Below are positions 1 to 64,000 of a stretch of DNA of 64,000 nt, in pieces. Under the pieces are notes generated by a model. That model worked only from the letters and a program-made list of their open reading frames with translations, was not told where the DNA came from and ran no database searches. The stretch spans positions 124,001 to 188,000 of the forward strand of contig NZ_MUYG01000008.1 in assembly GCF_002155425.1 (NCBI RefSeq), given 5' to 3'. Within the stretch, counting starts at the first letter, position 1; each line of letters opens with the position of its first letter. The position numbers and the translations under genes were made by a program. Source of the stretch: Erythrobacter donghaensis. GTDB lineage: Bacteria; Pseudomonadota; Alphaproteobacteria; Sphingomonadales; Sphingomonadaceae.

Positions 1-409
1 CGGGCTCCGAATAGCCCTGACACCAGCGGATTTCCCCGCGCGCGATTTCGTTGAGGAAGCGCTGCTTCTGGCCTTCGGTGCCGAAATGCAGCAGCGCCGG
101 GCCGAGCATCCAGATGCCGAAGCTGCTGAGCGGCGGGCGGGCATTGATGCGGCCCATTTCCTCGCGCAGCACCTTGGCCTCGGCAGGCGAGAGCCCCGCG
201 CCGCCGTATTCCTTGGGCCACATCGGCACGGTGTAGCCCTTGGCAACGCAGGCTTCGAGCCACGCCTTCTGTGCATCGTTCTTGAAGGTGGCGCGGCGGC
301 CGCCCCAGTAGATGTCGTCCTCGCCGCGCACCGGCTCGCGCATTTCGGGCGGGCAGTTCGCCTCCAGCCAGCTGCGGGTTTCGGTGCGGAATGCTTCCAG
401 ATCGGCCAT
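1..409 (-). CDS. acyl-CoA dehydrogenase, N-terminal part (runs off the window)
   Basis: About 136 codons are visible, from an ATG at 407-409 read leftwards to the window edge. The product starts MADLEAFRTETRSWLEAN and continues through the helical N-terminal domain of acyl-CoA dehydrogenases, with the family-like stretches WPKEYGGAGLSP and LLHFGTEGQKQRFL. These flavoenzymes oxidise acyl-CoA thioesters at the alpha-beta bond and pass electrons to ETF. A GAGAG-rich stretch just upstream (about 415-427) can serve as ribosome-binding site. The gene is divergent from the transporter at 631, and the gap holds several TGACGC-type half-sites. The flavin domain and catalytic glutamate lie outside the window, so substrate class cannot be judged. 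Confidence 0.88.
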   Translation of the reverse strand, partial: MADLEAFRTETRSWLEANCPPEMREPVRGEDDIYWGGRRATFKNDAQKAWLEACVAKGYTVPMWPKEYGGAGLSPAEAKVLREEMGRINARPPLSSFGIWMLGPALLHFGTEGQKQRFLNEIARGEIRWCQGYSEP

Positions 410-438
410 GACCGACTCTCCTCTCTCGTCTCTCACTT

Positions 439-456
439 GACGCTTACGTTAGCGTC
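439..456. promoter_or_regulatory. operator-like palindrome between acyl-CoA dehydrogenase and transporter
   Basis: GACGCT-TACGTT-AGCGTC is a 6+6+6 inverted repeat lying 30 bases before the dehydrogenase start. Further half-sites are close by: TAGCGTCA at 503-510 and TTGACGC at 534-540. Size and symmetry suit a TetR/FadR-type repressor of fatty-acid genes, but no regulator gene is adjacent. The assignment is inference. Confidence 0.4.
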
Positions 457-630
457 GTTTTCGCAAGCCCTGCAAGCGGTCTTCGTGCGGGCACGCGTGC
501 CGTAGCGTCAGCTGCAATGCGCGCGGCGTGCGATTGACGCAATGTGCAATCAGTCTAGGTTCGCAACCCAATGCAGGAGAGAGAAATTGGCCGGATTCGG
601 CGGTTTGCCTGATCGAGGGAACAGCCACGC

Positions 631-2067
631 ATGAGCATGATGACAGGGCCGCTTCCGTGGCGGCTCAAGCTGATGCACGGCTTCGGCGCGGTCGCCTTCG
701 GGGTGAAGGACGGCGGCTTTTCGTTCTTCCTGCTACCATTCTACAATCTGGTGCTGGGCGTGGATGCCGGGATCGTCGGCGCGGCGCTGGCGACGGCGCT
801 GATCATTGATGCGCTGGCCGATCCGCTGATCGGGCACTTGTCGGATCGCACCTATACCCGCTGGGGCCGCCGCCTGCCGTGGCTTTACCTTGCCCCGATC
901 CCGCTGGCGCTGATGTGGGCGCTGCTGTGGAGCCCGCCCTTCACCGGGGTGCCGACCTTCTGGGAGATCGTGGCGCTGGCCGTCGGTGTACGCCTGCTTC
1001 TGTCCGCCTGCGAGGTGCCCTCGATCAGCCTCGTGCCCGAGATCACCGGCGATTATGTCGAGCGCACCACGCTGTTCCGCTACCGCTTCCTGTCGGGCTG
1101 GGTCGGCGGGCTGACCATGTCGGTGCTGGCTTTCACTGTCTTCCTGCCGACCCCGGAATCGCAATTGCAGCCCGATGGCTATGCGGTCTTCGGGATGGTC
1201 GGCGCAGTGGTGATGCTGGTGTCGGTGACTGGATCGGCGGCTGGGCAGCATCCCTATGTTGCGCGATTGCCCGACAGCGCGCCGCCGCCTTTTTCGCTGA
1301 GGCTCGCCTTTGCCGACATCTTCGACGCCTTCCGCGAGCGTGCCTTCATGATCTTCGCTTTCGGCGCGTTGGCGGCCTATATCAGTCAGGGCGTGACGCT
1401 ATCGATCACGCTCTACGTGATCCGCTATGTCTGGCAATTCAGCGAGACTGCTTTCAAGATCTACCCCGCCGCGCTGGGCCTGTCGGTGGTAGCGATGTTC
1501 ATGATCGTCGGCCCGCTGCATCGCCGCTTCGGCAAGCCGCTGAGCGGTGCGGGCGGTGCGGTGGGGGCGCTGGTGCTGGCGGGCATTCCCTATGTGCTGC
1601 TGCTGATCGGGCTATGGCCGCAAACCGGAACGGTGCTGTCGACCGTCCTGTTCATGGGCTTCATGGTCACCGCCAACACCGCCGGAGTGGTGGCGATCAT
1701 CTCGGCTACTTCGATGGTTGCCGAGATTGTCGAGGCCTTCGAGGAGCGCACCGGCAAGCGCGCCGAGGGGACCTTTTATGCCGGTAACTGGCTGATCCAG
1801 AAATCGGCGACCGGCGGCGGCATTCTGCTCACCAGCCTGATCGTCGAGGTGATCGGCCTCGCACCGGGCACGGCGCAGGATGCGGTGGCGCCGCAAGTGG
1901 TGACGAACCTTGCGCTCGCCTACCTGCTGGTCTCGGGGGTGCTGGCGCTGACGGCGGCCTTCTGGCTCGCCCGTTTCCCGATCAGCCAGGCCGATCACGA
2001 AGCCCGCCTCGCCGCGCGCATCGCCCGCGAAAGAGCCCCCGCAGGAGCGCCCGTGCCGCAGAAATGA
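631..2067 (+). CDS. MFS transporter, GPH (sugar/cation symporter) type
   Basis: A 478-residue membrane protein with about 12 hydrophobic segments. The N-terminal part carries the charged signature of the glycoside-pentoside-hexuronide/MFS_2 group: [15 protein letters not shown] followed by RWGRRLPW. A second cytoplasmic motif, [15 protein letters not shown], lies near residue 370 and is also typical of the group. The ATG at 631 is followed by MSMM, so a start six or nine bases further in is possible. The gene lies between two acyl-CoA dehydrogenase genes, so the substrate may be an organic acid rather than a sugar; this is inference from context. Family assignment is firm, substrate unknown. 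Confidence 0.85.
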
Positions 2068-2158
2068 GAGCTTGGCGCATAGGCCATGCTCTGCCACGGT
2101 CACCCAGAGAGTCGCCAAAGAGATTTGGTTGCGAATAAGGACGAGAGAGGAACCCCCC

Positions 2159-3496
2159 ATGGATTTCGAACCCACCGAACGGCAGGCCTATTGGGCGGGC
2201 CGCGTGCGCGATTTCATCGAAACGCACATCCGCCCCAACATGGGCACCTACAAGGCGCAGGACGCCGAGGGTGACCGCTGGAAGGTGATCCAGATCATCG
2301 AGGACAAGAAAAAGCTCGCCAAGGAAGCGGGCATCTGGAACCTGTTCATGCCGCCGCGCAACGACAGCCACCACCACGTGGACGACACCTTCGAATTCGA
2401 CGGCCCGGGCCTCACCAACCTCGAATATGCCCTGTGCGCCGAGGAAATGGGCCGCATCGGCTGGGCGTCGGAAGTGTTCAACTGCTCCGCGCCCGACACC
2501 GGCAACATGGAAGTGTTCCACCGCTACGGCACGCGCGAGCAGAAGGAAGAGTGGCTGCGCCCGCTGATGAACGGCGAGATCCGTTCGGCCTTCCTGATGA
2601 CCGAGCCCTACACCGCCTCCTCGGACGCGACCAATATCGAGACCCGGATCGAGCGGGACGGCGATCACTACGTCATCAACGGGCGCAAGTGGTGGTCTTC
2701 GGGCCTCGGCGATCCGCGCTGCAAGATCGCGATCGTGATGGGCAAGACCAATCCCGATGCGCAGCGCCACGCGCAGCAATCGCAGATCCTGATGCCGATC
2801 GACACGCCCGGCGTGAACATCATCCGCCACCTGCCGGTGTTCGGCTATGACGACGCGCCGCACGGCCATATGGAAGTCGAGATGGTCGACGTGCGCGTCC
2901 CCGCCGAGAACATCCTGCTGGGCGAAGGGCGCGGGTTCGAGATCGCGCAGGGCCGCCTCGGGCCGGGCCGTATCCACCATTGCATGCGCACCATCGGCGT
3001 CGCCGAAGAGGCGCTCGCCAAGATGTGCCGCCGCCTGCAGGAGCGCGAAGCCTTCGGCAAGCCGGTCTACAAGCACTCGGTTTGGGAAGAACGCGTCGCG
3101 CGCGCCCGCATCGACATCGACATGACGCGCCTGCTGTGCCTCAAGGCAGCCGATATGATGGACAAGGTCGGCAACAAAGCGGCCAAGCAGGAAATCGCGA
3201 TGATCAAGGTGCAGGCGCCCAACATGGCGCTCAAGATCATCGACGATGCGATCCAGGCCCACGGCGGCGGCGGCGTTTCGGACGATTACGGTCTCGCCAA
3301 TGCCTATGCCCACCAGCGCACACTGCGGCTCGCCGACGGGCCGGACGAAGTCCACGCCCGCTCGATCGCGCACATGGAGTTCGCCAAGCACGCGCCGGTT
3401 CCGGGGCCGACGGCCAACGCCCTGCGCGGCGATCACGGGCGCGCTGCCAATGACGGATCGAGCTTCAGCTCGGGCGACATGGGCGTGGCGCGGTAA
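2159..3496 (+). CDS. acyl-CoA dehydrogenase, ACAD10/11-like
   Basis: A 445-residue protein starting [19 protein letters not shown], with GAGAGAGG about ten bases upstream; the open frame extends further left without a ribosome site. It shows the complete family layout: helical N-terminal domain, central beta domain ([25 protein letters not shown]), and C-terminal helical domain ([25 protein letters not shown]). The long N-terminus and these motifs resemble the dehydrogenase part of ACAD10/ACAD11 and bacterial LvaC. An APH-fold kinase, the other half of ACAD10/11, lies two genes downstream. Together they suggest handling of hydroxyacyl-CoA substrates. Subfamily assignment is by memory of motifs, not by search. 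Confidence 0.88.
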
Positions 3497-3504
3497 TACA
3501 GAGA

Positions 3505-3596
3505 ACCGTTCGTGCTGAGCCTGTCGAAGCACCGCTTTTTCTTCGAGCAACGGACATGAAGAAGAACAGCCCTTCGACAGGCTCAGGGCGAACGGA
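3505..3596. repeat. intergenic inverted-repeat doublet (CTGAGCCTGTCGAAG type)
   Basis: Two arms of about 28 bases face each other: 3505-3532 contains CTGAGCCTGTCGAAG and 3569-3596 contains its complement CTTCGACAGGCTCAG, separated by about 36 bases. This core is a very common intergenic repeat of sphingomonads. The right edge runs into GGAGAG (3594-3599), which can act as ribosome-binding site for the alcohol dehydrogenase at 3608. Confidence 0.85.
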
Positions 3597-3607
3597 GAGT
3601 GGAAGTA

Positions 3608-4699
3608 ATGGCAAAAGCCGCCATCCTTGAACAACCCGGCCAGGGCCTCTCCATCAAGGAGGTCACCTATGCCGAACCCGGCCCGCATGAAGTCCTGATC
3701 GACACCAAGGCCTGCGGGCTGTGTCACTCCGATCTGCACTTCATCGACGGGCACTATCCCCACGCCCTGCCCGCGATTCCGGGGCACGAGGCAGCGGGGA
3801 TCGTGCGCGCGGTGGGCAGCGAGGTGAAGACGGTGAAGCCGGGCGATCACGTCGTCTCCTGCCTCTCGGCCTTCTGCGGACATTGCGAGTTCTGCGTGAC
3901 GGGCCGCATGGCGCTGTGCCTCGGCGCGGACACCCGCCGCACCAAGGGTGAGGCGCCGCGCATCACCTTTGCGGATGGTTCTGCGCCGGTCGCGCAGATG
4001 CTCAACCTTTCGGCCCTGTCGGAGCAGATGCTGATCCACGAGCACGCCTGCGTCGCGATCGACAAGGACATGCCGTTCGACCGCGCCGCGCTGCTCGGCT
4101 GCGCGGTGACGACCGGCGCGGGGACGATCTTCAACGCCTGCAAGGTGACGCCGGGCGAAACCGTGCTGGTGGTCGGCTGCGGCGGGGTTGGCCTTGCCGC
4201 GATCAACGCTGCGAAAATCGCGGGCGCGGGCAAGATCATCGCCGCCGATCCGCTCCCCGAAAAGCGCGAGCTCGCCAAGGTGCTGGGCGCGACCCACACC
4301 GTCGATGCGCTGGCCGAGGATGCCGCCAAGCAGATCATCGCGCTGTCCGCCGGCGGGGTGCATTGGGGGATCGAGGCGGTGGGCCGTCAGGCTTCCGCCG
4401 ATCTCGCGGTCGCATCGCTGCGGCGCGGCGGGACGGCGGTGATCCTCGGCATGATGCCGCTCGATTGCAAGGTCGGGCTCGGCGCGATGGACCTGCTCGG
4501 CGGCAAGAAGCTGATGGGCGCGATCATGGGGATGAACCACTTCCCGGTCGATCTGCCGCGTCTGGTCGATTTCTACCTGCGCGGCCTGCTCGATCTCGAC
4601 ACGATCATTGCCGAGCGCATCCCACTCGAGCGGGTGAACGAGGGTTTCGAGACGATGCGCAAGGGAACCTCCGCGCGCACGGTTGTGGTATTCGACTGA
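3608..4699 (+). CDS. zinc-dependent alcohol dehydrogenase
   Basis: A 363-residue medium-chain dehydrogenase starting MAKAAILEQPGQGLS; the in-frame GTG at 3599 is less likely because GGAGAG at 3594-3599 is correctly spaced for the ATG. Catalytic zinc ligands are visible in KACGLCHSDLHF and PGHEAAG. The structural zinc lobe is intact as CGHCEFCVTGRMALC. The Rossmann motif is VVGCGGVGLAAI. It oxidises an alcohol, or reduces a carbonyl, with NAD(P). The stop overlaps the next start in ATGA, so it is translationally coupled to the kinase gene. In that context a hydroxy-/keto-acyl substrate is plausible but unproven. Confidence 0.88.
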   Translation: MAKAAILEQPGQGLSIKEVTYAEPGPHEVLIDTKACGLCHSDLHFIDGHYPHALPAIPGHEAAGIVRAVGSEVKTVKPGDHVVSCLSAFCGHCEFCVTGRMALCLGADTRRTKGEAPRITFADGSAPVAQMLNLSALSEQMLIHEHACVAIDKDMPFDRAALLGCAVTTGAGTIFNACKVTPGETVLVVGCGGVGLAAINAAKIAGAGKIIAADPLPEKRELAKVLGATHTVDALAEDAAKQIIALSAGGVHWGIEAVGRQASADLAVASLRRGGTAVILGMMPLDCKVGLGAMDLLGGKKLMGAIMGMNHFPVDLPRLVDFYLRGLLDLDTIIAERIPLERVNEGFETMRKGTSARTVVVFD

Positions 4700-5769
4700 T
4701 GGACATCGATTTCGACAAGGAAATGGTCGGCACGGTCGCAGTGACCGAGAAGGACGCGCTCGACCTCGCCGCCCTCACCCGCTGGTTCGAGGCGAATGTC
4801 GAAGGCTTCGAAGGGCCGATCAGCTACACCAAGTTCAAGGGCGGCCAGTCGAACCCGACCTACCGGATCGACACGCCGGGGGCCTCTTACGTGCTGCGCC
4901 GCCAGCCCTTCGGCAAGCTGCTGCCATCCGCCCATGCGGTCGACCGCGAATATGCGGCGATGACCGGGCTCTTCCCGACCGGCTTCCCGGTGCCGCGTAC
5001 CTACGGCCTCTGCGAAGACCCCGAGGTGATCGGGTCGAAATTCTTCGTGATGAGCATGGCCGATGGGCGGAGCTTGTGGAACGGTGCCCTCCCCGGCCTA
5101 ACCCCGGATGAGCGCCGCGCGCACTATCACGCGCTGATCGACACCATGGCCGACCTGCATCTCAACCAGCCCGACGCTATCGGCATGGGCGACTACGGCA
5201 AGCCCACCGATTACTGCGCCCGCCAGATCGCGCGCTGGACCAAGCAGTACAAGCTCTCCGAAACCGAGCACATGCCGGAGATGGAAGCGCTGATCGCATG
5301 GCTGCCGCAGACGATTCCGCCGCAGCATGGCTCGAGCGTGGTCCACGGCGACTACCGGCTCGACAACGTGATCTTCCACAAGGAAGAACCGCGCGTCATC
5401 GCGGTGCTCGACTGGGAGCTTTCGACGCTGGGCGATCCGATTGCCGATTTCAGCTACCTCATGCTCAACTGGTTTCAGCCCGCCGATGGCCGCGCGGGGC
5501 TGCTGGGGCTGGATCTTGAGGCGCTGGGCATTCCGACGGTCGAGGAAGCGGTGGAACGCTATGTCGCGCGCACCGGCTATCCGGTCCCGCCGATGGACTG
5601 GTATTTCGCCTATAACCTGTTCCGCCTTGCCGGGATCATGCAGGGGATCAAGAAGCGGGTGATCGACGGCACCGCCTCCAGCGCCCACGCCCAGTCGATG
5701 AGCGAAAGGGTACGCCCGCTGGCGGAGCGCGCCTACCAGTTCGCACTGGCTGCCGGAATGCCAAAATAG
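4699..5769 (+). CDS. phosphotransferase (APH/ACAD10-type kinase)
   Basis: A 356-residue protein of the aminoglycoside-phosphotransferase fold. Residues about 45-80 carry the nucleotide-loop and anchoring segment (FKGGQSNPTYRI, YVLRRQPFGKLL). The Brenner motif is HGDYRLDNVIF and the metal-binding motif is VLDWELSTLGDP. Proteins of this type form the N-terminal half of ACAD10/ACAD11 and include LvaA, which phosphorylates 4-hydroxyacyl-CoA in levulinate breakdown. The ATG overlaps the dehydrogenase stop (ATGA). It is not likely to be an antibiotic-resistance gene: the VLRRQP and DWE context belongs to the acyl-CoA-linked branch. The exact substrate is inferred. Confidence 0.85.
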   Translation: MDIDFDKEMVGTVAVTEKDALDLAALTRWFEANVEGFEGPISYTKFKGGQSNPTYRIDTPGASYVLRRQPFGKLLPSAHAVDREYAAMTGLFPTGFPVPRTYGLCEDPEVIGSKFFVMSMADGRSLWNGALPGLTPDERRAHYHALIDTMADLHLNQPDAIGMGDYGKPTDYCARQIARWTKQYKLSETEHMPEMEALIAWLPQTIPPQHGSSVVHGDYRLDNVIFHKEEPRVIAVLDWELSTLGDPIADFSYLMLNWFQPADGRAGLLGLDLEALGIPTVEEAVERYVARTGYPVPPMDWYFAYNLFRLAGIMQGIKKRVIDGTASSAHAQSMSERVRPLAERAYQFALAAGMPK

Positions 5770-5875
5770 GCGATCCATCCACCCCTTAGCCCTGAGGGGC
5801 CGCCGGGTTCCGCTTGCCGAGCTTCCCGGGCGCGGCTAGGCGCGCGGGACGCATATAGTCCGCCGGAGAACCCGC

Positions 5876-6712
5876 ATGAGTGATGACCTGATCGCCGCCA
5901 TTGAAGAGGCCTGGGAAAACCGCGCCGAGATCACCCCCGGCAGCGATGTGCGCAATGCGGTCAATGATGCGCTCGCCCTGCTGGACAGCGGCAAAGCGCG
6001 CGTGGCCGAGCCTGACGGGAACGGCGGCTGGCAGGTCAACCAGTGGCTCAAGAAGGCGGTGCTGCTCAGCTTCCGCCTCAACGAAAACCGGGTAATGGAA
6101 TATGGCGCGGCGGGCGAATGCGCCTACGACAAGGTGCCGCTGAAGTTTGCCGGCTGGGGCGAGAACCGCTTTGGCGAAGCCGGTTTCCGCGTCGTGCCCG
6201 GCGCGGTGGTGCGGCGCGGGGCGCATATCTCCAAGGGCGTCGTGCTGATGCCGAGCTTCGTCAACATCGGTGCCTATGTCGGCGAGAACACCATGATCGA
6301 CACCTGGGCGACGGTCGGCTCCTGCGCGCAGATCGGGGCGAACGTCCACATTTCGGGCGGCGCGGGGATCGGCGGTGTGCTCGAACCGCTGCAGGCCGAA
6401 CCGGTCATCATCGGCGACAATGCCTTCATCGGCGCCCGCGCGGAAGTCGCCGAAGGCGTGCGCGTGGGCGAAGGTGCGGTGCTTTCGATGGGTGTCTATC
6501 TCGGCGCATCGACCAAGATCGTCGACCGCGCGACCGGCGAAGTGCACATGGGCGCAGTGCCGCCCTATGCGGTGGTCGTGCCCGGCTCGATGCCCGGCAA
6601 GCCCCTGCCCGACGGCTCGCCCGGCCCCTCGCTCTACTGCGCGGTGATCGTCAAGACGGTCGATGCCCAGACCCGCTCCAAGACCGGAATCAACGAGCTT
6701 CTGCGCGACTGA
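5876..6712 (+). CDS. dapD: 2,3,4,5-tetrahydropyridine-2,6-dicarboxylate N-succinyltransferase
   Basis: A 278-residue enzyme of the succinylase branch of lysine and meso-diaminopimelate synthesis. It transfers succinyl from succinyl-CoA to tetrahydrodipicolinate. The N-terminal helical domain ends with [17 protein letters not shown], a strong DapD signature. The left-handed beta-helix follows with hexapeptide turns ([55 protein letters not shown]). Length is normal for the family. The CCGGAGAA stretch ten bases upstream is the ribosome-binding site. It appears to be transcribed alone; the gene upstream ends 106 bases earlier with only a short GC hairpin (CCCCT/AGGGG, 5779-5796) between. Confidence 0.96.
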
Positions 6713-6784
6713 GAGGGGCGCGGGTTCGGAACATTCGCAGCCCTGAGGGCTTAGTCTCCTGTATTGAACATGCAGGAGAACATG

Positions 6785-7048
6785 ATGTCCGAACCCCAAA
6801 CCCAGACCCGCATCGATGAAACCGACGCGAAGGCTGGCTCCACCACGGGTCACGTGCGTTGGGTGCTGGCGATCAGCGTTTCGCTGGCGATCGTCGCGCT
6901 GACGCTGATCTGGGTCACCGGTGCGCTGTCGCAGAACGATGTCGAGAGTCAGGGCACGGCCAGCGCGCGCGACGCGGCGGTTGCCGAGCAGCAGGGCGAC
7001 GCCAGCCAGTCCTCGATCGACGGCATGGCCGATCCGGCCGAACAGTAA
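6785..7048 (+). CDS. small single-pass membrane protein, unknown function
   Basis: An 87-residue protein starting MSEPQTQTRIDETDA. AGGAG at 6774-6778 lies six bases upstream and selects this ATG over 6770 and 6782. A hydrophilic N-terminus of about 28 residues is followed by one membrane segment (WVLAISVSLAIVALTLIWV) and a polar acidic tail ending MADPAEQ. The 53-residue protein at 7386 has the same design, with a matching membrane segment and the same MSE start, so the two look paralogous. The DUF2945 gene at 7062 lies between them. Function unknown. Confidence 0.7.
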   Translation: MSEPQTQTRIDETDAKAGSTTGHVRWVLAISVSLAIVALTLIWVTGALSQNDVESQGTASARDAAVAEQQGDASQSSIDGMADPAEQ

Positions 7049-7061
7049 TCGGAAAGACCCG

Positions 7062-7283
7062 ATGTCGAACAGTTTTCGCACCGGCCAATACGTCACCTGG
7101 TCATGGGGCCAAGGCACCGCCAAGGGCCAGATCAAGGAACGGTTCGAGCGTGAGGTGACGCGCACGCTCAAGGGCTCCGAAGTCACCCGTAACGGCGATG
7201 CCGACAATCCCGCCTACCTGATCAAGCAGGAAGACGGCGACGAGATTCTGAAGCTCGGCAGCGAGCTCGAAGCAGCCGACTGA
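7062..7283 (+). CDS. DUF2945 / HVA1-family small protein
   Basis: A 73-residue protein starting MSNSFRTGQYVTWSWGQGTA. The sequence has the typical DUF2945 (hypervirulence-associated, Tudor-like) layout: VxWxxGxGxxxGxI near the start, a KGSEVTRNG turn, and NPAYLIKQEDGDEILKLGSEL at the end. A longer in-frame reading from 6921 overlaps the preceding gene and is rejected. Known members are small beta-barrel proteins found beside stress genes; biochemical role is unclear. It starts 14 bases after the preceding small membrane protein and is probably cotranscribed with it. Confidence 0.82.
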   Translation: MSNSFRTGQYVTWSWGQGTAKGQIKERFEREVTRTLKGSEVTRNGDADNPAYLIKQEDGDEILKLGSELEAAD

Positions 7284-7329
7284 TCCGGCCCCCGCACCCT
7301 TCGCAGGAACGATGTCTGCACTCGCGGAT

Positions 7330-7368
7330 TGATTGACGCTACGGAATGTGTTTCCCTAGCGTCAATCA
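7330..7368 (+). promoter_or_regulatory. perfect 12-base inverted repeat with embedded promoter elements
   Basis: TGATTGACGCTA (7330-7341) and TAGCGTCAATCA (7357-7368) are perfect inverted arms around a 15-base spacer, ending 18 bases before the start at 7386. The left arm contains TTGACG (7333-7338). Seventeen bases later comes CTAGCG, so the arms can coincide with -35 and -10 elements of a repressor-controlled promoter. The half-site GACGCT/AGCGTC is shared with the palindrome at 439-456. Confidence 0.5.
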
Positions 7369-7385
7369 GTCGAGGGAGAGCAGTC

Positions 7386-7547
7386 ATGAGCGAACAGAGC
7401 ACGCCCCACAACATCAGCGATGAAGCCGCACGCGGTGCGGTGAGCAACACCGGCCTGCGTTATGTGCTGGGCTTCAGCCTCGGCTTTGCGGTGATCGCGA
7501 TGAGCCTTGTCTGGATCATCCCGGCCCTCGCGCGCGCGGCGCATTGA
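7386..7547 (+). CDS. small single-pass membrane protein, paralogue of the one at 6785
   Basis: A 53-residue protein starting MSEQSTPHNISDEAARG, with GAGGGAGAG upstream (7371-7379). Residues 27-48 form one membrane segment (LGFSLGFAVIAMSLVWIIPA) flanked by RY and ARAAH. It parallels the 87-residue protein at 6785, with the same order of residues through the membrane (VLxxSxxxAxxAxxLxWxxxAL). Its stop codon is immediately followed by the stop of the convergent dipeptidase gene, with no base between. Function unknown. Confidence 0.65.
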   Translation: MSEQSTPHNISDEAARGAVSNTGLRYVLGFSLGFAVIAMSLVWIIPALARAAH

Positions 7548-8843
7548 TCACTCGGCGGGGGCGGGCTTGCTGATCAGCGTTTCGATCGGCGGCTCGCCTG
7601 CGACGCTGGCGGAATAGGCTTCCGCTGCACGCATGACGCGTAGGATGTTGCGGCTCGCGATCATCTCAAGTTCGGCCTGTGAATAGCCGCGCCGCGCGAG
7701 TTCTACGAACAGCCGCGGATAGCCGCTGACATCCTCCATCCCCACCGGCCCGCTCGGCATCCCGTCGTAATCGGCGCCGATGCCGATATGCTCGATCCCC
7801 GCGACCTTGCGGATATGGTCGATATGGTCGGCGACATCGCCGATCGGGCTCTTGGGCTCGGGATTGGCGGCGAGCCACTTTTCCAGCGCGGCAGCCGCAG
7901 CTGCGGGATTTCCGAGGTGGACGACCTTCAGCCGCGCGATCTCGCCCGCGCGGCGCGCGTCCCACTGGCGCAGCTCCTCGTTGATGAAGCGCGGCAGGGC
8001 GACCACCATCACCACACCGCCATTCTCGGGCAGGCGCGCGAGCACCGAATCGGGCACGTTGCGCGGATGATCCGTCACTCCGCGCGCGCCCGAATGGCTG
8101 AAGATCACCGGCACCTTCGCCACGTCGAGCGCATCATGCATCACCTTTTCGCTGACATGGCTGAGATCGACCAGCATCCCGATCCGGTTCATCTCGCGCA
8201 CCACGTCCTTGCCGAAATCGGTGAGGCCATTGTGCTTGGGATTGTCGGTCGCCGCGTCCGCCCAGGGGGTGTTGCTGTTGTGGGTCAGCGTCATGTAGCG
8301 CGCGCCCATCGCGTGGAACTGGCGCAGCACGGCAAGGCTCGATCCGATCGAATAGCCGCCCTCCATCCCCAGCAAGGACGCGATCCGCCCCTCGCGCATC
8401 GCATTCTCGACCGCGTCGGCGGTTTCGGCGTAGCGCAGCGCGCCCGGATAGCGCGCGATCAGCCGCTTGGTGACGTCGATCTGCTCGATCGTCTGCTGCA
8501 CGGCGGCGGGCTCGTCGTCATTGTGCGGGACATAGACCGACCAGAACTGCGCGCCGACCTTGCCTTCCTTCAGCCGGTTGAGGTCGGTGTGCATCGGTCT
8601 GCCCGTGCCCTCCGGATCGGCGCCGTCCAGCGTGCTTACAAAGTCAAGATCGTTGATCTGATTGGCATAGCGCGAGCGCAGTTGGCCGGGCGTGTCGTTG
8701 TGCCCGTCGAACACCGGCGCAGCTTCGAGCGCGGCGCGAGCGGTGGCTTCGGCCTGTTCCTGGCTGACGGTCTGCGCGGCGAGCGGCGCAGCGGCGAGCA
8801 ACGCGGCAGCGATGACGGCGATCGAGGGGGCGGCGGCTTGCAT
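7548..8843 (-). CDS. membrane dipeptidase (peptidase family M19), secreted
   Basis: A 431-residue zinc dipeptidase starting MQAAAPSIAVIAAALLAAAP with a clear signal peptide. The longer frame to 8900 would overlap the divergent gene at 8899 and is rejected. Metal-binding motifs in order are DGHNDTP (HxD), LLGMEGGYSIG (bridging Glu), DLSHVSEKVM, FSHSGARGVTDHPRN and GIGADYDGM. These match renal-type dipeptidases, which cleave a range of dipeptides. The enzyme probably acts in the periplasm or on the outer face of the cell. It is divergent from the cupin gene at 8899, with 55 bases between. Confidence 0.92.
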   Translation of the reverse strand: MQAAAPSIAVIAAALLAAAPLAAQTVSQEQAEATARAALEAAPVFDGHNDTPGQLRSRYANQINDLDFVSTLDGADPEGTGRPMHTDLNRLKEGKVGAQFWSVYVPHNDDEPAAVQQTIEQIDVTKRLIARYPGALRYAETADAVENAMREGRIASLLGMEGGYSIGSSLAVLRQFHAMGARYMTLTHNSNTPWADAATDNPKHNGLTDFGKDVVREMNRIGMLVDLSHVSEKVMHDALDVAKVPVIFSHSGARGVTDHPRNVPDSVLARLPENGGVVMVVALPRFINEELRQWDARRAGEIARLKVVHLGNPAAAAAALEKWLAANPEPKSPIGDVADHIDHIRKVAGIEHIGIGADYDGMPSGPVGMEDVSGYPRLFVELARRGYSQAELEMIASRNILRVMRAAEAYSASVAGEPPIETLISKPAPAE

Positions 8844-8898
8844 GGTCTCAGGCACTCCCGGTAAGGCGGCACCAGCGTCACAGGACAAGGGGCCGAAC

Positions 8899-9354
8899 AT
8901 GAGCGATAGCGCGCAAATCCTGATCGAACAATTGGGCCTCGCCGCTCACCCCGAAGGCGGGTGGTATCGCGAGACGTGGCGCGGTGACGCGGGGCCGAAT
9001 GGCCGGGCGAGCGGCACCGCGATCATCTTCCTGCTGCGCGCTGGCGAGGCCTCGCACTGGCACACGGTCGATGCTGCCGAGCTGTGGCTGTGGCAGGCGG
9101 GCGATCCGATTGAATTGCGCCTCGCGGCCAGCGACGCGGGCCCGGCGCGCAGCGTGATCCTCGGCAGCGATATCGTGGCAGGCCAGCAGTTGCAGGGCCT
9201 CGTCGGCCCTCGCGAATGGCAGGCGGCGCGGCCTTATGGAGCGCCGGTGCATGGCTACAGCCTCGTGTCCTGCGTGGTGGTGCCGGGGTTCGACTTCGCG
9301 GGCTTCCGTCTGGCGGCCCCGCGGTGGGAGCCGGGCAACGGAGCCCCCGCATGA
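8899..9354 (+). CDS. cupin family protein (DUF985)
   Basis: A 151-residue single cupin barrel starting MSDSAQILIEQLGL. It shows the DUF985 signatures HPEGGWYRETW near the start, SGTAIIFLLRAGEASHWHTV (cupin motif) and a WLWQAGDPIELRL strand. Members are small metal-binding cupins of unassigned activity. It begins a three-gene operon with 4-base ATGA overlaps to the next two genes. Function beyond the fold is unknown. Confidence 0.85.
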   Translation: MSDSAQILIEQLGLAAHPEGGWYRETWRGDAGPNGRASGTAIIFLLRAGEASHWHTVDAAELWLWQAGDPIELRLAASDAGPARSVILGSDIVAGQQLQGLVGPREWQAARPYGAPVHGYSLVSCVVVPGFDFAGFRLAAPRWEPGNGAPA

Positions 9355-9749
9355 TCCGCGCCGTGCTGCGCTGGCTGCTGGCGGTGTTCTACTTCGTCGC
9401 CGGGGTGATCCACCTCGTGTCGCCGGAGCCGTTCCTGACCATCATGCCCGCATGGGTGCCTTTGCCGCACGCGGTGGTGCTGTGGACGGGCGTGGCGGAG
9501 ATCCTCGGCGCCATCGGGCTGGCCCAGCCCTTCTCCAAACCCTTGCGACAGGCCGCCGGGTGGGGCCTTGCCGCCTATGCGCTGTGCGTCTGGCCCGCCA
9601 ATATCAACCACATGATGATCGACATGGCGCGCGCGGATGGAGGTCTGGGCATGGGCTATCACTTGCCCCGCATGTTCGCGCAGCCAGTGATCATCTGGCT
9701 GGCGCTATGGGTTGGCGAATGCCTGCCGCTGCGCCGCAAGCCTGCATGA
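9351..9749 (+). CDS. DoxX-like small membrane protein
   Basis: A 132-residue protein with four membrane segments: LRWLLAVFYFVAGVIHLVSP, the VVLWTGVAEILGAIGLA region, AGWGLAAYALCVWPANI and a C-terminal VIIWLALWVG. GxxHxxxPxxF and ExxGAIGLA fit the DoxX/DUF4870-like group. The start overlaps the stop of the cupin gene (ATGA) and the stop overlaps the next start likewise, so the three are cotranscribed. The physiological role is unknown for such members. Confidence 0.75.
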   Translation: MIRAVLRWLLAVFYFVAGVIHLVSPEPFLTIMPAWVPLPHAVVLWTGVAEILGAIGLAQPFSKPLRQAAGWGLAAYALCVWPANINHMMIDMARADGGLGMGYHLPRMFAQPVIIWLALWVGECLPLRRKPA

Positions 9750-9979
9750 CACCCGAAGACGCGATCCTCGCCGTGCTTGCCGAGCGCGCCGCGAATGCGA
9801 CCATCTGCCCGAGCGAGGCCGCGCGCCTTCTGGCCGGACCGCAGGGGGATTGGCGCGCCGAGATGGCAGCGATTCACGCCGCGACCGATGCGCTGGTCGA
9901 TCAGGGCGCGCTTCGCCTCTCGTGGAGAGGCGCGCCCATGCAAAAGCGGCGCGGACCCTATCGGATCGCGCGCCGCTGA
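9746..9979 (+). CDS. DUF3253 family small protein
   Basis: A 77-residue protein starting MTPEDAILAVLAERAANATI. It has the typical DUF3253 sequence: CPSEAARLL, WRAEMAAIHAATDALVDQG, then a basic end MQKRRGPYRIARR. The fold is a winged-helix-like small domain of unknown role. It is the last gene of the operon started at 8899, by a 4-base overlap. Confidence 0.8.
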   Translation: MTPEDAILAVLAERAANATICPSEAARLLAGPQGDWRAEMAAIHAATDALVDQGALRLSWRGAPMQKRRGPYRIARR

Positions 9980-10020
9980 TATTACCAGGCAAGCCCGCCA
10001 GTGGCGGCGGGCCGCAGGAC

Positions 10021-10272
10021 TTACTTGAGGTGCTTCGAGACCGCAGCGGTCATCTTGAACATCGAGATCTGGTCCTTGCCGATCACCGCGCCGAGCTTGG
10101 CGTCGGGATTGATCTGACGCTTGTCGGTCTTGTCCTGAAGATCGTTCGCCTTGATGTATTCCCACACCTTCGAGGTCACCTGAGCGCGGGTCATCGGGCC
10201 CTTGCCGATCACGGCTTCGAGCTCGCCCGAAAGCGTAACCGGTTTCTGAAGTGCATTGGTCGTGCCAGCCAT
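10021..10272 (-). CDS. stand-alone SWIB/MDM2 domain protein
   Basis: An 83-residue protein consisting only of a SWIB domain: LQKPVTLSGELEAVIGKG, RAQVTSKVWEYIKANDLQD, KRQINPDAKLGAVIG and a closing MFKMTAAVSKHLK. In eukaryotes the domain occurs in SWI/SNF and MDM2 proteins. Free-standing bacterial copies are known in Chlamydia and many alphaproteobacteria, probably as small DNA- or protein-binding factors. AAGGGAGTAG upstream on the minus strand (about 10275-10284) is the ribosome-binding site. It is not linked to any chromatin-type gene here. Confidence 0.9.
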   Translation of the reverse strand: MAGTTNALQKPVTLSGELEAVIGKGPMTRAQVTSKVWEYIKANDLQDKTDKRQINPDAKLGAVIGKDQISMFKMTAAVSKHLK

Positions 10273-10303
10273 CGTCTACTCCCTTATGTCTGTGGCAGGT
10301 TGA

Positions 10304-10891
10304 TCACAAATCATCATCCCAGCCCGCATCTTCATCCTCCCCGCCGCCAGTATAGGTGGCGTGGAGAACTGCGCAGGCCGTAATCGTCCCTTGCAATGAT
10401 GCAAGCAGTTCCGCTCGCCCTGCGCCGGGCATCAGCACCAGCGGCAGGTCGGTCGCGAACAGTTGAAACAGGTAGTGGCGCGTCTCGCCCTCGGCAGGCG
10501 CAGGCAGCAGCCATTCGGAATTGCCGGCCTTGTTCTTGCCGGTGCGCGGCGGGGTTTCGCCTTCGAGCAGCTTGCCGCGCTGCCCGGCGAGGCCCCAGAC
10601 CAGCCATTGCGTGGCGGGATCCTTGCCGCTGTCCGAAACCTCTTCGACCACCAGCACCAGCTCGGCCGAGCCGGGCGGCGGCGCGCTCCACTCCAGCGGC
10701 GGGGCGACGGCGTCTTCCTCGTCAGCGGTGAAGCTCGCGTCGAGCTCTTCGCCCGCGCGGAACGCGGGGCTGGTCAGCGCAAAGCCGCCGCGCGCGATCG
10801 TCTGCGCCGAACCCAGCGTCGCAATCGCGAGGCCGGGATGGCGGGCGGGCGCGGGCACATGGGGTGCAAGCCAGGCTGGGAAATCCGTCAT
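10304..10891 (-). CDS. PEBP / YbhB-YbcL family protein
   Basis: A 195-residue protein starting MTDFPAWLAPHVPAPARHPG; the frame is open to 11008 but that extension overlaps the S41 leader region and has no ribosome site. The phosphatidylethanolamine-binding fold is indicated by LTSPAFRAGEELDASFT, PPLEWSAPPPGSAELVLVV, ATQWLVWGL and RHYLFQLFATDLPL. The usual DPDAP motif is degenerate (VEEVSDSGKDPA), so ligand binding may differ. The role of bacterial PEBP proteins is poorly defined. Confidence 0.78.
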   Translation of the reverse strand: MTDFPAWLAPHVPAPARHPGLAIATLGSAQTIARGGFALTSPAFRAGEELDASFTADEEDAVAPPLEWSAPPPGSAELVLVVEEVSDSGKDPATQWLVWGLAGQRGKLLEGETPPRTGKNKAGNSEWLLPAPAEGETRHYLFQLFATDLPLVLMPGAGRAELLASLQGTITACAVLHATYTGGGEDEDAGWDDDL

Positions 10892-11131
10892 GATTCTGTC
10901 AGGTCCTTGCCCTTGTGCTAGTGCGTTCGGGTGGCCGAGACGAGACTTGGCAAGGCGATTTTGCCCGCTTTCTGCGGAAAACCCTGCAAATGCAGGCAAA
11001 AAGGTCACGCTTTTGCCCGTTTGACTGCGGATTTCCCCTTATCCCGCTTGCTCTTGCGGTCGCGCCCATGCATTTCTGGCGCGCCGGACACCCCCCTCGT
11101 CCGGGCAATTCTTTCGGAGATGGTCGCCCCG

Positions 11132-12607
11132 ATGAAGTCCGCACGCCTTGCTTTGAGCCTTCTGCTTTCGGTCAGCCTTGTGGCCTGTGGCGGAGGGGGA
11201 TCGTCCTCATCTGCCCCGCCGACCGGCGGCGGCGGAGGCGCGGGTGGCGGCGGCACGCCGACGCCTGCGGCCTGTTCGCTGCGCGCGCAGCAGGACTTTG
11301 CCGACAGCGTGCTCAACGAGTGGTATCTCTTCCCCGATCTGCTGGCTCCGGCCAACCCGGCCAGCTTCAATTCGGTGCAAAGCTTCCTTGATGCCCGCGT
11401 CGCTCCGGCCCGCGCGCAGAACCGCGACCGCGGCTTCACCTTCGCCACCTCGATCGCCGAGGAAAACGCGCTGATCAATTCGGGCTCTTCGGCCGGGTTC
11501 GGCATTCGCCTGTTCTACGATACAGCGGCGCGGCGGGTGTTTGTGCAGGAGGCCTACGAAGGCGCAAGCGGCTTTGGCGCCGGGCTTGACCGGGGGAGCG
11601 AGATTACCGCGATCGGCACAAGCAGCGCCGATCTGCAGACGGTGAGCAGCCTGTTCGCCAATGGCGGGGTGCAGGCGGTGGTCAATGCGCTCGGCCCCTC
11701 GACCGCGGGGACAACCCGCGTGCTGCGCTTCACCCAGCCGGGCGGCGCGGTGATCGAGCGGAGCATCACCAAGACCGATTTCCCGCTCGATCCCGTGTCG
11801 GATCGCTACGGCGCGGTGGTCCTCAACGACGGTGGCAAGCGGGTCGGCTATATCAATCTGCGCACCTTCATCATCGCCGATGCCGCCACCCAGCTGCGCG
11901 CTGCCTATGGCCAGTTCGCCGCGCAGGGCGTGACCGAGCTGATCATCGACCTGCGCTATAATGGCGGCGGGCTGGTGAGTGTCGCCGATACGATGGGCGA
12001 CCTGATGGGCGCCGGGCGCACCGGGCAGGTGTGGAGCCGCACCGTGCTGCGCCCCTCGAAGGCGGCAGAGAACGAAACCCGCCTGTTCCGGCCCGAACCC
12101 AACGCCATCGCGCCGACCAAGGTCGCGGTCATCACCACCGGTTCCAGCGCTTCGGCGAGCGAGCTCGTCACCAATTCGCTGATCCCCTATCTCGGCACCA
12201 ACATGGCGCTGGTCGGGGCCAATTCCTTCGGCAAGCCAGTCGGACAGGGCGGTTTCGATCTGCCCGCCTGCGATCTGCGTGTGCGGGCGGTGGCATTCCA
12301 GACGGTCAACGCCAACAATCAGGGTGAATACTACACCGGCCTTGCCAGCGTGGTGCCCAACACCTGCCGCGCGGGCGACGATATCTCGCGGTCCTTCGGC
12401 GATCCGCGGGAGGCCTCGATCGCGGCGGCGCTCGATTTCCTCGGCGGGCGGGCCTGCACCCCGATCACCGCGGGCGGCGGCGGCACCACCGCAGGTGGCC
12501 TGACCGAAGGCCAGCGAATCCGGCAGGGCCTCGACCTGCCCGAGCGCCAGCCGCTCCAGCCCGATCGCCCCAATGCCGCCCAGCGCGAGCTGCCAGGCTT
12601 GTTCTAG
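11132..12607 (+). CDS. S41 family peptidase, lipoprotein
   Basis: A 491-residue protein starting MKSARLALSLLLSVSLVACG. The leader ends in a lipobox (SLVAC) followed by a glycine/serine linker, so it is probably anchored in the outer membrane. A PDZ-like region (VQEAYEGASGFGAGLDRGSE) precedes the C-terminal processing-peptidase domain, with LIIDLRYNGGGLV and the catalytic segment TTGSSASASELV. The ATG at 11120 is an alternative, but GGAG there abuts the codon. The stop overlaps the convergent GFA gene by four bases. The C-terminus is proline- and glycine-rich. Confidence 0.85.
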   Translation: MKSARLALSLLLSVSLVACGGGGSSSSAPPTGGGGGAGGGGTPTPAACSLRAQQDFADSVLNEWYLFPDLLAPANPASFNSVQSFLDARVAPARAQNRDRGFTFATSIAEENALINSGSSAGFGIRLFYDTAARRVFVQEAYEGASGFGAGLDRGSEITAIGTSSADLQTVSSLFANGGVQAVVNALGPSTAGTTRVLRFTQPGGAVIERSITKTDFPLDPVSDRYGAVVLNDGGKRVGYINLRTFIIADAATQLRAAYGQFAAQGVTELIIDLRYNGGGLVSVADTMGDLMGAGRTGQVWSRTVLRPSKAAENETRLFRPEPNAIAPTKVAVITTGSSASASELVTNSLIPYLGTNMALVGANSFGKPVGQGGFDLPACDLRVRAVAFQTVNANNQGEYYTGLASVVPNTCRAGDDISRSFGDPREASIAAALDFLGGRACTPITAGGGGTTAGGLTEGQRIRQGLDLPERQPLQPDRPNAAQRELPGLF

Positions 12608-13011
12608 AGCCCGTCAGGTACCGTCGCAAAAGCCGGGATATTGCCCAGATCGACCCAGTCCTGCTTGCTCTTGGCATAGCAGTGGATCGCGGGCTTGAGG
12701 ATGCTGGTATCGTCCAGCGTCCCGGCCTTGATGAACATCATACCGGGCGGCGATTCGACGCGGGTGAAGACCGGCGATCCGCACTCGGGGCAGAACTGCC
12801 GCCTGACGGTAGCGCCGCTGTCGCCGGTGTCGTTATAGGTCTTGAGCGTGCCCTCGAAGCTGACCGCATCCTCGGGCACGCCGATGATCACCGACAGCGC
12901 GCTGCCCGCCTGACGCTGGCAGTTCTTGCAATGGCAGGTGACGCACAGCAGCGGATCGCTTTCGCAGGTGTAGCGCACCGCGCCGCACAGGCAGCCTCCG
13001 GTGATGGTCAT
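12604..13011 (-). CDS. GFA family protein (CENP-V/GFA zinc domain)
   Basis: A 135-residue protein with the seven-cysteine zinc pattern of the glutathione-dependent formaldehyde-activating fold: GGCLCGAVRY, then CVTCHCKNCQRQAGS and later QFCPECGSPVF. Such proteins bind two zinc ions; most have no demonstrated formaldehyde activity. A GGGGGGAAAG stretch before the ATG on the minus strand can serve as ribosome-binding site. Convergent with the S41 peptidase gene. Confidence 0.88.
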   Translation of the reverse strand: MTITGGCLCGAVRYTCESDPLLCVTCHCKNCQRQAGSALSVIIGVPEDAVSFEGTLKTYNDTGDSGATVRRQFCPECGSPVFTRVESPPGMMFIKAGTLDDTSILKPAIHCYAKSKQDWVDLGNIPAFATVPDGL

Positions 13012-13041
13012 GGCTTTCCCCCCCTTGTCTGGCCCGGCGCG

Positions 13042-13470
13042 CTAGGGCGCAGCGGGGCCGGTGAACGGCTGACTATCCGTATAGCCGCAGCCCTCCCTTG
13101 TCTCCCCGCCCAAAGCGATAGTGGCGACAAAGGGGAAGCGCCGGTCGCTCATCCCATCGCTGCACTGGCCGGGGGTGAGCGTGGCGGTGAAGGGCTCCTC
13201 GAACAGCGTGCCGGAAAATCCCATCCCGCCGTTTCCCGCAAAACGGGTGACGGCAAAGTCGAAGCCTTCGGGGTGATCGGGGTTGCTGTAGCGAGCGGTC
13301 TTGCCGGTTATGGTGACGTTCCAGAACGGCTCGGTGCCGATGAGGTTGACGACTTCGTCCGGCGCGACTGCATCGAAAGACTTGCCCTTGGGGTCGATGC
13401 CGTCGGTCTTCGCGGGCGAGCAGGCAGCGGCGAATATCAGCGCGGCGAGCGCGGCAGGGGTGCGGATCAT
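13042..13470 (-). CDS. small lipoprotein, COG3650-like
   Basis: A 142-residue protein starting MIRTPAALAALIFAAACSPA, a lipoprotein leader with lipobox AAAC. The mature part begins with KTDGIDPKGK and contains LIGTEPFWNVTITGKTARYS and GQCSDGMSDRRFPF. These resemble the COG3650 domain of periplasmic and heat-shock HslJ-like proteins, in which G-EPFW and C-DGMSD-YP are typical. Function is unknown. The frame is open leftwards to 13554 but overlaps the divergent gene at 13538. Confidence 0.72.
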   Translation of the reverse strand: MIRTPAALAALIFAAACSPAKTDGIDPKGKSFDAVAPDEVVNLIGTEPFWNVTITGKTARYSNPDHPEGFDFAVTRFAGNGGMGFSGTLFEEPFTATLTPGQCSDGMSDRRFPFVATIALGGETREGCGYTDSQPFTGPAAP

Positions 13471-13537
13471 CGGCGTCTCTCCTCGGCTGATGCGGCAATA
13501 GGCCGGAACCAGACATGCGCCAAGGGGTTGGCTGCCC

Positions 13538-14779
13538 ATGGACTTTACCCCCACCCGCGCGCGCGGTCAGGCGCGCCTCACCGAGTTTCTCCCCGCCGCC
13601 GGTCGCCGCTATGCCGAAACCCGCAATGCTGATGACGGGCCGCGCGAAGATAGCGGGCGCGGCAATGTCAGCCAGCTTTCGCCCTGGCTCCACGCCGGAT
13701 TGCTGCGCGAGGCCGAGGTGCTGGAGGCGGTGCTCGGCCAGCATTCCCCGAGCGCGGCGGAGAAGTTCATCGCCGAGGTGTTCTGGCGGATCTACTTCAA
13801 GGGCTATCTCGAACAGCGTCCGGCGATCTGGGCAGACTATGTTACGGCGCGTGACGGGGCGCTCGCGGCGGTCGATGCCAATGCGGGCCTGCGCACGGCA
13901 TACACGCAAGCGACCGAGGGTCGCACCGGGATCGAGGCCTTCGATGTCTGGGCGGAGGAACTGGTCGCGACCGGCTACCTCCACAATCACGCGCGGATGT
14001 GGTTTGCGAGCATCTGGATCTTCACGCTGAAGCTCGACTGGCGGCTCGGCGCGGATTTCTTCCTCAAGCACCTGATGGACGGCGATGCGGCCTCGAACAC
14101 GCTGTCGTGGCGCTGGGTCGCGGGGCTGCACACCAAGGGCAAGCAATACATTGCGCGGGCCGACAATATCGCGCGCTACACTTCGGGGCGGCCCGAAGGC
14201 CCACTGTCTGCCGATGGGCTCGCGGGGGACGAGGCGGAGCCGCTGACCGAGCCGGAAGACTACACCCGCCAGCGGCTCGACCTGCCGGGGCCGGTGAGCG
14301 AAGCCGACTTCGCGCAGCCCTTCGCCCTGCTGCTGCACGACGAAGCCGCGCACCACGCTCCGCTCGCCCTCCCCGCAGCGCCCGCGCTGGTGATCGGCGC
14401 CGCGCGGCCCGAGGCGCGTTCGCCGGGAAGCCTCGGCGACCACGCCCGCAACTTTGCCGAAGGCGCGCTCGCCAGCGGCATGGCCGAGGCTTCTTCTGCC
14501 TTCGGCTGCCCTTCGGCGGAATGGCGCGCAGGCGAGCCGCTGGCCCCGCTGCTGGATGCGGCGGGGGTGAAGCGGATCGCCCTCCCTTACCTCCCCACCG
14601 GATGGACGCGGGATGCGCTGTGGCCCGACCTCGCCTCGCTGGCTGCCGAGGGGCGGGTGATCACCCTGCTCGGCGATCTCGACCGCGCCACCTGGCCGCT
14701 CGCCAAGGCAGGGTTCTTCGGCGTGGCCAAGGCGATCGACGGCCTGCTGGGAGAATGCGGGATCGGCGCGGGCGGGTGA
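13538..14779 (+). CDS. photolyase/cryptochrome-like FAD-domain protein without N-terminal antenna domain
   Basis: A 413-residue protein. Residues 1-260 match the helical FAD-binding domain of photolyases: LTEFLPAAGRRYAETRN, VSQLSPWLHAGLL, KFIAEVFWRIYFKGYLEQRP, GIEAFDVWAEELVATGYLHN and ARMWFASIWIFTLKLDWRLG, then TLSWRWVAGLHTKGKQYIA. The usual alpha/beta domain before it is absent; a start further upstream is blocked by stops. Residues about 275-413 look instead like an alpha/beta domain (FALLLHDEAAHHAPL, PALVIGAAR, RVITLLGDLDR), as if the order were swapped. Whether it repairs DNA or senses light is open. It is divergent from the lipoprotein gene at 13470. Confidence 0.8.
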   Translation: MDFTPTRARGQARLTEFLPAAGRRYAETRNADDGPREDSGRGNVSQLSPWLHAGLLREAEVLEAVLGQHSPSAAEKFIAEVFWRIYFKGYLEQRPAIWADYVTARDGALAAVDANAGLRTAYTQATEGRTGIEAFDVWAEELVATGYLHNHARMWFASIWIFTLKLDWRLGADFFLKHLMDGDAASNTLSWRWVAGLHTKGKQYIARADNIARYTSGRPEGPLSADGLAGDEAEPLTEPEDYTRQRLDLPGPVSEADFAQPFALLLHDEAAHHAPLALPAAPALVIGAARPEARSPGSLGDHARNFAEGALASGMAEASSAFGCPSAEWRAGEPLAPLLDAAGVKRIALPYLPTGWTRDALWPDLASLAAEGRVITLLGDLDRATWPLAKAGFFGVAKAIDGLLGECGIGAGG

Positions 14780-14877
14780 CACGCGGCAGGGCCGGGCACT
14801 TCGCGCCGCGGGGTTAAGCGGGCATTTACTGCCAGCCGCTAGGGTCGCCCGAAAATACGCCCAGAGGTTCGCGCTCC

Positions 14878-16083
14878 ATGCTCTACCCCAATCGCTTGCA
14901 GGCGGCCCTGCTGTTCGACCGGCAGGTCCACGATCTCGAAGCGATCATGCGCAGCTTCACCCGGATCGAGGGGATGCGCACTCCGGTGGCTTTCAGCCTG
15001 TCGGAGGCCAATCCGGGGCGCTTCTACCGGCTGTTCCATCCGGCTGAAGAGCTGATGGTGACCTTCGAATATTGCGAGCACCCCTGCGCGCCCGAGGTGT
15101 TCCGCCCGACGCTGTCCTCGCCCTATACCGGCATCGTCACCCCCGACATCCGCGACCGCCTCAACCGGACGCAGACCCATATCCTGCTTGAGGTGTCGCA
15201 TGGGGTGTTGGGCGGCGTCGAAAGCGACCCCAAGATTGCCGCGATGTTCGAAGCGATCGGCCGCCCGCCCTCGGGCGCGACGCGCGAGCAGTTCGAGCGC
15301 CGCCTGCAAGTGCTCGCGCTGATGGCGCGGATCGCGATCGAGCACGCCATGCCGCTGGCGGTGCACTGGACCCAGTCCGATCTGCTGCTCGGCGGCGAGG
15401 TGTTCGACAAGCTGGCCGCCGATCCGGAGCTTCCGGGCCCGCTCCACATTCACCCCCAGCTGTTCGGCCCCCGCCCCGCTCCCGGCGACGACGCGCTGGT
15501 CGGCATCCGCACCTTTGGAGCGCGTCACTGGCTCGGGCGCGAGGTCATCATCGAGCCGAGCGTGTTGCCGTGGCTCGCCAATGTCGAGACGATCTTCACT
15601 TTTCTGCGGATCGCGACCGTGCCGAACGGCTACGTCATCCCCGATGGCGACACCTTCGGCCCGGAGGATCGCAGCCTGTCCTACAGGGTGCTGCATCACG
15701 ATGAGGGCGCGATGATCGGCGATGTCGATCCCTCGCCTGCCGACATGCCGCTTTACGAGCTGGTGCCGCTGAAGCACCTCGCCCACGGTCTGGTCTCGCC
15801 CCAGCATGTGCCCGACACCCGCGTGATCGACGACACAGCCTTCCCGCCCGATCTGATGCCGGTCGATCAGGATGCGCGCATGGCGCTCGCCAACGAGTGG
15901 TTCCAGAAGCGCAAGCTGGCCGAGGGCATCGGTGGACGGTTCGAAGTGCGCCATGCCGACGCGCCCGAAGCCCCGCCGCCGCCGCCCGCGCCGGTGGTCC
16001 GTCCGACCCCGAGCCGTCCGGGCCTGCCGAGCCTCAGTGGGCGCGGGCTGCGGGCGCGGGTGTTCGGGCGCAAGGAAGCCTGA
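14878..16083 (+). CDS. conserved hypothetical protein, DUF4261-like
   Basis: A 401-residue soluble protein starting MLYPNRLQAALLFDRQVHD. I do not recognise the family with certainty. The middle contains HGVLGGVESDPKIAAMFEAIGRP-like text, AMPLAVHWTQSDLLL and GARHWLGREVIIEPS, which resemble the DUF4261 group in which a WxxS/HWxQSD segment is followed by GxxxxG. The C-terminal 50 residues are proline-rich and basic (APEAPPPPPAPVV, RVFGRKEA) and probably disordered. CTAGGG lies 37 bases before the start. Transcribed alone as far as can be seen. Confidence 0.6.
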   Translation: MLYPNRLQAALLFDRQVHDLEAIMRSFTRIEGMRTPVAFSLSEANPGRFYRLFHPAEELMVTFEYCEHPCAPEVFRPTLSSPYTGIVTPDIRDRLNRTQTHILLEVSHGVLGGVESDPKIAAMFEAIGRPPSGATREQFERRLQVLALMARIAIEHAMPLAVHWTQSDLLLGGEVFDKLAADPELPGPLHIHPQLFGPRPAPGDDALVGIRTFGARHWLGREVIIEPSVLPWLANVETIFTFLRIATVPNGYVIPDGDTFGPEDRSLSYRVLHHDEGAMIGDVDPSPADMPLYELVPLKHLAHGLVSPQHVPDTRVIDDTAFPPDLMPVDQDARMALANEWFQKRKLAEGIGGRFEVRHADAPEAPPPPPAPVVRPTPSRPGLPSLSGRGLRARVFGRKEA

Positions 16084-16107
16084 GGCCCCTTACGCCCGAA
16101 AAATCGC

Positions 16108-16461
16108 TCAGATCTGCTTGTCGGGTGAGGGATCGTGGGCATGGCGCGCGGCCTTGCCGAAGATCCGTTCAAGCCGCTCGGCCATGGTGTTGGCGGCAAT
16201 CCGCGCTGCCGCATCGACATCGGCAGCCTTGCCGGTCACCCCGACCGGACGGCCGCCGCGCGGGCGCGCCTCGATCGTGCAATGCTTGTCGTCCGCGCCA
16301 TGCTTGCGGCCGTTGACATCCGTGACATGCACCTCGACCCGCGTCAGCCGGTCGGCAAAGCGTTCCAGCCGCTTGCGCACCTGCGCTTCGATCCGCGCGG
16401 CGACTTCCTGCGTGCCCATCACCGAACTGTCGGTGTTGAACTGGAACTGCATGGTGCTCAT
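16108..16461 (-). CDS. HPF/RaiA-like ribosome-associated protein
   Basis: A 117-residue protein starting MSTMQFQFNTDSSVMGTQEV. The beta-alpha-beta-beta-beta-alpha pattern of ribosome hibernation factors is visible: a first helix with RIEAQVRKRLERFADRL, the strand VEVHVTDVNGRK, the strand CTIEARPRGGRPV and a final helix DAAARIAANTMAERLERIF. GGAGAGACATT upstream on the minus strand fits a ribosome site. It is shorter than full HPF-long and lacks the dimerisation domain. It lies downstream of a cold-shock gene on the same strand, suggesting a stress context. Confidence 0.75.
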   Translation of the reverse strand: MSTMQFQFNTDSSVMGTQEVAARIEAQVRKRLERFADRLTRVEVHVTDVNGRKHGADDKHCTIEARPRGGRPVGVTGKAADVDAAARIAANTMAERLERIFGKAARHAHDPSPDKQI

Positions 16462-16545
16462 GAATGTCTCTCCTTCTTGGGGGTCAGTTTTCTGTTGCCC
16501 AAGGGAGATATGGGAGCGCAAAGCCCCGCTTGCCAGAACTATCGG

Positions 16546-16767
16546 TCAGGCGGTGCCCTGAATCAGACTTTCGGCTTCGCGCTTTTCGGCGCGGATGCGA
16601 TCGGCCTTGACGCGCTCTTCAGCGGTCTTGCGTGCCTGTTCGGCGAGGCCCCGCCAGGTCTTCTCCGAGCGCAGCTCCCGCTCGCGCACGTTCTCGAGAA
16701 TCGCCTTGTCGGCAAGCGCCGCAGCTTCGTCGGCGCGTTCGCAGTAGAATTCGTAGGTCTGGGCCAT
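16546..16767 (-). CDS. small charged helical protein, unknown
   Basis: A 73-residue protein starting MAQTYEFYCERADEAAALAD. Most of it is a predicted amphipathic helix rich in Ala, Glu and Arg (ARKTAEERVKADRIRAEKRE). It has one cysteine and no membrane segment. It lies between the cold-shock protein and the ribosome-associated factor on the minus strand. GGCAGGACACC precedes the ATG on the minus strand, a weak ribosome site. No family recognised. Confidence 0.6.
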   Translation of the reverse strand: MAQTYEFYCERADEAAALADKAILENVRERELRSEKTWRGLAEQARKTAEERVKADRIRAEKREAESLIQGTA

Positions 16768-16859
16768 GGGGGGTGTCCTGCCTTGGGAGGGGAGAGGGCG
16801 GGCGGGTATCGAAGGTGGCGGGCGGGATGCTGCATCAGCACCCCGCCCCGCCGGAAGTC

Positions 16860-17072
16860 TTACGCAGCCGCGAGGTTCACGGCGCTTTCCTTGCCGTTGC
16901 GTCCACGCTCGAGTTCGAAGCTCAGACGCTGATCCTTCTCGAGGCTGTGCATGCCGGCGGCCTGCACGGCGGTGATGTGGACGAAGCTGTCCGACGAACC
17001 GTCGTCGGGCTGGATGAAGCCATAGCCCTTGTCGGTGTTGAAGAACTTCACGGTTCCGGTCTTGGTGGTCAT
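16860..17072 (-). CDS. cold-shock protein (CspA family)
   Basis: A 70-residue nucleic-acid-binding protein, full length for the family. RNP1 is KGYGFIQPDDG and RNP2 is DSFVHITAV; the start MTTKTGTVKFFN is canonical. AAAGGAACA is a good ribosome site on the minus strand. Such proteins melt RNA structure and often act at low temperature or in stationary phase. The leader upstream (17073-17200) is long enough for thermosensor-type control, but I cannot show it. Confidence 0.95.
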   Translation of the reverse strand: MTTKTGTVKFFNTDKGYGFIQPDDGSSDSFVHITAVQAAGMHSLEKDQRLSFELERGRNGKESAVNLAAA

Positions 17073-17611
17073 GGGGTGTTCCTTTCAAGAACAATCAGTG
17101 TCCACACGGCACAGCGCCGCGTGGCTAGTGCGTCGTATCGTCCGATGAAAGGAAGTCGTCGTCTGGTTAACGCCGGGGCCATGAGGTTGAAACCAAGGGC
17201 AAGCGGCGGAGCGCAAATTTCGAAGTCCGTCGCAAATTTCGACGTCAGCGGGGACTGTGTAGCACAGCTTGCCCCGATCACCTAATCGGCCCCCTGCGGG
17301 CACCCGATCCGATGCGCGAGGAAGGGGGGGAATTTGTTTTCCGAAGGCGCCTCCGCGCCCTCGTCCTCGGTGCGTTTCGATCCCGCAGGGATCGAGCACC
17401 TGCGGGCGGCCGGTCGGCCTTGCGGTCCGTCCGTTGGCGGACCGAGGCATCGGCAAAGCCGGATTGTCACGCTGATCCGGCCCCGCGAGGGGCCGCGAGC
17501 GCACGCGCGCGAGCCGCAGGTGCTCCGTAGCGAAGCGAAGGAAACGCACCGAGGACGTGCCCGCGGAGGCGGGCACGCAAACCAAATAAGCGTTACAAAG
17601 GTGACACCGTG
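17073..17611. other. 539-base region without a gene
   Basis: No convincing ORF lies here. From 17073 to about 17280 it is probably the leader and promoter of the cold-shock gene (minus strand). From about 17362 to 17557 there is a large inverted repeat (listed separately). At 17601-17615 GTGACAC-C-GTGTCAC forms a 7-base perfect hairpin that overlaps the stop codon of the minus-strand gene at 17612. No tRNA or known RNA motif was recognised. Confidence 0.6.
17362..17557. repeat. large intergenic inverted repeat, 44-base arms
   Basis: The left arm 17362-17405 begins CGTCCTCGGTGCGTTTC and ends GAGCACCTGCGG. The right arm 17514-17557 is its complement at both ends (CCGCAGGTGCTC, GAAACGCACCGAGGACG), with a mismatched centre of about 15 bases. 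The loop of about 108 bases contains short GC palindromes. The design matches the other intergenic doublets of the window, only with a longer spacer. Confidence 0.7.
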
Positions 17612-18280
17612 TCACTTTTCCTTCTTCCACCCATTCTCTTGTAATGTCCGCATAAGTTCGTCATCCGACCAGCCGGACGGACAGAAGTTTTCGCGCGCGA
17701 AATCCTCCGAATGGCCGAATTCGTCGGGGTCTTCGGGGGTCAAAGCCCCGGTTGCCACCGTCGCCCCGCTGGCGATCTTCGCCAGCAGGCTCTCGAAATC
17801 GCGCGCATGCCGCTCGGCCATCGGCTTCAGCCGCCCGAACACCGGATTGCCGCCCATCGTGCTCGACCGCAGCAGCGCCCGCGTCAGGCTCTCGTCATAG
17901 CGGCGATAAGAGCCGACCTGCTCGCCCTTGTAGAACACCGGCCGCTCGACGCCGTTGAGCGCGCGCTCGAGCGCGGCGTGGGCGAGCACATCGAAGGAAT
18001 GGTGAAACGCCACCTCCCACGCCAGATCAAAGGCCTGACCCTTGAGCCGCGAGCGCAAGCGATAGGCCGCCTGCCGCGACCGCCCCACCGACTGCGCCGC
18101 CTCGCTCACGGAGTGCGTCGCCGAGAGCGCCCGCAGAAACGCCGCCTGCATATCAAGCGACCACCCATCCGAGCGCGGCCGCCGTTCACGGGGCGGCGCG
18201 GTCTCGGGGGCGGAATCGGGGACAGCGCGGAGCTTGGCAGCTGCGGCGCGGGGCGAGCGGGGGGTGTGGGCGCTGGTCAT
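17612..18280 (-). CDS. helix-turn-helix hypothetical protein
   Basis: A 222-residue protein starting MTSAHTPRSPRAAAAKLRAV; the frame is open to 18334 with a proline-rich extension that is probably untranslated. A low-complexity N-terminus of about 45 residues is followed by an HTH: MQAAFLRALSATHSVSEAAQ then SVGRSRQAAYRLRSR. The rest contains AWEVAFHHSFDVLAHAALER and YRRYDESLTRALLRS. The HTH resembles those of phage terminase small subunits or resolvase-type regulators, and similar proteins are common in sphingomonads. Its role is unknown. The AT-rich TIR gene begins 106 bases away on the other strand. Confidence 0.68.
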   Translation of the reverse strand: MTSAHTPRSPRAAAAKLRAVPDSAPETAPPRERRPRSDGWSLDMQAAFLRALSATHSVSEAAQSVGRSRQAAYRLRSRLKGQAFDLAWEVAFHHSFDVLAHAALERALNGVERPVFYKGEQVGSYRRYDESLTRALLRSSTMGGNPVFGRLKPMAERHARDFESLLAKIASGATVATGALTPEDPDEFGHSEDFARENFCPSGWSDDELMRTLQENGWKKEK

Positions 18281-18386
18281 CGGGGGAGGATGACTCAGGG
18301 TGGGGGGTGTAGGAAAGGGGGGCGGCCATTCCACCTCTCACGAACGAAGCGCTTTCAATTCAGAAAGAAAATGCTAACCGATAGAC

Positions 18387-20351
18387 ATGCAGCAAATTAA
18401 AGCTTTCGTTGGCCACAGCTTCACGGAAGACGACGAGCTATTAATCTCGTCCTTTTTAAAAATGTTCGAGCAAATACGTGGTGTACTGCCTTCTTTCGTA
18501 TATCAAAACGCACAAGCGGCAGAACCAGAAATTTTGGCAAATAAAGTTCAGAGATTAATGGCAGATTCCAATACTTTTATTGGAATCTGTACGAAGAAAG
18601 AATTTGTCGTCGATCCATCTGCTCAATCTAATTTGCTTGGATTTTCAGTTTATCGAAAAGATCATTTGACTTGGAAAACTTCAGATTGGCTCATTCAAGA
18701 GATAGGCATCGCGATCGGTCGAGCGATGTCAATGGTCATATTGCTGGAAGAGGGTTGCCGCCTTCCTGGAAGCCTTCAAGGTGACGTGGAGTATATAACT
18801 TTCAGCCGCCAAGCCCCCGAAAAGGCCTTCGGTAAGCTCCTTGAAATGCTGAAAGCCCTAAACCCTACTAAACTTACTTCATTAGATAACTCTACAGAGT
18901 TAGAAAATGAAACTGATTTCGCGCCTTTAAATAAAAGCGAGCGCCCAGTTTCTATAGACATCGATCGAAATCCTGATGAGACTTGGAGTTTTAACGCTTA
19001 TCTCCAAGAATACATTTGGCTATTGGCAACAAATGAATTCGATCGAGCAGAGGAAATTAGTAATGCCTTTGCTGCCTCGACGCACGGGCAAACCGACGAA
19101 GCACTTTCTGAATGGAAGGCGAAATGCGAAGAATCGAAACTAATATTCAGCAGCTCAGGCAATCTTTCCGAAATTGCAGATTGCGTGCAAAAATATCCCG
19201 ACAACCCCAAAATACTTTCATATTATGCGTCGGCGCTTCGTATCTATAAAGAAAATAGCGTTAGTGCTCAGTACTATGTATTAGCGGCAGAAAAAACCAA
19301 AGATACGTTTGAGATGGTTAGCCATCTTATGGAAGCGGCAATTGGTTACGCACGAGCCAATGATTTAAAGAGTGGATCAACCCTGATTGAGCAGGCAAAG
19401 CAGTATATTAAAACTGACATTGCCATTGAGATTTCATTCTTAAAGGCCCTCTCTTTATATGCAGACGAAGTTAGTGACTCGTCCTTAAAAATCGAGGCCC
19501 TAGAAAGAGTTGTTTTGATTTCACCCGGTGACGATGATGCGAGATTTTCGTTAGCTTATGCTCATTCCGAGTTCGGAAATCAGGAAATGGCATTGCATCA
19601 TTACACTGCAATTCCTTATGCGCGCAGAACTAATTTTACATGGAATAATTTGGGCGTCGCATACCAGAGTCTTTCAGTGCCCGCACGGGCAGTCGCAGCC
19701 TACGGAAAGGCGGCGGAAGACGGAAACACGCTAGCCATGAGCAATCTAGCTTATCGCCTGATGCAGGCAGGATTCGTCAATGAGGCTCGTGAAAGGCTTG
19801 AAAAAGCACTTCAAGATGCCAATCCACACAAAAACGTTGGTGAGGCATATGCGGAACTGCGGGACATAGAGGAAAATGAAAATACGACTGTGAAAAAAAT
19901 TCTCGATACAGCATCGTCAAAAATTGAATGGTATCGCGAATTGGGGACCGCCATTTGCAAAGATCGTATTCCAAACGTTAATCAAATTTGGAGTGGCCCA
20001 CACGGTGATTTCATTATTGAGATAACAGATAATATCTTCAGTGCAAGATACGAATATGTCGTAAAAAACAACGCTCTTGCACTATCTTCAGCAATCACGA
20101 CAACATCTCGATATGAATGTGTTTTTAAGGGTCATATGCTAGGGCATAGGGCAACTGGCGAATTCAAAAAAACCAGAATCGGAAGCACAGCATCATCGCT
20201 CCTTGGCGATCTAGACTTCACCAAGGTTTTCACTTTAATATTTAACGATGGTTTCGACGAAGCAGAGGTGATTGAGGATGTAAAGAGCACATCTCTTAGC
20301 CGTTACAGAATTCGTCTTGATAAGCTGTCCAATTCCTCTCCATCAGATTGA
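18387..20351 (+). CDS. TIR-like domain protein with TPR repeats, putative defence effector
   Basis: A 654-residue soluble protein in DNA far more AT-rich than anything around it. Residues 4-140 look like a TIR or TIR-like flavodoxin-type domain: KAFVGHSFTEDDELLI (strand A and first loop), NTFIGICTK, and TSDWLIQEIGIAIGRAMSMV, where E105 sits where the catalytic glutamate of NAD-cleaving TIR domains lies. Residues about 205-500 form helical TPR-like repeats (ARFSLAYAHSEFGNQEMALH, NNLGVAYQSLSVPARAVAAY, LAYRLMQAGFVNEARERLEK). The last 130 residues are beta-rich and unrecognised. No strong ribosome site is seen. Signs of transfer: base composition, codon use and isolation. The TIR call is by motif only; a nucleoside deoxyribosyltransferase-like fold is the alternative. 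Confidence 0.72.
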   Translation: MQQIKAFVGHSFTEDDELLISSFLKMFEQIRGVLPSFVYQNAQAAEPEILANKVQRLMADSNTFIGICTKKEFVVDPSAQSNLLGFSVYRKDHLTWKTSDWLIQEIGIAIGRAMSMVILLEEGCRLPGSLQGDVEYITFSRQAPEKAFGKLLEMLKALNPTKLTSLDNSTELENETDFAPLNKSERPVSIDIDRNPDETWSFNAYLQEYIWLLATNEFDRAEEISNAFAASTHGQTDEALSEWKAKCEESKLIFSSSGNLSEIADCVQKYPDNPKILSYYASALRIYKENSVSAQYYVLAAEKTKDTFEMVSHLMEAAIGYARANDLKSGSTLIEQAKQYIKTDIAIEISFLKALSLYADEVSDSSLKIEALERVVLISPGDDDARFSLAYAHSEFGNQEMALHHYTAIPYARRTNFTWNNLGVAYQSLSVPARAVAAYGKAAEDGNTLAMSNLAYRLMQAGFVNEARERLEKALQDANPHKNVGEAYAELRDIEENENTTVKKILDTASSKIEWYRELGTAICKDRIPNVNQIWSGPHGDFIIEITDNIFSARYEYVVKNNALALSSAITTTSRYECVFKGHMLGHRATGEFKKTRIGSTASSLLGDLDFTKVFTLIFNDGFDEAEVIEDVKSTSLSRYRIRLDKLSNSSPSD

Positions 20352-20374
20352 ACTCAGTCAGGATGGCTAGAAGT

Positions 20375-20400
20375 CTACGCTGACGCCGAGAACGGCGTAG
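20375..20400. terminator. hairpin after the TIR-TPR gene
   Basis: CGCCG-AGAA-CGGCG (20384-20397) is a perfect 5-base stem; an alternative pairing joins CTACGC (20375-20380) with GCGTAG (20395-20400). It begins 23 bases after the stop codon. No T-run follows, so termination activity is uncertain. Confidence 0.3.
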
Positions 20401-20521
20401 CCGGTGTGCTACAGGAGTCGGTTAAGGCACCCGCACCTCCACAATGCTGCGCATACCCCGCGCTCCGCAGCGCGACGCCTCCCCCCTTACGCCCCCCGCC
20501 CCACTCCGCTAAGCCCACCCC

Positions 20522-20989
20522 ATGCCCTCCGTCACCATTCTGATCGACGCCGATGCCTGTCCGGTAAAGGACGAGATCTACCGCGTCGCCGCGCGTTTCC
20601 GCGCCGAGGTCCGCGTCGTCAGCAACGCCCCCTTCCGCATTCCCGACAGCCCGCGGGTGAAGCGTGTGGTGGTCTCCGACAGCTTCGATGCGGCGGATGA
20701 CTGGATTGCCGAGGCGGCGGAGGCTCTGCCCCAAGGCACATGCGTGGTCGTCACCGGCGACATCCTGCTCGCCGAGCGCTGTCTCAAGGCCGGGGCGCGG
20801 GTGCTCAAGCACAATGGCGAGGAATTCACCCCCGCCAGCATCGGCGGCGCGATTGCGACGCGCGCGATCATGGCCGATCTGCGTGCCGGGATGGACGGAG
20901 TGGGCGGCGGGCCTGCGCCCTTCAGCAAGGCGGACCGCTCGCGCTTCCTGCAGGCGCTCGACCGGGTGATGGTGGCGATGGCGCGCTAG
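20522..20989 (+). CDS. YaiI/YqxD family (UPF0178) protein
   Basis: A 155-residue protein of normal length for UPF0178, a PIN-like fold. Signatures: ILIDADACPVKDEIYRVA at the start, VVVTGDILLAERCLKAGA and KADRSRFLQALDRVM at the end; the acidic residues D8, D10 and D80 region fit a metal site. The biological role is unknown. It marks the return to normal GC-rich codon use after the TIR gene. Confidence 0.92.
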   Translation: MPSVTILIDADACPVKDEIYRVAARFRAEVRVVSNAPFRIPDSPRVKRVVVSDSFDAADDWIAEAAEALPQGTCVVVTGDILLAERCLKAGARVLKHNGEEFTPASIGGAIATRAIMADLRAGMDGVGGGPAPFSKADRSRFLQALDRVMVAMAR

Positions 20990-21006
20990 GGCGCGCATCG
21001 CCCCGC

Positions 21007-21213
21007 TCACCTGTCGCGGTAATGCTCGACCGGCTCGCCCACCACGAAGCGGGCTGCGGTGACGTCGGCTCCGGCGATGGTGCGGGTGTGGCGGATGCGG
21101 GCGGCGAGCAGGGTGATCGCATCGCCAAAGGCGTCGCGGCCCGCGCGGGTGGTGGCGCGGCTCTCTCCCACCAGCGCGATCTGGTGCGCGTGGAGCAGCT
21201 GGTTGAGATCCAT
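21007..21213 (-). CDS. small hypothetical protein
   Basis: A 68-residue protein starting MDLNQLLHAHQIALVGESRA and ending RFVVGEPVEHYRDR. No family recognised with confidence; short proteins with this DLNQLLHxHQxA start occur in sphingomonads. The start at 21213 is chosen because a longer frame (to 21297) runs into low-complexity text. No good ribosome site is visible, so the start is uncertain. It is convergent with the UPF0178 gene, 17 bases away. Confidence 0.55.
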   Translation of the reverse strand: MDLNQLLHAHQIALVGESRATTRAGRDAFGDAITLLAARIRHTRTIAGADVTAARFVVGEPVEHYRDR

Positions 21214-21316
21214 GGCAGCGAGGGCCTTTTGGGCAGGAGGGTCGTGCGGGGCGCGCACGTGATCAGGGGCTCCCGGCGAACCGGAAGCCCCCGACAATGG
21301 TCAGGTTGACCGGCGG

Positions 21317-21559
21317 TCAGCCCTGCTGTTTGGCAGAACTGTCGCCGCTGCCCTGTTCCATCTGGAGGTTGATGGCGTGTGCCTTGCCACCATCGACCTG
21401 CTTGGTTTCGTAGCCGTAGCGCTGGTCGGCCTTGGGCTCCTGGGCCTGCTGCTGCAGGTCGGACTTGTTGAAGGCCAGAGCGTCACCGCCCTTGTCCGGC
21501 GTGATCATCCCGGCACCCTTGGCGCTGTCGTACGACTTGATCTTGCCATAATGGGTCAT
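21317..21559 (-). CDS. divergent cold-shock-domain protein
   Basis: An 80-residue protein starting MTHYGKIKSYDSAKGAGMIT. It aligns with the cold-shock domain (GxIKxYDxxKGxGMI, then GGDALAFNKSDL, QRYGYETKQVDGGKAHAINL), but the aromatic RNP1 motif KGFGFI is replaced by KGAGMI. A glycine/serine tail replaces the usual end. RNA binding is therefore probably altered. GGAATCATCATC lies just upstream on the minus strand. The leader (21560-21760) is unusually AT-rich with two small hairpins, a typical cold-shock arrangement. Confidence 0.75.
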   Translation of the reverse strand: MTHYGKIKSYDSAKGAGMITPDKGGDALAFNKSDLQQQAQEPKADQRYGYETKQVDGGKAHAINLQMEQGSGDSSAKQQG

Positions 21560-21822
21560 GATGATGATTCCTTTTGTGTCCGCGCGGGCCATCAGGTGTG
21601 ATGACTTGTGCCCGGGGCCAAAAGCCGCGTTTGAATAGGCCGACAAATTTATTGTCTGGTTAAGATCCATGTTTGACTGGTAGCCATACTGATATGGTGC
21701 CAATCAGCATTTTTACAATACTTGTATTGAATTTGATTTCTTCACTATTTCGTCTTGATTGACGGATGCGTCACAAAGGCGCAAGGCTGCGGGCGGGCAT
21801 TCCGCCCTGATGGGAACATCCT

Positions 21823-21957
21823 ATGGCCAAGGGCCAAGCCAAGAAAAGCCGCGAAACCCGCAAGCCCAAGAAGGACAAGGGCCCCAAGACCAACGCCAGC
21901 CAGCCAAGTGTCAAGCCCGGCGGGATCAAGGGTCTGGAGAACATGAAGAACAGCTGA
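21823..21957 (+). CDS. 44-residue lysine-rich protein
   Basis: A short frame starting MAKGQAKKSRETRKPKKDKG and ending LENMKNS. It has 12 lysines, no hydrophobic core, and is probably disordered. GGGAA at 21812-21816 gives a reasonable ribosome site seven bases before the ATG. Similar tiny basic proteins (MAKGQ-KKSRE-KKPK) are recalled from other sphingomonads; a role in nucleic-acid binding would be a guess. A strong hairpin follows the stop. Confidence 0.6.
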   Translation: MAKGQAKKSRETRKPKKDKGPKTNASQPSVKPGGIKGLENMKNS

Positions 21958-21966
21958 GGGGCCTTA

Positions 21967-21988
21967 CCCCTCCCGCAAGCGGGAGGGG
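21967..21988. terminator. bidirectional hairpin between the 44-aa gene and thiC
   Basis: CCCCTCCCGC-AA-GCGGGAGGGG is a perfect 10-base stem with a two-base loop, placed between two convergent genes 10-12 bases from each stop. No U-run follows on either strand. The sequence resembles one hairpin of the CCTCCCC repeat family seen at 32256 and 36363. Confidence 0.55.
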
Positions 21989-22000
21989 GGTTGGCGCGGC

Positions 22001-24110
<2,110 letters not shown>

Positions 24111-24163
24111 GGCTACTCTCTCCTTGAAGACGGATGGAGCGCGGGCGCATTGGTGCAATCGAC

Positions 24164-24270
24164 CAGCCCACTCCCTCCGCCTGTGTTAACAGGTTCAGGT
24201 TCGACGGGTCGGGCAGAGCTTACCTGCCCCTCTCAGCCATGAAGCAGGCTCCCCGGGGATGGGAGGGGAT
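24164..24270 (-). promoter_or_regulatory. TPP riboswitch (THI element)
   Basis: Read on the minus strand, conserved blocks appear in order: GGGGAGCC, GGCTGAGA, GACCCGTCGAACCTGA, GTTAACACAGGCGGAGGGA. These are the thi-box elements that bind the pyrimidine and pyrophosphate of TPP. The element ends about 55 bases before the GTG of the 67-residue gene and controls that gene together with thiC. No clear terminator stem follows, so control may be at translation initiation. Confidence 0.95.
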
Positions 24271-24298
24271 TAGGCCAAGGCAGGGCCTGAGTCCAGCA

Positions 24299-24895
24299 TC
24301 ACGCCACCCCGCCCGCCGCCTGCCATTCTGCAATCGCCTCGATCGGAAACAGCAGCATGATGACGTTCAAGGTCAGATTGTCGCGCACCACATAGCCCGC
24401 GACCAGTTCGCCAATCAGCGCCAGCACCAGCGTCACGCGCCACGGCAGGCGCAGGGCGAGCCAGAAGCCGAAGCTCATCCAGCCGATATCCGCGAAGGAG
24501 TTGAGCACGCTATCGCCTGAATAGCCGAAATTGGCAGTTACGGCGCGGAAGCGGCCGATCACCATCGGGGTGTTCTCAAGCACCTCCCACGATGCCTCCA
24601 GCAGCACCGCCAGCGGAAAGCCCCAGCGATAGCCCTGCGCCCCGCCGATCCCGCGCTTCACGAACAGCCACCAGCCCAGCGCGTAGAAGATCATGCCGTG
24701 GATGATATGGCTGGGCGTGTACCAGTCGGTGATATGCTGGCTGTTGCCCGCATCGTTGATCTGCCCGTGCCACAGACTGACATAGCCGCATTCGCAAATC
24801 GGCGTGCGGCCCATGGCGAGCAGGATCGCGATGGTGACCGCCGTGATGGCGAGCGCAACGAGAATGGTCAGCCGATCCGGCACGAGCTTGGTCAT
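24299..24895 (-). CDS. DUF2585 family membrane protein
   Basis: A 198-residue protein with about five membrane segments, starting MTKLVPDRLTILVALAI. DUF2585 signatures are present: GRTPICECGYVSLWHG, HIIHGMIFYALGWWL, ASWEVLENTPMVIGRFR and NSFADIGWMSFGFWLA. Members are widespread in alphaproteobacteria with no known function. It lies upstream of the riboswitch on the same strand but separated from it. Confidence 0.88.
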   Translation of the reverse strand: MTKLVPDRLTILVALAITAVTIAILLAMGRTPICECGYVSLWHGQINDAGNSQHITDWYTPSHIIHGMIFYALGWWLFVKRGIGGAQGYRWGFPLAVLLEASWEVLENTPMVIGRFRAVTANFGYSGDSVLNSFADIGWMSFGFWLALRLPWRVTLVLALIGELVAGYVVRDNLTLNVIMLLFPIEAIAEWQAAGGVA

Positions 24896-24959
24896 GCCGT
24901 CACGATAGGCGCTCGCTGCGCAAACGGCTATCCGACAGGAAAGCGATTTCCCCGCCCGA

Positions 24960-25559
24960 TCAATCGTCTTTGGCCGCCCCCAGCAGGCACAGCGCCAGCA
25001 GCAAGGTTGCCAACACGCCCGATCCGCCCGCCAGCGGGATCGCGCCGAGCACGTCGCGCCCCATCGCCATCGACAGCGTGTTGGCGATCATCGCGACCGC
25101 GCCGACGAGCGCGGTCACTCCGCCAAGCAGCCTGCCGCCGCGCGCCACCGCGCTCAGACCCGCCACCAGCGCGGCAAGGCCCAGCATCAGCTTGGCGGCG
25201 TTGTAGACGAAGAAGGAATAGGCGACCACCGCCCCCGCCGCCGGGGCGAGGCCCTCGACCTTGCCCGCCGCCTCGCCAAAGGGGCCGAACATCGTCAGAC
25301 CGACGCCGACCTGCACCACGTTGAGCGCGGCGCTGAAGGCGATCGCCGAGAACGCCAGCGTCAGACCCTTGGACCTGACCATCGCCGAACCGGCAAAGGC
25401 GGCGAGCAGGCTGAACAGCAGCCCCTCCCCGCCCCACAACAGCTGACGCGGCACATCGACCTTCGCGATGTAGAGCGCAGTATATGCCGACTGGTTGAGC
25501 GCCGCGACGATCAGCAGGATTGCGACAAGCGTAACGGTGCGCTGATGCGTGAATTCCAT
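24960..25559 (-). CDS. hypothetical membrane protein
   Basis: A 199-residue protein with about six hydrophobic segments. It starts MEFTHQRTVTLVAILLIVAA; further segments are LFSLLAAFAGSAM, VVAYSFFVYNAAKLMLGLAA and VLATLLLALCLLGA. No family recognised. The closing KDD is cytoplasmic or periplasmic. It lies 64 bases upstream of the DUF2585 gene on the same strand and could be cotranscribed. Confidence 0.6.
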   Translation of the reverse strand: MEFTHQRTVTLVAILLIVAALNQSAYTALYIAKVDVPRQLLWGGEGLLFSLLAAFAGSAMVRSKGLTLAFSAIAFSAALNVVQVGVGLTMFGPFGEAAGKVEGLAPAAGAVVAYSFFVYNAAKLMLGLAALVAGLSAVARGGRLLGGVTALVGAVAMIANTLSMAMGRDVLGAIPLAGGSGVLATLLLALCLLGAAKDD

Positions 25560-25647
25560 GGAGGACCCCCGGGGCTCGTGCTAGAGTTGTCGTGCTGCCC
25601 GGTTATTCTCCGCCGTGCAGGAGGAAGTTACAGCGCTGGACGCAGCC

Positions 25648-26928
25648 TCACTCGATCACCTTGCCCCGCACCATCACGAAGTCGACCTCTTCCAGCACCG
25701 TCACGTCCGCCAGCGGATTGCCGTCCACCGCGATGATGTCCGCCGAATAGCCGGGGGCGAGCTTGCCGATCTGGTTTTCCATGCCGAGCACCTTGGCCGC
25801 CACGGTGGTGGCGCTGGCCAGCACTTCGCGGTCGGTCATGCCCTGTTTCTTCATCAGCGCCAGTTCCTCGGCATTGCGGCCATGGCTGTAGACGCCCGCG
25901 TCTGTGCCGAAGGCGACCGTGACGCCATATTGCCGCGCGCGGCTGACGAGGCTTGCCATCAGCGGCTGGACGGCGCGGATCTTCTCTTCGACCACCGGGG
26001 TATAGACGCCCTTGCCCAGCCCTTCGGAGACGCCCTCAAGCGCCATCAGGGTGGGCACCAGCACCGTGCCGTTGGCCTTCATCGCCTTCGCGGCGGCTTC
26101 ATCGAGATAGGTGCCGTGCTCGATCGAATCGATGCCCGCTTCGGCGGCCTGCTGGATGCCGCGCGCGCCGTGGGCGTGGGCCATGACCTTGAGGCCGAGC
26201 GAATGGGCAGTGTCGGCGATCGCCTTCATCTCGGCAGGGGTGAAGTGCGCCTCCAGCCCCCGGCCCTGCTGGCTGAGCACGCCGCCGGTGGCGGTGATCT
26301 TGATCACGTCGCTGCCGTTCTGGCTGGCGAGCCGCACCTTCGCGGCGCATTCGACCGCGCCGGTGCAGGTGAAGCCCGAATCGAGCAGCTCGTTGACCTC
26401 CGAACGGAAGCCGTTGACGTCGCCGTGCCCGCCGATGATCGCCAGCGCCGGTCCCGCCGCGACGATGCGCGGCCCCGGCACCAGCCCGTCCGCCGTGCCG
26501 CGCCGCAGCGCAAAGGCGGTGTCGCGCCCGCTGCCTGCCTCGCGCACGGTGGTGAAGCCCGCAAGCGCGGTCAGCCGCGCGTTCTTGGCCCCCACGACCA
26601 CGCCCCATTCGTCGGGCTCGGTTGCTTCCTTCCAGAAATCGCCGCCGGGATCGCCGGTGAGGTGGGTGTGGAGATCGATCAGGCCCGGCAGCACGGTCTT
26701 GGTGGCGAGGTCGATCGTGCGGTCGGCGGCGGTGGCATCGTGGCCGGGGATGATCGACACGATCCGCCCATCCTCGACCAGAATCGTCGCCGGGCCGCTC
26801 GGCTCGCTCGCGGCATCGGTGATCACGGCCCCGGCGCGGATCGCGATGGTCTCGGCGGCCAGCGGGCCTGCCAATGCAGTGCTCGCCAGCGCGGCGGCGG
26901 CCATGGCGAGGTGGCGGAATGTCGGCAT
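25648..26928 (-). CDS. secreted amidohydrolase (imidazolonepropionase/prolidase-like)
   Basis: A 426-residue protein starting MPTFRHLAMAAAALASTALA with a signal peptide ending AGPLAAE; an in-frame start further upstream adds a basic leader and is less likely. Metal-site motifs are GLIDLHTHLTGD (HxH), SDVIKITATGG (carbamylated lysine), VMAHAHGARGI, IEHGTYLD and FGTDAGVYSHG. The layout fits the Xaa-Pro/Xaa-Arg dipeptidase branch of the superfamily. It probably acts in the periplasm on peptides. The substrate cannot be read from the sequence. Confidence 0.87.
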   Translation of the reverse strand: MPTFRHLAMAAAALASTALAGPLAAETIAIRAGAVITDAASEPSGPATILVEDGRIVSIIPGHDATAADRTIDLATKTVLPGLIDLHTHLTGDPGGDFWKEATEPDEWGVVVGAKNARLTALAGFTTVREAGSGRDTAFALRRGTADGLVPGPRIVAAGPALAIIGGHGDVNGFRSEVNELLDSGFTCTGAVECAAKVRLASQNGSDVIKITATGGVLSQQGRGLEAHFTPAEMKAIADTAHSLGLKVMAHAHGARGIQQAAEAGIDSIEHGTYLDEAAAKAMKANGTVLVPTLMALEGVSEGLGKGVYTPVVEEKIRAVQPLMASLVSRARQYGVTVAFGTDAGVYSHGRNAEELALMKKQGMTDREVLASATTVAAKVLGMENQIGKLAPGYSADIIAVDGNPLADVTVLEEVDFVMVRGKVIE

Positions 26929-27090
26929 GGTTTCTCTCCCCTCAAGTCCTTGGCGAGCGTGATGGCGCGCGCGCGCGGCCAAGGCAAGCGCTGCGACGAA
27001 AAACGCGGGCGATCAGACTATTCGCTTGGGCGCCGCCGCGCGGCTGGCTATGTTCGCCTGCGATTCCAAGACGAAGACAGGGGCGATTGA

Positions 27091-27882
27091 ATGATCCGAA
27101 TTTCTGCGACGCGATATGGCCGCGGCCTGCTGGCGGCGATGCTGGTGCTGGGCACCCCGGCGATGGCACAGGATGCCCCGCCGCCGATGGCCCCGCCGCA
27201 GAACCGAGTGGCAGTGCCGCCCGCGGCAGGCAAGCTCGCCAATCCGCAGCCCGATCATCCCGCCTATTCCGATCTGATCATCGCGATCGAAGGCGCGGTC
27301 GACAAGGAAGTCGTGCTCGGCAATGCCATGGCGGTGGTCGGCCAGCAGCTGCGTGCCGATCCCAATGTCGGCGCGGCCGAGGCGGTCAGCCCGGGGCTGG
27401 TGGACGAGATTCTCGCCGGGATGCGTCCGGTGATCGACCGGCACAATGACCGCGTCACCAAGGATTATCGCCCGCGCATGATGGCGGTGATGGCCGATTA
27501 TCTCACCCCCGAAGAGGCGAGCGGCGTGGCGGCCTTCTATCGCTCGGATCTCGGCCGCAAGCTGATGAGCGGGGTGATCTCCAACTACAACATGGAAAGC
27601 GTGATCGCTGCGGGCATGAAGGAACAGCAGGTGACCGAGGCGCAGGTGCGCGGCGACATCACCGAAGCCGTGACCAAGGGCATGGCCCAGATGGACAAGA
27701 GCGACATCGAGGCGATCGGCCGTGAGGCGCTCGCCAACCCGGCGCTGCTGAAGCTCCAGCGGATCAGCCCGCAGATCAACCGCCTGCGCACCCAGATGGA
27801 GAACGAGCCGCTCAGCCCCGCCGACGATGCGGAAATCGTGGCAGTCGTGGAGGCGGTCTTCGCCAAGCGCTTCCCGCAGTAA
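27091..27882 (+). CDS. DUF2059 domain protein, periplasmic
   Basis: A 263-residue protein with a signal peptide (GRGLLAAMLVLGTPAMAQ) and then a proline-rich linker. The DUF2059 core is recognised by MMAVMADYLTPEEASGVAAF and YRSDLGRKLMSGVI. Function is unknown for the family. It is divergent from the amidohydrolase gene and convergent with the MipA/OmpV gene, whose stop is six bases away. Confidence 0.82.
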   Translation: MIRISATRYGRGLLAAMLVLGTPAMAQDAPPPMAPPQNRVAVPPAAGKLANPQPDHPAYSDLIIAIEGAVDKEVVLGNAMAVVGQQLRADPNVGAAEAVSPGLVDEILAGMRPVIDRHNDRVTKDYRPRMMAVMADYLTPEEASGVAAFYRSDLGRKLMSGVISNYNMESVIAAGMKEQQVTEAQVRGDITEAVTKGMAQMDKSDIEAIGREALANPALLKLQRISPQINRLRTQMENEPLSPADDAEIVAVVEAVFAKRFPQ

Positions 27883-27888
27883 ACCCGA

Positions 27889-28830
27889 TCAGAACGTGTA
27901 GGCGAGCCCCAGCCCGAGGATGAACTGGTTGGGATCGCCGCGCGTGGCGGTGTAGGGCGTGTCGGCAGCGTCGCCCAGCAGGCGCGACATGCCGCCGATG
28001 CCGGTGATCGCCCAGCCGCCGTTCAGCGGCTTCCCGTCGAGATCGTATGTCAGGATCGCGACCGTGCCGATGCGGTTGAGCCCGCCCCCGGCGCGGAATT
28101 GCGGCAGGCCGGTGGCGGTCGCCTGCGCGGGGCTGACGCTGAAGTAGTAGTCGGCAAAGCTGTCATCGACGAACTCGGCGCTCGCCTGCACCTGCAAGGC
28201 AAAGCTGCGCCCCACCGGCGCGCGGTAGCTGATCTGCGGCTCGACGATCATCCCGCCATGCGCGCCCAGCACATCCCAGCGGGTCTGCACGCCGAGGCTC
28301 AACTGGTCGAAGGGCTTGACCACATTGGGGAAGGCCACCGCGACATTGCCGCCCACCTCCAGCGCCGCATCAAGCTTGCCCGCGCGCGCCACCACCTCGT
28401 CACGGATGCGGTTGTTGCGATCGTTGCGGAACCGGAACGCCGGGCCGAAGGCGACGCGCGGCCCCTTGCGCGGAGCGAAGGAGGGCTTGGCCGAATTGAG
28501 ATCGAGCACGAAGCCCGGCCCGTTGGGGCTGATCCCCACCCCGCCCACGCGGCCCACGATCAGCGGCAGGGGGAAGGCGATGTAATCGTCCGACCCGGCA
28601 TAGCTCGGCACCATCCCGACGCCGAGGCCGATGGTCGCCCAGGTCTCGTCGAACACTGGCCGCGCGAAGGCGAAGGGCGGCGCGCCGGAGGCAGGCGCCT
28701 GCGGGGCGGGCTGGACGGTGACTTCGGCTTGGGCCTCAGCAGCGGCATCTTCGCGCTCCTCGGCAAGAGTGGAACTGGCGGCGAGCGCGGCCATCAGCGC
28801 CAGCGGGGACAGCATCGGGCGAGGGAACAT
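27889..28830 (-). CDS. MipA/OmpV family outer-membrane protein
   Basis: A 313-residue beta-barrel protein starting MFPRPMLSPLALMAALAASS with a signal peptide, then a Pro/Ala linker. WATIGLGVGMVPSYAGSDDY, AFGPAFRFR and the terminal ILGLGLAYTF (C-terminal aromatic residue for BAM recognition) are typical. Members act as scaffolds for murein enzymes or as stress-related porins. Two copies of CCTTGTTGCAGGGGC lie just before the start and a 14-base palindrome lies further upstream. Confidence 0.86.
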   Translation of the reverse strand: MFPRPMLSPLALMAALAASSTLAEEREDAAAEAQAEVTVQPAPQAPASGAPPFAFARPVFDETWATIGLGVGMVPSYAGSDDYIAFPLPLIVGRVGGVGISPNGPGFVLDLNSAKPSFAPRKGPRVAFGPAFRFRNDRNNRIRDEVVARAGKLDAALEVGGNVAVAFPNVVKPFDQLSLGVQTRWDVLGAHGGMIVEPQISYRAPVGRSFALQVQASAEFVDDSFADYYFSVSPAQATATGLPQFRAGGGLNRIGTVAILTYDLDGKPLNGGWAITGIGGMSRLLGDAADTPYTATRGDPNQFILGLGLAYTF

Positions 28831-28838
28831 GGTGCGAT

Positions 28839-28880
28839 CCTTGTTGCAGGGGCCGTCTAGCAGGGCCTTGTTGCAGGGGC
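28839..28880. repeat. two 15-base direct repeats before the MipA/OmpV start
   Basis: CCTTGTTGCAGGGGC occurs at 28839-28853 and again at 28866-28880, 27 bases apart (centre to centre), in the leader of the minus-strand gene. The arrangement could be a double binding site or a small duplication that also altered an upstream reading frame. Confidence 0.7.
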
Positions 28881-28929
28881 GGCGGGGTTGCCACCTCAAA
28901 CAGCGGCGCGCGCTTAGGTTCCTGGGCGA

Positions 28930-28943
28930 GATGTTGCAACATC
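28930..28943. promoter_or_regulatory. perfect 14-base palindrome between mipA-type gene and crtY
   Basis: GATGTTGCAACATC is fully self-complementary and lies in the shared upstream region, 57 bases before crtY and 100 bases before the divergent outer-membrane gene. It looks like the operator of a dimeric repressor (LacI or GntR type). It does not match the PpsR (TGT-N12-ACA) or FnrL patterns. Confidence 0.5.
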
Positions 28944-28999
28944 ATGTTTGCGCTTGCGCGATTGCCCATCGCGCGAGGCTGGCCTAGGGCAGAGGCTTG

Positions 29000-30280
29000 A
29001 TGGTCGATTCACCCCCCAATCCGGCACCGCACGCGCCTGCCTCGCAAGCGGGTGCTCCCCGCGGCGACGCCGCCCCGCTCGATGTCGCTATCGTCGGCGG
29101 CGGGCTGGCCGGCGGGCTGATCGCGCTCGCGCTGCACCGCCACGCGCCCGGCTGCCGCTTCGTGGTGATTGAGGCGGGCCGGACATTCGGCGGGCACCAC
29201 CGCTGGAGCTGGTTCGAAACCGACATCCGCCCAGGCGCGCGCGGGCTGATGGCAGGCTTCCAGCTCAATGGCTGGGACGAAGGCTACGACATCACCTTCC
29301 CCGCCTATGGCCGCACCCTGCCGACCGGCTATCGCTCGCTCGCCAGCGCCGAATTCCACCGCGCATTGATGGACGAACTGCCCGGCGAATGCGTGATGCT
29401 GGGCACCAAGGCCGCCAGCCTTGATGCGGGCGGCGTGACGCTGAGCGATGGGAGCCGGATCGCGGCAAAGCGCGTGATGGATTGCCGTCCCTTCGCTCCG
29501 TCCAAGGCGCTGTCGGGCGGTTGGCAGGTGTTCCTCGGCCAGCAATATCGCTGCGAGACGCCGCACGGCCTCACCCGCCCTGTGATCATGGATGCGAGCG
29601 TCGACCAGCTTGCCCCCTACGGCAATGGCGAGGCCTATCGCTTCGTCTATGTCCTGCCGCTGTCGCCCACCGATGTCTTCATCGAAGACACCTACTATGC
29701 CGATCAGCCGAAAATGGACGCCGAGGTGCTGAAGGGCCGCATCGCCGAATATGCCCACCACAAGGGCTGGAAGGGCGAAATCGTCGATCAGGAAGCGGGC
29801 ATCCTGCCGGTGATCTCGGGCGGAGATTTTGGCGCAGCCAGCGCCGAGGTCGCAATCCCCGGTGTCGCGCTGGCAGGCGCGCGCGGCGGCTTTTCGCACC
29901 CGCTCACCAGCTACACCGTGCCGTTCGCGGTCGATAATGCGCTGGCAATCGCCCACCTTCTCGCCCGCAAGCCCGACCTTTCGGGCGCGGAGCTTGCCGC
30001 CTTCTGCCAGCGCCGCGCCAAGCGCCACTGGCGCACGACGGCCTATTACCGGATGCTCAGCCGGATGCTGTTCGAGGCCGCCGAGCCGGGCAAGCGGGTG
30101 GTGGTGTTCGAACATTTCTACGCGCTGCAAGGCCGGCTGGTGGAGCGCTTCTACGCAGGCAAGTCGACCTGGCCCGATCGCCTGCGCATCCTTACCGGCA
30201 AGCCGCCCGTAGCTATCCCCCGCGCGATCCGCGCGCTATTTTCTTCAGGCAAGCCCCTCAACATGGAGACCCCGGCATGA
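29000..30280 (+). CDS. crtY: lycopene beta-cyclase
   Basis: A 426-residue flavoprotein that cyclises lycopene to beta-carotene. The nucleotide-binding motif is VAIVGGGLAGGLIALAL near residue 30. CrtY signatures follow: FGGHHRWSWFETD, VFIEDTYYAD and GGFSHPLTSYTVPFAVDNAL. GCAGAGG lies five bases before the ATG; an in-frame TTG at 28997 is ignored. A 28-residue Ala/Pro-rich N-terminal extension is unusual. It opens the carotenoid operon, and its stop overlaps crtI by ATGA. Confidence 0.95.
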   Translation: MVDSPPNPAPHAPASQAGAPRGDAAPLDVAIVGGGLAGGLIALALHRHAPGCRFVVIEAGRTFGGHHRWSWFETDIRPGARGLMAGFQLNGWDEGYDITFPAYGRTLPTGYRSLASAEFHRALMDELPGECVMLGTKAASLDAGGVTLSDGSRIAAKRVMDCRPFAPSKALSGGWQVFLGQQYRCETPHGLTRPVIMDASVDQLAPYGNGEAYRFVYVLPLSPTDVFIEDTYYADQPKMDAEVLKGRIAEYAHHKGWKGEIVDQEAGILPVISGGDFGAASAEVAIPGVALAGARGGFSHPLTSYTVPFAVDNALAIAHLLARKPDLSGAELAAFCQRRAKRHWRTTAYYRMLSRMLFEAAEPGKRVVVFEHFYALQGRLVERFYAGKSTWPDRLRILTGKPPVAIPRAIRALFSSGKPLNMETPA

Positions 30281-31839
30281 ACGCCGATGCGAAGCTGAAC
30301 CTTTCGGGTGCGAAAGGCGTGAACCCGGCGCTGGCCGAACGCTATGCCGGCCGCACCGCCTGCGTGATCGGATCGGGCTTTGGCGGCATGGCGCTCGCCA
30401 TCCGGCTGCAATCGGCCGGGATCACCACCACCGTGATCGAAAGCCGCGACAAGCCGGGCGGGCGCGCCTATTTCTGGGAGCGTGACGGCTTCACCTTCGA
30501 CGGCGGGCCGACGGTGATCACCGATCCGCCCTGTCTCAAGGAACTCTGGGCGCTGACCGGCCACGACATCGCCGAAGATGTCGAACTGATGCCGGTGATG
30601 CCTTTCTACCGCCTCAACTGGCCCGACGGCACGAATTTCGACTATTCGAACGACGAAACGAGCCTCAACGCCGAGATCGCCAAGCTCAATCCGGCGGATG
30701 TCGCGGGCTATGCGCGCTTCCTCGAATATTCCGAGCGGGTCTACAAGGAAGGCTACCTGAAGCTCGGCACCGTGCCGTTCCTCGATTTCAAATCGATGCT
30801 GAAGGCCGCGCCTGCGCTGATCAAGGAGCAGGCCTGGCGTTCGGTCTACGGCATGGTTTCCAGCTATGTCGAGAACGAGAAGCTGCGCGAGGCGCTGAGC
30901 TTCCACACGCTGCTGGTCGGCGGCAACCCGATGAACACCTCGTCGATCTATGCCCTGATCCACAAGCTCGAAAAGGACGGCGGCGTGTGGTGGGCGCGCG
31001 GCGGGACCAACCGGCTGATCGCGGGCATGGTCCGCCATTTCGAGCGTTTGGGCGGCACGATGCGCGTCGGCGATCCGGTGGTGCAGGTGCACACGCTGGG
31101 CACCAAGGCCACGGAAGTCGAGACCAAGAGCGGCTTCCGCCAGCGCTTCGATGCGGTCGCCAGCAATGCCGACATCATGCATTCCTACAAGGATCTGATG
31201 TCAAACAGCGCGCGCGGCAAGCAGATGGCGAAGTCGCTGAACCGCAAGAGCTACAGCCCCTCGCTCTTCGTCGTCCACTTCGGGCTGGAGGGCACCTGGC
31301 CGGGCATCCCGCATCACATGATCCTGTTCGCCAAGCGCTACAAGGGCCTGCTGGACGACATCTACAAGAACGGCGTCATCCCGGAAGATTTCGCGATCTA
31401 CCTCCACCACCCGACCGTCAGCGACCCCTCGATGGCCCCGGCAGGCAAGAGCACCTTCTACGCGCTCGTCCCCGTCAGCCACATGGGCAAGATGCCGCTG
31501 GACTGGGACGAGGTCGGCCCCAAGCTTGAAAAGATGATCCTCGACGAGCTCGGCCGCCGGTTGATCCCCGACATCCACGACCGGATCGTCACCAAGTTCA
31601 GCTACGCGCCCACAGACTTCAAGGCCGATCTCAACGCCCACATGGGCAGCGCCTTCAGCCTCGAGCCCGTACTGTGGCAGAGCGCCTGGCTGCGCGGCCA
31701 CAACCGCGATGACGTGATCGACAACTACTACCTCGTCGGCGCGGGCACGCACCCCGGCGCAGGCATCCCCGGCGTGGTCGGCAGCGCCAAGGCCACCGCC
31801 GGCCTGATGCTGGAGGATCTCGCCAAGGTGCCTGCGTGA
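30277..31839 (+). CDS. crtI: phytoene desaturase
   Basis: A 520-residue FAD enzyme that converts phytoene to lycopene. The N-terminal dinucleotide motif is VIGSGFGGMALAIRLQSAGI, followed by ESRDKPGGRAYFWERDGFTF and DGGPTVITDP. The bacterial CrtI C-terminal signature HPGAGIPGVVGSAKATAGLM is complete. The start overlaps crtY and the stop overlaps the next gene (GTGA), indicating one transcript. Length is typical. Confidence 0.97.
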   Translation: MNADAKLNLSGAKGVNPALAERYAGRTACVIGSGFGGMALAIRLQSAGITTTVIESRDKPGGRAYFWERDGFTFDGGPTVITDPPCLKELWALTGHDIAEDVELMPVMPFYRLNWPDGTNFDYSNDETSLNAEIAKLNPADVAGYARFLEYSERVYKEGYLKLGTVPFLDFKSMLKAAPALIKEQAWRSVYGMVSSYVENEKLREALSFHTLLVGGNPMNTSSIYALIHKLEKDGGVWWARGGTNRLIAGMVRHFERLGGTMRVGDPVVQVHTLGTKATEVETKSGFRQRFDAVASNADIMHSYKDLMSNSARGKQMAKSLNRKSYSPSLFVVHFGLEGTWPGIPHHMILFAKRYKGLLDDIYKNGVIPEDFAIYLHHPTVSDPSMAPAGKSTFYALVPVSHMGKMPLDWDEVGPKLEKMILDELGRRLIPDIHDRIVTKFSYAPTDFKADLNAHMGSAFSLEPVLWQSAWLRGHNRDDVIDNYYLVGAGTHPGAGIPGVVGSAKATAGLMLEDLAKVPA

Positions 31840-32255
31840 CAGCGCTGCTCGCCGCTCTGCTGGCGGGGACGGTGTCCATGATGGGCCCCTCCCCGCTCGC
31901 CGACCTCGGGCATGCGCCGCAGTGGCAATCACTCCCGGTCGACGATCAGGGCGAGGGCTGGATCGATCCGACCTGGCATCAGCAGGCCGAAGTCGATGGA
32001 CGGCCCGTGGAACTGGTGCTGGTGCGCATGAACCTCACCGATTCCGACGGCAAGCCGATGCTCTTCGATGCGATCATGGCGGTCGATTGCCCTGCACAGA
32101 CCATCGGGATGAAGGAAAGCTGGCTGTTCCTGTCGCGCTATGGCGACAACCGGCGCGCGCCGATCACGACGATCGACATGACCTTCGCCAGCACCCCGCC
32201 TTCCATCGGAGATCTCGCGCTGCTGGCCCACGCCTGTACTGGAGAGCGGAAATAA
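31836..32255 (+). CDS. hypothetical exported protein in the carotenoid operon
   Basis: A 139-residue protein with a GTG start overlapping the crtI stop. The N-terminus MTALLAALLAGTVSMMGPSP can be a weak signal peptide. The remainder contains GWIDPTWHQQAEVDGRPVEL and AIMAVDCPAQTIGMKESWLF, which suggest a small beta-rich domain with two cysteines. No family recognised. Its stop codon abuts the left repeat of the DUF559 element, so the original continuation towards the LOG gene may have been interrupted there. Confidence 0.62.
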   Translation: MTALLAALLAGTVSMMGPSPLADLGHAPQWQSLPVDDQGEGWIDPTWHQQAEVDGRPVELVLVRMNLTDSDGKPMLFDAIMAVDCPAQTIGMKESWLFLSRYGDNRRAPITTIDMTFASTPPSIGDLALLAHACTGERK

Positions 32256-32727
32256 TCCTCCCCTTCAGGGGAGGGGGACCACCGAAGGTGGTGGAGGGGC
32301 GCGCGATGATCAGAGGCCAGAGAGACACCGTCAAAATCGCCCGGAAGCTTCGCGCGGAGATGACTCCGCCTGAAATCGCACTTTGGCAAGCACTGCGAAA
32401 GAGACCGGGCGATCACAAGTTTCGACGACAGCATCCAGCGGGAATTTATGTGCTCGATTTCTTCTGCGCAAAAGCCCAGTTGGCAATCGAAGTCGATGGA
32501 CGGGGTCACGACGCGCCGGCCGTAATCGCCAACGATCAGGCGCGATCGCGGTTTCTTCGGGAGAACGGAATTGCGACGACCCGCATTCCAGCAAAACTTG
32601 TGCTTGAAGATATCGAGGCGGTGGTTAGGCGGCTGGTGCAAATCTGTGACGAAAGACTGGAAGGCATGACCTGCTCGCCCCTCCCCCATCCTGCGGATGG
32701 TCCCCCTCCCCTTGCAGGGGAGGATTT
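32256..32727. mobile_element. DUF559 endonuclease gene enclosed in inverted repeats
   Basis: Left repeat 32256-32302 and right repeat 32676-32727 are inverted copies of a two-hairpin unit: CCTCCCC-loop-GGGGAGG, GG, a second hairpin (ACCACC-GAA-GGTGGT on the left), then GGAGGGGCG. The only gene between is the DUF559 nuclease. The same unit pair, without a gene, lies at 36363-36487. No target duplication could be recognised. Mobility is inference. Confidence 0.55.
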
Positions 32728-32731
32728 ATGA
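32306..32731 (+). CDS. DUF559 endonuclease-fold protein (Vsr-like)
   Basis: A 141-residue protein starting MIRGQRDTVKIARKLRAEMT. DUF559 signatures: TPPEIALWQALRKRPGDHKF, RRQHPAGIYVLDFFC and LAIEVDGRGHDAP. The PD-(D/E)xK-type site is formed by E23, D51, E62 and D64, as in the very-short-patch repair nuclease. The last 20 or so residues (CSPLPHPADGPPPLAGEDL) are encoded by the right repeat, and the stop overlaps the LOG start (ATGA). It interrupts an otherwise carotenoid-type operon. DUF559 proteins are often linked to repeats in this order; biochemical role unknown. Confidence 0.85.
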   Translation: MIRGQRDTVKIARKLRAEMTPPEIALWQALRKRPGDHKFRRQHPAGIYVLDFFCAKAQLAIEVDGRGHDAPAVIANDQARSRFLRENGIATTRIPAKLVLEDIEAVVRRLVQICDERLEGMTCSPLPHPADGPPPLAGEDL

Positions 32732-33309
32732 AACGCCTCGCCATCTATTGCGGATCGGCCTCGCCCGAGGATCCGCGCTATGTCGAACTGGCCTACGCGG
32801 TCGGCGCCGAACTCGCCGCGCGCGGCATCGGGCTCGTCTATGGCGGGGGCAAACTGGGCCTCATGGGCGCGGTCGCCAAGGGCGCGAAGGCAAACGGCGG
32901 CGAGGTGATCGGCATCATTCCCGAAAGCCTCGTGCGCGCCGAGGTTGCCAATCACGACTGCGACGAACTCGTCACCGTGTCGGGCATGCACGAAAGGAAG
33001 CAGCGCTTCACCGATCTCTCGGACGGCTTCATCACCATCCCCGGCGGGGTGGGCACGATGGACGAGCTGTGGGAAGCGATGAGCTGGTCGCAGTTGGGCT
33101 ATCACTCCAAGCCCGTCGGCCTGCTCAACGCTTTCGGCTTCTACGACGATCTGCTTGCCTTCAACGCCAAGATGGCGGCGGTCGGCTTCGTGCGGCCCGC
33201 GCATCAGAACATCCTGATCGCGGCGACCTCGATCCACGAATTGCTCGCCAAGATGGAGGCCTATCAGCCCCACACCCCGATCTTCCGCATGAAGGCCGAG
33301 GAGCTCTAA
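32728..33309 (+). CDS. LOG family protein (cytokinin riboside 5'-monophosphate phosphoribohydrolase-like)
   Basis: A 193-residue Rossmann-type protein of the TIGR00730 group. MKRLAIYCGSASPEDPRY opens it, LVYGGGKLGLMGAVA follows, and the active-site signature PGGVGTMDELWEA lies near residue 108, with HERKQRF before it. Plant LOG enzymes release free cytokinin; bacterial homologues hydrolyse AMP-like nucleotides. The Shine-Dalgarno GGGGAGG (32717-32723) belongs to the right repeat of the DUF559 element. It sits between crtI and crtB, as in several sphingomonad carotenoid clusters, probably without a direct role in pigments. Confidence 0.92.
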   Translation: MKRLAIYCGSASPEDPRYVELAYAVGAELAARGIGLVYGGGKLGLMGAVAKGAKANGGEVIGIIPESLVRAEVANHDCDELVTVSGMHERKQRFTDLSDGFITIPGGVGTMDELWEAMSWSQLGYHSKPVGLLNAFGFYDDLLAFNAKMAAVGFVRPAHQNILIAATSIHELLAKMEAYQPHTPIFRMKAEEL

Positions 33310-33310
33310 T

Positions 33311-33396
33311 GTTCGTCCCCACGCGAGTCCCCGCGCAGGCGGGGACCTCAGCCAGTTACGAACGAGGCCCCCGCCTTCGCGGGGGCGCACGGGGTC
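33311..33396. repeat. intergenic inverted-repeat doublet (GTCCCCGC/GCGGGGAC type)
   Basis: Left unit GTCCCCACGCGAGTCCCCGC with its own GCAGGCGGGGAC hairpin, then a spacer CAGCCAGTTACG, then the inverted unit with GCCCCCGCCTTCGCGGGGGC and CACGGGGT. It fills the gap between the LOG gene and crtB and may form one long stem in mRNA. Confidence 0.85.
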
Positions 33397-33400
33397 TGAA

Positions 33401-34390
33401 GTGAGCATTTCCCCCGAACGCCGCGCCGCGCTGGTCGAGCACGCCCGGCTGGCGATCAAGCGCGGCTCGCAGAGCTTCTCCGCCGCCGCGCGCCTGTTCG
33501 ACCGCGAGACCCGCGAGCGCGCCTGGCTGCTCTACGCCTGGTGCCGCCGGGCGGACGACATTGCCGACAATCAGGACATGGGCGGTGAGCTGGGCGACCA
33601 GTCCGACCTTGCCGAACGCCTCGCGCGCATCCGCCGCCTGACCGCGCTCGCTTTCGAGGGCAAGCCGACGGGTGATCCGGCCTTCGATGCCTTGGGCGTG
33701 GTGGCCGCCGAGGTTGGCCTCACGCCCCAGATGGCCGAGGACGTCATCGCCGGCTTCCAACTGGACGCCGAGGACTGGCGCCCGCGCACCGAGGCGGACA
33801 TGCTGCGCTATTGCTACCATGTGGCGGGCGCGGTCGGCGTGATGATGGCGGTGGTGATGGGGGTTTCGCCAGAGGATCAGGAAACGCTCGACCGGGCGAA
33901 TGACCTCGGCCTCGCCTTCCAGCTTTCGAACATCGCACGCGACATCGTCGAGGATGACGCGGCGGGGCGCTGCTACCTGCCGATGGAGTGGCTCGCCGAA
34001 CAGGATATCGAGCCCGGCCAGCACACCAAGCCGCATCACCGTTCCGAACTCGCCGAAATGGCCGCGCGGCTGGTCGCGCTGGTCGAGAAGCACGAGGCCG
34101 CAGCGCGGGTGGGCGCGGCCAAGCTCCCCTTCCGCAGCCGCTGGGCGGTGCTCTCGGCGGCGCGCATCTATGGCGCGATCGGCCGCAAGGTGAGGAAGCG
34201 CGGGCCCGAGGCGTGGAACAGCCGCACCTATGTGCCGCGCGGCGAAAAGGCGCTGTATGGCGTGCGCGCGTTTCTCTCGGCGGTGATAAACCGCGAGAAG
34301 ATGCCCGCGGGCGGGATCGACTGGGGGATTGCGGACTATCGGCCCGCTTCCTTGTCTTCTGGTCCGCCCCAACCGTCTGCCCGGGCTTGA
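33401..34390 (+). CDS. crtB: phytoene synthase
   Basis: A 329-residue enzyme joining two geranylgeranyl diphosphates. GTG start; first aspartate-rich motif WLLYAWCRRADDIADN, then LRYCYHVAGAVGVMMAVVMG, and second motif FQLSNIARDIVEDDAAGRCY. The last 12 residues (LSSGPPQPSARA) are encoded by the next intergenic repeat, which supplies the stop codon, so the natural C-terminus was probably shorter or different. Closes the carotenoid cluster. Confidence 0.96.
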   Translation: MSISPERRAALVEHARLAIKRGSQSFSAAARLFDRETRERAWLLYAWCRRADDIADNQDMGGELGDQSDLAERLARIRRLTALAFEGKPTGDPAFDALGVVAAEVGLTPQMAEDVIAGFQLDAEDWRPRTEADMLRYCYHVAGAVGVMMAVVMGVSPEDQETLDRANDLGLAFQLSNIARDIVEDDAAGRCYLPMEWLAEQDIEPGQHTKPHHRSELAEMAARLVALVEKHEAAARVGAAKLPFRSRWAVLSAARIYGAIGRKVRKRGPEAWNSRTYVPRGEKALYGVRAFLSAVINREKMPAGGIDWGIADYRPASLSSGPPQPSARA

Positions 34391-34459
34391 CCCGGGGCCC
34401 CGCTTGTTCTGAGCGGGCACGAAGGAAGCGGGGTCCCGGCTCGGTGACCGGGAAGACGT
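34374..34459. repeat. intergenic inverted-repeat doublet (CCCGGG..CCCCGCTT type)
   Basis: CGTCTGCCCGGGCTTGACCC with GGGGCCCCGCTT on the left faces GAAGCGGGGTCCCGGCTCGG with TGACCGGGAAGACG on the right, separated by about 20 bases. The left arm encodes the tail and stop of crtB. The right end lies 37 bases before the carboxylase start. Confidence 0.85.
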
Positions 34460-34496
34460 AGTTTCTTTTGCAACCAAGCCGGGCTAATCCGGGACC

Positions 34497-36362
34497 ATGA
34501 TCACCAAACTTCTGATCGCCAACCGCGGCGAGATCGCCTGCCGGATCATGCGCACCGCGCGCAGCATGGGGATCGCGACGGTCGCGGTCTATTCCGATGC
34601 CGACGCCAAGGCGCTGCATGTGCGGAGCGCCGACGAGGCGGTGCATATCGGCCCCTCGCCCGCTGCCGAAAGCTATCTGGTCGGCGCGAAGATCATCGCG
34701 GCGGCCAAGCAGACGGGCGCGGATGCGATCCATCCGGGCTACGGGTTCCTCTCGGAGAACGCCGACTTCGCGCAGGCCGTGATCGACGCAGGGCTGATCT
34801 GGGTCGGCCCCAAGCCTGCCAGCATCCGCGCCATGGGCCTCAAGGACGCGGCCAAGCAGCTGATGCGCAGCGCGGGCGTGCCGGTGACGCCGGGCTATGA
34901 CGGATCGGACCAGTCGGTCGAGCGGCTGACCAAGGAGGCCGAAGCGATTGGCTACCCCGTGCTCATCAAGGCGGTCGCGGGCGGTGGCGGCAAGGGGATG
35001 CGCAAGGTCGATGCCCCCTCCGATTTCGCCGCCGCGCTCGAATCCTGCCGCCGCGAGGCCAAGGCCAGCTTCGGCAATGATGAAGTGCTGCTCGAAAAGT
35101 GGATCACCTCGCCCCGCCATATCGAGGTGCAGGTGTTCGGCGACAGCCACGGCAACGTCGTCCACCTGTTCGAGCGCGACTGCTCGCTCCAGCGCCGTCA
35201 CCAGAAGGTGATCGAGGAAGCCCCCGCCCCCGGCATGGACGCGGCCACCCGCGAAGCCATCTGCGCCGCCGCCGTGCGCGCCGCCAAGGCGGTGGACTAC
35301 GAGGGCGCAGGCACGATCGAATTCATCGCCGATGCCAGCGAAGGCCTGCGCGCCGACCGCATCTTCTTCATGGAGATGAACACCCGCCTTCAGGTCGAAC
35401 ACCCCGTCACCGAGGAAATCACCGGGGTCGATCTGGTCGAATGGCAGTTGAGGGTCGCGAGCGGGGAGCCGCTGCCCAAGCGGCAAGACGAGCTGTCGAT
35501 CAACGGCTGGGCTATGGAAGCGCGGCTCTATGCTGAAGACCCGGCGAAAGGGTTTCTGCCGAGCACGGGCACGCTTCAATCCTTGTATTTCGGACATGAG
35601 CCCGATTGGGTTCGCATCGAAACGGGTGTGCTTCGAGGTAGCGAGATTTCCCCTTTCTACGATCCGATGATCGCTAAGGTCGTTGTGCATGGTGCATCGC
35701 GTGACGAGGCACGCGAACGGCTGCTCGGGGTGCTTGATGAACTGCAGGTCTGGCCGGTCAAATCCAATGCCCCCTTTCTTTATAAGCTTGCGGAGCTCGA
35801 AGGCTTCGCAAGTGGCGACGTCGACACTGGCATCATCGAACGTCAGGGCGAGAGCTTGCAAGCGCTGTCCGAACCAGATCCCGACTTTCTGTCATGGTGG
35901 GCCGAAACCATCACCCCGGCATATTCGCCCTTTGCATTTCGTTTGAATTCCGCCCCGCAGACGAGATCTTATGTTCTTGTGGACGGCGAGCCTATCGAAG
36001 TCGAATTGCGAAGTGCGGGCGAAAGCCGCGTGAAGCATATCGACGGAGAGACGCTGCTCACCAATCGCGGTCGGACCTTCAAATTGTCTAGCTGGCGCGC
36101 CGACGCAGGAGGCCAAGCCTCCGCCGCCGATGGCGCGATCATTGCGCCGATGCCGGGCAAGGTCATCGCGGTCGATATCGCCGAGGGCCAGACCGTCACC
36201 GCCGGGCAGCGGCTGATGGTGCTCGAGGCGATGAAGATGGAGCACGCTCTACCTGCGCCCTTCGACGGGGTGATCGAGGGGCTGACGGTGAGCGCAGGCG
36301 CGCAGGTGCAGGTTGACGCGGTGCTGTGCCGGGTGGTGCCTGCGTCGGGTGATGAGGCGTGA
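34497..36362 (+). CDS. acyl-CoA carboxylase alpha subunit (biotin carboxylase + biotin carrier)
   Basis: A 621-residue subunit. Residues 1-450 form the biotin carboxylase: LLIANRGEIACRIMRTARSM, AIHPGYGFLSENADFA, GGGGKGMRKV (ATP-grasp) and EMNTRLQVEHPVTEEITGVD. The carrier domain ends the protein, with the biotinylation site LEAMKMEH (K at about residue 581). The class is acetyl/propionyl/methylcrotonyl-CoA carboxylase. Bases about 35510-36100 show different codon use (CTT, TTG, CGA, AAA more frequent) from both flanks, suggesting recombination. The stop lies at the edge of the next repeat. Confidence 0.92.
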   Translation: MITKLLIANRGEIACRIMRTARSMGIATVAVYSDADAKALHVRSADEAVHIGPSPAAESYLVGAKIIAAAKQTGADAIHPGYGFLSENADFAQAVIDAGLIWVGPKPASIRAMGLKDAAKQLMRSAGVPVTPGYDGSDQSVERLTKEAEAIGYPVLIKAVAGGGGKGMRKVDAPSDFAAALESCRREAKASFGNDEVLLEKWITSPRHIEVQVFGDSHGNVVHLFERDCSLQRRHQKVIEEAPAPGMDAATREAICAAAVRAAKAVDYEGAGTIEFIADASEGLRADRIFFMEMNTRLQVEHPVTEEITGVDLVEWQLRVASGEPLPKRQDELSINGWAMEARLYAEDPAKGFLPSTGTLQSLYFGHEPDWVRIETGVLRGSEISPFYDPMIAKVVVHGASRDEARERLLGVLDELQVWPVKSNAPFLYKLAELEGFASGDVDTGIIERQGESLQALSEPDPDFLSWWAETITPAYSPFAFRLNSAPQTRSYVLVDGEPIEVELRSAGESRVKHIDGETLLTNRGRTFKLSSWRADAGGQASAADGAIIAPMPGKVIAVDIAEGQTVTAGQRLMVLEAMKMEHALPAPFDGVIEGLTVSAGAQVQVDAVLCRVVPASGDEA

Positions 36363-36487
36363 TCCTCCCCGGAACGGGGAGGGGGACCACCGCAGGTGGT
36401 GGAGGGGACTCGCCGCAAGCACAGCCCTCAACCGGGAGTCCCCTCCGTCAGCGCTGCGCGCTGCCACCTCCCCGTGCCGGGGAGGAT
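36363..36487. repeat. gene-less doublet of the CCTCCCC repeat family
   Basis: Left unit 36363-36410 (CCTCCCC-GGAAC-GGGGAGG, ACCACC-GCA-GGTGGT, GGAGGGGACT) and inverted right unit 36437-36487 (AGTCCCCTCC ... CCTCCCCGTGCCGGGGAGG) are separated by 26 bases. The outer hairpins agree with the DUF559-enclosing repeats at 32256 and 32676. The right end GGGGAGG is the ribosome-binding site of the carboxylase beta gene. Confidence 0.85.
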
Positions 36488-36489
36488 CG

Positions 36490-38043
36490 ATGACCTGGGC
36501 CAAACAACTCGAAGAACTGCGCCAACGCGAGGCGCTCGCCGAGCAAATGGGCGGCGCGGACAAGGTTGCGCGGCAGCATGGGCGCGGGAAGATGGATGCC
36601 CGCGCGCGGCTCGCGGCTTTGTGCGACGAGGGCAGCTTCCGCGAGATCGGCAAGATTGCAGGCTCGGCCAAATATGACGCCAACGGCGACCTTCAATCCA
36701 TCACCCCCGCCCCTTTCCTCTTCGGCAAGGCGCTGATCAATGGCCGCCCGGTCGTCGCCACCGCCGACGACTCCACCATTCGCGGCGGCGCGGCGGATGC
36801 AGGGATCAGCCGCAAGATGGTTCAGGCCGAGCGGATGGCGCATGAGTTGAAGCTCCCGATCATCCGCATGATCGACGGCACGGGCGGCGGTGGATCGGTC
36901 AAGACGCTCGAACAGATCGGCGCGACCTATATCCCCGCCGTGCCCGGCTGGGGCGACGTGGTGACCAATCTCGACACCGTGCCGGTGGTGGCGCTCGCGC
37001 TCGGGCCGACAGCGGGTCTCGGCGCGGCCCGGACTGTGGCAAGCCATTATTCGATCATGGTGAAGGGACTCTCGCAGATCTTCGCCGCCGGCCCCGCCGT
37101 GGTCGATGGCCTCGGTGATGCCTACAAGGGCGGAGCGGCCAATCACGAGGAAGCCAAGGAAGCGCTCGGCGGCTCGGCGATCCACACGCGCAACGGGGTG
37201 GTGGATGACGAGGTCGCCTCCGAGGCCGAGGCCTTCGCCCGCGCGCGGCATTTCCTCAGCTTCATGCCCGAATATGTCGGCCAGCCCGCCCTCCGCATCG
37301 CAACCGGCGACCCGGCGGACCGGCGCGAGGAGGCGCTCCTCAGCCTCGTCCCGCGCGAGGACAAGCAGGTCTATTCGATGCGCCGCTGTCTCGACATGGT
37401 GTTCGATTCCGGCACGGTGTTCGAGATCGGCAAGCAATGGGGCCGCGCGGCGATCACCGCCCTCGCCCGGCTCGATGGCTGGCCGGTCTGCGTCATCGCA
37501 AGCGATCCCAGCTACCTCGGCGGATCGTGGGAGGCCAAGACCTCCGAGAAGGTCGAACGCTTCGTCCGCCTTGCCGACCAGTTCCGGCTGCCCATCGTCC
37601 ACCTCGTCGACAACCCCGGCTTCATGATCGGGCGCGAGGCGGAGATGGCGGGGACGATCCGCTACGGCGTCAATGCGATGAATGCGATCTACCGGGCGAC
37701 GGTACCGCTCGCGAGCATCGTCCTGCGCCGCGCCTATGGCATCGCGGGCAGCGCCATGAGCAATGCCGAGCGGTATCAGTATCGCTATTGCTGGCCCTCG
37801 GGCGACTGGGGGAGCCTGCCCATCGCAGGCGGGCTGGAGGTTGCCTACAAATCCGAGCTGGAAGCCGCGGACGATCCGGCGGCGCTGCTGAAGGAAATCC
37901 GCGAAAGGCTGGCGAAGGTCACCTCGCCCTTCCGCTCCGCCGAGCGCTTCAACGTCGAGGACATCATCGACCCGCGCGACACGCGGCCGCTGCTGTGCGA
38001 GTTTGCGGGGCTGGCGTGGAGAAGTTTGGGGGCTGACAGCTAG
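36490..38043 (+). CDS. acyl-CoA carboxylase beta subunit (carboxyltransferase)
   Basis: A 517-residue carboxyltransferase starting MTWAKQLEELRQREALAEQM. Crotonase-type halves are recognisable: GRPVVATADDSTIRGGAADA and MIDGTGGGGSVKTLEQIG in the first, LVDNPGFMIGREAEMAGTIR and VLRRAYGIAGSAMSNAERYQ in the second. It pairs with the alpha subunit 128 bases upstream. The ATG is chosen because the repeat-derived GGGGAGG sits five bases before it. Substrate (propionyl-, methylcrotonyl- or longer acyl-CoA) is not clear. Confidence 0.92.
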   Translation: MTWAKQLEELRQREALAEQMGGADKVARQHGRGKMDARARLAALCDEGSFREIGKIAGSAKYDANGDLQSITPAPFLFGKALINGRPVVATADDSTIRGGAADAGISRKMVQAERMAHELKLPIIRMIDGTGGGGSVKTLEQIGATYIPAVPGWGDVVTNLDTVPVVALALGPTAGLGAARTVASHYSIMVKGLSQIFAAGPAVVDGLGDAYKGGAANHEEAKEALGGSAIHTRNGVVDDEVASEAEAFARARHFLSFMPEYVGQPALRIATGDPADRREEALLSLVPREDKQVYSMRRCLDMVFDSGTVFEIGKQWGRAAITALARLDGWPVCVIASDPSYLGGSWEAKTSEKVERFVRLADQFRLPIVHLVDNPGFMIGREAEMAGTIRYGVNAMNAIYRATVPLASIVLRRAYGIAGSAMSNAERYQYRYCWPSGDWGSLPIAGGLEVAYKSELEAADDPAALLKEIRERLAKVTSPFRSAERFNVEDIIDPRDTRPLLCEFAGLAWRSLGADS

Positions 38044-38046
38044 GCT

Positions 38047-39309
38047 TTAGCTGTTTGGCTCCGTGCCCAACGCCGCTTCCGCATCCGACGGCCCGAACAG
38101 CTTGCCCTTCTCGCTCAGCAGCACCAGCACCAGACAGGTGAGGCCGCTCGCCAGCAGGGCCAGCGCCAGCGGGCGCGCGGTGCCGTCAAAGGCATAGCCG
38201 ATCGCCCCGCCCAGCAGCGCGGCGGTGGTCATGCGCACGAAGCCGTGGGCCGAGCTTGCCGCGCCCGCGATGGCGAAGAAGGGGTTCATCGCGATCGCGC
38301 CGAAATTGCTGCCGATGAAGCCGAGCAGCGCCATGTTGATCGCCATCAGCGGCACGAAGACCCACAGTGCCTCCTCCGGCTGGAAGGCGAAGAACACCTG
38401 GCAGGCGCTCACCACGATAAAGGCGAACAGCGCGGTGTGGCTCACCCGGCGCGCGCCGAAACGTTCGACGATGCGCGAGTTCGACCAGCTCGCCACCGCC
38501 ATCGACCCGGCGCAGATCGCGAAGATCATCGGGAAGATGTCGCCCGCGCCAAAGGTCTCGGTGATCAATTGCTGCGAGGAATTGATGAAGCCGAACAGCG
38601 CGCCGAACACCAGCGCCGAACCGATGACGTAGCCAAAGGTGCTCGGCAGGGCGAGCGCGCGGGTCATGTTGCGGGCGATGGTGCGCGGCAGGATGGGCTG
38701 GCGGTTGGCCTCAGTCAGGCTCTCGGGCAGGCGGATGTGGACCCACAGGCCCATCACCACGCCCAGCACCGCCATCGCGCCGAAGATCGCGCGCCAGTTG
38801 CCGAATTCGAGGATGCCCTGCCCGATCGTCGGCGCGACCGCGGGCACCATCAGGAAGATCACGAAGATCAGGCTCATCATCCGCGCCATCTTGTCCCCGC
38901 CCACCCGGTCGCGGATGATGGCGGGGGGAAGCGCGACGATCCCGGCGGCGAAGAAGCCCTGCACGCCGCGGATCGCGATCAGCGCGTCGTAGCTCGGCGC
39001 GAGCGCGCAAAGGGCCGAGAGCAGGATATAGACCGCCACCGCGCCCAGCAGGATTGGCCGCCGCCCGAAGCGGTCAGCCAGCGCGCCGGGGACCAGCGAA
39101 CCGAGCCCGCCGGCCAGAAGATAGATCCCGATCACGAACTGCCGGTCATTCCCGCTCACCGCCAGATCGGCCGCAAGCGGATCGAGTGCGGGGAGAATCG
39201 CGTCGATCCCGAAGGCGTTGAGCGCCATCAGCAGCGCCATCATCCACAGCAGCTCGGTGTCACCGAGCGCCTTGCGGAAGGGTATCGAGGAGGCGGGCGA
39301 GGTGGCCAT
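38047..39309 (-). CDS. MFS multidrug exporter, Bcr/CflA type
   Basis: A 420-residue protein with about 12 membrane segments, starting MATSPASSIPFRKALGDTEL; ATG 39327 is an in-frame alternative. The drug-resistance signature ALADRFGRRPILLGAVAVYI and the Bcr/CflA text LNAFGIDAILPALDPLAADL and IGQGILEFGNWRAIF are present. It probably exports small hydrophobic compounds. It is convergent with the carboxylase beta gene, with three bases between the stops, and divergent from dinB. Confidence 0.9.
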   Translation of the reverse strand: MATSPASSIPFRKALGDTELLWMMALLMALNAFGIDAILPALDPLAADLAVSGNDRQFVIGIYLLAGGLGSLVPGALADRFGRRPILLGAVAVYILLSALCALAPSYDALIAIRGVQGFFAAGIVALPPAIIRDRVGGDKMARMMSLIFVIFLMVPAVAPTIGQGILEFGNWRAIFGAMAVLGVVMGLWVHIRLPESLTEANRQPILPRTIARNMTRALALPSTFGYVIGSALVFGALFGFINSSQQLITETFGAGDIFPMIFAICAGSMAVASWSNSRIVERFGARRVSHTALFAFIVVSACQVFFAFQPEEALWVFVPLMAINMALLGFIGSNFGAIAMNPFFAIAGAASSAHGFVRMTTAALLGGAIGYAFDGTARPLALALLASGLTCLVLVLLSEKGKLFGPSDAEAALGTEPNS

Positions 39310-39437
39310 CGCGGGGCCTTTGCCCATGGGTTCGCCGGAAGACCACTGTTCTTTTCGCATCTGCACAAAATGATGCGGCGGGTGAAATGTTCCAGCAACG
39401 GTTCCTTCGCGCGCGCCAAGGTTCTATTTGCGCGGAC

Positions 39438-40568
39438 ATGGCCGCGCCGCCTCCCTTTCCCGCCGATGACGAAGCGCCCGCAGACCAGCCCGGCCTGCGC
39501 AAGATCATCCATGTCGACATGGATGCCTTTTTCGCCAGCGTCGAACAGCGCGACAATCCCGAGCTGCGGGGTAAGCCGGTCGCGGTCGGCGGCGCGGGCG
39601 GGCGCGGGGTGGTGGCGGCGGCGAGCTACGAAGCGCGGGTCTTCGGCGTGCGCAGCGCCATGCCCTCGGTCACGGCCTCGCGCCTGTGCCCCGATCTCAT
39701 CTTCGTGCGCCCGCGCTTCGATGCCTATAAGGAAGCCAGCCGCCAGATCCGCCGGGTGTTCGAGCACTACACGCCGATCATCGAGCCGCTGAGCCTTGAT
39801 GAAGCCTATCTCGACGTCACCGAAGATCGCTTGGGCATCGGCAGCGCCACGCGCATCGCCACGCTGATCCGGCAGGAAATCCGCGCCAAGACGCAGCTGA
39901 CCGCGAGCGCGGGAGTGAGCTACAACAAGTTCCTCGCCAAGCTCGCCAGCGACCAGAACAAGCCTGACGGGATGTGCATCATCCGCCCGGGCGAGGGGGC
40001 GCAGTTCGTGGCGGGGCTGCCGATCCGGCGCTTCCACGGGGTCGGGCCCAAGGCCGAGGCGAAAATGCAGCGGCTCGGCATTGCCACGGGCGCTGATCTG
40101 GCGGCGAAGGACATCGCCTTCCTGCGCGAGCATTTCGGCAGCATGGCGGACTACCTGTTCCGCGCCGCGCGGGGGATCGACCTCCGGCCCGTCGCCGCGC
40201 ACCGGATCCGCAAGTCGGTCGGCGGGGAGCGCACGTTCTCGGAGGATATCGACAGCGGCGGGGCCCTGCGCGATACGCTTGAGACGATTATTGGCATCGT
40301 GTGGGAGCGAATCGAGGCTTCGGGCGCACGGGGGCGGACGGTGACACTGAAGCTGAAGTTCACCGATTTCCAGATCATGACCCGCGCGACCTCGCTCCCG
40401 CACTATCTCAGCGACCGGGAGGAGTTCGCCCGACTCTCGCGGGCGTTGCTGGAAGCGGAGTTGCCGCTGCGTGGGCCGATCCGGCTGATGGGGCTGACGC
40501 TATCGGGGCTGGAGGGGGCCGAGGACGACAAGCCCGCGCGCGACGAGGCGCAGCTAAGGTTGCTGTGA
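39438..40568 (+). CDS. dinB: DNA polymerase IV
   Basis: A 376-residue Y-family polymerase. Catalytic motifs: IIHVDMDAFFASVEQRDNPE, the second SLDEAYLDVT and GVSYNKFLAKLASDQNKPDG, then the little-finger domain. ATG 39438 is preferred; the frame is open from 39387. Upstream, GTTC-N8-GTTC (39390-39405) resembles the alphaproteobacterial LexA box GTTC-N7-GTTC but is one base too long, so SOS control is unproven. It acts in translesion synthesis. Confidence 0.95.
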   Translation: MAAPPPFPADDEAPADQPGLRKIIHVDMDAFFASVEQRDNPELRGKPVAVGGAGGRGVVAAASYEARVFGVRSAMPSVTASRLCPDLIFVRPRFDAYKEASRQIRRVFEHYTPIIEPLSLDEAYLDVTEDRLGIGSATRIATLIRQEIRAKTQLTASAGVSYNKFLAKLASDQNKPDGMCIIRPGEGAQFVAGLPIRRFHGVGPKAEAKMQRLGIATGADLAAKDIAFLREHFGSMADYLFRAARGIDLRPVAAHRIRKSVGGERTFSEDIDSGGALRDTLETIIGIVWERIEASGARGRTVTLKLKFTDFQIMTRATSLPHYLSDREEFARLSRALLEAELPLRGPIRLMGLTLSGLEGAEDDKPARDEAQLRLL

Positions 40569-40621
40569 TGTGCGGGCCACCTGTCGGTGGCGCAGACCAC
40601 CCGCCAGCGCGACGAAAATCC

Positions 40622-41095
40622 TCAACTCACCCCGCGCCCCTTCCACACTGCGATCCGTGCGCGGGTGGTGGTGCCCAGCGGTTCGGGCAACGAGTGCGAG
40701 GGGAAGAACCGCGCCACCGTCACCTCGCGCCGGTCGGGCTGCGGGCGCTGATCGCACACGGCGGTGAAGATGTGCGCGGTGTGAGGCGAGCCCGACAGCA
40801 CTTCTTCCAGCGTGCCGATTGGCTCGATCCGGGGCAGCTCGACGCCCAGCTCCTCGCGCACCTCGCGCCGGGCGGCGTCCAATGGGTCTTCGCCCTTGCC
40901 GAGCCCCCCGCCGGGCAGGCTCCACACGTCGGGGCCGTAGGAATGCTTGAGCAGCAACACATCGCCGCCGAGATTGGTGATGATCACGCTTACGCCGGCA
41001 ATCGGCGTCTTGCGCCAGCGCCGCCAGCGGTGCCGCACGCGGTGCGCAAGCGGCAGCAGCGCGCGGTGGAGCGGGGCGGGGACGAAGTGCGGCAT
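40622..41095 (-). CDS. NUDIX hydrolase
   Basis: A 157-residue protein starting MPHFVPAPLHRALLPLAHRV. The Nudix box is complete: GGGLGKGEDPLDAARREVRE followed by ELGV (G-x5-E-x7-REVREELGV). Flanking strands include PIAGVSVIITNLGGDVLLLK and SYGPDVWSLPGGG. The substrate is unknown. The ATG overlaps the stop of the 6-phosphogluconolactonase gene by three bases, so the two are cotranscribed. Confidence 0.92.
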   Translation of the reverse strand: MPHFVPAPLHRALLPLAHRVRHRWRRWRKTPIAGVSVIITNLGGDVLLLKHSYGPDVWSLPGGGLGKGEDPLDAARREVREELGVELPRIEPIGTLEEVLSGSPHTAHIFTAVCDQRPQPDRREVTVARFFPSHSLPEPLGTTTRARIAVWKGRGVS

Positions 41096-41715
41096 CAGGC
41101 GAACACGGTGACGGGAATGCCCCGTCGCCGCGCTTCGCCGAGCAAGCGCGCGATGGGAAGATCGTTTGCGCCCCGCATCGCCGCCTCGAACACGGCGCGC
41201 TTGTCCGCCGCGCCGCCCAGCGTAAAGACCAGCGCCTGCGTATCGCACAGCGCGGGAATGGTGAGCGTGATGCGGTCGAAGGGCGCGTGGGCGGGGAGCG
41301 GGTCGGGGGTCAGGCGGCGAATGGCCACCGGGTCATCGACCTTGGGATCGGTGTTGGGAAACAGCGAGGCGATGTGCCCGTCCGGCCCCATGCCGAGCCA
41401 TGTCAGCGTGAAGGCGGGCGGCGTGGCATCCTCTGCCAGCGGCATGATTGCCGCGCCTGCCGGTTCCAGCAGCGCGCGGATCTTGCCGGTGTTGGAGGCC
41501 TCGTGATCCTCGGGCACGATGCGGTCGTCATTGGGCCAGACCTGCCAGCCCGCCCAGTCGATTCCGCCGCGATCGATCAGCGCGGCGAGGATGGGAAAGG
41601 GGGTCGACCCGCCGGGAATGGTGATGGCTCCGGCCCTGGCCCCGCCCAGCCGGCCCGCCAGCCAATCGGCAACCGCGCGCGGATCGGCGCTTTCGATGAT
41701 CGTGATGTTGGCCAT
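41095..41715 (-). CDS. pgl: 6-phosphogluconolactonase
   Basis: A 206-residue DevB-type enzyme that hydrolyses 6-phosphogluconolactone in the Entner-Doudoroff and pentose phosphate routes. GAITIPGGSTPFPILAALID, WQVWPNDDRIVP and LTWLGMGPDGHIASLFPNTD are typical. An ATG 12 bases further upstream is an alternative start. It is on its own transcript unit with the NUDIX gene, separated from dps by a strong terminator, and not beside zwf or edd. Confidence 0.93.
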   Translation of the reverse strand: MANITIIESADPRAVADWLAGRLGGARAGAITIPGGSTPFPILAALIDRGGIDWAGWQVWPNDDRIVPEDHEASNTGKIRALLEPAGAAIMPLAEDATPPAFTLTWLGMGPDGHIASLFPNTDPKVDDPVAIRRLTPDPLPAHAPFDRITLTIPALCDTQALVFTLGGAADKRAVFEAAMRGANDLPIARLLGEARRRGIPVTVFA

Positions 41716-41732
41716 GGGTGCGATCATAGCAA

Positions 41733-41764
41733 AAGGGCCGCCCCCGGCAACAGGGGCGGCCCTT
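41733..41764 (-). terminator. rho-independent terminator of dps
   Basis: A perfect 12-base stem AAGGGCCGCCCC / GGGGCGGCCCTT with an 8-base loop lies 24 bases after the dps stop. On the minus strand it is followed by TTGC, giving TTTT at the stem end. It separates dps from pgl. Confidence 0.85.
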
Positions 41765-41787
41765 GTTTAATCGCTATCTAGAGGCGA

Positions 41788-42249
41788 TCAGCCGAGGATC
41801 GAGGTGAGGAACCACACGCGCTCTTCGGCCATGTCGGTCCAGTCGTCGAGCAGGCCGTCGGTGGCGTTGTCGCCGGCCTCTTCGGCCAGTTCCTTCATGC
41901 CCTTGAGGCGATCGACCATCTTCTGATTGTCGTCGCGCAGTTCCTTGACCATGTCGTCGGGCGAGAGGTCGGTGCTGTCCTGGTCCTTGATCTGGGTGTG
42001 CTTCGCGACCGCGCCGATCGAGGTCAGCGTCATGCCGCCCTGCTTTCGCACGCGCTCACCGATGGCATCGATCTGGTCGCGGATTTCGATCGCCTGCTCG
42101 TCGAACAGCAGGTGCAGATCGCGGAAGCGCGGGCCGGTGATATGCCAGTGGAAGTTCTTGGTCTTGGTGTAGAGCGCGAAGTGATCGGCTAGCAGACCGT
42201 TGAGTTCGTCGATGAGGGCGGCTTTCGAATTGGCTTTGGTGTCGGCCAT
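41788..42249 (-). CDS. dps: Dps family DNA-protection ferritin
   Basis: A 153-residue ferritin-like protein starting MADTKANSKAALIDELNGLL; GGAG lies correctly before this ATG, which makes the upstream ATG (42261) less likely. The inter-subunit ferroxidase motif is complete: KNFHWHITGPRFRDLHLLFD then EQAIEIRDQIDAIGERVR. It oxidises and stores iron and protects DNA in stationary phase or oxidative stress. A strong terminator follows. Confidence 0.93.
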   Translation of the reverse strand: MADTKANSKAALIDELNGLLADHFALYTKTKNFHWHITGPRFRDLHLLFDEQAIEIRDQIDAIGERVRKQGGMTLTSIGAVAKHTQIKDQDSTDLSPDDMVKELRDDNQKMVDRLKGMKELAEEAGDNATDGLLDDWTDMAEERVWFLTSILG

Positions 42250-42371
42250 GGGAATCTCCATTGGTGTTTGCGGCGCGCGGATGCTGCGCCTGCGTGACAG
42301 GGTTGCCGATATAACAGCGCAGCGGCGAAAATGTTTCATCGCAGTCGCCCCTCGCCCGCTGTGACAGGCGG

Positions 42372-42935
42372 TCAGGCTGCGGCGAAGCGGGCGTCCAGTC
42401 CGATGAACAGCGCCGCCAGCGCGAGGCCTGCGGCAAGACACAGGCGCAGGCCTCTCAGCGGCCAACGCGCCAGTACGGCACCCCCCGCGCTCCACCCGGC
42501 CGCCACCGCCGCCGCCCCGCCCAGCGCGCCGCCCAGCCCTGTGGTGAACGGCACCGCAGTCCACGCCGCAAGAGCGAAGACGGCAAAGCGCGCGCCGTCG
42601 CCAATCTGGCGGGCGAGCAACACTATGGCGATCGCGCCGAGGGATCGGGTCGGTTCCTGCGGGGATTGGAGGCGCACCGGAAACGCCAGTTCCAGCGCCG
42701 CTGCCCCCAGCGCAAAGGCGACGAGCATCTGGCCTGCGCGGCGTGGCAGGAGCGCGGCGAATTCCGCGCCGATCCATGCCATTGCACCGGCGGAGGCGAT
42801 CGAGGACAGCACCGCGACCGCCAGCAGCGCCCCGCTTGACCCCAGCGCGTCAGCCCAGCGCGCCACCATCCACTGATCGCGCCCGCCCGTCGCCAGCGCG
42901 AAGGCCAGCAGAGCGGCGATCAGGAACCCGTCCAC
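42372..42935 (-). CDS. small membrane protein, TMEM165/GDT1 (UPF0016)-like
   Basis: A 187-residue protein with about six hydrophobic segments, starting MDGFLIAALLAFALATGGRD. Two internal repeats each carry a degenerate form of the ExGD(K/R) cation-exchanger motif: ATGGRDQWMV in the first half and RQIGDGARFAVFALAAW in the second. That argues for the Gdt1-like manganese/calcium exchanger group, but key acidic residues are not all present. It is the last gene of the phosphate operon by position (24 bases). Confidence 0.6.
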   Translation of the reverse strand: MDGFLIAALLAFALATGGRDQWMVARWADALGSSGALLAVAVLSSIASAGAMAWIGAEFAALLPRRAGQMLVAFALGAAALELAFPVRLQSPQEPTRSLGAIAIVLLARQIGDGARFAVFALAAWTAVPFTTGLGGALGGAAAVAAGWSAGGAVLARWPLRGLRLCLAAGLALAALFIGLDARFAAA

Positions 42936-42959
42936 GCCGCGCCCGTCATGCCCCGCGCG

Positions 42960-44336
42960 TCACGCTGCCCAGGGCCCGGTGATCGCAAGCGTCGCGGTCG
43001 GCCCATAGGCGTTGACGAACAGCACCCGGCCATCGGGCGAGAAACAGCCGCCCGCCAGCTCGGTCTGCGCGGTCAGTCGGGCGAGCGAATAGGCCTCGCC
43101 CGCCGGGGTGATCCCGCGGATGTGGTTGTCGACGATGGCGGTATATTGGTCCTCGCACACAATCAGGTGCCCGTTGGGGGCGACGGTGAGGTTGTCGCCG
43201 TAATCGAACTGGTCCTTGCTTGCGCTTTCGAAGAACAGCTCGATCATGTCGGGCGCGCCTGCAAGGCCCGGCGTCAGCTTGAGGATCTGCCCCAGCTGCT
43301 TCGCCCCGCCGCTGGTGCAGCAGGCGAAGACCTCGGACTGGCCGCGCTTCACGCCCATGTGCAGGCCCTCGCCGCGCGCGACCAGCGCCGCGCCTCGGGC
43401 GGCGGCGCGCTGGCGCAGGTCGTCCTTCGGGGCTTCGACATCGTCAAGATCGACCCAGCTGACGCGGAAGGACTGGCCCACCGCCATCGCCGGGCTTTTC
43501 CAGTTGCGGGTATCGGCCAGCCCCTCGACCACCATCGCCTGCAGGCGCCCGCCCTCGGCCAGCCTGCCGGGGGTCTTGGGAATGAAGCGATAGAGCACCC
43601 CGTCGTCGCGGTCTTCGGTCATGTAGACGATGCCGGTCGCGGGATCGACCGCGGCGGCCTCGTGATTGAAGCGGCCCATCGCGGTGAGCGGCACCGGATC
43701 GACGAGGCCGCGCGCCGAGGCGGGCACCTCGAACACCCAGCCGTGATTGCGCTCCAGCCCGTCGCCATATTGTTGGCCGGGGCCGGTCGGCGCTTCCTCG
43801 CAGCTCAGCCAGCTGCCCCACGGCGTCACCCCGCCCGAACAATTGCGGATCGTGCCGCCAAGGCTGCGGAACTGGCGCTTCACCTGCAGGGTCGCGGCGT
43901 CGAGCACGATGGTGGTGGTGCCGCCGGGGACGTATTCGCCATTGCGCTTGCCGAAGCCCTTGGCGATTGGCCCGCCCGCGTCATGGCGCGGTTGCAGTTC
44001 GTGATTGCGAACCAGCGCGATCTCGCCGTTCCCAATGTCGAAGCAACCCATCCCGTCGGCGCGATCGGGCACGGTGCCGCCGTCGTTCATCGCATCGCCG
44101 AGGCGCGAGATGACGCGGTAGGAGAAGCCTTCGGGCAGGTCGAGCAGCCCCGCCGGATCGGGGCGCAATGGGCCGTAGCCCGCAAAGCCCCCCGCTGCGC
44201 CGGACCGAACGGCCCCGGGCGCGCCATCGCTCCCCGCGGTGCGGATCGTGCAGCCGCTTGCGGCGAGCGCGGCAAAGGCGGTGGCGGTGGCGCCGAGAAA
44301 GCGGCGGCGGTCGGGCGCGGGGACGGTGACAGTCAT
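42960..44336 (-). CDS. PhoX-like phosphatase (DUF839), Tat-exported
   Basis: A 458-residue protein starting MTVTVPAPDRRRFLGATATA: a twin-arginine motif (RRRFLG) with a cysteine after AASG, so a Tat lipoprotein. The DUF839/PhoX fold is shown by DLPEGFSYRVISRLGDAMND, FDIGNGEIALVRNHELQP, GTIRNCSGGVTPWGSWLSCE and MGRFNHEAAAVDP. PhoX enzymes are calcium- and iron-dependent phosphatases. It follows the phytase gene by ten bases and fits phosphorus scavenging. The iron-calcium ligands C (NCSGG) and E (CEE) are present. Confidence 0.9.
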   Translation of the reverse strand: MTVTVPAPDRRRFLGATATAFAALAASGCTIRTAGSDGAPGAVRSGAAGGFAGYGPLRPDPAGLLDLPEGFSYRVISRLGDAMNDGGTVPDRADGMGCFDIGNGEIALVRNHELQPRHDAGGPIAKGFGKRNGEYVPGGTTTIVLDAATLQVKRQFRSLGGTIRNCSGGVTPWGSWLSCEEAPTGPGQQYGDGLERNHGWVFEVPASARGLVDPVPLTAMGRFNHEAAAVDPATGIVYMTEDRDDGVLYRFIPKTPGRLAEGGRLQAMVVEGLADTRNWKSPAMAVGQSFRVSWVDLDDVEAPKDDLRQRAAARGAALVARGEGLHMGVKRGQSEVFACCTSGGAKQLGQILKLTPGLAGAPDMIELFFESASKDQFDYGDNLTVAPNGHLIVCEDQYTAIVDNHIRGITPAGEAYSLARLTAQTELAGGCFSPDGRVLFVNAYGPTATLAITGPWAA

Positions 44337-44346
44337 GCCCGGCGGT

Positions 44347-45387
44347 TTACCGGCCACCCTCCAGCGCGGCAAGCACATCGTCCCAGCGCACATATTTGAA
44401 ATTCTGCGCCCGAGGCGGGTTGATCCCGTCCTGCGCGATGAACAGGCCTCCGGGGAAATCGGGCCCAAAATCTCGGGGGTCGAGCGCGATCCCGTCGGTC
44501 TCCTCGGTCGCGCCAAACGCGCCCGCGGCGATGCGGAACCGCCCGAGTGGCTCCATGCCGGGAAGGCGATAGACGGCATAGGCGTTGTCGCCCTGCGAGG
44601 AGGCCACAAGGTAGCCGCCGTCCTTGCCCTCGGGCGCAATTGCGAGGCCTTCGACATCGGCCACCAACATACCCGTGCCGACCGGAGCGACGATTTCCTT
44701 CGAACCCGTCGCGATATCGATCGCCCAGATCCCGGCGGCTTCCTCCCCGACATAAAGCGTGCCGGTACGGTCATCGACGACGCAGCCTTCCGGCTGCGAA
44801 GGGACGCTGGCAAGCACCGATGACTCGGCAATCGCGTCGCCATGATGCCCTTCGCTTATCCGCGTCTGGTAGATCACGCCGTTCTTGGGAGCGGAAAACG
44901 CGGTGAACGATCCATCCGAGGCGAGCATACCCAAGCATAGACCATAGCCTTCACCGGGGCCGACAGGCACACGCTGCGTGGCATCAAATTCCAGCTTCCA
45001 CGGGTGAAACAGCGTGATCGAAAGATGCGCCGTGGCGAGATCGCTGCGGTCGCTCGCCACAATCCAGATACTCGCGCCGGTCTGGATCAGATCGACATTG
45101 TTGAGCCCCGGCGCGGCAAGGAACGACACCTGCTCGCCCTTGAGGTTATAGACGTAAAGCCCGCCCTTCTTGTCGGTCCCGACGATCAGGCTGGCGGCGG
45201 GGTCGGCCGCATTGCGCCAGATCGCCGGATCGTCCGCCGCGTCCGCGTTGGCGGTGCCGACTGGCGGGGTTTCGGCCCGCGCGGTCACGCTCACCGTCGG
45301 ATCGCCCGTGATCGCCGGGGGCACCGTCGCGCAGGCGGCGGCGATCCCGAGCGAGAGCAGTGCGAAGCCGTGAAGGGGTCGGAGCAT
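44347..45387 (-). CDS. beta-propeller phytase (3-phytase), lipoprotein
   Basis: A 346-residue enzyme that removes phosphate from inositol hexakisphosphate using calcium. The start MLRPLHGFALLSLGIAAACA is a lipoprotein leader. Phytase signatures are clear: DDPAIWRNAADPAASLIVGT, DKKGGLYVYNLKGEQV, QPEGCVVDDRTGTLYVGEE and DVEGLAIAPEGKDGGYLVAS. The ATG overlaps the stop of the TonB receptor gene, so the pair is translationally coupled. Phytase genes next to TonB receptors are known from sphingomonads and Caulobacter. Confidence 0.94.
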   Translation of the reverse strand: MLRPLHGFALLSLGIAAACATVPPAITGDPTVSVTARAETPPVGTANADAADDPAIWRNAADPAASLIVGTDKKGGLYVYNLKGEQVSFLAAPGLNNVDLIQTGASIWIVASDRSDLATAHLSITLFHPWKLEFDATQRVPVGPGEGYGLCLGMLASDGSFTAFSAPKNGVIYQTRISEGHHGDAIAESSVLASVPSQPEGCVVDDRTGTLYVGEEAAGIWAIDIATGSKEIVAPVGTGMLVADVEGLAIAPEGKDGGYLVASSQGDNAYAVYRLPGMEPLGRFRIAAGAFGATEETDGIALDPRDFGPDFPGGLFIAQDGINPPRAQNFKYVRWDDVLAALEGGR

Positions 45388-48179
45388 CAGAAGTTCGCCC
45401 TTACCCCGAACTTGAAGGTCGAACCATAGGCCTCGTATTGCAGCAGACGGCGACGATCGTTGAAGTTCTGGAAGGCGAAATACTTGGCGTCGTTGACGTT
45501 GATCCACTCGGCGAAGACGCGGATCTGCTTGGTGATGTCGTAGCGCGCCGACAGGTCAAGCTGGAAGTGGTTGTCGACGAAGCGGTCGGTCTCGGCATCG
45601 TCGCCCAGCTCGTCGAGATAGCCGTCGCGGTAGGTGCCCGCCGCGCGCAGGTCGAGCCCGCCCTTGCTGTAGCCGAGCACCACGTTGAAGGTGTTCTTCG
45701 ATGCCGAGGGCAGTTCGATGTCCCGCAGATCGGCAAGATCGCCGTCGGTCGGCACCGATCCGGTCGCGTCCGTATAGGTGTAGTTGGCCTGAAACAGCAT
45801 TCCGTCGAAAGGCGCGGGCAGCATGTCGAAGGTCTGCGCGAAGCTCGCCTCGAAACCGAAGATGTCGCCGGAATCGCCGTTGATCGGGATCAGCGCCTCC
45901 TGATAGTCGACCCCGTTGAAGCTGCCCGGATCGCCGTCGCGGATCACCACTTCGAAATTCTTGACGCGCTTGTAGAACACGCCTGCGGTGATCGCGCCGT
46001 TACTGCTCATGTAATATTCGACCGTCCCGTCGAAATTCCACGCTTCGAAGGGCTGGAGGTCGGGGTTGCCGAATTCGGCCTCGCCATCCTCGTTGATGGT
46101 GAAGCGCGGAGCGAGGCGCGACAGGCGCGGGCGCACCAGGCTGCGATAGGCGGCGGCGCGCAGGATCAGGTCGCTTTGCGCGGCGTAGCGCAGCGTCAGG
46201 CTGGGCAGCCACTGGGTGTAGTCGCGCTCGAAGCTGACGGGCGTGACGATGACGTCAGGCTCGGCATCAAGCACGGTGTTGCCGTTCAGCTCGTTGCTGG
46301 TGCGCTCGACCCGCACGCCGCCGATCGCCAGCAGCTGCCCGGTTTCGTAACGGCCCATCAGATAGCCCGCGGTGATATCCTCGGTAACGCTGTAGTCCTC
46401 AATCGCCGAGCCCAGCGCGGTCTCGTAGTCGTCGACCTCGAAATTGGCCGCGTTGGCGAGGAAGAAATCGGTCGGCGCGGTGCGGCCCGACATCGGGCCG
46501 AGGTCGACGATCGGGTAGCGATAGGGCCCGAGCACGTCGGCAAGCGTATAGTCGCCGTCATAACCGCCGAAGAAGGTCAGGTTGAAATCATAGCTCTTGT
46601 CGCGCCAGCGCTGCTTGGCCCCGGCCTGCACGGTCAGCTCGCCATCACCCAGCGCAAAGACGCGGGCGATGTCGGCCTTGAGCGCGAATTCCTCGTCCTG
46701 GCTGTCCGACAGGTCGGTGAGTTCGAGGCGGTTGAAGCTGTAGCGCGTAGGATCGTTGAAGGCCGCGGCCCCGCCGGTCAGCGAATAGAGCGGCACGCGC
46801 TCGTCGCTGAAGTCGAAATCGATGCCTACCCCGGCATTGGTGAAGCGCGCGCGGAAGCGGGTCGGGTCGAGCGAGAAATCCTCGCGCTCGGTCGACTTGG
46901 CGTAGCTTGCCAGCCAGCCCACCTTCCATTCGCCCGTGTCGGTATCCCCGCCCAGCACCAGCGAACGGATGCGCTGGCGCTCGAAGCGGTCCTTGTTGTC
47001 GCGGCGCACTTCGATGCGGCTTCCACCAGCCCCGGTGGTGTCGCTGAACTGCGCGCTGTCGGCGTCGCCGCCCACCGGCTCGCCCGACGGCAGGATCACC
47101 AGCCGGCGGCGGTATTCCTGATCGTCGAACTGGCTCCAGTTGCCGCGCAGGTAGAGCTTGGTGGTGTCGGTCGCGCGCAGATCGAACGAGAGATAGGTGC
47201 TGATGCGGGTGCGCTCGACATCGTAATCGCGGTATTCGATGCCCGGCGAATAGTCGACGCCGCTGGCCGATGTTTCCCAGAAATCGGCTTCGACGTTGTC
47301 GGTTTCGAACTTGCGCTCGTAATAGCTGACACCGCCCGCAACGCCGAAATTCTCGCCCAGCCGCTTGGCGAAATCGAGCGCGCCCTTGGGCGTCACTTCG
47401 TCCGAATATTCGTTGTAGCTGCCTTCCGCGGTGAGGGTCAGCAGATCCTTCTTGCGGTCGAACACGCTCGGGGTGCGGATCTCGATCGAGGCGCCGATGG
47501 TGTCGGCGTCCATATCGGGGGTGAGCGACTTCTTGATCTCGATCGATTCGATCAGGTCCGAGGACAGCACGTCGAGCGCCACCGCGCGGGTGTCGCTTTC
47601 GGGTGCAGGCAGGCGCACGCCGTTCAATGAGGTCGCGTTAAGCTGCGGATCGAGACCGCGGATCGAGACGAAGCGGCCCTCGCCCTGATCGTTGAGGATG
47701 TTGACGCCCGGCAGGCGGCGCAGGCTTTCGGCGACGTTCTGGTCGGGAAACTGGCCGATCGCGTCGCGGGTCAGCACGTCGGACACGCCGTCCGCCGCCT
47801 TCTTGCGCGACAGGGCCGAGGCAAGGTTCGCGCCCTGGCCGAGCACGAGGATGTTGGAGCCACTTTCGCCCAGCACGAAGTTCTGCCGCACGGTGCCGGT
47901 GGCCGGGACGGTAACGGTGAACTGCTGCGGCTGCGCGCCGACATAGCGGGCGGTGATGGTGTAGGTGCCCGCCGGAACATCGCCGATCAGGTAGCTGCCG
48001 TCACGCTGGGTGACGGTACGGCGGCCGAGTTCCTCGATCACCACTTCCACCGCGTCGAGACCGGCGGTTTCGCTGGCGTCGGCGACGACCCCGGCGACTT
48101 CCCCGGCGAAAGCAGGAGCGGCGAGACTGGCGGCGAGCGCCAGCGCGGCGCTGCCCGTGGCGAGACGGATAGAGTTCAT
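45387..48179 (-). CDS. TonB-dependent receptor, probably for phytate or inositol phosphates
   Basis: A 930-residue outer-membrane receptor starting MNSIRLATGSAALALAASLA with a signal peptide. Residues about 27-105 form a CarboxypepD-regulatory-like domain (EVAGVVADASETAGLDAVEV, RDGSYLIGDVPAGTYTITAR). A plug follows (QFPDQNVAESLRRLPGVNIL, RFVSIRGLDPQLNATSLNGV) and then the barrel, ending FKFGVRANF. The substrate is inferred from the overlapping phytase gene and the Pho-box-like site at 48231. Confidence 0.93.
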   Translation of the reverse strand: MNSIRLATGSAALALAASLAAPAFAGEVAGVVADASETAGLDAVEVVIEELGRRTVTQRDGSYLIGDVPAGTYTITARYVGAQPQQFTVTVPATGTVRQNFVLGESGSNILVLGQGANLASALSRKKAADGVSDVLTRDAIGQFPDQNVAESLRRLPGVNILNDQGEGRFVSIRGLDPQLNATSLNGVRLPAPESDTRAVALDVLSSDLIESIEIKKSLTPDMDADTIGASIEIRTPSVFDRKKDLLTLTAEGSYNEYSDEVTPKGALDFAKRLGENFGVAGGVSYYERKFETDNVEADFWETSASGVDYSPGIEYRDYDVERTRISTYLSFDLRATDTTKLYLRGNWSQFDDQEYRRRLVILPSGEPVGGDADSAQFSDTTGAGGSRIEVRRDNKDRFERQRIRSLVLGGDTDTGEWKVGWLASYAKSTEREDFSLDPTRFRARFTNAGVGIDFDFSDERVPLYSLTGGAAAFNDPTRYSFNRLELTDLSDSQDEEFALKADIARVFALGDGELTVQAGAKQRWRDKSYDFNLTFFGGYDGDYTLADVLGPYRYPIVDLGPMSGRTAPTDFFLANAANFEVDDYETALGSAIEDYSVTEDITAGYLMGRYETGQLLAIGGVRVERTSNELNGNTVLDAEPDVIVTPVSFERDYTQWLPSLTLRYAAQSDLILRAAAYRSLVRPRLSRLAPRFTINEDGEAEFGNPDLQPFEAWNFDGTVEYYMSSNGAITAGVFYKRVKNFEVVIRDGDPGSFNGVDYQEALIPINGDSGDIFGFEASFAQTFDMLPAPFDGMLFQANYTYTDATGSVPTDGDLADLRDIELPSASKNTFNVVLGYSKGGLDLRAAGTYRDGYLDELGDDAETDRFVDNHFQLDLSARYDITKQIRVFAEWINVNDAKYFAFQNFNDRRRLLQYEAYGSTFKFGVRANF

Positions 48180-48230
48180 CGAATTTCCCCTGTGCCTGCC
48201 CGCTGGTGCGGGCGCTTTCGGGGGGCGGTT

Positions 48231-48248
48231 AGCGCAGGGTCATGACAG
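48231..48248 (-). promoter_or_regulatory. Pho-box-like site upstream of the phytase operon
   Basis: On the minus strand CTGTCAT-GACC-CTGCGCT: the first half matches the PhoB half-site CTGTCAT perfectly and the second matches 4 of 7, at the correct 11-base repeat distance. It lies 52 bases before the TonB receptor start. This supports control by phosphate starvation but is a single site. Confidence 0.5.
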
Positions 48249-48375
48249 CCGGGCGAAGGCCCGGTTACGGATCGATGACGGCGCCAGGTGTGGCGCAAAT
48301 GTCGCGAATTGAAGAGGTGGCGCGGGCGGCGCGAAAGGCCTAGCCTTGCGCAAAATCCATCAGGAGAGGACAGGG

Positions 48376-49170
48376 ATGAAACTGGAACCGGGCATGGCAG
48401 CGGTCGTCACCGGCGGGGCGAGCGGGCTGGGCAAGGCGAGCGCGCAAGCCTTTGCCGATGCGGGCCTGAAGGTCGCGATCTTCGACATCAACGACGAAGC
48501 GGGCGAGGCCCACGCGGCAGCGATCGGCGGCACGTTCCACCATGTCGACATCATGGACGAGAGCTCCGTCGAGGCCGGTTTCGCCGCCGCCCGCGCCGCG
48601 CATGGGCAGGAGCGCGTGACGCTCCACTGCGCGATGGCGAGCCGCCGCGGCAAGACGCTGGGCTGGGACAAGGAGGCGGGTGCCTACAAGCGGCTCTCCA
48701 CCGAGGACTACGCCTTCGGGGCCGAGGGCATACTGGTCGCCAGCTACCGCGTCGCGAGCATCTCGGCGCTGGGGATGGCGAACGCCGACCCGGTCAATGA
48801 CGACGGCGAGCGCGGCTGCATTATCCTCACCGCCAGCGTCGCGGCGCAGGACGGGCAGATCGGGCAGGTGATCTATGGCAGCTGCAAGGCCGGGGTGAAC
48901 GGCCTCGTCCTTCCGATGGCGCGCGACCTGATGGACTTGGGCATCCGCGTGAATTCGGTCATGCCCGGCATCTTCGCCACGCCGTTGATGCTGGGGATGA
49001 AGGACAGGAACCCGCCAATGTGGGTGCAGCTGAACGCCAGCGTCCCCTTCCCCAAGCGCCTCGGCGAGCCGGAGGAATTTGCTTCGCTGGTGCTGGAGAT
49101 CGCCCGCAACAGCTATATCAACGGGCATCAGTTCCGGCTGGACGGGGCCATCAGGATGCCGCCGAAGTAA
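48376..49170 (+). CDS. SDR family oxidoreductase
   Basis: A 264-residue short-chain dehydrogenase starting MKLEPGMAAVVTGGASGLGK, with AGGAGAGGAC upstream. The cofactor motif is TGGASGLG; the active site is S in TASVAAQDG with YGSCKAG (YxxxK). LGIRVNSVMPGIFATPLM follows the active site, as in the 3-hydroxyacyl-CoA dehydrogenase-like branch. The substrate is uncertain. It is divergent from the phosphate operon. Confidence 0.9.
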   Translation: MKLEPGMAAVVTGGASGLGKASAQAFADAGLKVAIFDINDEAGEAHAAAIGGTFHHVDIMDESSVEAGFAAARAAHGQERVTLHCAMASRRGKTLGWDKEAGAYKRLSTEDYAFGAEGILVASYRVASISALGMANADPVNDDGERGCIILTASVAAQDGQIGQVIYGSCKAGVNGLVLPMARDLMDLGIRVNSVMPGIFATPLMLGMKDRNPPMWVQLNASVPFPKRLGEPEEFASLVLEIARNSYINGHQFRLDGAIRMPPK

Positions 49171-49183
49171 TTCCGTTTCCACG

Positions 49184-49289
49184 TCGTCATTGCGAGGAGC
49201 CGCAGGCGACGTGGCAATCCATGAACGAACATCGCCGCCTGCGGGAAGGTCAGTCCATGGATTGCTTCGCTCCGCTCGCAATGACGAGG
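49184..49289. repeat. intergenic inverted-repeat doublet (CGTCATTGCGAG type)
   Basis: Left arm 49184-49223 carries CGTCATTGCGAG and GGCAATCCATG; right arm 49254-49289 carries the complement CATGGATTGC and CTCGCAATGACG. The loop contains CGCCGCCTGCGGG. This is another widespread sphingomonad repeat. Its right edge contributes GAGGA (49286-49290), the ribosome-binding site of the gene at 49299. Confidence 0.85.
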
Positions 49290-49298
49290 AATTGTGCA

Positions 49299-50369
49299 AT
49301 GACCACCGCCACCAACGAATACCCCACCAAGGCCTATGGCGCGACTGCGCCCGACAGCGGCGTCGGGCCGATGCAGATCACCCGGCGCGGTCTGCGCCAT
49401 GACGATGTGCTGATCGACATCACCCATTGCGGCATCTGCCACTCGGACTTGCACGCCTCGCGCAACGACTGGGGCGGGACCACCTATCCGATCGTGCCGG
49501 GCCACGAGATCGTCGGCATCGTCGCGGATATTGGCGAGAGCGTCACCCGCCATGCGGTTGGCGACCGGGTGGCGATCGGCTGCATGGTCGATTCCTGCAT
49601 GGAATGCGCGCATTGCGAGGCGGACCTTGAACAATATTGCCGCAATGGCGGGATGACGGGCACCTACAACGGCACCGACCGGCGCGACGGCTCGCCCACC
49701 TATGGCGGCTATTCGGAACGGATCGTGGCCCGCGAGGAATTCGTGCTCAAGGTGCCCGATGCCCTGCCGATGGCCGAGGCCGCGCCGCTGCTGTGCGCCG
49801 GGATCACCACCTACTCGCCGCTTCGCACCTGGAAGGTCGGCCCCGGCAGCAAGGTCGCGGTCGCCGGGCTCGGCGGGCTCGGGCACATGGGCGTGAAGTT
49901 GGCAGCGGCGATGGGGGCCGAGGTGACGGTGCTCTCCCGCTCCGAAAGCAAGCGCGCGGATGCGGAGAAGCTCGGCGCCCATGCCTTTCTCAACACCACC
50001 GACAAGGACGCGATGAAGGCGGCGCGGGGGCGTTTCGATATGGTGCTCAACACCATTCCGGTGCGCCACGACGTCACGCCCTACCTCCACCTGCTGCGGA
50101 TCGACGGGGTGCAGGTGCTGGTCGGGATGATCGACATGCTGCCCGAACTGCACACCGGCGTGCTGCTGGGCCGCAAGGTGCTGACCGGCAGCGGGATCGG
50201 GGGCCTCGCCGAAACGCAGGAAATGCTCGATTTCTGCGCGGAAAAGCAGATCCTTCCCGAGATCGAGGTGATCGCGATGCAGGACATCGCCGCCGCCTAT
50301 GAGCGGATGGAGGCGAGCGACATCAAATATCGCTTCGTCATCGACATGGAGAGCCTGCGCGGCACCTGA
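49299..50369 (+). CDS. NAD(P)-dependent zinc alcohol dehydrogenase, YahK/CAD type
   Basis: A 356-residue enzyme starting MTTATNEYPTKAYGATAPDS. Catalytic zinc site: THCGICHSDLHASRNDWGGT and VPGHEIVGIV. Structural zinc lobe: CMECAHCEADLEQYC. NADP-type Rossmann motif: VAGLGGLGHMGVKLAAAMGA with SRSESK after it, as in cinnamyl-alcohol/aldehyde reductases. It probably reduces aldehydes. The repeat upstream supplies GAGGA eight bases before the ATG; the longer in-frame reading through the repeat is rejected. Confidence 0.92.
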   Translation: MTTATNEYPTKAYGATAPDSGVGPMQITRRGLRHDDVLIDITHCGICHSDLHASRNDWGGTTYPIVPGHEIVGIVADIGESVTRHAVGDRVAIGCMVDSCMECAHCEADLEQYCRNGGMTGTYNGTDRRDGSPTYGGYSERIVAREEFVLKVPDALPMAEAAPLLCAGITTYSPLRTWKVGPGSKVAVAGLGGLGHMGVKLAAAMGAEVTVLSRSESKRADAEKLGAHAFLNTTDKDAMKAARGRFDMVLNTIPVRHDVTPYLHLLRIDGVQVLVGMIDMLPELHTGVLLGRKVLTGSGIGGLAETQEMLDFCAEKQILPEIEVIAMQDIAAAYERMEASDIKYRFVIDMESLRGT

Positions 50370-50483
50370 TCGCAAACTGCGCGGATGACGTATCGACCCC
50401 GCCCGGCGCGGGGCGATATTGACGCCTGCAAACTGTTGCAGGATTGCCACGCAAGAAAGTTTTATGAACCGCTACGCAAACAT

Positions 50484-50507
50484 AACCTTTGTGCGCTGCA
50501 CAAGGTT
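50484..50507. promoter_or_regulatory. imperfect inverted repeat in the porin leader
   Basis: AACCTTTGTGC and GCACAAGGTT pair with one bulged base around a 3-base loop. It lies 106 bases before the TorF porin start in an AT-richer leader and could be an operator or an RNA hairpin. Confidence 0.4.
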
Positions 50508-50612
50508 GGCCGATTATGCTTGCGACGTGACGGGAACCCGATTCTTCGGATAAAATCTTCTGCACGGCCCACGCAGGTGGAACGATCCAAACCTCTTCAT
50601 GGAGCGTTCCTT

Positions 50613-51569
50613 ATGTTTATTCGTTTCGCATCGGCCGCCTCGGCTCTGACCCTTGCCGCCGTTGCCATGCCCGCTTTTGCGAGCGACGCCGGCGCCGCTG
50701 AGGCCGCCATCGACACCACCCAGGACGAAGAAATCGTCGTCGTCGACACTGCTGCCGACGACACCGCCGTCGCCGTGCGCGCGATCGCGCCGATCGATCT
50801 GGCGACCGCCACCGGTCAGGAAGAAACCCCGGCGATCACCGTCTCGGGCTCGGCCACGCTGGCCTCCGACTACCGCTTCCGCGGCGTGTCGCAGACCGAT
50901 GAAGGCATGGCGATTCAGGGCGGCTTCACCGTCTCGCACTCGAGCGGCTTCTATGTCGGCACCTGGGGTTCGAACCTCGCAGGCTGGGGCACCTTCGGCG
51001 GCTCCAACATGGAGCTCGACATCTTTGCCGGTTACGCCATGCCGGTCGGCGAAGGCACGCTCGATGTCGGCGTAACCTGGTTCATGTATCCCAGCGGCGC
51101 GGACACCACCGACTTTGCCGAGCTCTATGCCAAGCTTTCGGGCGATGTCGGCCCGGTCTCGCTTACCGCGACCGTCGCCTACGCCCCGCAGCAGGAAGCG
51201 CTGGGCAATGCGTTCCCCGTGGGCGCCGCGCCCGATCCGGGCGACAAGGAGGACAACCTCTACCTCGCCGGTGACCTCGTCTACGGCATCGCCGACACCC
51301 CGATCAGCCTCAAGGCGCACCTCGGCTATTCGGACGGCAACCCCGGCCTTGGCCCCAACGGCACCTCGATCGCGCCGACCGGCACCTATTTCGACTGGCT
51401 GATCGGCGCGGACGTTTCGCCGATCGAGGGCCTGACGCTGTCGGTCGCCTATGTCGATACCAGCATCACCGAAGCCGAAGCCAACCGCATCCGTCCGAAC
51501 TTCGCCACGCTGGCGGGGGATTCGATTTCGGATGCGACCGTGGTGTTCTCGGTCACCGCATCGTTCTGA
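50613..51569 (+). CDS. TorF family putative porin
   Basis: A 318-residue outer-membrane protein starting MFIRFASAASALTLAAVAMP with signal cleavage at AFAS. An acidic linker of about 50 residues is followed by the family text ITVSGSATLASDYRFRGVSQ, SSGFYVGTWGSNLAGWGTFG and MELDIFAGYAMPVGEGTLDV, with a terminal phenylalanine (FSVTASF). The family is annotated as porin; substrates are unknown. The frame is open to 50385 but the upstream part has no features. A strong terminator follows. Confidence 0.88.
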   Translation: MFIRFASAASALTLAAVAMPAFASDAGAAEAAIDTTQDEEIVVVDTAADDTAVAVRAIAPIDLATATGQEETPAITVSGSATLASDYRFRGVSQTDEGMAIQGGFTVSHSSGFYVGTWGSNLAGWGTFGGSNMELDIFAGYAMPVGEGTLDVGVTWFMYPSGADTTDFAELYAKLSGDVGPVSLTATVAYAPQQEALGNAFPVGAAPDPGDKEDNLYLAGDLVYGIADTPISLKAHLGYSDGNPGLGPNGTSIAPTGTYFDWLIGADVSPIEGLTLSVAYVDTSITEAEANRIRPNFATLAGDSISDATVVFSVTASF

Positions 51570-51588
51570 TCAAATCGGACGCAGGAGA

Positions 51589-51622
51589 GGGGCGCTCTGC
51601 CACGCGGCGGAGCGCCCTTTTT
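51589..51622 (+). terminator. rho-independent terminator of the porin gene
   Basis: GGGCGCTC and GAGCGCCC form an 8-base perfect stem (51590-51597 with 51610-51617) with a 12-base loop, followed by TTTTT. It starts 20 bases after the porin stop. Confidence 0.9.
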
Positions 51623-51698
51623 CCTTTGCGCCTTCCCTTTTGCGCCCCCCGCCGATAGGTTTTGCGGCGCAACCCGCATTGCGGGGCAAAGGGAGAGA

Positions 51699-53981
51699 AT
51701 GATGATGCGGATCGCGGCTCTGGCGACCGGTGCGGCTGTGCTGGCGCTGACACCGGCCAGCGGGGCTCTGGCGGGCAAGCGCTACGAAGCCACGATCACC
51801 CGCACCACTTACGGCATCCCCCATATCGAAGCGCGCGACTGGCGCGGGGTCGGCTACGGTGTCGCCTATGCCTATGCCGAGGACAACCTGTGCCTGCTGG
51901 CCGAGGAATTCGCTACCGTGGCGGGCGAGCGCTCCCGGAATTTCGGCCCCGAGGGCAAGGCGGTGCTCGGCTTCGAGGAGATCGACAACCTCTCCTCCGA
52001 CATTTTCTTCCGCGCGGTGCTCGACCTTCCGGCGCTGCGCGAGGGTGCCAAGGCGCTCCCCGCGCGGGTGCAGGGGCTGATCGATGGCTATGTTGCGGGC
52101 TATAACCGCTTTCTGAAGGATGCAGGCGACAAGGGCATCCCGCCTGAATGTCGCGGCAAGGCGTGGGTGCGCCGCATCACCGCCGACGACATGCTGCGGC
52201 TCAACGAAAAGCAGATGCTGCTCGCCAGTTCGCTGAACCTTGCCGCCGCGATTGCCAATGCCGCCCCGCCGGGTAGCCCCGCGCCCAAGGTTGCGATCAG
52301 CATGCCGGATCCGCAAGAGCTCGGCATCGGCAGCAACGGCTGGGCCTTCGGGGCCGAGACCACCGCCGACGGGCGCGGGCTGGTGATCGGCAACCCGCAC
52401 TTCCCGTGGAAAGGCCCCGCCCGCTTCTGGCAGATGCACGTGAAGGGCCCTGAAGGCTACGAGGTGATGGGCGTCGGCCTTGCAGGCACCCCGCTGCCGA
52501 CGCTGGGCTTCAACAAGGATGTCGCCTGGACCCACACCGTCACCGAAGCGCGGCACTTCACGCTCTACCAGCTGACGCTCGATCCCGCCGATCCGACCCG
52601 CTACATGATCGACGGAACCAGCGAGGCGATGACGGCGCAGACCGTCACCGTGCCGATGCCCGAAGGCCAGCCCGCCGTCAGCCGGACGCTCTATTCGACC
52701 CGCTTCGGCCCGGTTTTCGTGGTGCCGACACGCGGGATCACCTGGAGCGCGCAGAGCGCCTTCACGCTCAAGGACGCCAATCGCGGCAACCAGCGCGGGA
52801 TCGAGGCGTGGCTGCGGATCGGCGAGGCGAAGAATGTCGGCGAGGTGCAGGCCGCGGTGAGCGAGACGCTCGGCATTCCGTGGGTCAACACCATCGCCGC
52901 CGATCGCTATGGCGATGCGCTCCATGCGGATGTGACCGCGGTGCCCAATGTCTCGGCGGAGATAATCACAGCCTGCTCCCCGCCGATTGCCGGGCTGTTT
53001 GCCGAATTCGCGGTGTTGCTGGATGGCGCGCGCGCGGCCTGCGACTGGGAGATCGCCGCAGGCACCGCCGCCCCCGGCCTGATGCCCGCGAGCGATCAGG
53101 CGGCGACCATCACGCGCAGCTGGCTGACCAATTCGAACGACAGCTACTGGCTCAGCAACCCGGCGATGCCGTATCGCGCCCTGTCGCCGATCCTCGGGCG
53201 CCATGCCACCGCGCGGTCGCTGCGCACGCGGTCGAACTTCGTCGAGACCGCCGCGCTGCTGGCCGCAGGCAAGGTCGATCACGCCCGCGCGCAGGACTTC
53301 GCCTTCGCGAACAAGAGTCTCGCTGCGGACATGGCGGTGGACGCAATGTTCCTGCTGTGCACGCAAGAGGCACCCCTGCCCGAGGCGGTGGTGCGCGGCT
53401 GCAAGGCGCTTGCCGGATGGGACAAGCGCTTTGACAACACCAGCCGCGGCGCGGCGCTGTTCCGCGCCTTCTGGCCCAAGGCGGCGCGCCTGCCGGGGCT
53501 GTGGAGCGTGCCCTTCGACGCCGCCGATCCGGTGAACACCCCACGCGACCTCGCTACAGACGGCGCGAAGGGCGAAAAGCTGCTCGCTGCGCTGGGCGAG
53601 GCTGTGGCCGAACTCGACAAGGCCGGGATCGCGCTAGATGCACCGTGGGGCGAAGTGCAGCGGGTGATGGCGGGCAACGAGGCGATCCCGATCCACGGCG
53701 GCCCGGGCGGGCTCGGCATCCTCAACGTGCAGGAAGCCGCCGCTGCGTCTTGGGGCCTGACCCCGCGCCACGGGACGAGCTATATCCAGATCGTCGGCTT
53801 CGACGAGAACGGGCCGGTCGCCGACGCGATTCTGAGTTACGGCCAGTCCACCAACCCCGCCTCCCCCCACGCCGCTGACCAGACCCGCGCCTATGCCGAA
53901 AAGGACTGGCATCGCCTGCCGTGGCACGCCGAGGCGATCCGCGCGCAGGCGCTGGGCAAGCCGAAGCGGATCGCGGAATAG
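51699..53981 (+). CDS. penicillin acylase family Ntn-hydrolase (acyl-homoserine lactone acylase-like)
   Basis: A 760-residue precursor with GGGAGAG immediately before three consecutive ATG codons; the first is given here. A signal peptide ends near ASGALAG. The alpha chain covers about residues 27-211. Autocleavage is expected before S212 in GIGSNGWAFG, giving a beta chain with N-terminal Ser; NPHFPWKGPARFWQMHVKGP is typical of this family. Substrates are amides of long acyl or aromatic acids; members include quorum-quenching PvdQ and cephalosporin acylases. Substrate class cannot be fixed here. Confidence 0.9.
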   Translation: MMMRIAALATGAAVLALTPASGALAGKRYEATITRTTYGIPHIEARDWRGVGYGVAYAYAEDNLCLLAEEFATVAGERSRNFGPEGKAVLGFEEIDNLSSDIFFRAVLDLPALREGAKALPARVQGLIDGYVAGYNRFLKDAGDKGIPPECRGKAWVRRITADDMLRLNEKQMLLASSLNLAAAIANAAPPGSPAPKVAISMPDPQELGIGSNGWAFGAETTADGRGLVIGNPHFPWKGPARFWQMHVKGPEGYEVMGVGLAGTPLPTLGFNKDVAWTHTVTEARHFTLYQLTLDPADPTRYMIDGTSEAMTAQTVTVPMPEGQPAVSRTLYSTRFGPVFVVPTRGITWSAQSAFTLKDANRGNQRGIEAWLRIGEAKNVGEVQAAVSETLGIPWVNTIAADRYGDALHADVTAVPNVSAEIITACSPPIAGLFAEFAVLLDGARAACDWEIAAGTAAPGLMPASDQAATITRSWLTNSNDSYWLSNPAMPYRALSPILGRHATARSLRTRSNFVETAALLAAGKVDHARAQDFAFANKSLAADMAVDAMFLLCTQEAPLPEAVVRGCKALAGWDKRFDNTSRGAALFRAFWPKAARLPGLWSVPFDAADPVNTPRDLATDGAKGEKLLAALGEAVAELDKAGIALDAPWGEVQRVMAGNEAIPIHGGPGGLGILNVQEAAAASWGLTPRHGTSYIQIVGFDENGPVADAILSYGQSTNPASPHAADQTRAYAEKDWHRLPWHAEAIRAQALGKPKRIAE

Positions 53982-53992
53982 GGCGGCGCGCC

Positions 53993-54712
53993 GTGGCCCC
54001 GCTTCCCAAGGCGCTCGCATTCGACGTGTTCGGCACGGTGGTCGACTGGCGCACCAGCGTCGCGCGCGAGTCTGCCGGGTTTCTAGAAGCGATCGGGCTT
54101 GGCGGGCGCGATCCTGCCGAATTTGCCGACGCATGGCGCGCGCAATATATCGCTGCGATGATCGGCATGAAGGCCTCGGGCCGGGAGTTCGTGGTGCTCG
54201 ACGTGCTCCACCGCGAAATGCTCGAGGCGACCCTGCGCGATTGCGGCGCCGATCCGGCAACGCTCGACGAGAGCCTGCTCGCCGACTGGAACCGCGCCTG
54301 GCACCGGCTCGATCCCTGGCCCGACACCGTGGCCGGGCTGACGCGGCTGAAGGCGCGCTTTCCCATCCTTACGCTCTCCAATGGCAATATCGCGCTGCTC
54401 TTGGCGATGGCGCGGCGCGCTGGCCTGCCGTGGGATGCGATCCTCGGTGCCGAAGTGAGCGGGTTCTACAAGCCCGACAGGCGCGCCTATCTCCACACCG
54501 CCGAAGTGCTCGGCATCGCGCCGGGCGAGCTGTGCCTTGTCGCCGCGCATCACGGCGACCTCGCCGCCGCGCGCGCCGCGGGGCTGCAATGCGCCTATGT
54601 CGACCGCCCGCAGGAATATGGCGGCGCGCCCGCACCCGACGCGCATCACGAACAGGCGTGGGAATGGTCGGCGACCAGCCTCACCGACCTCGCCGATCAG
54701 CTCGGCTGCTGA
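53993..54712 (+). CDS. haloacid dehalogenase type II
   Basis: A 239-residue HAD hydrolase with GTG start, 12 bases after the acylase gene. Motif I is AFDVFGTVVDWRTSVARESA (nucleophile D), motif II LTLSNGN, motif III YKPDRRAY with K, and motif IV VAAHHGDLAAARAAGLQCAY, which marks L-2-haloacid dehalogenases. It hydrolyses 2-haloacids or similar small acids. The ATG codons further upstream in frame lie inside the acylase gene. No partner dehalogenase regulator is seen. Confidence 0.88.
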   Translation: MAPLPKALAFDVFGTVVDWRTSVARESAGFLEAIGLGGRDPAEFADAWRAQYIAAMIGMKASGREFVVLDVLHREMLEATLRDCGADPATLDESLLADWNRAWHRLDPWPDTVAGLTRLKARFPILTLSNGNIALLLAMARRAGLPWDAILGAEVSGFYKPDRRAYLHTAEVLGIAPGELCLVAAHHGDLAAARAAGLQCAYVDRPQEYGGAPAPDAHHEQAWEWSATSLTDLADQLGC

Positions 54713-54824
54713 GCGCGGCCGCGCGCGCTTTGCGTCATTCGCCCCTCCCCGCTTGACCGCACCGGCTGTCTCGCGGCAAGGCTGCGGGCCTGCCCGGTGT
54801 TGGGCGATGGGGCGAGGAACGTTG

Positions 54825-57452
54825 ATGACGAAGGTGTTCAAGGGGCGTTGGCTGGCGATGCTGGCGGCAGGTATCGGGCTAGGCCAACCGGCGGCTGCGC
54901 AGTCCTTCATCGAAGGCCAGTTCGATCCCGCCATCCCGACACTCACCGCCACCGCAGGCCACGCGCCGGGAACGCGGATCACCACGCCCGATCAGGCCTA
55001 TGCCTATCTGAAGGCGCTCGCCGAGGCCGCGCCCGACCGTGCGCAGCTGGTGCAATATGCGGTAAGCTGGGAAGGCCGCCCGCTCTATTACCTCGTCCTC
55101 TCCGCGCCTGCCAACATGGCCCGTATTGACGCGATCAAGGCCGACATGGCGAACATCGCCGCAGGGCGCGCGGGCAACGGCGCGGCGCTGCCGGTGACCT
55201 GGCTGACTTACGGCGTCCACGGCAACGAAATCTCCTCGACCGACGCCGCCTTGATGACCGCCTATCACCTCCTCGCCGCCGAGGGCGATGCGCGCGCGGC
55301 GAAGATCATGGCGAACACCATCGTCGTCATCGACCCGATGCAGAACCCCGACGGGCGGGCGCGCTTCGTCAACAATTTCCTCGCATCCACGGGAATCGAA
55401 CCCGCCGGTGACCGGCAGGCCGCGGAGCATGACGAGCCGTGGCCCTCGGGCCGCGTGAACCACTATATGTTCGACCTCAACCGCGACTGGTTCACGCTCT
55501 CCCAGCCCGAAACCCGCGGCAAGGTCGCCGCGATCCGGCAGTGGAACCCGGTGGTGGTGGTGGACCTGCACGAAATGAGCGGGGACGAGACCTATTTCTT
55601 CAGCCCCGCCGCCCAGCCCTTCAACCCCAACCTCACCCCTGCGCAGGTGCGCGCCTATGAGCTGATCGGGCGCTACAACGCCGCCGCCTTCGACGCGCGC
55701 GGCGAGCCCTATTTCACGCGCGAGGTCTATGACCTGTTCTACCCCGGCTACGGCGACACCTGGAACGCGCATCAGGGCGCGATCGGCTCGACCTACGAAC
55801 AGGGATCGGCCCGCGGGCTGGTGTGGGAACGGCGCGACGGAACCGAGCTGACCTATGCCGACGGGGTCGAGAACCACTTCACCGCCAGCCTCGCCACCGC
55901 TGCCGCGGTCGCCGACAATGCCCAAAAATTCCTCTCCGATTTCGCGGCCTATCGCAGCGGCAATGCCAGCGGCGCAGCGGGGCGCGGCACCTATGTGATC
56001 GATCTCGGCACGCGGCGCTGGAATGCCGAGCGGCTGGGGCGACGCTTGGCCGAACAGGGCATCACCGTGCTGCGGCGCGAGGGCGGCGCGAGCGTGTGCG
56101 GCAAGTCCTATCCGGCAGGCTTCCTCGCCGTGCCGCAGGCCCAGCCCGCCGCGCGGCTGATCCGCAGCCTGCTTGACCGCGACACGCCCCTGCCGCCCGA
56201 TTTCCTCGCCGAGCAGGAGCGCCGCCGTTCGGTCGACCTGCCGCATGAGCTTTACGACGTCACCGCCTGGTCGGTCGGGCCGATGGCGGGGGTCGACGTG
56301 CAGCTGTGCAACGCGCCCGCCGGCGGCGATCCGCTCAGTGCCACCGCGCCGATCGTCGCCAAGGCCGAAGGCTCGGGCAGCTTCGCCATTGCCGTGCCGT
56401 GGACCGACAGCGGGCAGGCGCGGCTTGTCACCCTCGCCCTGCGCGAAGGGATCGACGCGCGCGTCACCGACCGCGCTTTCTCCACCGGCGGGCGCGAATT
56501 GCCGCGCGGCACGGTGGTCTTCCCCGCGGGCAGCAACACGCCCGACAAGATGGCGCGCCTCGCCGAACTCGCCCGCGAGGTCGGCGCGCATACGGTCGCG
56601 ATGGAGAGCGGCTGGGTCGACAGCGGGCCGAACCTCGGCAGCGAGCACTTCGCGCGCCTCACTCTGCCGCGCGTCGCGGTGGCGTGGGATGACGGGGTCT
56701 CGCAACTCTCCGCCGGGGCGCTGCGCTATGTGCTCGAACAGCGCATCGGGCTTCCGGTGACCCCGATCCGCACCAGCCGCCTCGCCCGCGCCGATCTCAG
56801 CGAGTACGACGTGTTGCTGGTGCCCGAAGGCGATCCGTCGAGCGTGCTCGGCGAAGGCGGCCAGCGCGCGATCCGCAGCTTTGTGCAGCGCGGCGGGGTG
56901 CTGGTGGCGATCGGCGACAGCCTCGAGACCTTCAGCGGCGGTGACAACCCGCTGCTCGCGGTAAAGCGCGAGGCCGCGCTGGGCCGTGAGCCTGCCGCAG
57001 CTGGAGACGATGCCAAGGGCGACCTTGCCGAGGCGGTCGCGATCACCAGCGATGCCGAATATCGCGAGGCGATCAAGGATCAGGCCGCGCTGCCCGATAC
57101 CCTCCCTGGCGCGCTGCTCAACGTAGTGGGCGAGCCCGACCATTTCCTCTCCGCCGGTTACGACAAGGGCGCGGTGGTGCTGGCAACGGGGACGCAGATC
57201 TTCACGCCGCTGGGCCGGGACGAGGGCGTCAACGTGATGCGCTTTGCGGCCCCCGGCAATCTCATCGCCAGCGGCTATGTGTGGGACGAGAACCGCAAGC
57301 AACTGGCCTACAAGCCCTATCTGATGGCGCAGCGGCAGGGACGCGGGCTGGTGATCGGCTTTGCGCATGATCCCTCGACCCGCGCCTATCTCGAAGGGCT
57401 CGACCTGATGATCGCCAACGCGGTGCTGATCGCGCCGTCGCGGGTGCGGTGA
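54825..57452 (+). CDS. M14 family zinc carboxypeptidase, secreted, with GATase-like C-terminal domain
   Basis: An 875-residue protein starting MTKVFKGRWLAMLAAGIGLG with signal cleavage near PAAAQS; GAGGA is well placed. Zinc ligands: GVHGNEISSTDA (HxxE) and the later DLHEMSG; the catalytic Glu region is TYEQGSARGLVWERRDGTEL. Residues about 640-860 contain LSEYDVLLVPEGDPSSVLGE and RSFVQRGGVLVAIGDSLETF, a class-I glutamine-amidotransferase-like domain without an obvious cysteine nucleophile. Long open frames on the opposite strand are mirror frames. Confidence 0.88.
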   Translation: MTKVFKGRWLAMLAAGIGLGQPAAAQSFIEGQFDPAIPTLTATAGHAPGTRITTPDQAYAYLKALAEAAPDRAQLVQYAVSWEGRPLYYLVLSAPANMARIDAIKADMANIAAGRAGNGAALPVTWLTYGVHGNEISSTDAALMTAYHLLAAEGDARAAKIMANTIVVIDPMQNPDGRARFVNNFLASTGIEPAGDRQAAEHDEPWPSGRVNHYMFDLNRDWFTLSQPETRGKVAAIRQWNPVVVVDLHEMSGDETYFFSPAAQPFNPNLTPAQVRAYELIGRYNAAAFDARGEPYFTREVYDLFYPGYGDTWNAHQGAIGSTYEQGSARGLVWERRDGTELTYADGVENHFTASLATAAAVADNAQKFLSDFAAYRSGNASGAAGRGTYVIDLGTRRWNAERLGRRLAEQGITVLRREGGASVCGKSYPAGFLAVPQAQPAARLIRSLLDRDTPLPPDFLAEQERRRSVDLPHELYDVTAWSVGPMAGVDVQLCNAPAGGDPLSATAPIVAKAEGSGSFAIAVPWTDSGQARLVTLALREGIDARVTDRAFSTGGRELPRGTVVFPAGSNTPDKMARLAELAREVGAHTVAMESGWVDSGPNLGSEHFARLTLPRVAVAWDDGVSQLSAGALRYVLEQRIGLPVTPIRTSRLARADLSEYDVLLVPEGDPSSVLGEGGQRAIRSFVQRGGVLVAIGDSLETFSGGDNPLLAVKREAALGREPAAAGDDAKGDLAEAVAITSDAEYREAIKDQAALPDTLPGALLNVVGEPDHFLSAGYDKGAVVLATGTQIFTPLGRDEGVNVMRFAAPGNLIASGYVWDENRKQLAYKPYLMAQRQGRGLVIGFAHDPSTRAYLEGLDLMIANAVLIAPSRVR

Positions 57453-57479
57453 CACGAGCGCGATAGTGTCCTAGCGATT

Positions 57480-57496
57480 TGACACGAGCTGTGTCA
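57480..57496. promoter_or_regulatory. operator-like palindrome at the start of the membrane-protein gene
   Basis: TGACAC-GAGCT-GTGTCA is a 6+5+6 perfect inverted repeat. A related copy TGACAC-N10-GTGTCC lies 30 bases upstream (57450-57471). Its last base is the first of the ATG at 57496. Spacing and symmetry suit a TetR-type repressor; none is adjacent. Confidence 0.5.
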
Positions 57497-58278
57497 TGCT
57501 GACGGGCATGGCGCTGTTCGAAGCCCTTGTCGCTCTCCATGTCGCCACCGGGGTGGTGGGGCTGACGGCGTTCTGGGGGCCGATCGCGACCAAGAAAGGC
57601 GCCGCGCGGCACCGCCAGTGGGGCCGCGCCGCCTGCTACGGCTTTCTCGGGGCGGGCGGGCTGGCGATCGCGATGGCGCTGCTGTCGCTCTACGGGCCGG
57701 AGCATCGTCACCCCGAAATCACCGACCGCGCGCTTTATGAAGGCCTGTTCGGGTGGATGATGCTCTATCTGGGCATGCTCACCATCGGCTTTGTCGACTA
57801 TGGCCTCGCGGTGGTCAAGCACAGCCGCAACCGGCGCGCCTTGCGGGCGGTGCGCTATCAGGCGGTGATCGCCGCCGTGGTGATCTCGGGCGCGTGGTGC
57901 GGGGTCTATGGCTGGGGCGTCGGCCACCCGTTGATGGTGCTGGTGGCTGTCATCGGGATCGTCTCGATGCTGATCCAGCAGCGCTATATCTGGCGCACCG
58001 ACGAGCCGCCGCGCACGACCACCGCCCTCAAGCAGCGAAGCGGTAGGGCAAACGAATATGTCGGCGAGCATTTCCGCGCGCTGATCGGCATGGGGATTTC
58101 GGCCTACACGGCGTTCCTCTCGGTGGGGCTGATCCGCCTTGTGCCCGAGCACGTCTTCAACCCCGCGATCTGGGCCGGGCCGAGCGTGATCGGGGTGAGC
58201 CTGATCCTCTATTTCACCCTCAAGGGCAAACGCGCCGCGACCCCGCGCGCGTCAGGGGTGCGCCCACATCCGCAATAA
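57496..58278 (+). CDS. multi-pass membrane protein, unknown
   Basis: A 260-residue protein with seven or eight hydrophobic segments, starting MLTGMALFEALVALHVATGV; ATG 57508 is equally likely because 57496 lies inside the operator and lacks a ribosome site. Other segments include YGFLGAGGLAIAMALLSLYG and WCGVYGWGVGHPLMVLVAVI. A cytoplasmic loop holds EPPRTTTALKQRSGRANEYV. It resembles DUF2306-type proteins only loosely. The 3' end overlaps the convergent hydroxylase gene by 27 bases. Confidence 0.65.
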   Translation: MLTGMALFEALVALHVATGVVGLTAFWGPIATKKGAARHRQWGRAACYGFLGAGGLAIAMALLSLYGPEHRHPEITDRALYEGLFGWMMLYLGMLTIGFVDYGLAVVKHSRNRRALRAVRYQAVIAAVVISGAWCGVYGWGVGHPLMVLVAVIGIVSMLIQQRYIWRTDEPPRTTTALKQRSGRANEYVGEHFRALIGMGISAYTAFLSVGLIRLVPEHVFNPAIWAGPSVIGVSLILYFTLKGKRAATPRASGVRPHPQ

Positions 58279-58929
58279 GTTGGCGATGGTCTTGTCGAGC
58301 GTCAGCAGCTCCGCCGACTGGCTGGGCAGCTGGCCGCGCAGCGCGGTGCGCAGGTTTTCCAGATCGAACAGCATCTCGCGCTGGCCGGGATCGGCGACCA
58401 GACTCTCGATCCAGCCGACGCACACGATCCGGGTGCCGCGCGTCACCGGCTTGACCTCATGGATGCTGCCCGAGGGGTAGAGCACCAGATAGCCCGCCTC
58501 GCCCTTGACCTCCTGCGTCATCCCGGCGGTGTGCACCACCAGCTCGCCGCCGTCGTATTCGCCCGGCGGGGTCAGGAAGAGGGTGAAGGAGAGGTCAGTG
58601 CGCAGCCGCCTTGCGCCCTGTCCCATCAGGGCATTGTCGACATGCGCGCCATATTTGCCGTCCACTCCGGTGCGGCTGACGATCAGCGGCGAGAAGCGAC
58701 GCGGCTGCGCGGCTGCGCGCACCACGGTATTGTCGTCGACGATCCGGGTAAGCTCTTCCTGCAAGGCGCGGCCGGGCGCGGAGTCCATCGCCGCCTGTTC
58801 GTTGCGCTTGACCTCGCGCGCGACCGAGCCCGCGGTCTCGCGCCCGTCGCGCCATTCGAGCATGGCGATCCGCTCGGCCAGCGCGGCGAGATGGCTTGCA
58901 TCGGGAATGGCGTTGATGACGAGGATCAT
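58252..58929 (-). CDS. Fe(II)/2-oxoglutarate dioxygenase, PKHD-type hydroxylase (PiuC-like)
   Basis: A 225-residue protein starting MILVINAIPDASHLAALAER. The facial triad is visible: H and D in KYGAHVDNALMGQG and H in YPSGSIHEVKPVTRGTR, whose Arg (TR) binds 2-oxoglutarate. PKHD hydroxylases with this length include PiuC, associated with iron-siderophore receptors. It lies next to the DUF6607/TonB receptor pair on the same strand (86 bases), so a role in iron uptake is plausible. Confidence 0.9.
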   Translation of the reverse strand: MILVINAIPDASHLAALAERIAMLEWRDGRETAGSVAREVKRNEQAAMDSAPGRALQEELTRIVDDNTVVRAAAQPRRFSPLIVSRTGVDGKYGAHVDNALMGQGARRLRTDLSFTLFLTPPGEYDGGELVVHTAGMTQEVKGEAGYLVLYPSGSIHEVKPVTRGTRIVCVGWIESLVADPGQREMLFDLENLRTALRGQLPSQSAELLTLDKTIANLLRMWAHP

Positions 58930-59014
58930 AGCAAGGGGCTTAGCCGCACGGAGCGGGCCTGCAAAGGGCCGGCCGGGGAGAGGACGCATCCCCCGCCGAG
59001 AGCTGCAAGCGCGC

Positions 59015-60016
59015 TCAGCCGCCCTTGCCGGAAGTGCCTGCCTCGATCAGCGCAACCGCCTTGGCGCTGGCGGCGGCGGAGGTCTCCTTGCCGTCCTTGA
59101 TCGCATCGGCGAGAGTCAGGAGATCATTGGCAATGGTCGTCCCCGCACCCGCTTCCTGTGCGATGCGGATGCCGCCATGGGCCTCGGCCACCGCATCCCA
59201 CTTGGCACGCACCGCATCCCAATAGGCTCTGGTCTTGTCCCAATAGGTCTCGGCGGCGGCGACATTGTAGCCGTCGAACCGCTCATAGGTGTTGAGGACA
59301 TACTCCTGCACCACCGGCTTGGGATCGCCACCTTCGGCAGGGGTGATCATCTTGGTGTTGTCCTGCCAGTGGATCCACCCGGTCGGCGTCAGCTGGTGGC
59401 GGTTGATGCCCATGTAGTGATCATAGACAGGGCCCCGGATCGCATCGCGCCGGGCGAGCGGGCGCGCGGTCCAGTTCGATCGCCAGCGGCGGATGCCCTG
59501 CGTCACCTCCCACTCGCCCCACCCGGCATAGCGCGGGCTGTCATCGACCTGATAGACCGTCTGCGACCAACGCCCGGCGCGCATCTTTTCGGGCACCGGG
59601 GTCAGTTCCCACGTGTCGCCGCCCTTGTAGGCGAGGATCACGTCGGGCTCATATTCCCAATCCTGCCGCCAGTGCTTGACGACATAGGGATTGGCCTCGT
59701 CCCCGGTGACGAGCAGGTGCTGAAGCACGATGCGCGTGCCGGTGTCCTCGATCACGCGGACAGACTCGTAGCCGCCCGAAATCTTGCGCTCCAGCGGGGT
59801 GTAGCCCGCCATCCAGGGGGTCGATTCCTGCATGTCGAAGGTGACCTTGAAGTCGCCCGCCATCGCAAGGATAGTCTGGCGATCCTGCTCGAAGGCGGCC
59901 TTGGCGGCTTCCGCGGTCTGGACGATAGGGCCGTCAGCCAGCGCCGGGGCAGGCGCGGCGGCCAGCGCCAGCGCGGCGAGGCCGGTGGAGAGCAGGGTCT
60001 TTGTCAGTCGGGTCAT
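59015..60016 (-). CDS. DUF6607 family exported protein
   Basis: A 333-residue protein with a signal peptide (MTRLTKTLLSTGLAALALAA, cleaved near ALAD). The tryptophan-rich family text is clear: FDMQESTPWMAGYTPLERKI, VVKHWRQDWEYEPD, GWGEWEVTQGIRRWRSNWTA and ATETYWDKTR-like repeats at the end. Members occur beside TonB receptors for haem or iron; function unknown. It follows the receptor gene by 17 bases on the same transcript. Confidence 0.82.
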   Translation of the reverse strand: MTRLTKTLLSTGLAALALAAAPAPALADGPIVQTAEAAKAAFEQDRQTILAMAGDFKVTFDMQESTPWMAGYTPLERKISGGYESVRVIEDTGTRIVLQHLLVTGDEANPYVVKHWRQDWEYEPDVILAYKGGDTWELTPVPEKMRAGRWSQTVYQVDDSPRYAGWGEWEVTQGIRRWRSNWTARPLARRDAIRGPVYDHYMGINRHQLTPTGWIHWQDNTKMITPAEGGDPKPVVQEYVLNTYERFDGYNVAAAETYWDKTRAYWDAVRAKWDAVAEAHGGIRIAQEAGAGTTIANDLLTLADAIKDGKETSAAASAKAVALIEAGTSGKGG

Positions 60017-60033
60017 GGTGTCCTCCAGAGGGT

Positions 60034-62298
60034 TCAGAAACGGTAGCTGGCCGAAAGGCTGAGGTTGCGGCCCGGCCGGGTGAAGGTGTCGAGGATGCCC
60101 GCGTCATCGACACTTAGCCCGCGCAGATCGGACCACAAAGCGTAGCTCTCGTTGGTCAGGTTGAAGAGCCCCGCGCGCAACTTCAGCCGGTCGGTGACGG
60201 CGTAGAAGGCGGTAAGATCGAGGATCGTGGAAGCATCGGGCCGCACGAACAGATCGGTGCCGTCCTCGGCGCGCCCCACTTCATCCTTGTCCTTGCGGGC
60301 GTTGTGGGTGAGGATCAACTCGCCCCCGAACCGGCCCGAAGGCGCGCAGTAGCCGAGACCCGCGACCACGTTGAAGGGGTCCACGGTGTCGAGCGGGGTC
60401 CGCATCCCCGCCGGGTTGATCGTGTCGCCATTGACATAGGCAAAGGCCAGCCGCGCGTGGAGGCCGCTCTCCAGCTTCATCTCCGCCCGCGCCTCGACCC
60501 CTTCGATCCGCGCGCGGTCGAAATTGACGAACTGGAAGACGGCGGGGTTCTGCGGGGTGAAGCCGCCGCTCACAACCTGCTGGTTGATGAAGTCGTCATA
60601 GTCGCCGCGAAACCCGGTGAGTTGGAGCGAGAAGATGTCGCCGACATAGCGCGCGCCGACCTCCCAGCTCTCGCTGGTCTCGGGCCGCAGATCGGGGTTG
60701 GGGATAGAGGTGTAGCCGCCCGCGATGAATTCAAAGAAATTGTTCACCTGCGACGGCGTGGGCGCGAGGAAGCCTTGCGCATAATTGCCGAACAGCACCA
60801 CATCGCGCGCCAGCTTCACCGTGGCGCCAAATTTGGGGCTCAGCCGGTCGCCGCTCTGGCCCGAGGCGGCGAAGGTCGGCAGCAGCGGGTCGGCCGTGGG
60901 GTTGAGGTCGTAGAAGTCGAACCGCAGCGCCGGGAACAGGGTCAGCACACCGCCAGCCAGACTGATCTCGTCGGCGATGAACACCCCGCCCAATGTAAAG
61001 TCGGTCGCGGGGAAGGCGCGGGTGGGGAAGGTCTCGCCGCGCCCCGGAACCGTGCCGTCGCGCAGCCCCTCCTGCCGCGTCCAGCTGACATCGCCGCCGA
61101 TCGCGATGCGGTGGGTCATCCCGGCCAGCGCGAAGCCGCTGCGCACTTCGCCCGCGGCGCCATAGACGCGGTTTTCGAAGGTGTTCAGCCGCTCACGATC
61201 GGGTGCGGGTATGGCGGTGAGGCTGGTGCGTTCCTCACGGGCAAACTGGCGGTCCTCGGCATCCTGCCAATAGGCGGAGAGGAACGCGTATTCGATCGCG
61301 TCGCCGGGCGTGCCGTCATAGGTCCAGTCGAGCGAGGCGCGCTTGCGCTGGTTGGTGTCGCGGGCGTTCAGCGCATCGACCGTCCACACCGGCGCAGGGC
61401 CGAAGGTGAAGGCCGGGCCGAGGCCGCTCAGCACCTCGGTCTCCACCGCGCTGTCGAGCCATTCGCCGGTCAGGCGGATGCTGTGCGGGCCATTATCCCA
61501 CACCAGCTTGGCGAGCACCGCGTCGCTGCGTCCGTCCTGCGGATTGGGCGCAGTGCGGGTGGGGCCGGTGCCCTCGACGCGGCCGCGGTTTTCCAGCTCG
61601 CTGAAGTCGCGGCGGGTATAGGCGATCATCGCAGAAAGGTTGCCGGTCTGCCCAGCGAGGGTGGCGGTCTGCGCGAATTCATTGTCGTCGCTCGAATATT
61701 GCGAGGTGACGAAGCCGCCAACGTCCGCGCCGCCGATGATGTCGACGGGATCGGAGGTGACGAAGCTGACCGCGCCCGCAAGGCCATCACTGCCATAGAG
61801 CGCCGAGGCCGGGCCGCGCAGGATCTCGACCTGCTTGACCAAACTGACGTCGGCAAACCCGCCGCGCCCGGCGGCCTGCGGACCGAAGCTGAAACCTTGG
61901 GGGGAACGGATGCCGTCGACCTGGATCAGCACCCGGTTGCCGCCGATCCCGCGCACGGTGAAGTCCTCGTTGCGCGCGCGACCGGTTGCGCCGATCGCCG
62001 CGCCGAAGCGGGCGGGCGCGCGGCGGACAGAGACGCCGGGTTCGAAGCGCACCAGATCCTTGATGTCAGTCGCGAGCTGATCGGCGATGTCCTGATCGGT
62101 GATGACCGTGACCGTCGCAGGCGCTTCCTCCTGCAACACAGGAGTGCGGGTCGCGGTGACGGTGATGCGCCCGGTCTGCTGCTGGCTTTCCGCCTCGGCA
62201 GCAGCGGCGGATTCGGCGGCGGCGTTCTCGGCGAAAGCGGGCGCAGCGAAGATGGCGAGCGGAGCGGCGGAGAGGGCAAGTCGGGTAATCAGAGACAC
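60034..62298 (-). CDS. TonB-dependent receptor, haemoglobin/haem type
   Basis: A 754-residue receptor with signal peptide (PLAIFAAPAFAE). TonB-box region GRITVTATRTPVLQEEAPAT; plug text FTVRGIGGNRVLIQVDGIRS and VSLVKQVEILRGPASALYGS; it ends RNLSLSASYRF. Length and the VRGIGGNRVLIQVDGIR motif place it in the TonB haemoglobin/transferrin/lactoferrin receptor group. It is preceded by AT-rich Fur-like sequence and followed by the DUF6607 gene, so haem uptake under iron control is likely. Confidence 0.9.
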   Translation of the reverse strand: MSLITRLALSAAPLAIFAAPAFAENAAAESAAAAEAESQQQTGRITVTATRTPVLQEEAPATVTVITDQDIADQLATDIKDLVRFEPGVSVRRAPARFGAAIGATGRARNEDFTVRGIGGNRVLIQVDGIRSPQGFSFGPQAAGRGGFADVSLVKQVEILRGPASALYGSDGLAGAVSFVTSDPVDIIGGADVGGFVTSQYSSDDNEFAQTATLAGQTGNLSAMIAYTRRDFSELENRGRVEGTGPTRTAPNPQDGRSDAVLAKLVWDNGPHSIRLTGEWLDSAVETEVLSGLGPAFTFGPAPVWTVDALNARDTNQRKRASLDWTYDGTPGDAIEYAFLSAYWQDAEDRQFAREERTSLTAIPAPDRERLNTFENRVYGAAGEVRSGFALAGMTHRIAIGGDVSWTRQEGLRDGTVPGRGETFPTRAFPATDFTLGGVFIADEISLAGGVLTLFPALRFDFYDLNPTADPLLPTFAASGQSGDRLSPKFGATVKLARDVVLFGNYAQGFLAPTPSQVNNFFEFIAGGYTSIPNPDLRPETSESWEVGARYVGDIFSLQLTGFRGDYDDFINQQVVSGGFTPQNPAVFQFVNFDRARIEGVEARAEMKLESGLHARLAFAYVNGDTINPAGMRTPLDTVDPFNVVAGLGYCAPSGRFGGELILTHNARKDKDEVGRAEDGTDLFVRPDASTILDLTAFYAVTDRLKLRAGLFNLTNESYALWSDLRGLSVDDAGILDTFTRPGRNLSLSASYRF

Positions 62299-62352
62299 AA
62301 GCGGGGACTTCCTGCTGGAGGAGAGGGAACGCCCGGCTTGTGGTCTTGTTGC

Positions 62353-62397
62353 GAATGAGAGTCAATAGTAATTGCTAATAGGAATCGTTCTCATTTT
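62353..62397 (-). promoter_or_regulatory. Fur-box-like AT-rich region
   Basis: AATGAGA and TCTCATT (7-base arms) flank a 28-base AT-rich core with ATTGCTAATAG and GGAATCGTTCTCATT, similar to the Fur consensus of NAT-A-T repeats. It lies about 60 bases before the haem receptor start. The exact box cannot be fixed by eye. Confidence 0.4.
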
Positions 62398-62476
62398 TGT
62401 TATCCAGCCGAGCGCCCGTGCCCGGCGACCTCGGCGGCGCTGGCAAAGTCCTGACAATCAGTCGATTTCAGCGCCC

Positions 62477-63130
62477 TCAGCGGCGCAGCAGGCCCTCGGC
62501 CAACAGGCGGTTGACCCCGGCGGCAACCTCGTCCGGGCTCATGTCGCCGGCAGCGCCGTCCTCGCCCCATACGACATAGCGCAGGCCGACGAAGACGTTC
62601 ATGCCCATCATCGCCCAAGCCTCGAGCTCGCCCAGCCCGTCGCGGAATTCGCCCGCCTCCGCTCCGGCGCGCAGGCGATCGGCGATGCGCGCGGCGATGG
62701 TTTCGTAGTGTGCACGGTAGCTCGCCGGATCGACGAATTCGGCCTCGTCGATGATGCGGTAGATTTCCTTGTGCTCGGCGGCGAAGTGCAGAAATGCCGC
62801 CAGCGCGGCGCGCTCGATCTCGATCGGGCCCATGCCTTCGTGCAGCGCGGAGCGAGCCGAGGTGCGCACCTTCTCGCTCATGTCGCCGACCAGCGCGCGG
62901 AACAGCGCGTCCTTGCTGTCGAAATAGGTGTAGAAGCTGCCCAGCGCCATCCCGGCGCGCCGGGTGATCGAACTGACCGAGGCTTCGTGGAAGCCCTTCT
63001 CGCCGAATTCCTCCGCCGCCGCGTCGAGCAGCTTGCGCAAGCTCCGCCTTCCGCGCTCGGTACGCGGGGTCTTGGCATCGCTCACGGCGGCCTGTGCGAC
63101 TGTAGTCGCGGTGCCCGGACTGTTGCCCAT
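62477..63130 (-). CDS. TetR/AcrR family transcriptional regulator
   Basis: A 217-residue regulator. The N-terminal HTH is typical: LRKLLDAAAEEFGEKGFHEA then SVSSITRRAGMALGSFYTYF and DSKDALFRALV. The ligand-binding half contains MGPIEIERAALAAFLHFAAE and ends EGLLRR. It is divergent from the TonB receptor at 63251. A 7-base inverted repeat lies between and is the likely operator. The ligand is unknown; the class often controls lipid or aromatic compound genes. Confidence 0.92.
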   Translation of the reverse strand: MGNSPGTATTVAQAAVSDAKTPRTERGRRSLRKLLDAAAEEFGEKGFHEASVSSITRRAGMALGSFYTYFDSKDALFRALVGDMSEKVRTSARSALHEGMGPIEIERAALAAFLHFAAEHKEIYRIIDEAEFVDPASYRAHYETIAARIADRLRAGAEAGEFRDGLGELEAWAMMGMNVFVGLRYVVWGEDGAAGDMSPDEVAAGVNRLLAEGLLRR

Positions 63131-63187
63131 CAGCTACTCCCTCCACGCTTTCGGTAGGCTGCGCAAGCACTCCATACAAGTCTAAAC

Positions 63188-63210
63188 TTGAAAGGTGGTT
63201 CAACTTTCAA
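63188..63210. promoter_or_regulatory. candidate TetR operator
   Basis: TTGAAAG and CTTTCAA are 7-base inverted arms with a 9-base spacer, in the divergent intergenic region 57 bases from the regulator start and 40 bases from the receptor start. Confidence 0.6.
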
Positions 63211-63250
63211 TATTGAAGCGGACACAAGAGGGACAGGAGAGGAACACCCC

Positions 63251-64000
63251 ATGATCAAGACACGTTACGTCCGCGCCGCGCTGCTTGCGGGAACCGCCGG
63301 ACTCGCCGCCTTTGCCGCACCCGCCATGGCGCAGGACAGCGCTGCCGACGCTGCCGCAGAGGTCGATGCCGCCGCCGCCGAGGAAGAGGGCGTGATCTAC
63401 GTCACCGCCCGTCGCCGCGAGGAACGCCTGATCGACGTGCCGCTCTCGGTCACCGCATTGTCGGGCGATGCGCTGGTCAAGCAGGGGGTGCAGGACATTG
63501 TCGCGGTCGCGCAGCAGGTGCCCAACATCACGCTTGAGGTGAGCCGCGGCACCAACACCACCCTCACCGCCTTCATCCGCGGGGTCGGCCAGCAGGACCC
63601 GGTCGCCGGGTTCGAAGCAGGCGTCGGACTCTATGTCGACGATGTCTACCTCAACCGCCCGCAGGCCGCGGTGCTCGACATCTATGACGTCGAGCGGATC
63701 GAAGTGCTGCGCGGACCGCAGGGCACGCTCTACGGGCGCAACACCATCGGCGGGGCGATCAAGTACGTCACTGCCCGCCTGCCCGACGACACCAGCGTCA
63801 AGATCCGCGGCACCTATGGTTCCTACGATCAGGCGGATCTCATCGTCACCGCCTCGACCCCGATCAGCGACAGCCTCAAGATCGGCGCGAGCGGCGCGCG
63901 CCTTTCGCGCGGGGGCTTCGGCGACAATCTGACGCTCGGCACCGAGAACTACAACAAGGACGTGTGGGCCGCGCGCGGGACGATCGAATTCGACAACGGG
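63251..64000 (+). CDS. TonB-dependent receptor, N-terminal part (runs off the window)
   Basis: 250 residues are visible, starting MIKTRYVRAALLAGTAGLAA with signal cleavage near PAMAQ. TonB box VIYVTARRREERLIDVPLSV; plug text LTAFIRGVGQQDPVAGFEAG, VGLYVDDVYLNRPQAAVLDI and VERIEVLRGPQGTLYGRNTI. This is the abundant sphingomonad receptor class with VTARRREE boxes. GGACAGGAGAGG precedes the start. Its substrate may be the ligand of the divergent TetR regulator, perhaps an aromatic or lipid compound. Confidence 0.93.
   Translation, partial: MIKTRYVRAALLAGTAGLAAFAAPAMAQDSAADAAAEVDAAAAEEEGVIYVTARRREERLIDVPLSVTALSGDALVKQGVQDIVAVAQQVPNITLEVSRGTNTTLTAFIRGVGQQDPVAGFEAGVGLYVDDVYLNRPQAAVLDIYDVERIEVLRGPQGTLYGRNTIGGAIKYVTARLPDDTSVKIRGTYGSYDQADLIVTASTPISDSLKIGASGARLSRGGFGDNLTLGTENYNKDVWAARGTIEFDNG

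Follow-up and report, generated by a model that had tools for sequence, protein, structure and literature searches.

A DUF559 nuclease gene between inverted triplex-type repeats in a carotenoid operon: a candidate mobile nuclease-repeat partnership

The window, a stretch of 64,000 nucleotides from Erythrobacter donghaensis, contains a group of carotenoid genes interrupted by a small open reading frame that is enclosed by two repeats (Table 1). This reading frame matches PF04480 with an E-value of 3.4e-23 and 82 bits, against a Pfam gathering cut-off of 20.6, and the claim of the initial annotation that only a DUF559 gene lies between inverted copies of one unit is borne out by the inverted-repeat search, the open reading frames and Pfam. 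The inverted arms join positions 32254-32277 with 32703-32726 (83% complementary), 32267-32281 with 32698-32712 (100%) and 32289-32304 with 32673-32688 (88%). The name crtI, carried over from the same annotation, fits the Amino_oxidase match and a neighbourhood that includes lycopene cyclase and phytoene synthase genes.

Table 1 Genes and repeat units in and near the nuclease element (positions in the window)
Feature	Position	Strand	Basis and details
crtI-type phytoene desaturase gene	30277..31839	+	ORF; Pfam Amino_oxidase 8.7e-41; upstream neighbour
Small gene, 139 aa	31836..32255	+	ORF; without Pfam family at E 0.001
Left repeat unit, predicted class II triplex motif	32254..32302	+	Pyrimidine arm (Y) CCTCCCC 32257-32263; purine arm (R) GGGGAGG 32268-32274; second hairpin region 32275-32292; third strand GGAGGGG 32293-32299
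DUF559 (PF04480) nuclease gene, 141 aa	32306..32731	+	ORF from ATG to stop; Pfam; AlphaFold2; Foldseek
Right repeat unit, inverted copy	32676..32727	-	Predicted triplex motif 32678-32723; codes nuclease C-terminus
LOG family gene (Lysine_decarbox)	32728..33309	+	ORF; Pfam
crtB-type phytoene synthase gene (SQS_PSY)	33401..34390	+	ORF; Pfam
Gene-less inverted pair, left unit	36364..36407	+	Type as left unit of nuclease element
Gene-less inverted pair, right unit	36440..36485	-	First hairpin arms and third strand shared; second hairpin differs

The nuclease reading frame runs through the right repeat, and its stop codon overlaps the start codon of the LOG gene (ATGA). At 32716-32731 the right unit terminates in GGGGAGGATTT, which resembles a ribosome-binding site and stands directly 5' of the LOG ATG. 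By way of this ribosome-binding-site-like end and the TGA/ATG overlap, the insertion may keep translation of LOG going.

What kind of repeat encloses the gene? The initial annotation described the unit as two hairpins, and minimum-energy folds of the single-stranded DNA do contain two hairpins in each unit; however, the unit is more than its hairpins. It opens with a CCTCCCC/GGGGAGG hairpin, continues with a second hairpin and closes with GGAGGGG, which is the exact mirror of GGGGAGG, and this sequence of pyrimidine arm, purine arm and third strand identifies the window units as predicted class II intrastrand-triplex motifs of the BoxC/PIT/TM kind. A triplex finder run at a threshold of 11 returned four motifs in the window, two around the DUF559 gene and two in a gene-less pair 4 kb away; the threshold was chosen after the window units had been seen to score 11.0-11.1, and the window repeat type therefore sits at the threshold. 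The excess of folding over shuffled sequence is modest, since 9 of 200 and 3 of 200 shuffles fold equally well, and the centroid fold of the right unit retains the first hairpin alone. Between 31500 and 37000 no Rfam family was found at gathering score. Searches of the window for single motifs had mixed outcomes: when up to 3 mismatches were allowed, CCTCCCCTNNAGGGGAGG matched at 3 positions, one of them elsewhere, versus 0.42 expected (1 of 100 shuffles reached 3), the AGGGGAGGGGGACCRNC pattern gave 5 versus 2.10 (4 of 100 shuffles), and the GGTGGTGGAGGGG pattern gave 16 versus 2.29, with exact matches in 2 of the 16, both within the units. Recurrence around other DUF559 genes is the stronger test.

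The stretch that contains the gene-less pair, 36362-36488, folds as a single long hairpin with a z-score of -9.25. The pair had been taken for the same unit pair without the gene, which holds for its left unit, 97% identical to the left unit of the nuclease element over 32 nt, and only in part for its right unit, whose second hairpin has another sequence (TGGCA..TGAC). The strict T1 pattern finds only 3 units in this genome, a low copy number unlike that of REPs, and 122 copies in 26 of the 61 genomes of the genus. By hand count, 11 pairs of T1 copies lie within 100 bp of one another, all 11 inward-facing and 14-48 bp apart, and the remaining copies are single by the strict pattern or flank genes. 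Of the 11 gene-less T1-type pairs compared (10 T1 pairs and the window pair), 10 start with ATCCTCCCC and 8 finish with GGGAGGAT, which are the outer ends of the gene-bearing element. Nine gene-less T2 pairs were read, of which 4 face inward and 5 outward, so that these pairs are not simply the gene-bearing form minus its gene. The second-hairpin arms of T1 occur in 25 distinct forms, with complementarity kept in 79 of 84 pairs (at most 64 in any of 1000 shuffles), and what this hairpin conserves seems to be its structure, not its sequence.

The enclosed enzyme was annotated at the outset as a Vsr-like PD-(D/E)xK nuclease, and the predicted fold and the sequence profile agree on this point. 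The AlphaFold2 model (pLDDT 83.4) found as its best Foldseek match 3hrl, an endonuclease-like protein (1.5e-5), followed by the Vsr-like homing endonuclease I-Bth0305I (8.1e-4), with a mitoribosomal protein at a similar E-value, and the profile search also matched the I-Bth0305I structure 3r3p (E=0.003); E. coli Vsr was absent from the best 50 Foldseek hits. The predicted DUF559 fold thus resembles that of a Vsr-like homing endonuclease and falls within the PD-(D/E)XK / Vsr-like class. We take the I-Bth0305I group to be that of the EDxHD homing endonucleases. D51 and H68 are invariant and E62 and D64 near-invariant, and these residues form the putative active site. Values of dN/dS between the window gene and close homologues were 0.03-0.11 in 7 of 8 pairs, rough estimates with dS above 1 (one pair gave no value), which places DUF559 under purifying selection as judged from these alignments. 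A phage origin was considered and set aside: two phage records matched, both with less than 40% identity. In a paper of 2005, YcjD, the DUF559 protein of E. coli, already counts among the established members of the PD-(D/E)XK superfamily, and its profile picks up Vsr (PMC1189080).

If the element was inserted, relatives should show the site without it, and the insertion had been said to split crtI and its small partner from LOG. LOG loci were read in 30 of the 57 species with a match. DUF559 lies between crtI and LOG in 6 of the 30, with at least the left unit above threshold, and 22 of the 30 have neither DUF559 nor motif there. In these element-free relatives crtI or its small partner runs into LOG: in 15 of the 22 no more than 29 bp separate LOG from the end of what can be recognised of the preceding gene, and the homologue of the small gene stops ~8 bp before it in L211 and L219. 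The near-abutment of these genes in relatives supports the split. In one further genome (G010, L207:1126-1504) a left unit whose third strand is worn precedes a barstar-family gene (PF01337), which is followed by LOG, with the right unit missing, and one of the 30 loci fits no category. In G004 and G026 DUF559 directly adjoins LOG by coordinates. By eye, no convincing target-site duplication was seen at crtI-LOG; L206 has TTCGTGA/TTCATGA, possibly stop and start codons, and the other filled sites read are without duplication. The copies at this site across related species may represent one old insertion.

A fundamental question is whether the repeats accompany DUF559 genes in general. In the 61 genomes of the genus, PF04480 matches fall into class A (75-136 bits; 45 matches in 30 genomes, patchy), which keeps D, ExDG and H, and class B (44-63 bits; 56 matches, about one per genome), which lacks ExDGxxH in the 20 translations read and served as an internal control. 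The class B paralogue (L003 / L053, L048-L067) may have been domesticated as a protein without catalytic activity. Within class A, one gene (L043) is interrupted by an in-frame stop. The sample comprised 45 of 45 class A loci, all 66 matches above 90 bits from other alphaproteobacterial genera (the partial domains L134-L136 were not among the tested loci), 27 loci from other classes of the phylum, taken from among the matches listed, and 18 further alphaproteobacterial loci out of many more matches, with L183 and L184 outside the tested set; L028 and L099, where the contig ends, were dropped from these 156, leaving 154. Class B was represented by 20 of its 56 loci, and three partial genus matches of ~22 bits were omitted. 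At L183, in another alphaproteobacterium (G332:C10:206937-219545), a stretch of ~10 kb on a single contig contains three DUF559 matches.

Inverted repeats in the 250-bp flanks exceeded all 200 dinucleotide shuffles per locus at 36/44 class A loci of the genus and 42/65 loci of other alphaproteobacterial genera, as against 0/20 class B loci; in stretches 600 bp further out the same test gave 0/41, 8/62 and 0/20, respectively. In the 300-bp flanks of the strong-match DUF559 loci of Pseudomonadota, the triplex finder placed a motif on at least one side of 143 of the 154 and on both sides of 98, leaving 56 without a motif on at least one side and 11 without on either. By set, at least one side carried a motif at 42/44 loci in the genus, 61/65 in other genera of the class, 25/27 in other classes (among the matches listed) and 15/18 in further Alphaproteobacteria, and the third strand of the nearest motif pointed toward the gene in 205 cases and away in 36. 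Motifs occurred in 4 of 303 distant stretches and, for class B, at 0/20 loci and in 0/40 control stretches; these class B loci and distant flanks rule out chance GC-rich hairpins as the explanation. A lack of such flanks at DUF559 genes elsewhere had been named beforehand as the outcome that would count against the association, and the search returned the opposite, 143/154 flanked loci against 4/303 controls.

The association is not confined to these sets. A search of named genomes with the window protein gave 19 loci, of which 15 carry a motif no further than 300 bp from the edge of the match. Close relatives (Erythrobacter, Porphyrobacter and two metagenome bins) had the motif at 7 of 8 loci, scored upstream only because the match itself contains the right unit; Bacteroidota had it at 5 of 6 loci, two of these on both sides, with four of the six loci presumably of this phylum, as we assigned them from genus names. 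Motifs were also present at Brevundimonas, Buttiauxella and Sphingomonas-bin DUF559 loci, and at 0 of 2 loci in one Caulobacteraceae bin. Separately from the 154, nine hand-picked plasmid loci out of 38 records, from Sphingomonadaceae (2), Cyanobacteriota (5) and Deinococcota (2), were scanned at a laxer setting (arm 6, score 9.5), which gave motifs on both sides in 8 of 9 versus 1 of 18 control stretches; at L262 the motifs lie inside one long annotated CDS. Plasmid DUF559 genes (L259, L260, L263) are found between carboxylase subunit genes, between transhydrogenase subunit genes and between paaD and paaZ. The association of DUF559 with predicted triplex repeats thus reaches far beyond the sphingomonads, to well over 100 places in many bacteria.

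Does each nuclease go with a repeat of its own? Distinct class A subfamilies have distinct repeat sequences, even inside one genome; G001 holds four subfamilies, each with its own repeat type, and G070 several types. Protein identity and repeat similarity are correlated in the genus (Mantel r 0.69; 43 loci; reached by 0 of 1000 permutations) and outside it (r 0.36; 96 loci; 0 of 300 permutations), also for pairs below 60% identity (r 0.35). L195 was excluded from alignment A2 since the stretch translates with a stop. Across the 61 genomes, T1 repeats occur in 14/14 with a T1-type gene vs 12/47 without, and removal of the gene-flanking copies leaves 12/14 vs 12/47 (p 8e-5). For T2 the counts are 9/10 with the gene vs 15/51 without, and 7/10 vs 15/51 after the same removal (p 0.02), a weak dependence. 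T3 occurs in 6/6 vs 1/55, and its association is gone when flanking copies are removed (1/6 vs 1/55, p 0.19). The BoxC core GGGAGAGGGNNNGGGTGAGGG was found in 33 of 60 phylum genomes with a strong DUF559 (best E no worse than 1.1e-16, a cut chosen by hand, as were the subfamily patterns) vs 12 of the 139 others (Fisher 6e-12; 199 genomes), with 674 vs 121 copies, and two genomes (G253, G257) account for 298 of the 674; a search with the reversed pattern found 1 match in the phylum genomes. BoxC-type copies are thus present in 12 genomes without strong DUF559, and the BoxC-core type was not found in the genome of the window. All these p-values are inflated, as genomes and loci are related by descent and the events are not independent. 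Some repeat-rich genomes have no strong or cognate DUF559 among the matches: G346 (65 BoxC-type copies), G094 (28 BoxC-type) and G025 (25 T2). The earlier proposal that the repeat family is tied to DUF559 as REPs are to RAYTs therefore finds support in coevolution and co-occurrence, more weakly for some types.

The BoxC/PIT/TM repeats themselves came to notice in E. coli during the 1990s and have been reported from more than 260 genomes, with origin and function unexplained; in the available text of PMC4666352 they are described as free of transposon, phage and plasmid association and without a linked gene class. The same source gives PIT/BoxC units as lacking promoter or terminator activity and reports the TM_ECO triplex as demonstrated in vitro, as single strand only. 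The 23 TM_ECO motifs of E. coli K-12 MG1655 are spread over 18 places, and no. 9 is the one at 1351204-1351239 (PMC4666352, Table 1). The DUF559 gene of this strain, ycjD (1351407-1351760; PF04480, 167 bits), lies 168 bp from motif no. 9, and by eye a decayed second copy appears to lie at its stop codon. With 18 places in 4.64 Mb, the chance of a TM_ECO within 300 bp of one given gene is, by hand calculation, ~0.4%. The main text of PMC4666352, so far as it was available, mentions neither ycjD nor an endonuclease, and among the matches listed from the open-access PMC literature no paper joins DUF559, ycjD or COG2852 to BoxC, PIT or triplex repeats. In one E. coli control genome the PF04480 profile search named no match. 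The ycjD region is at least 80% covered in 3333 of 5426 E. coli genomes; in one strain (L238, ETEC6) ycjD is split by an IS1 copy. The fabI locus was considered as a clean empty site and rejected, since in the two strains read without ycjD there (L234, L235) an efflux operon beside fabI, such as has been reported in E. coli (PMC12817139), occupies the position that ycjD has in K-12.

How, then, would a nuclease and a three-stranded repeat belong together? We hypothesize that the nuclease gene and its two inverted triplex-forming repeats are one genetic element, and that the gene-less inverted pairs are its non-autonomous relatives. The DUF559 enzyme would recognise its cognate unit once this has folded, in single-stranded or extruded DNA, into a hairpin plus third strand, and would nick or cut there; repair of the break, templated by another copy of the element, would copy the element or keep it, and such a homing-like cycle would spread gene-bearing and gene-less pairs between intergenic sites. 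Its sequence-based support consists of the nuclease domain, the inverted repeats, repeat types that go with the nuclease subfamilies, outer ends that gene-bearing and gene-less pairs have mostly in common, and the element-free relatives. We consider a mobile nuclease-repeat partnership of this kind, which would work like REP-RAYT with unrelated parts and without being a member of it, to be probable, with cleavage and mobility as the steps that we infer.

The main rival is homing into existing repeats, in which pairs spread by other means, DUF559 cuts them in the middle and is copied in, and the gene-less pairs are empty homing sites. A homing endonuclease, I-Bth0305I, is among the nearest solved folds, the nearest units face inward in 205 of 241 cases, most gene-less T1 pairs share outer ends with gene-bearing ones, and the crtI-LOG site of G010 carries a left unit but no DUF559 gene, all of which this rival would accommodate. 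However, 22 of 30 species have neither gene nor units at that site, and the enrichment of non-flanking T1 copies in genomes with the matching gene (12/14 vs 12/47) is more naturally explained by an enzyme that spreads the repeats as well, and we regard homing into existing pairs as unlikely. Regulation or insulation, with the repeats as terminators or operators of the nuclease gene and the other copies as chance or unrelated terminators, would explain why hairpins flank both sides of the gene and why the right unit gives the ribosome-binding-site-like GGGGAGGA before LOG. It is very improbable in view of the gene-less inverted pairs scattered in genomes, the reported inactivity of PIT/BoxC units as promoters or terminators (PMC4666352) and a third strand that would be superfluous for a terminator.

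Plain hitchhiking would have a third agent, a RAYT or other transposase, move the repeats, with DUF559 as a captured passenger kept for DNA repair or defence. Purifying selection on DUF559 fits such a role, as does VsrA, the Vsr-like DUF559 protein of Caulobacter, which is reported to lie behind DNA damage and to be required by a methyltransferase mutant for its SOS response (PMC12907096). Against this, a passenger should not match the repeats by subfamily, and a search for the Y1 transposase family (PF01797) found no member in this genome and located the family in only 4 of the 61 genomes of the genus (G002, G007, G013, G037). The genome with the most Y1 matches, G002, has no T1, T2 or T3 copy, whereas the other three carry a few T1 or T2 copies; a RAYT as the agent is disfavoured, and hitchhiking in general is quite unlikely. 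The partnership between nuclease and repeat remains our preferred reading, and the mixed orientation of T2 pairs and the T1 or T2 copies in three Y1-bearing genomes slightly lower our confidence in it, with hitchhiking marginally up.

The DUF559 domain is widespread and still labelled as of unknown function, and its link to a repeat gives both enzyme and repeat testable roles, for which the matching of types to subfamilies supplies cognate and non-cognate pairs for the bench. If the partnership is true, the pairing of a repeat with an enzyme, as in REP-RAYT, would extend to an unrelated enzyme class, and it would seem that intrastrand-triplex DNA can be recognised by a nuclease. A broader proposal, which we put forward tentatively as possible, is that DUF559 nucleases, including YcjD, are the missing enzymes of BoxC/PIT/TM, and that enzymes and repeats jointly constitute a minimal mobile element of wide distribution, present in Pseudomonadota, Bacteroidota, Cyanobacteriota and Deinococcota at the least, whose nuclease would read a three-stranded fold at its own ends and spread both itself and gene-less palindromic pairs.

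Among known systems, I-Bth0305I shares the fold family, but 3r3p was deposited as a mobile intron protein, whereas the window gene is stand-alone and framed by repeats, with no intron noted. VsrA likewise has the DUF559 Pfam domain and is Vsr-like; it differs in its proposed role in mismatch repair, and the available text describing it does not mention repeats (PMC12907096). Using the features of REP-RAYT given in PMC2817692, the likeness lies in a single enzyme gene flanked by two inverted palindromic repeats, in gene-less inverted doublets as in REPINs, and in cognate repeats that evolve in step with the enzyme and are more frequent in genomes that have it, though here this is weak for T2 and non-significant for T3 without flanking copies. 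Flanking is claimed as 'always' for RAYTs (PMC2817692), as against 98 of 154 DUF559 loci flanked on both sides. RAYTs are tyrosine HUH (Y1) enzymes and DUF559 a PD-(D/E)XK nuclease; REPs carry a GT(A/G)G head (GTAG), whereas the window units, by reading, begin with ATCCTCCCC and end with GGAGGGG; and the DUF559-linked repeat is a triplex motif of lower copy number in this genus. The relationship between REP doublets and RAYTs drawn in the initial annotation is therefore sound as an analogy, with neither Y1 enzyme nor GT(A/G)G head to make the element a member. BoxC/PIT/TM repeats share the order of Y arm, R arm and third strand, present here as CCTCCCC, GGGGAGG and GGAGGGG, and likewise occur singly or in inverted pairs. 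The window type differs from them in an extra hairpin between the R arm and the third strand, with a second loop of 18-20 nt against the 1-6 nt allowed by ITxF (PMC4666352); many triplex types at other DUF559 loci have a second loop of 2-4 nt.
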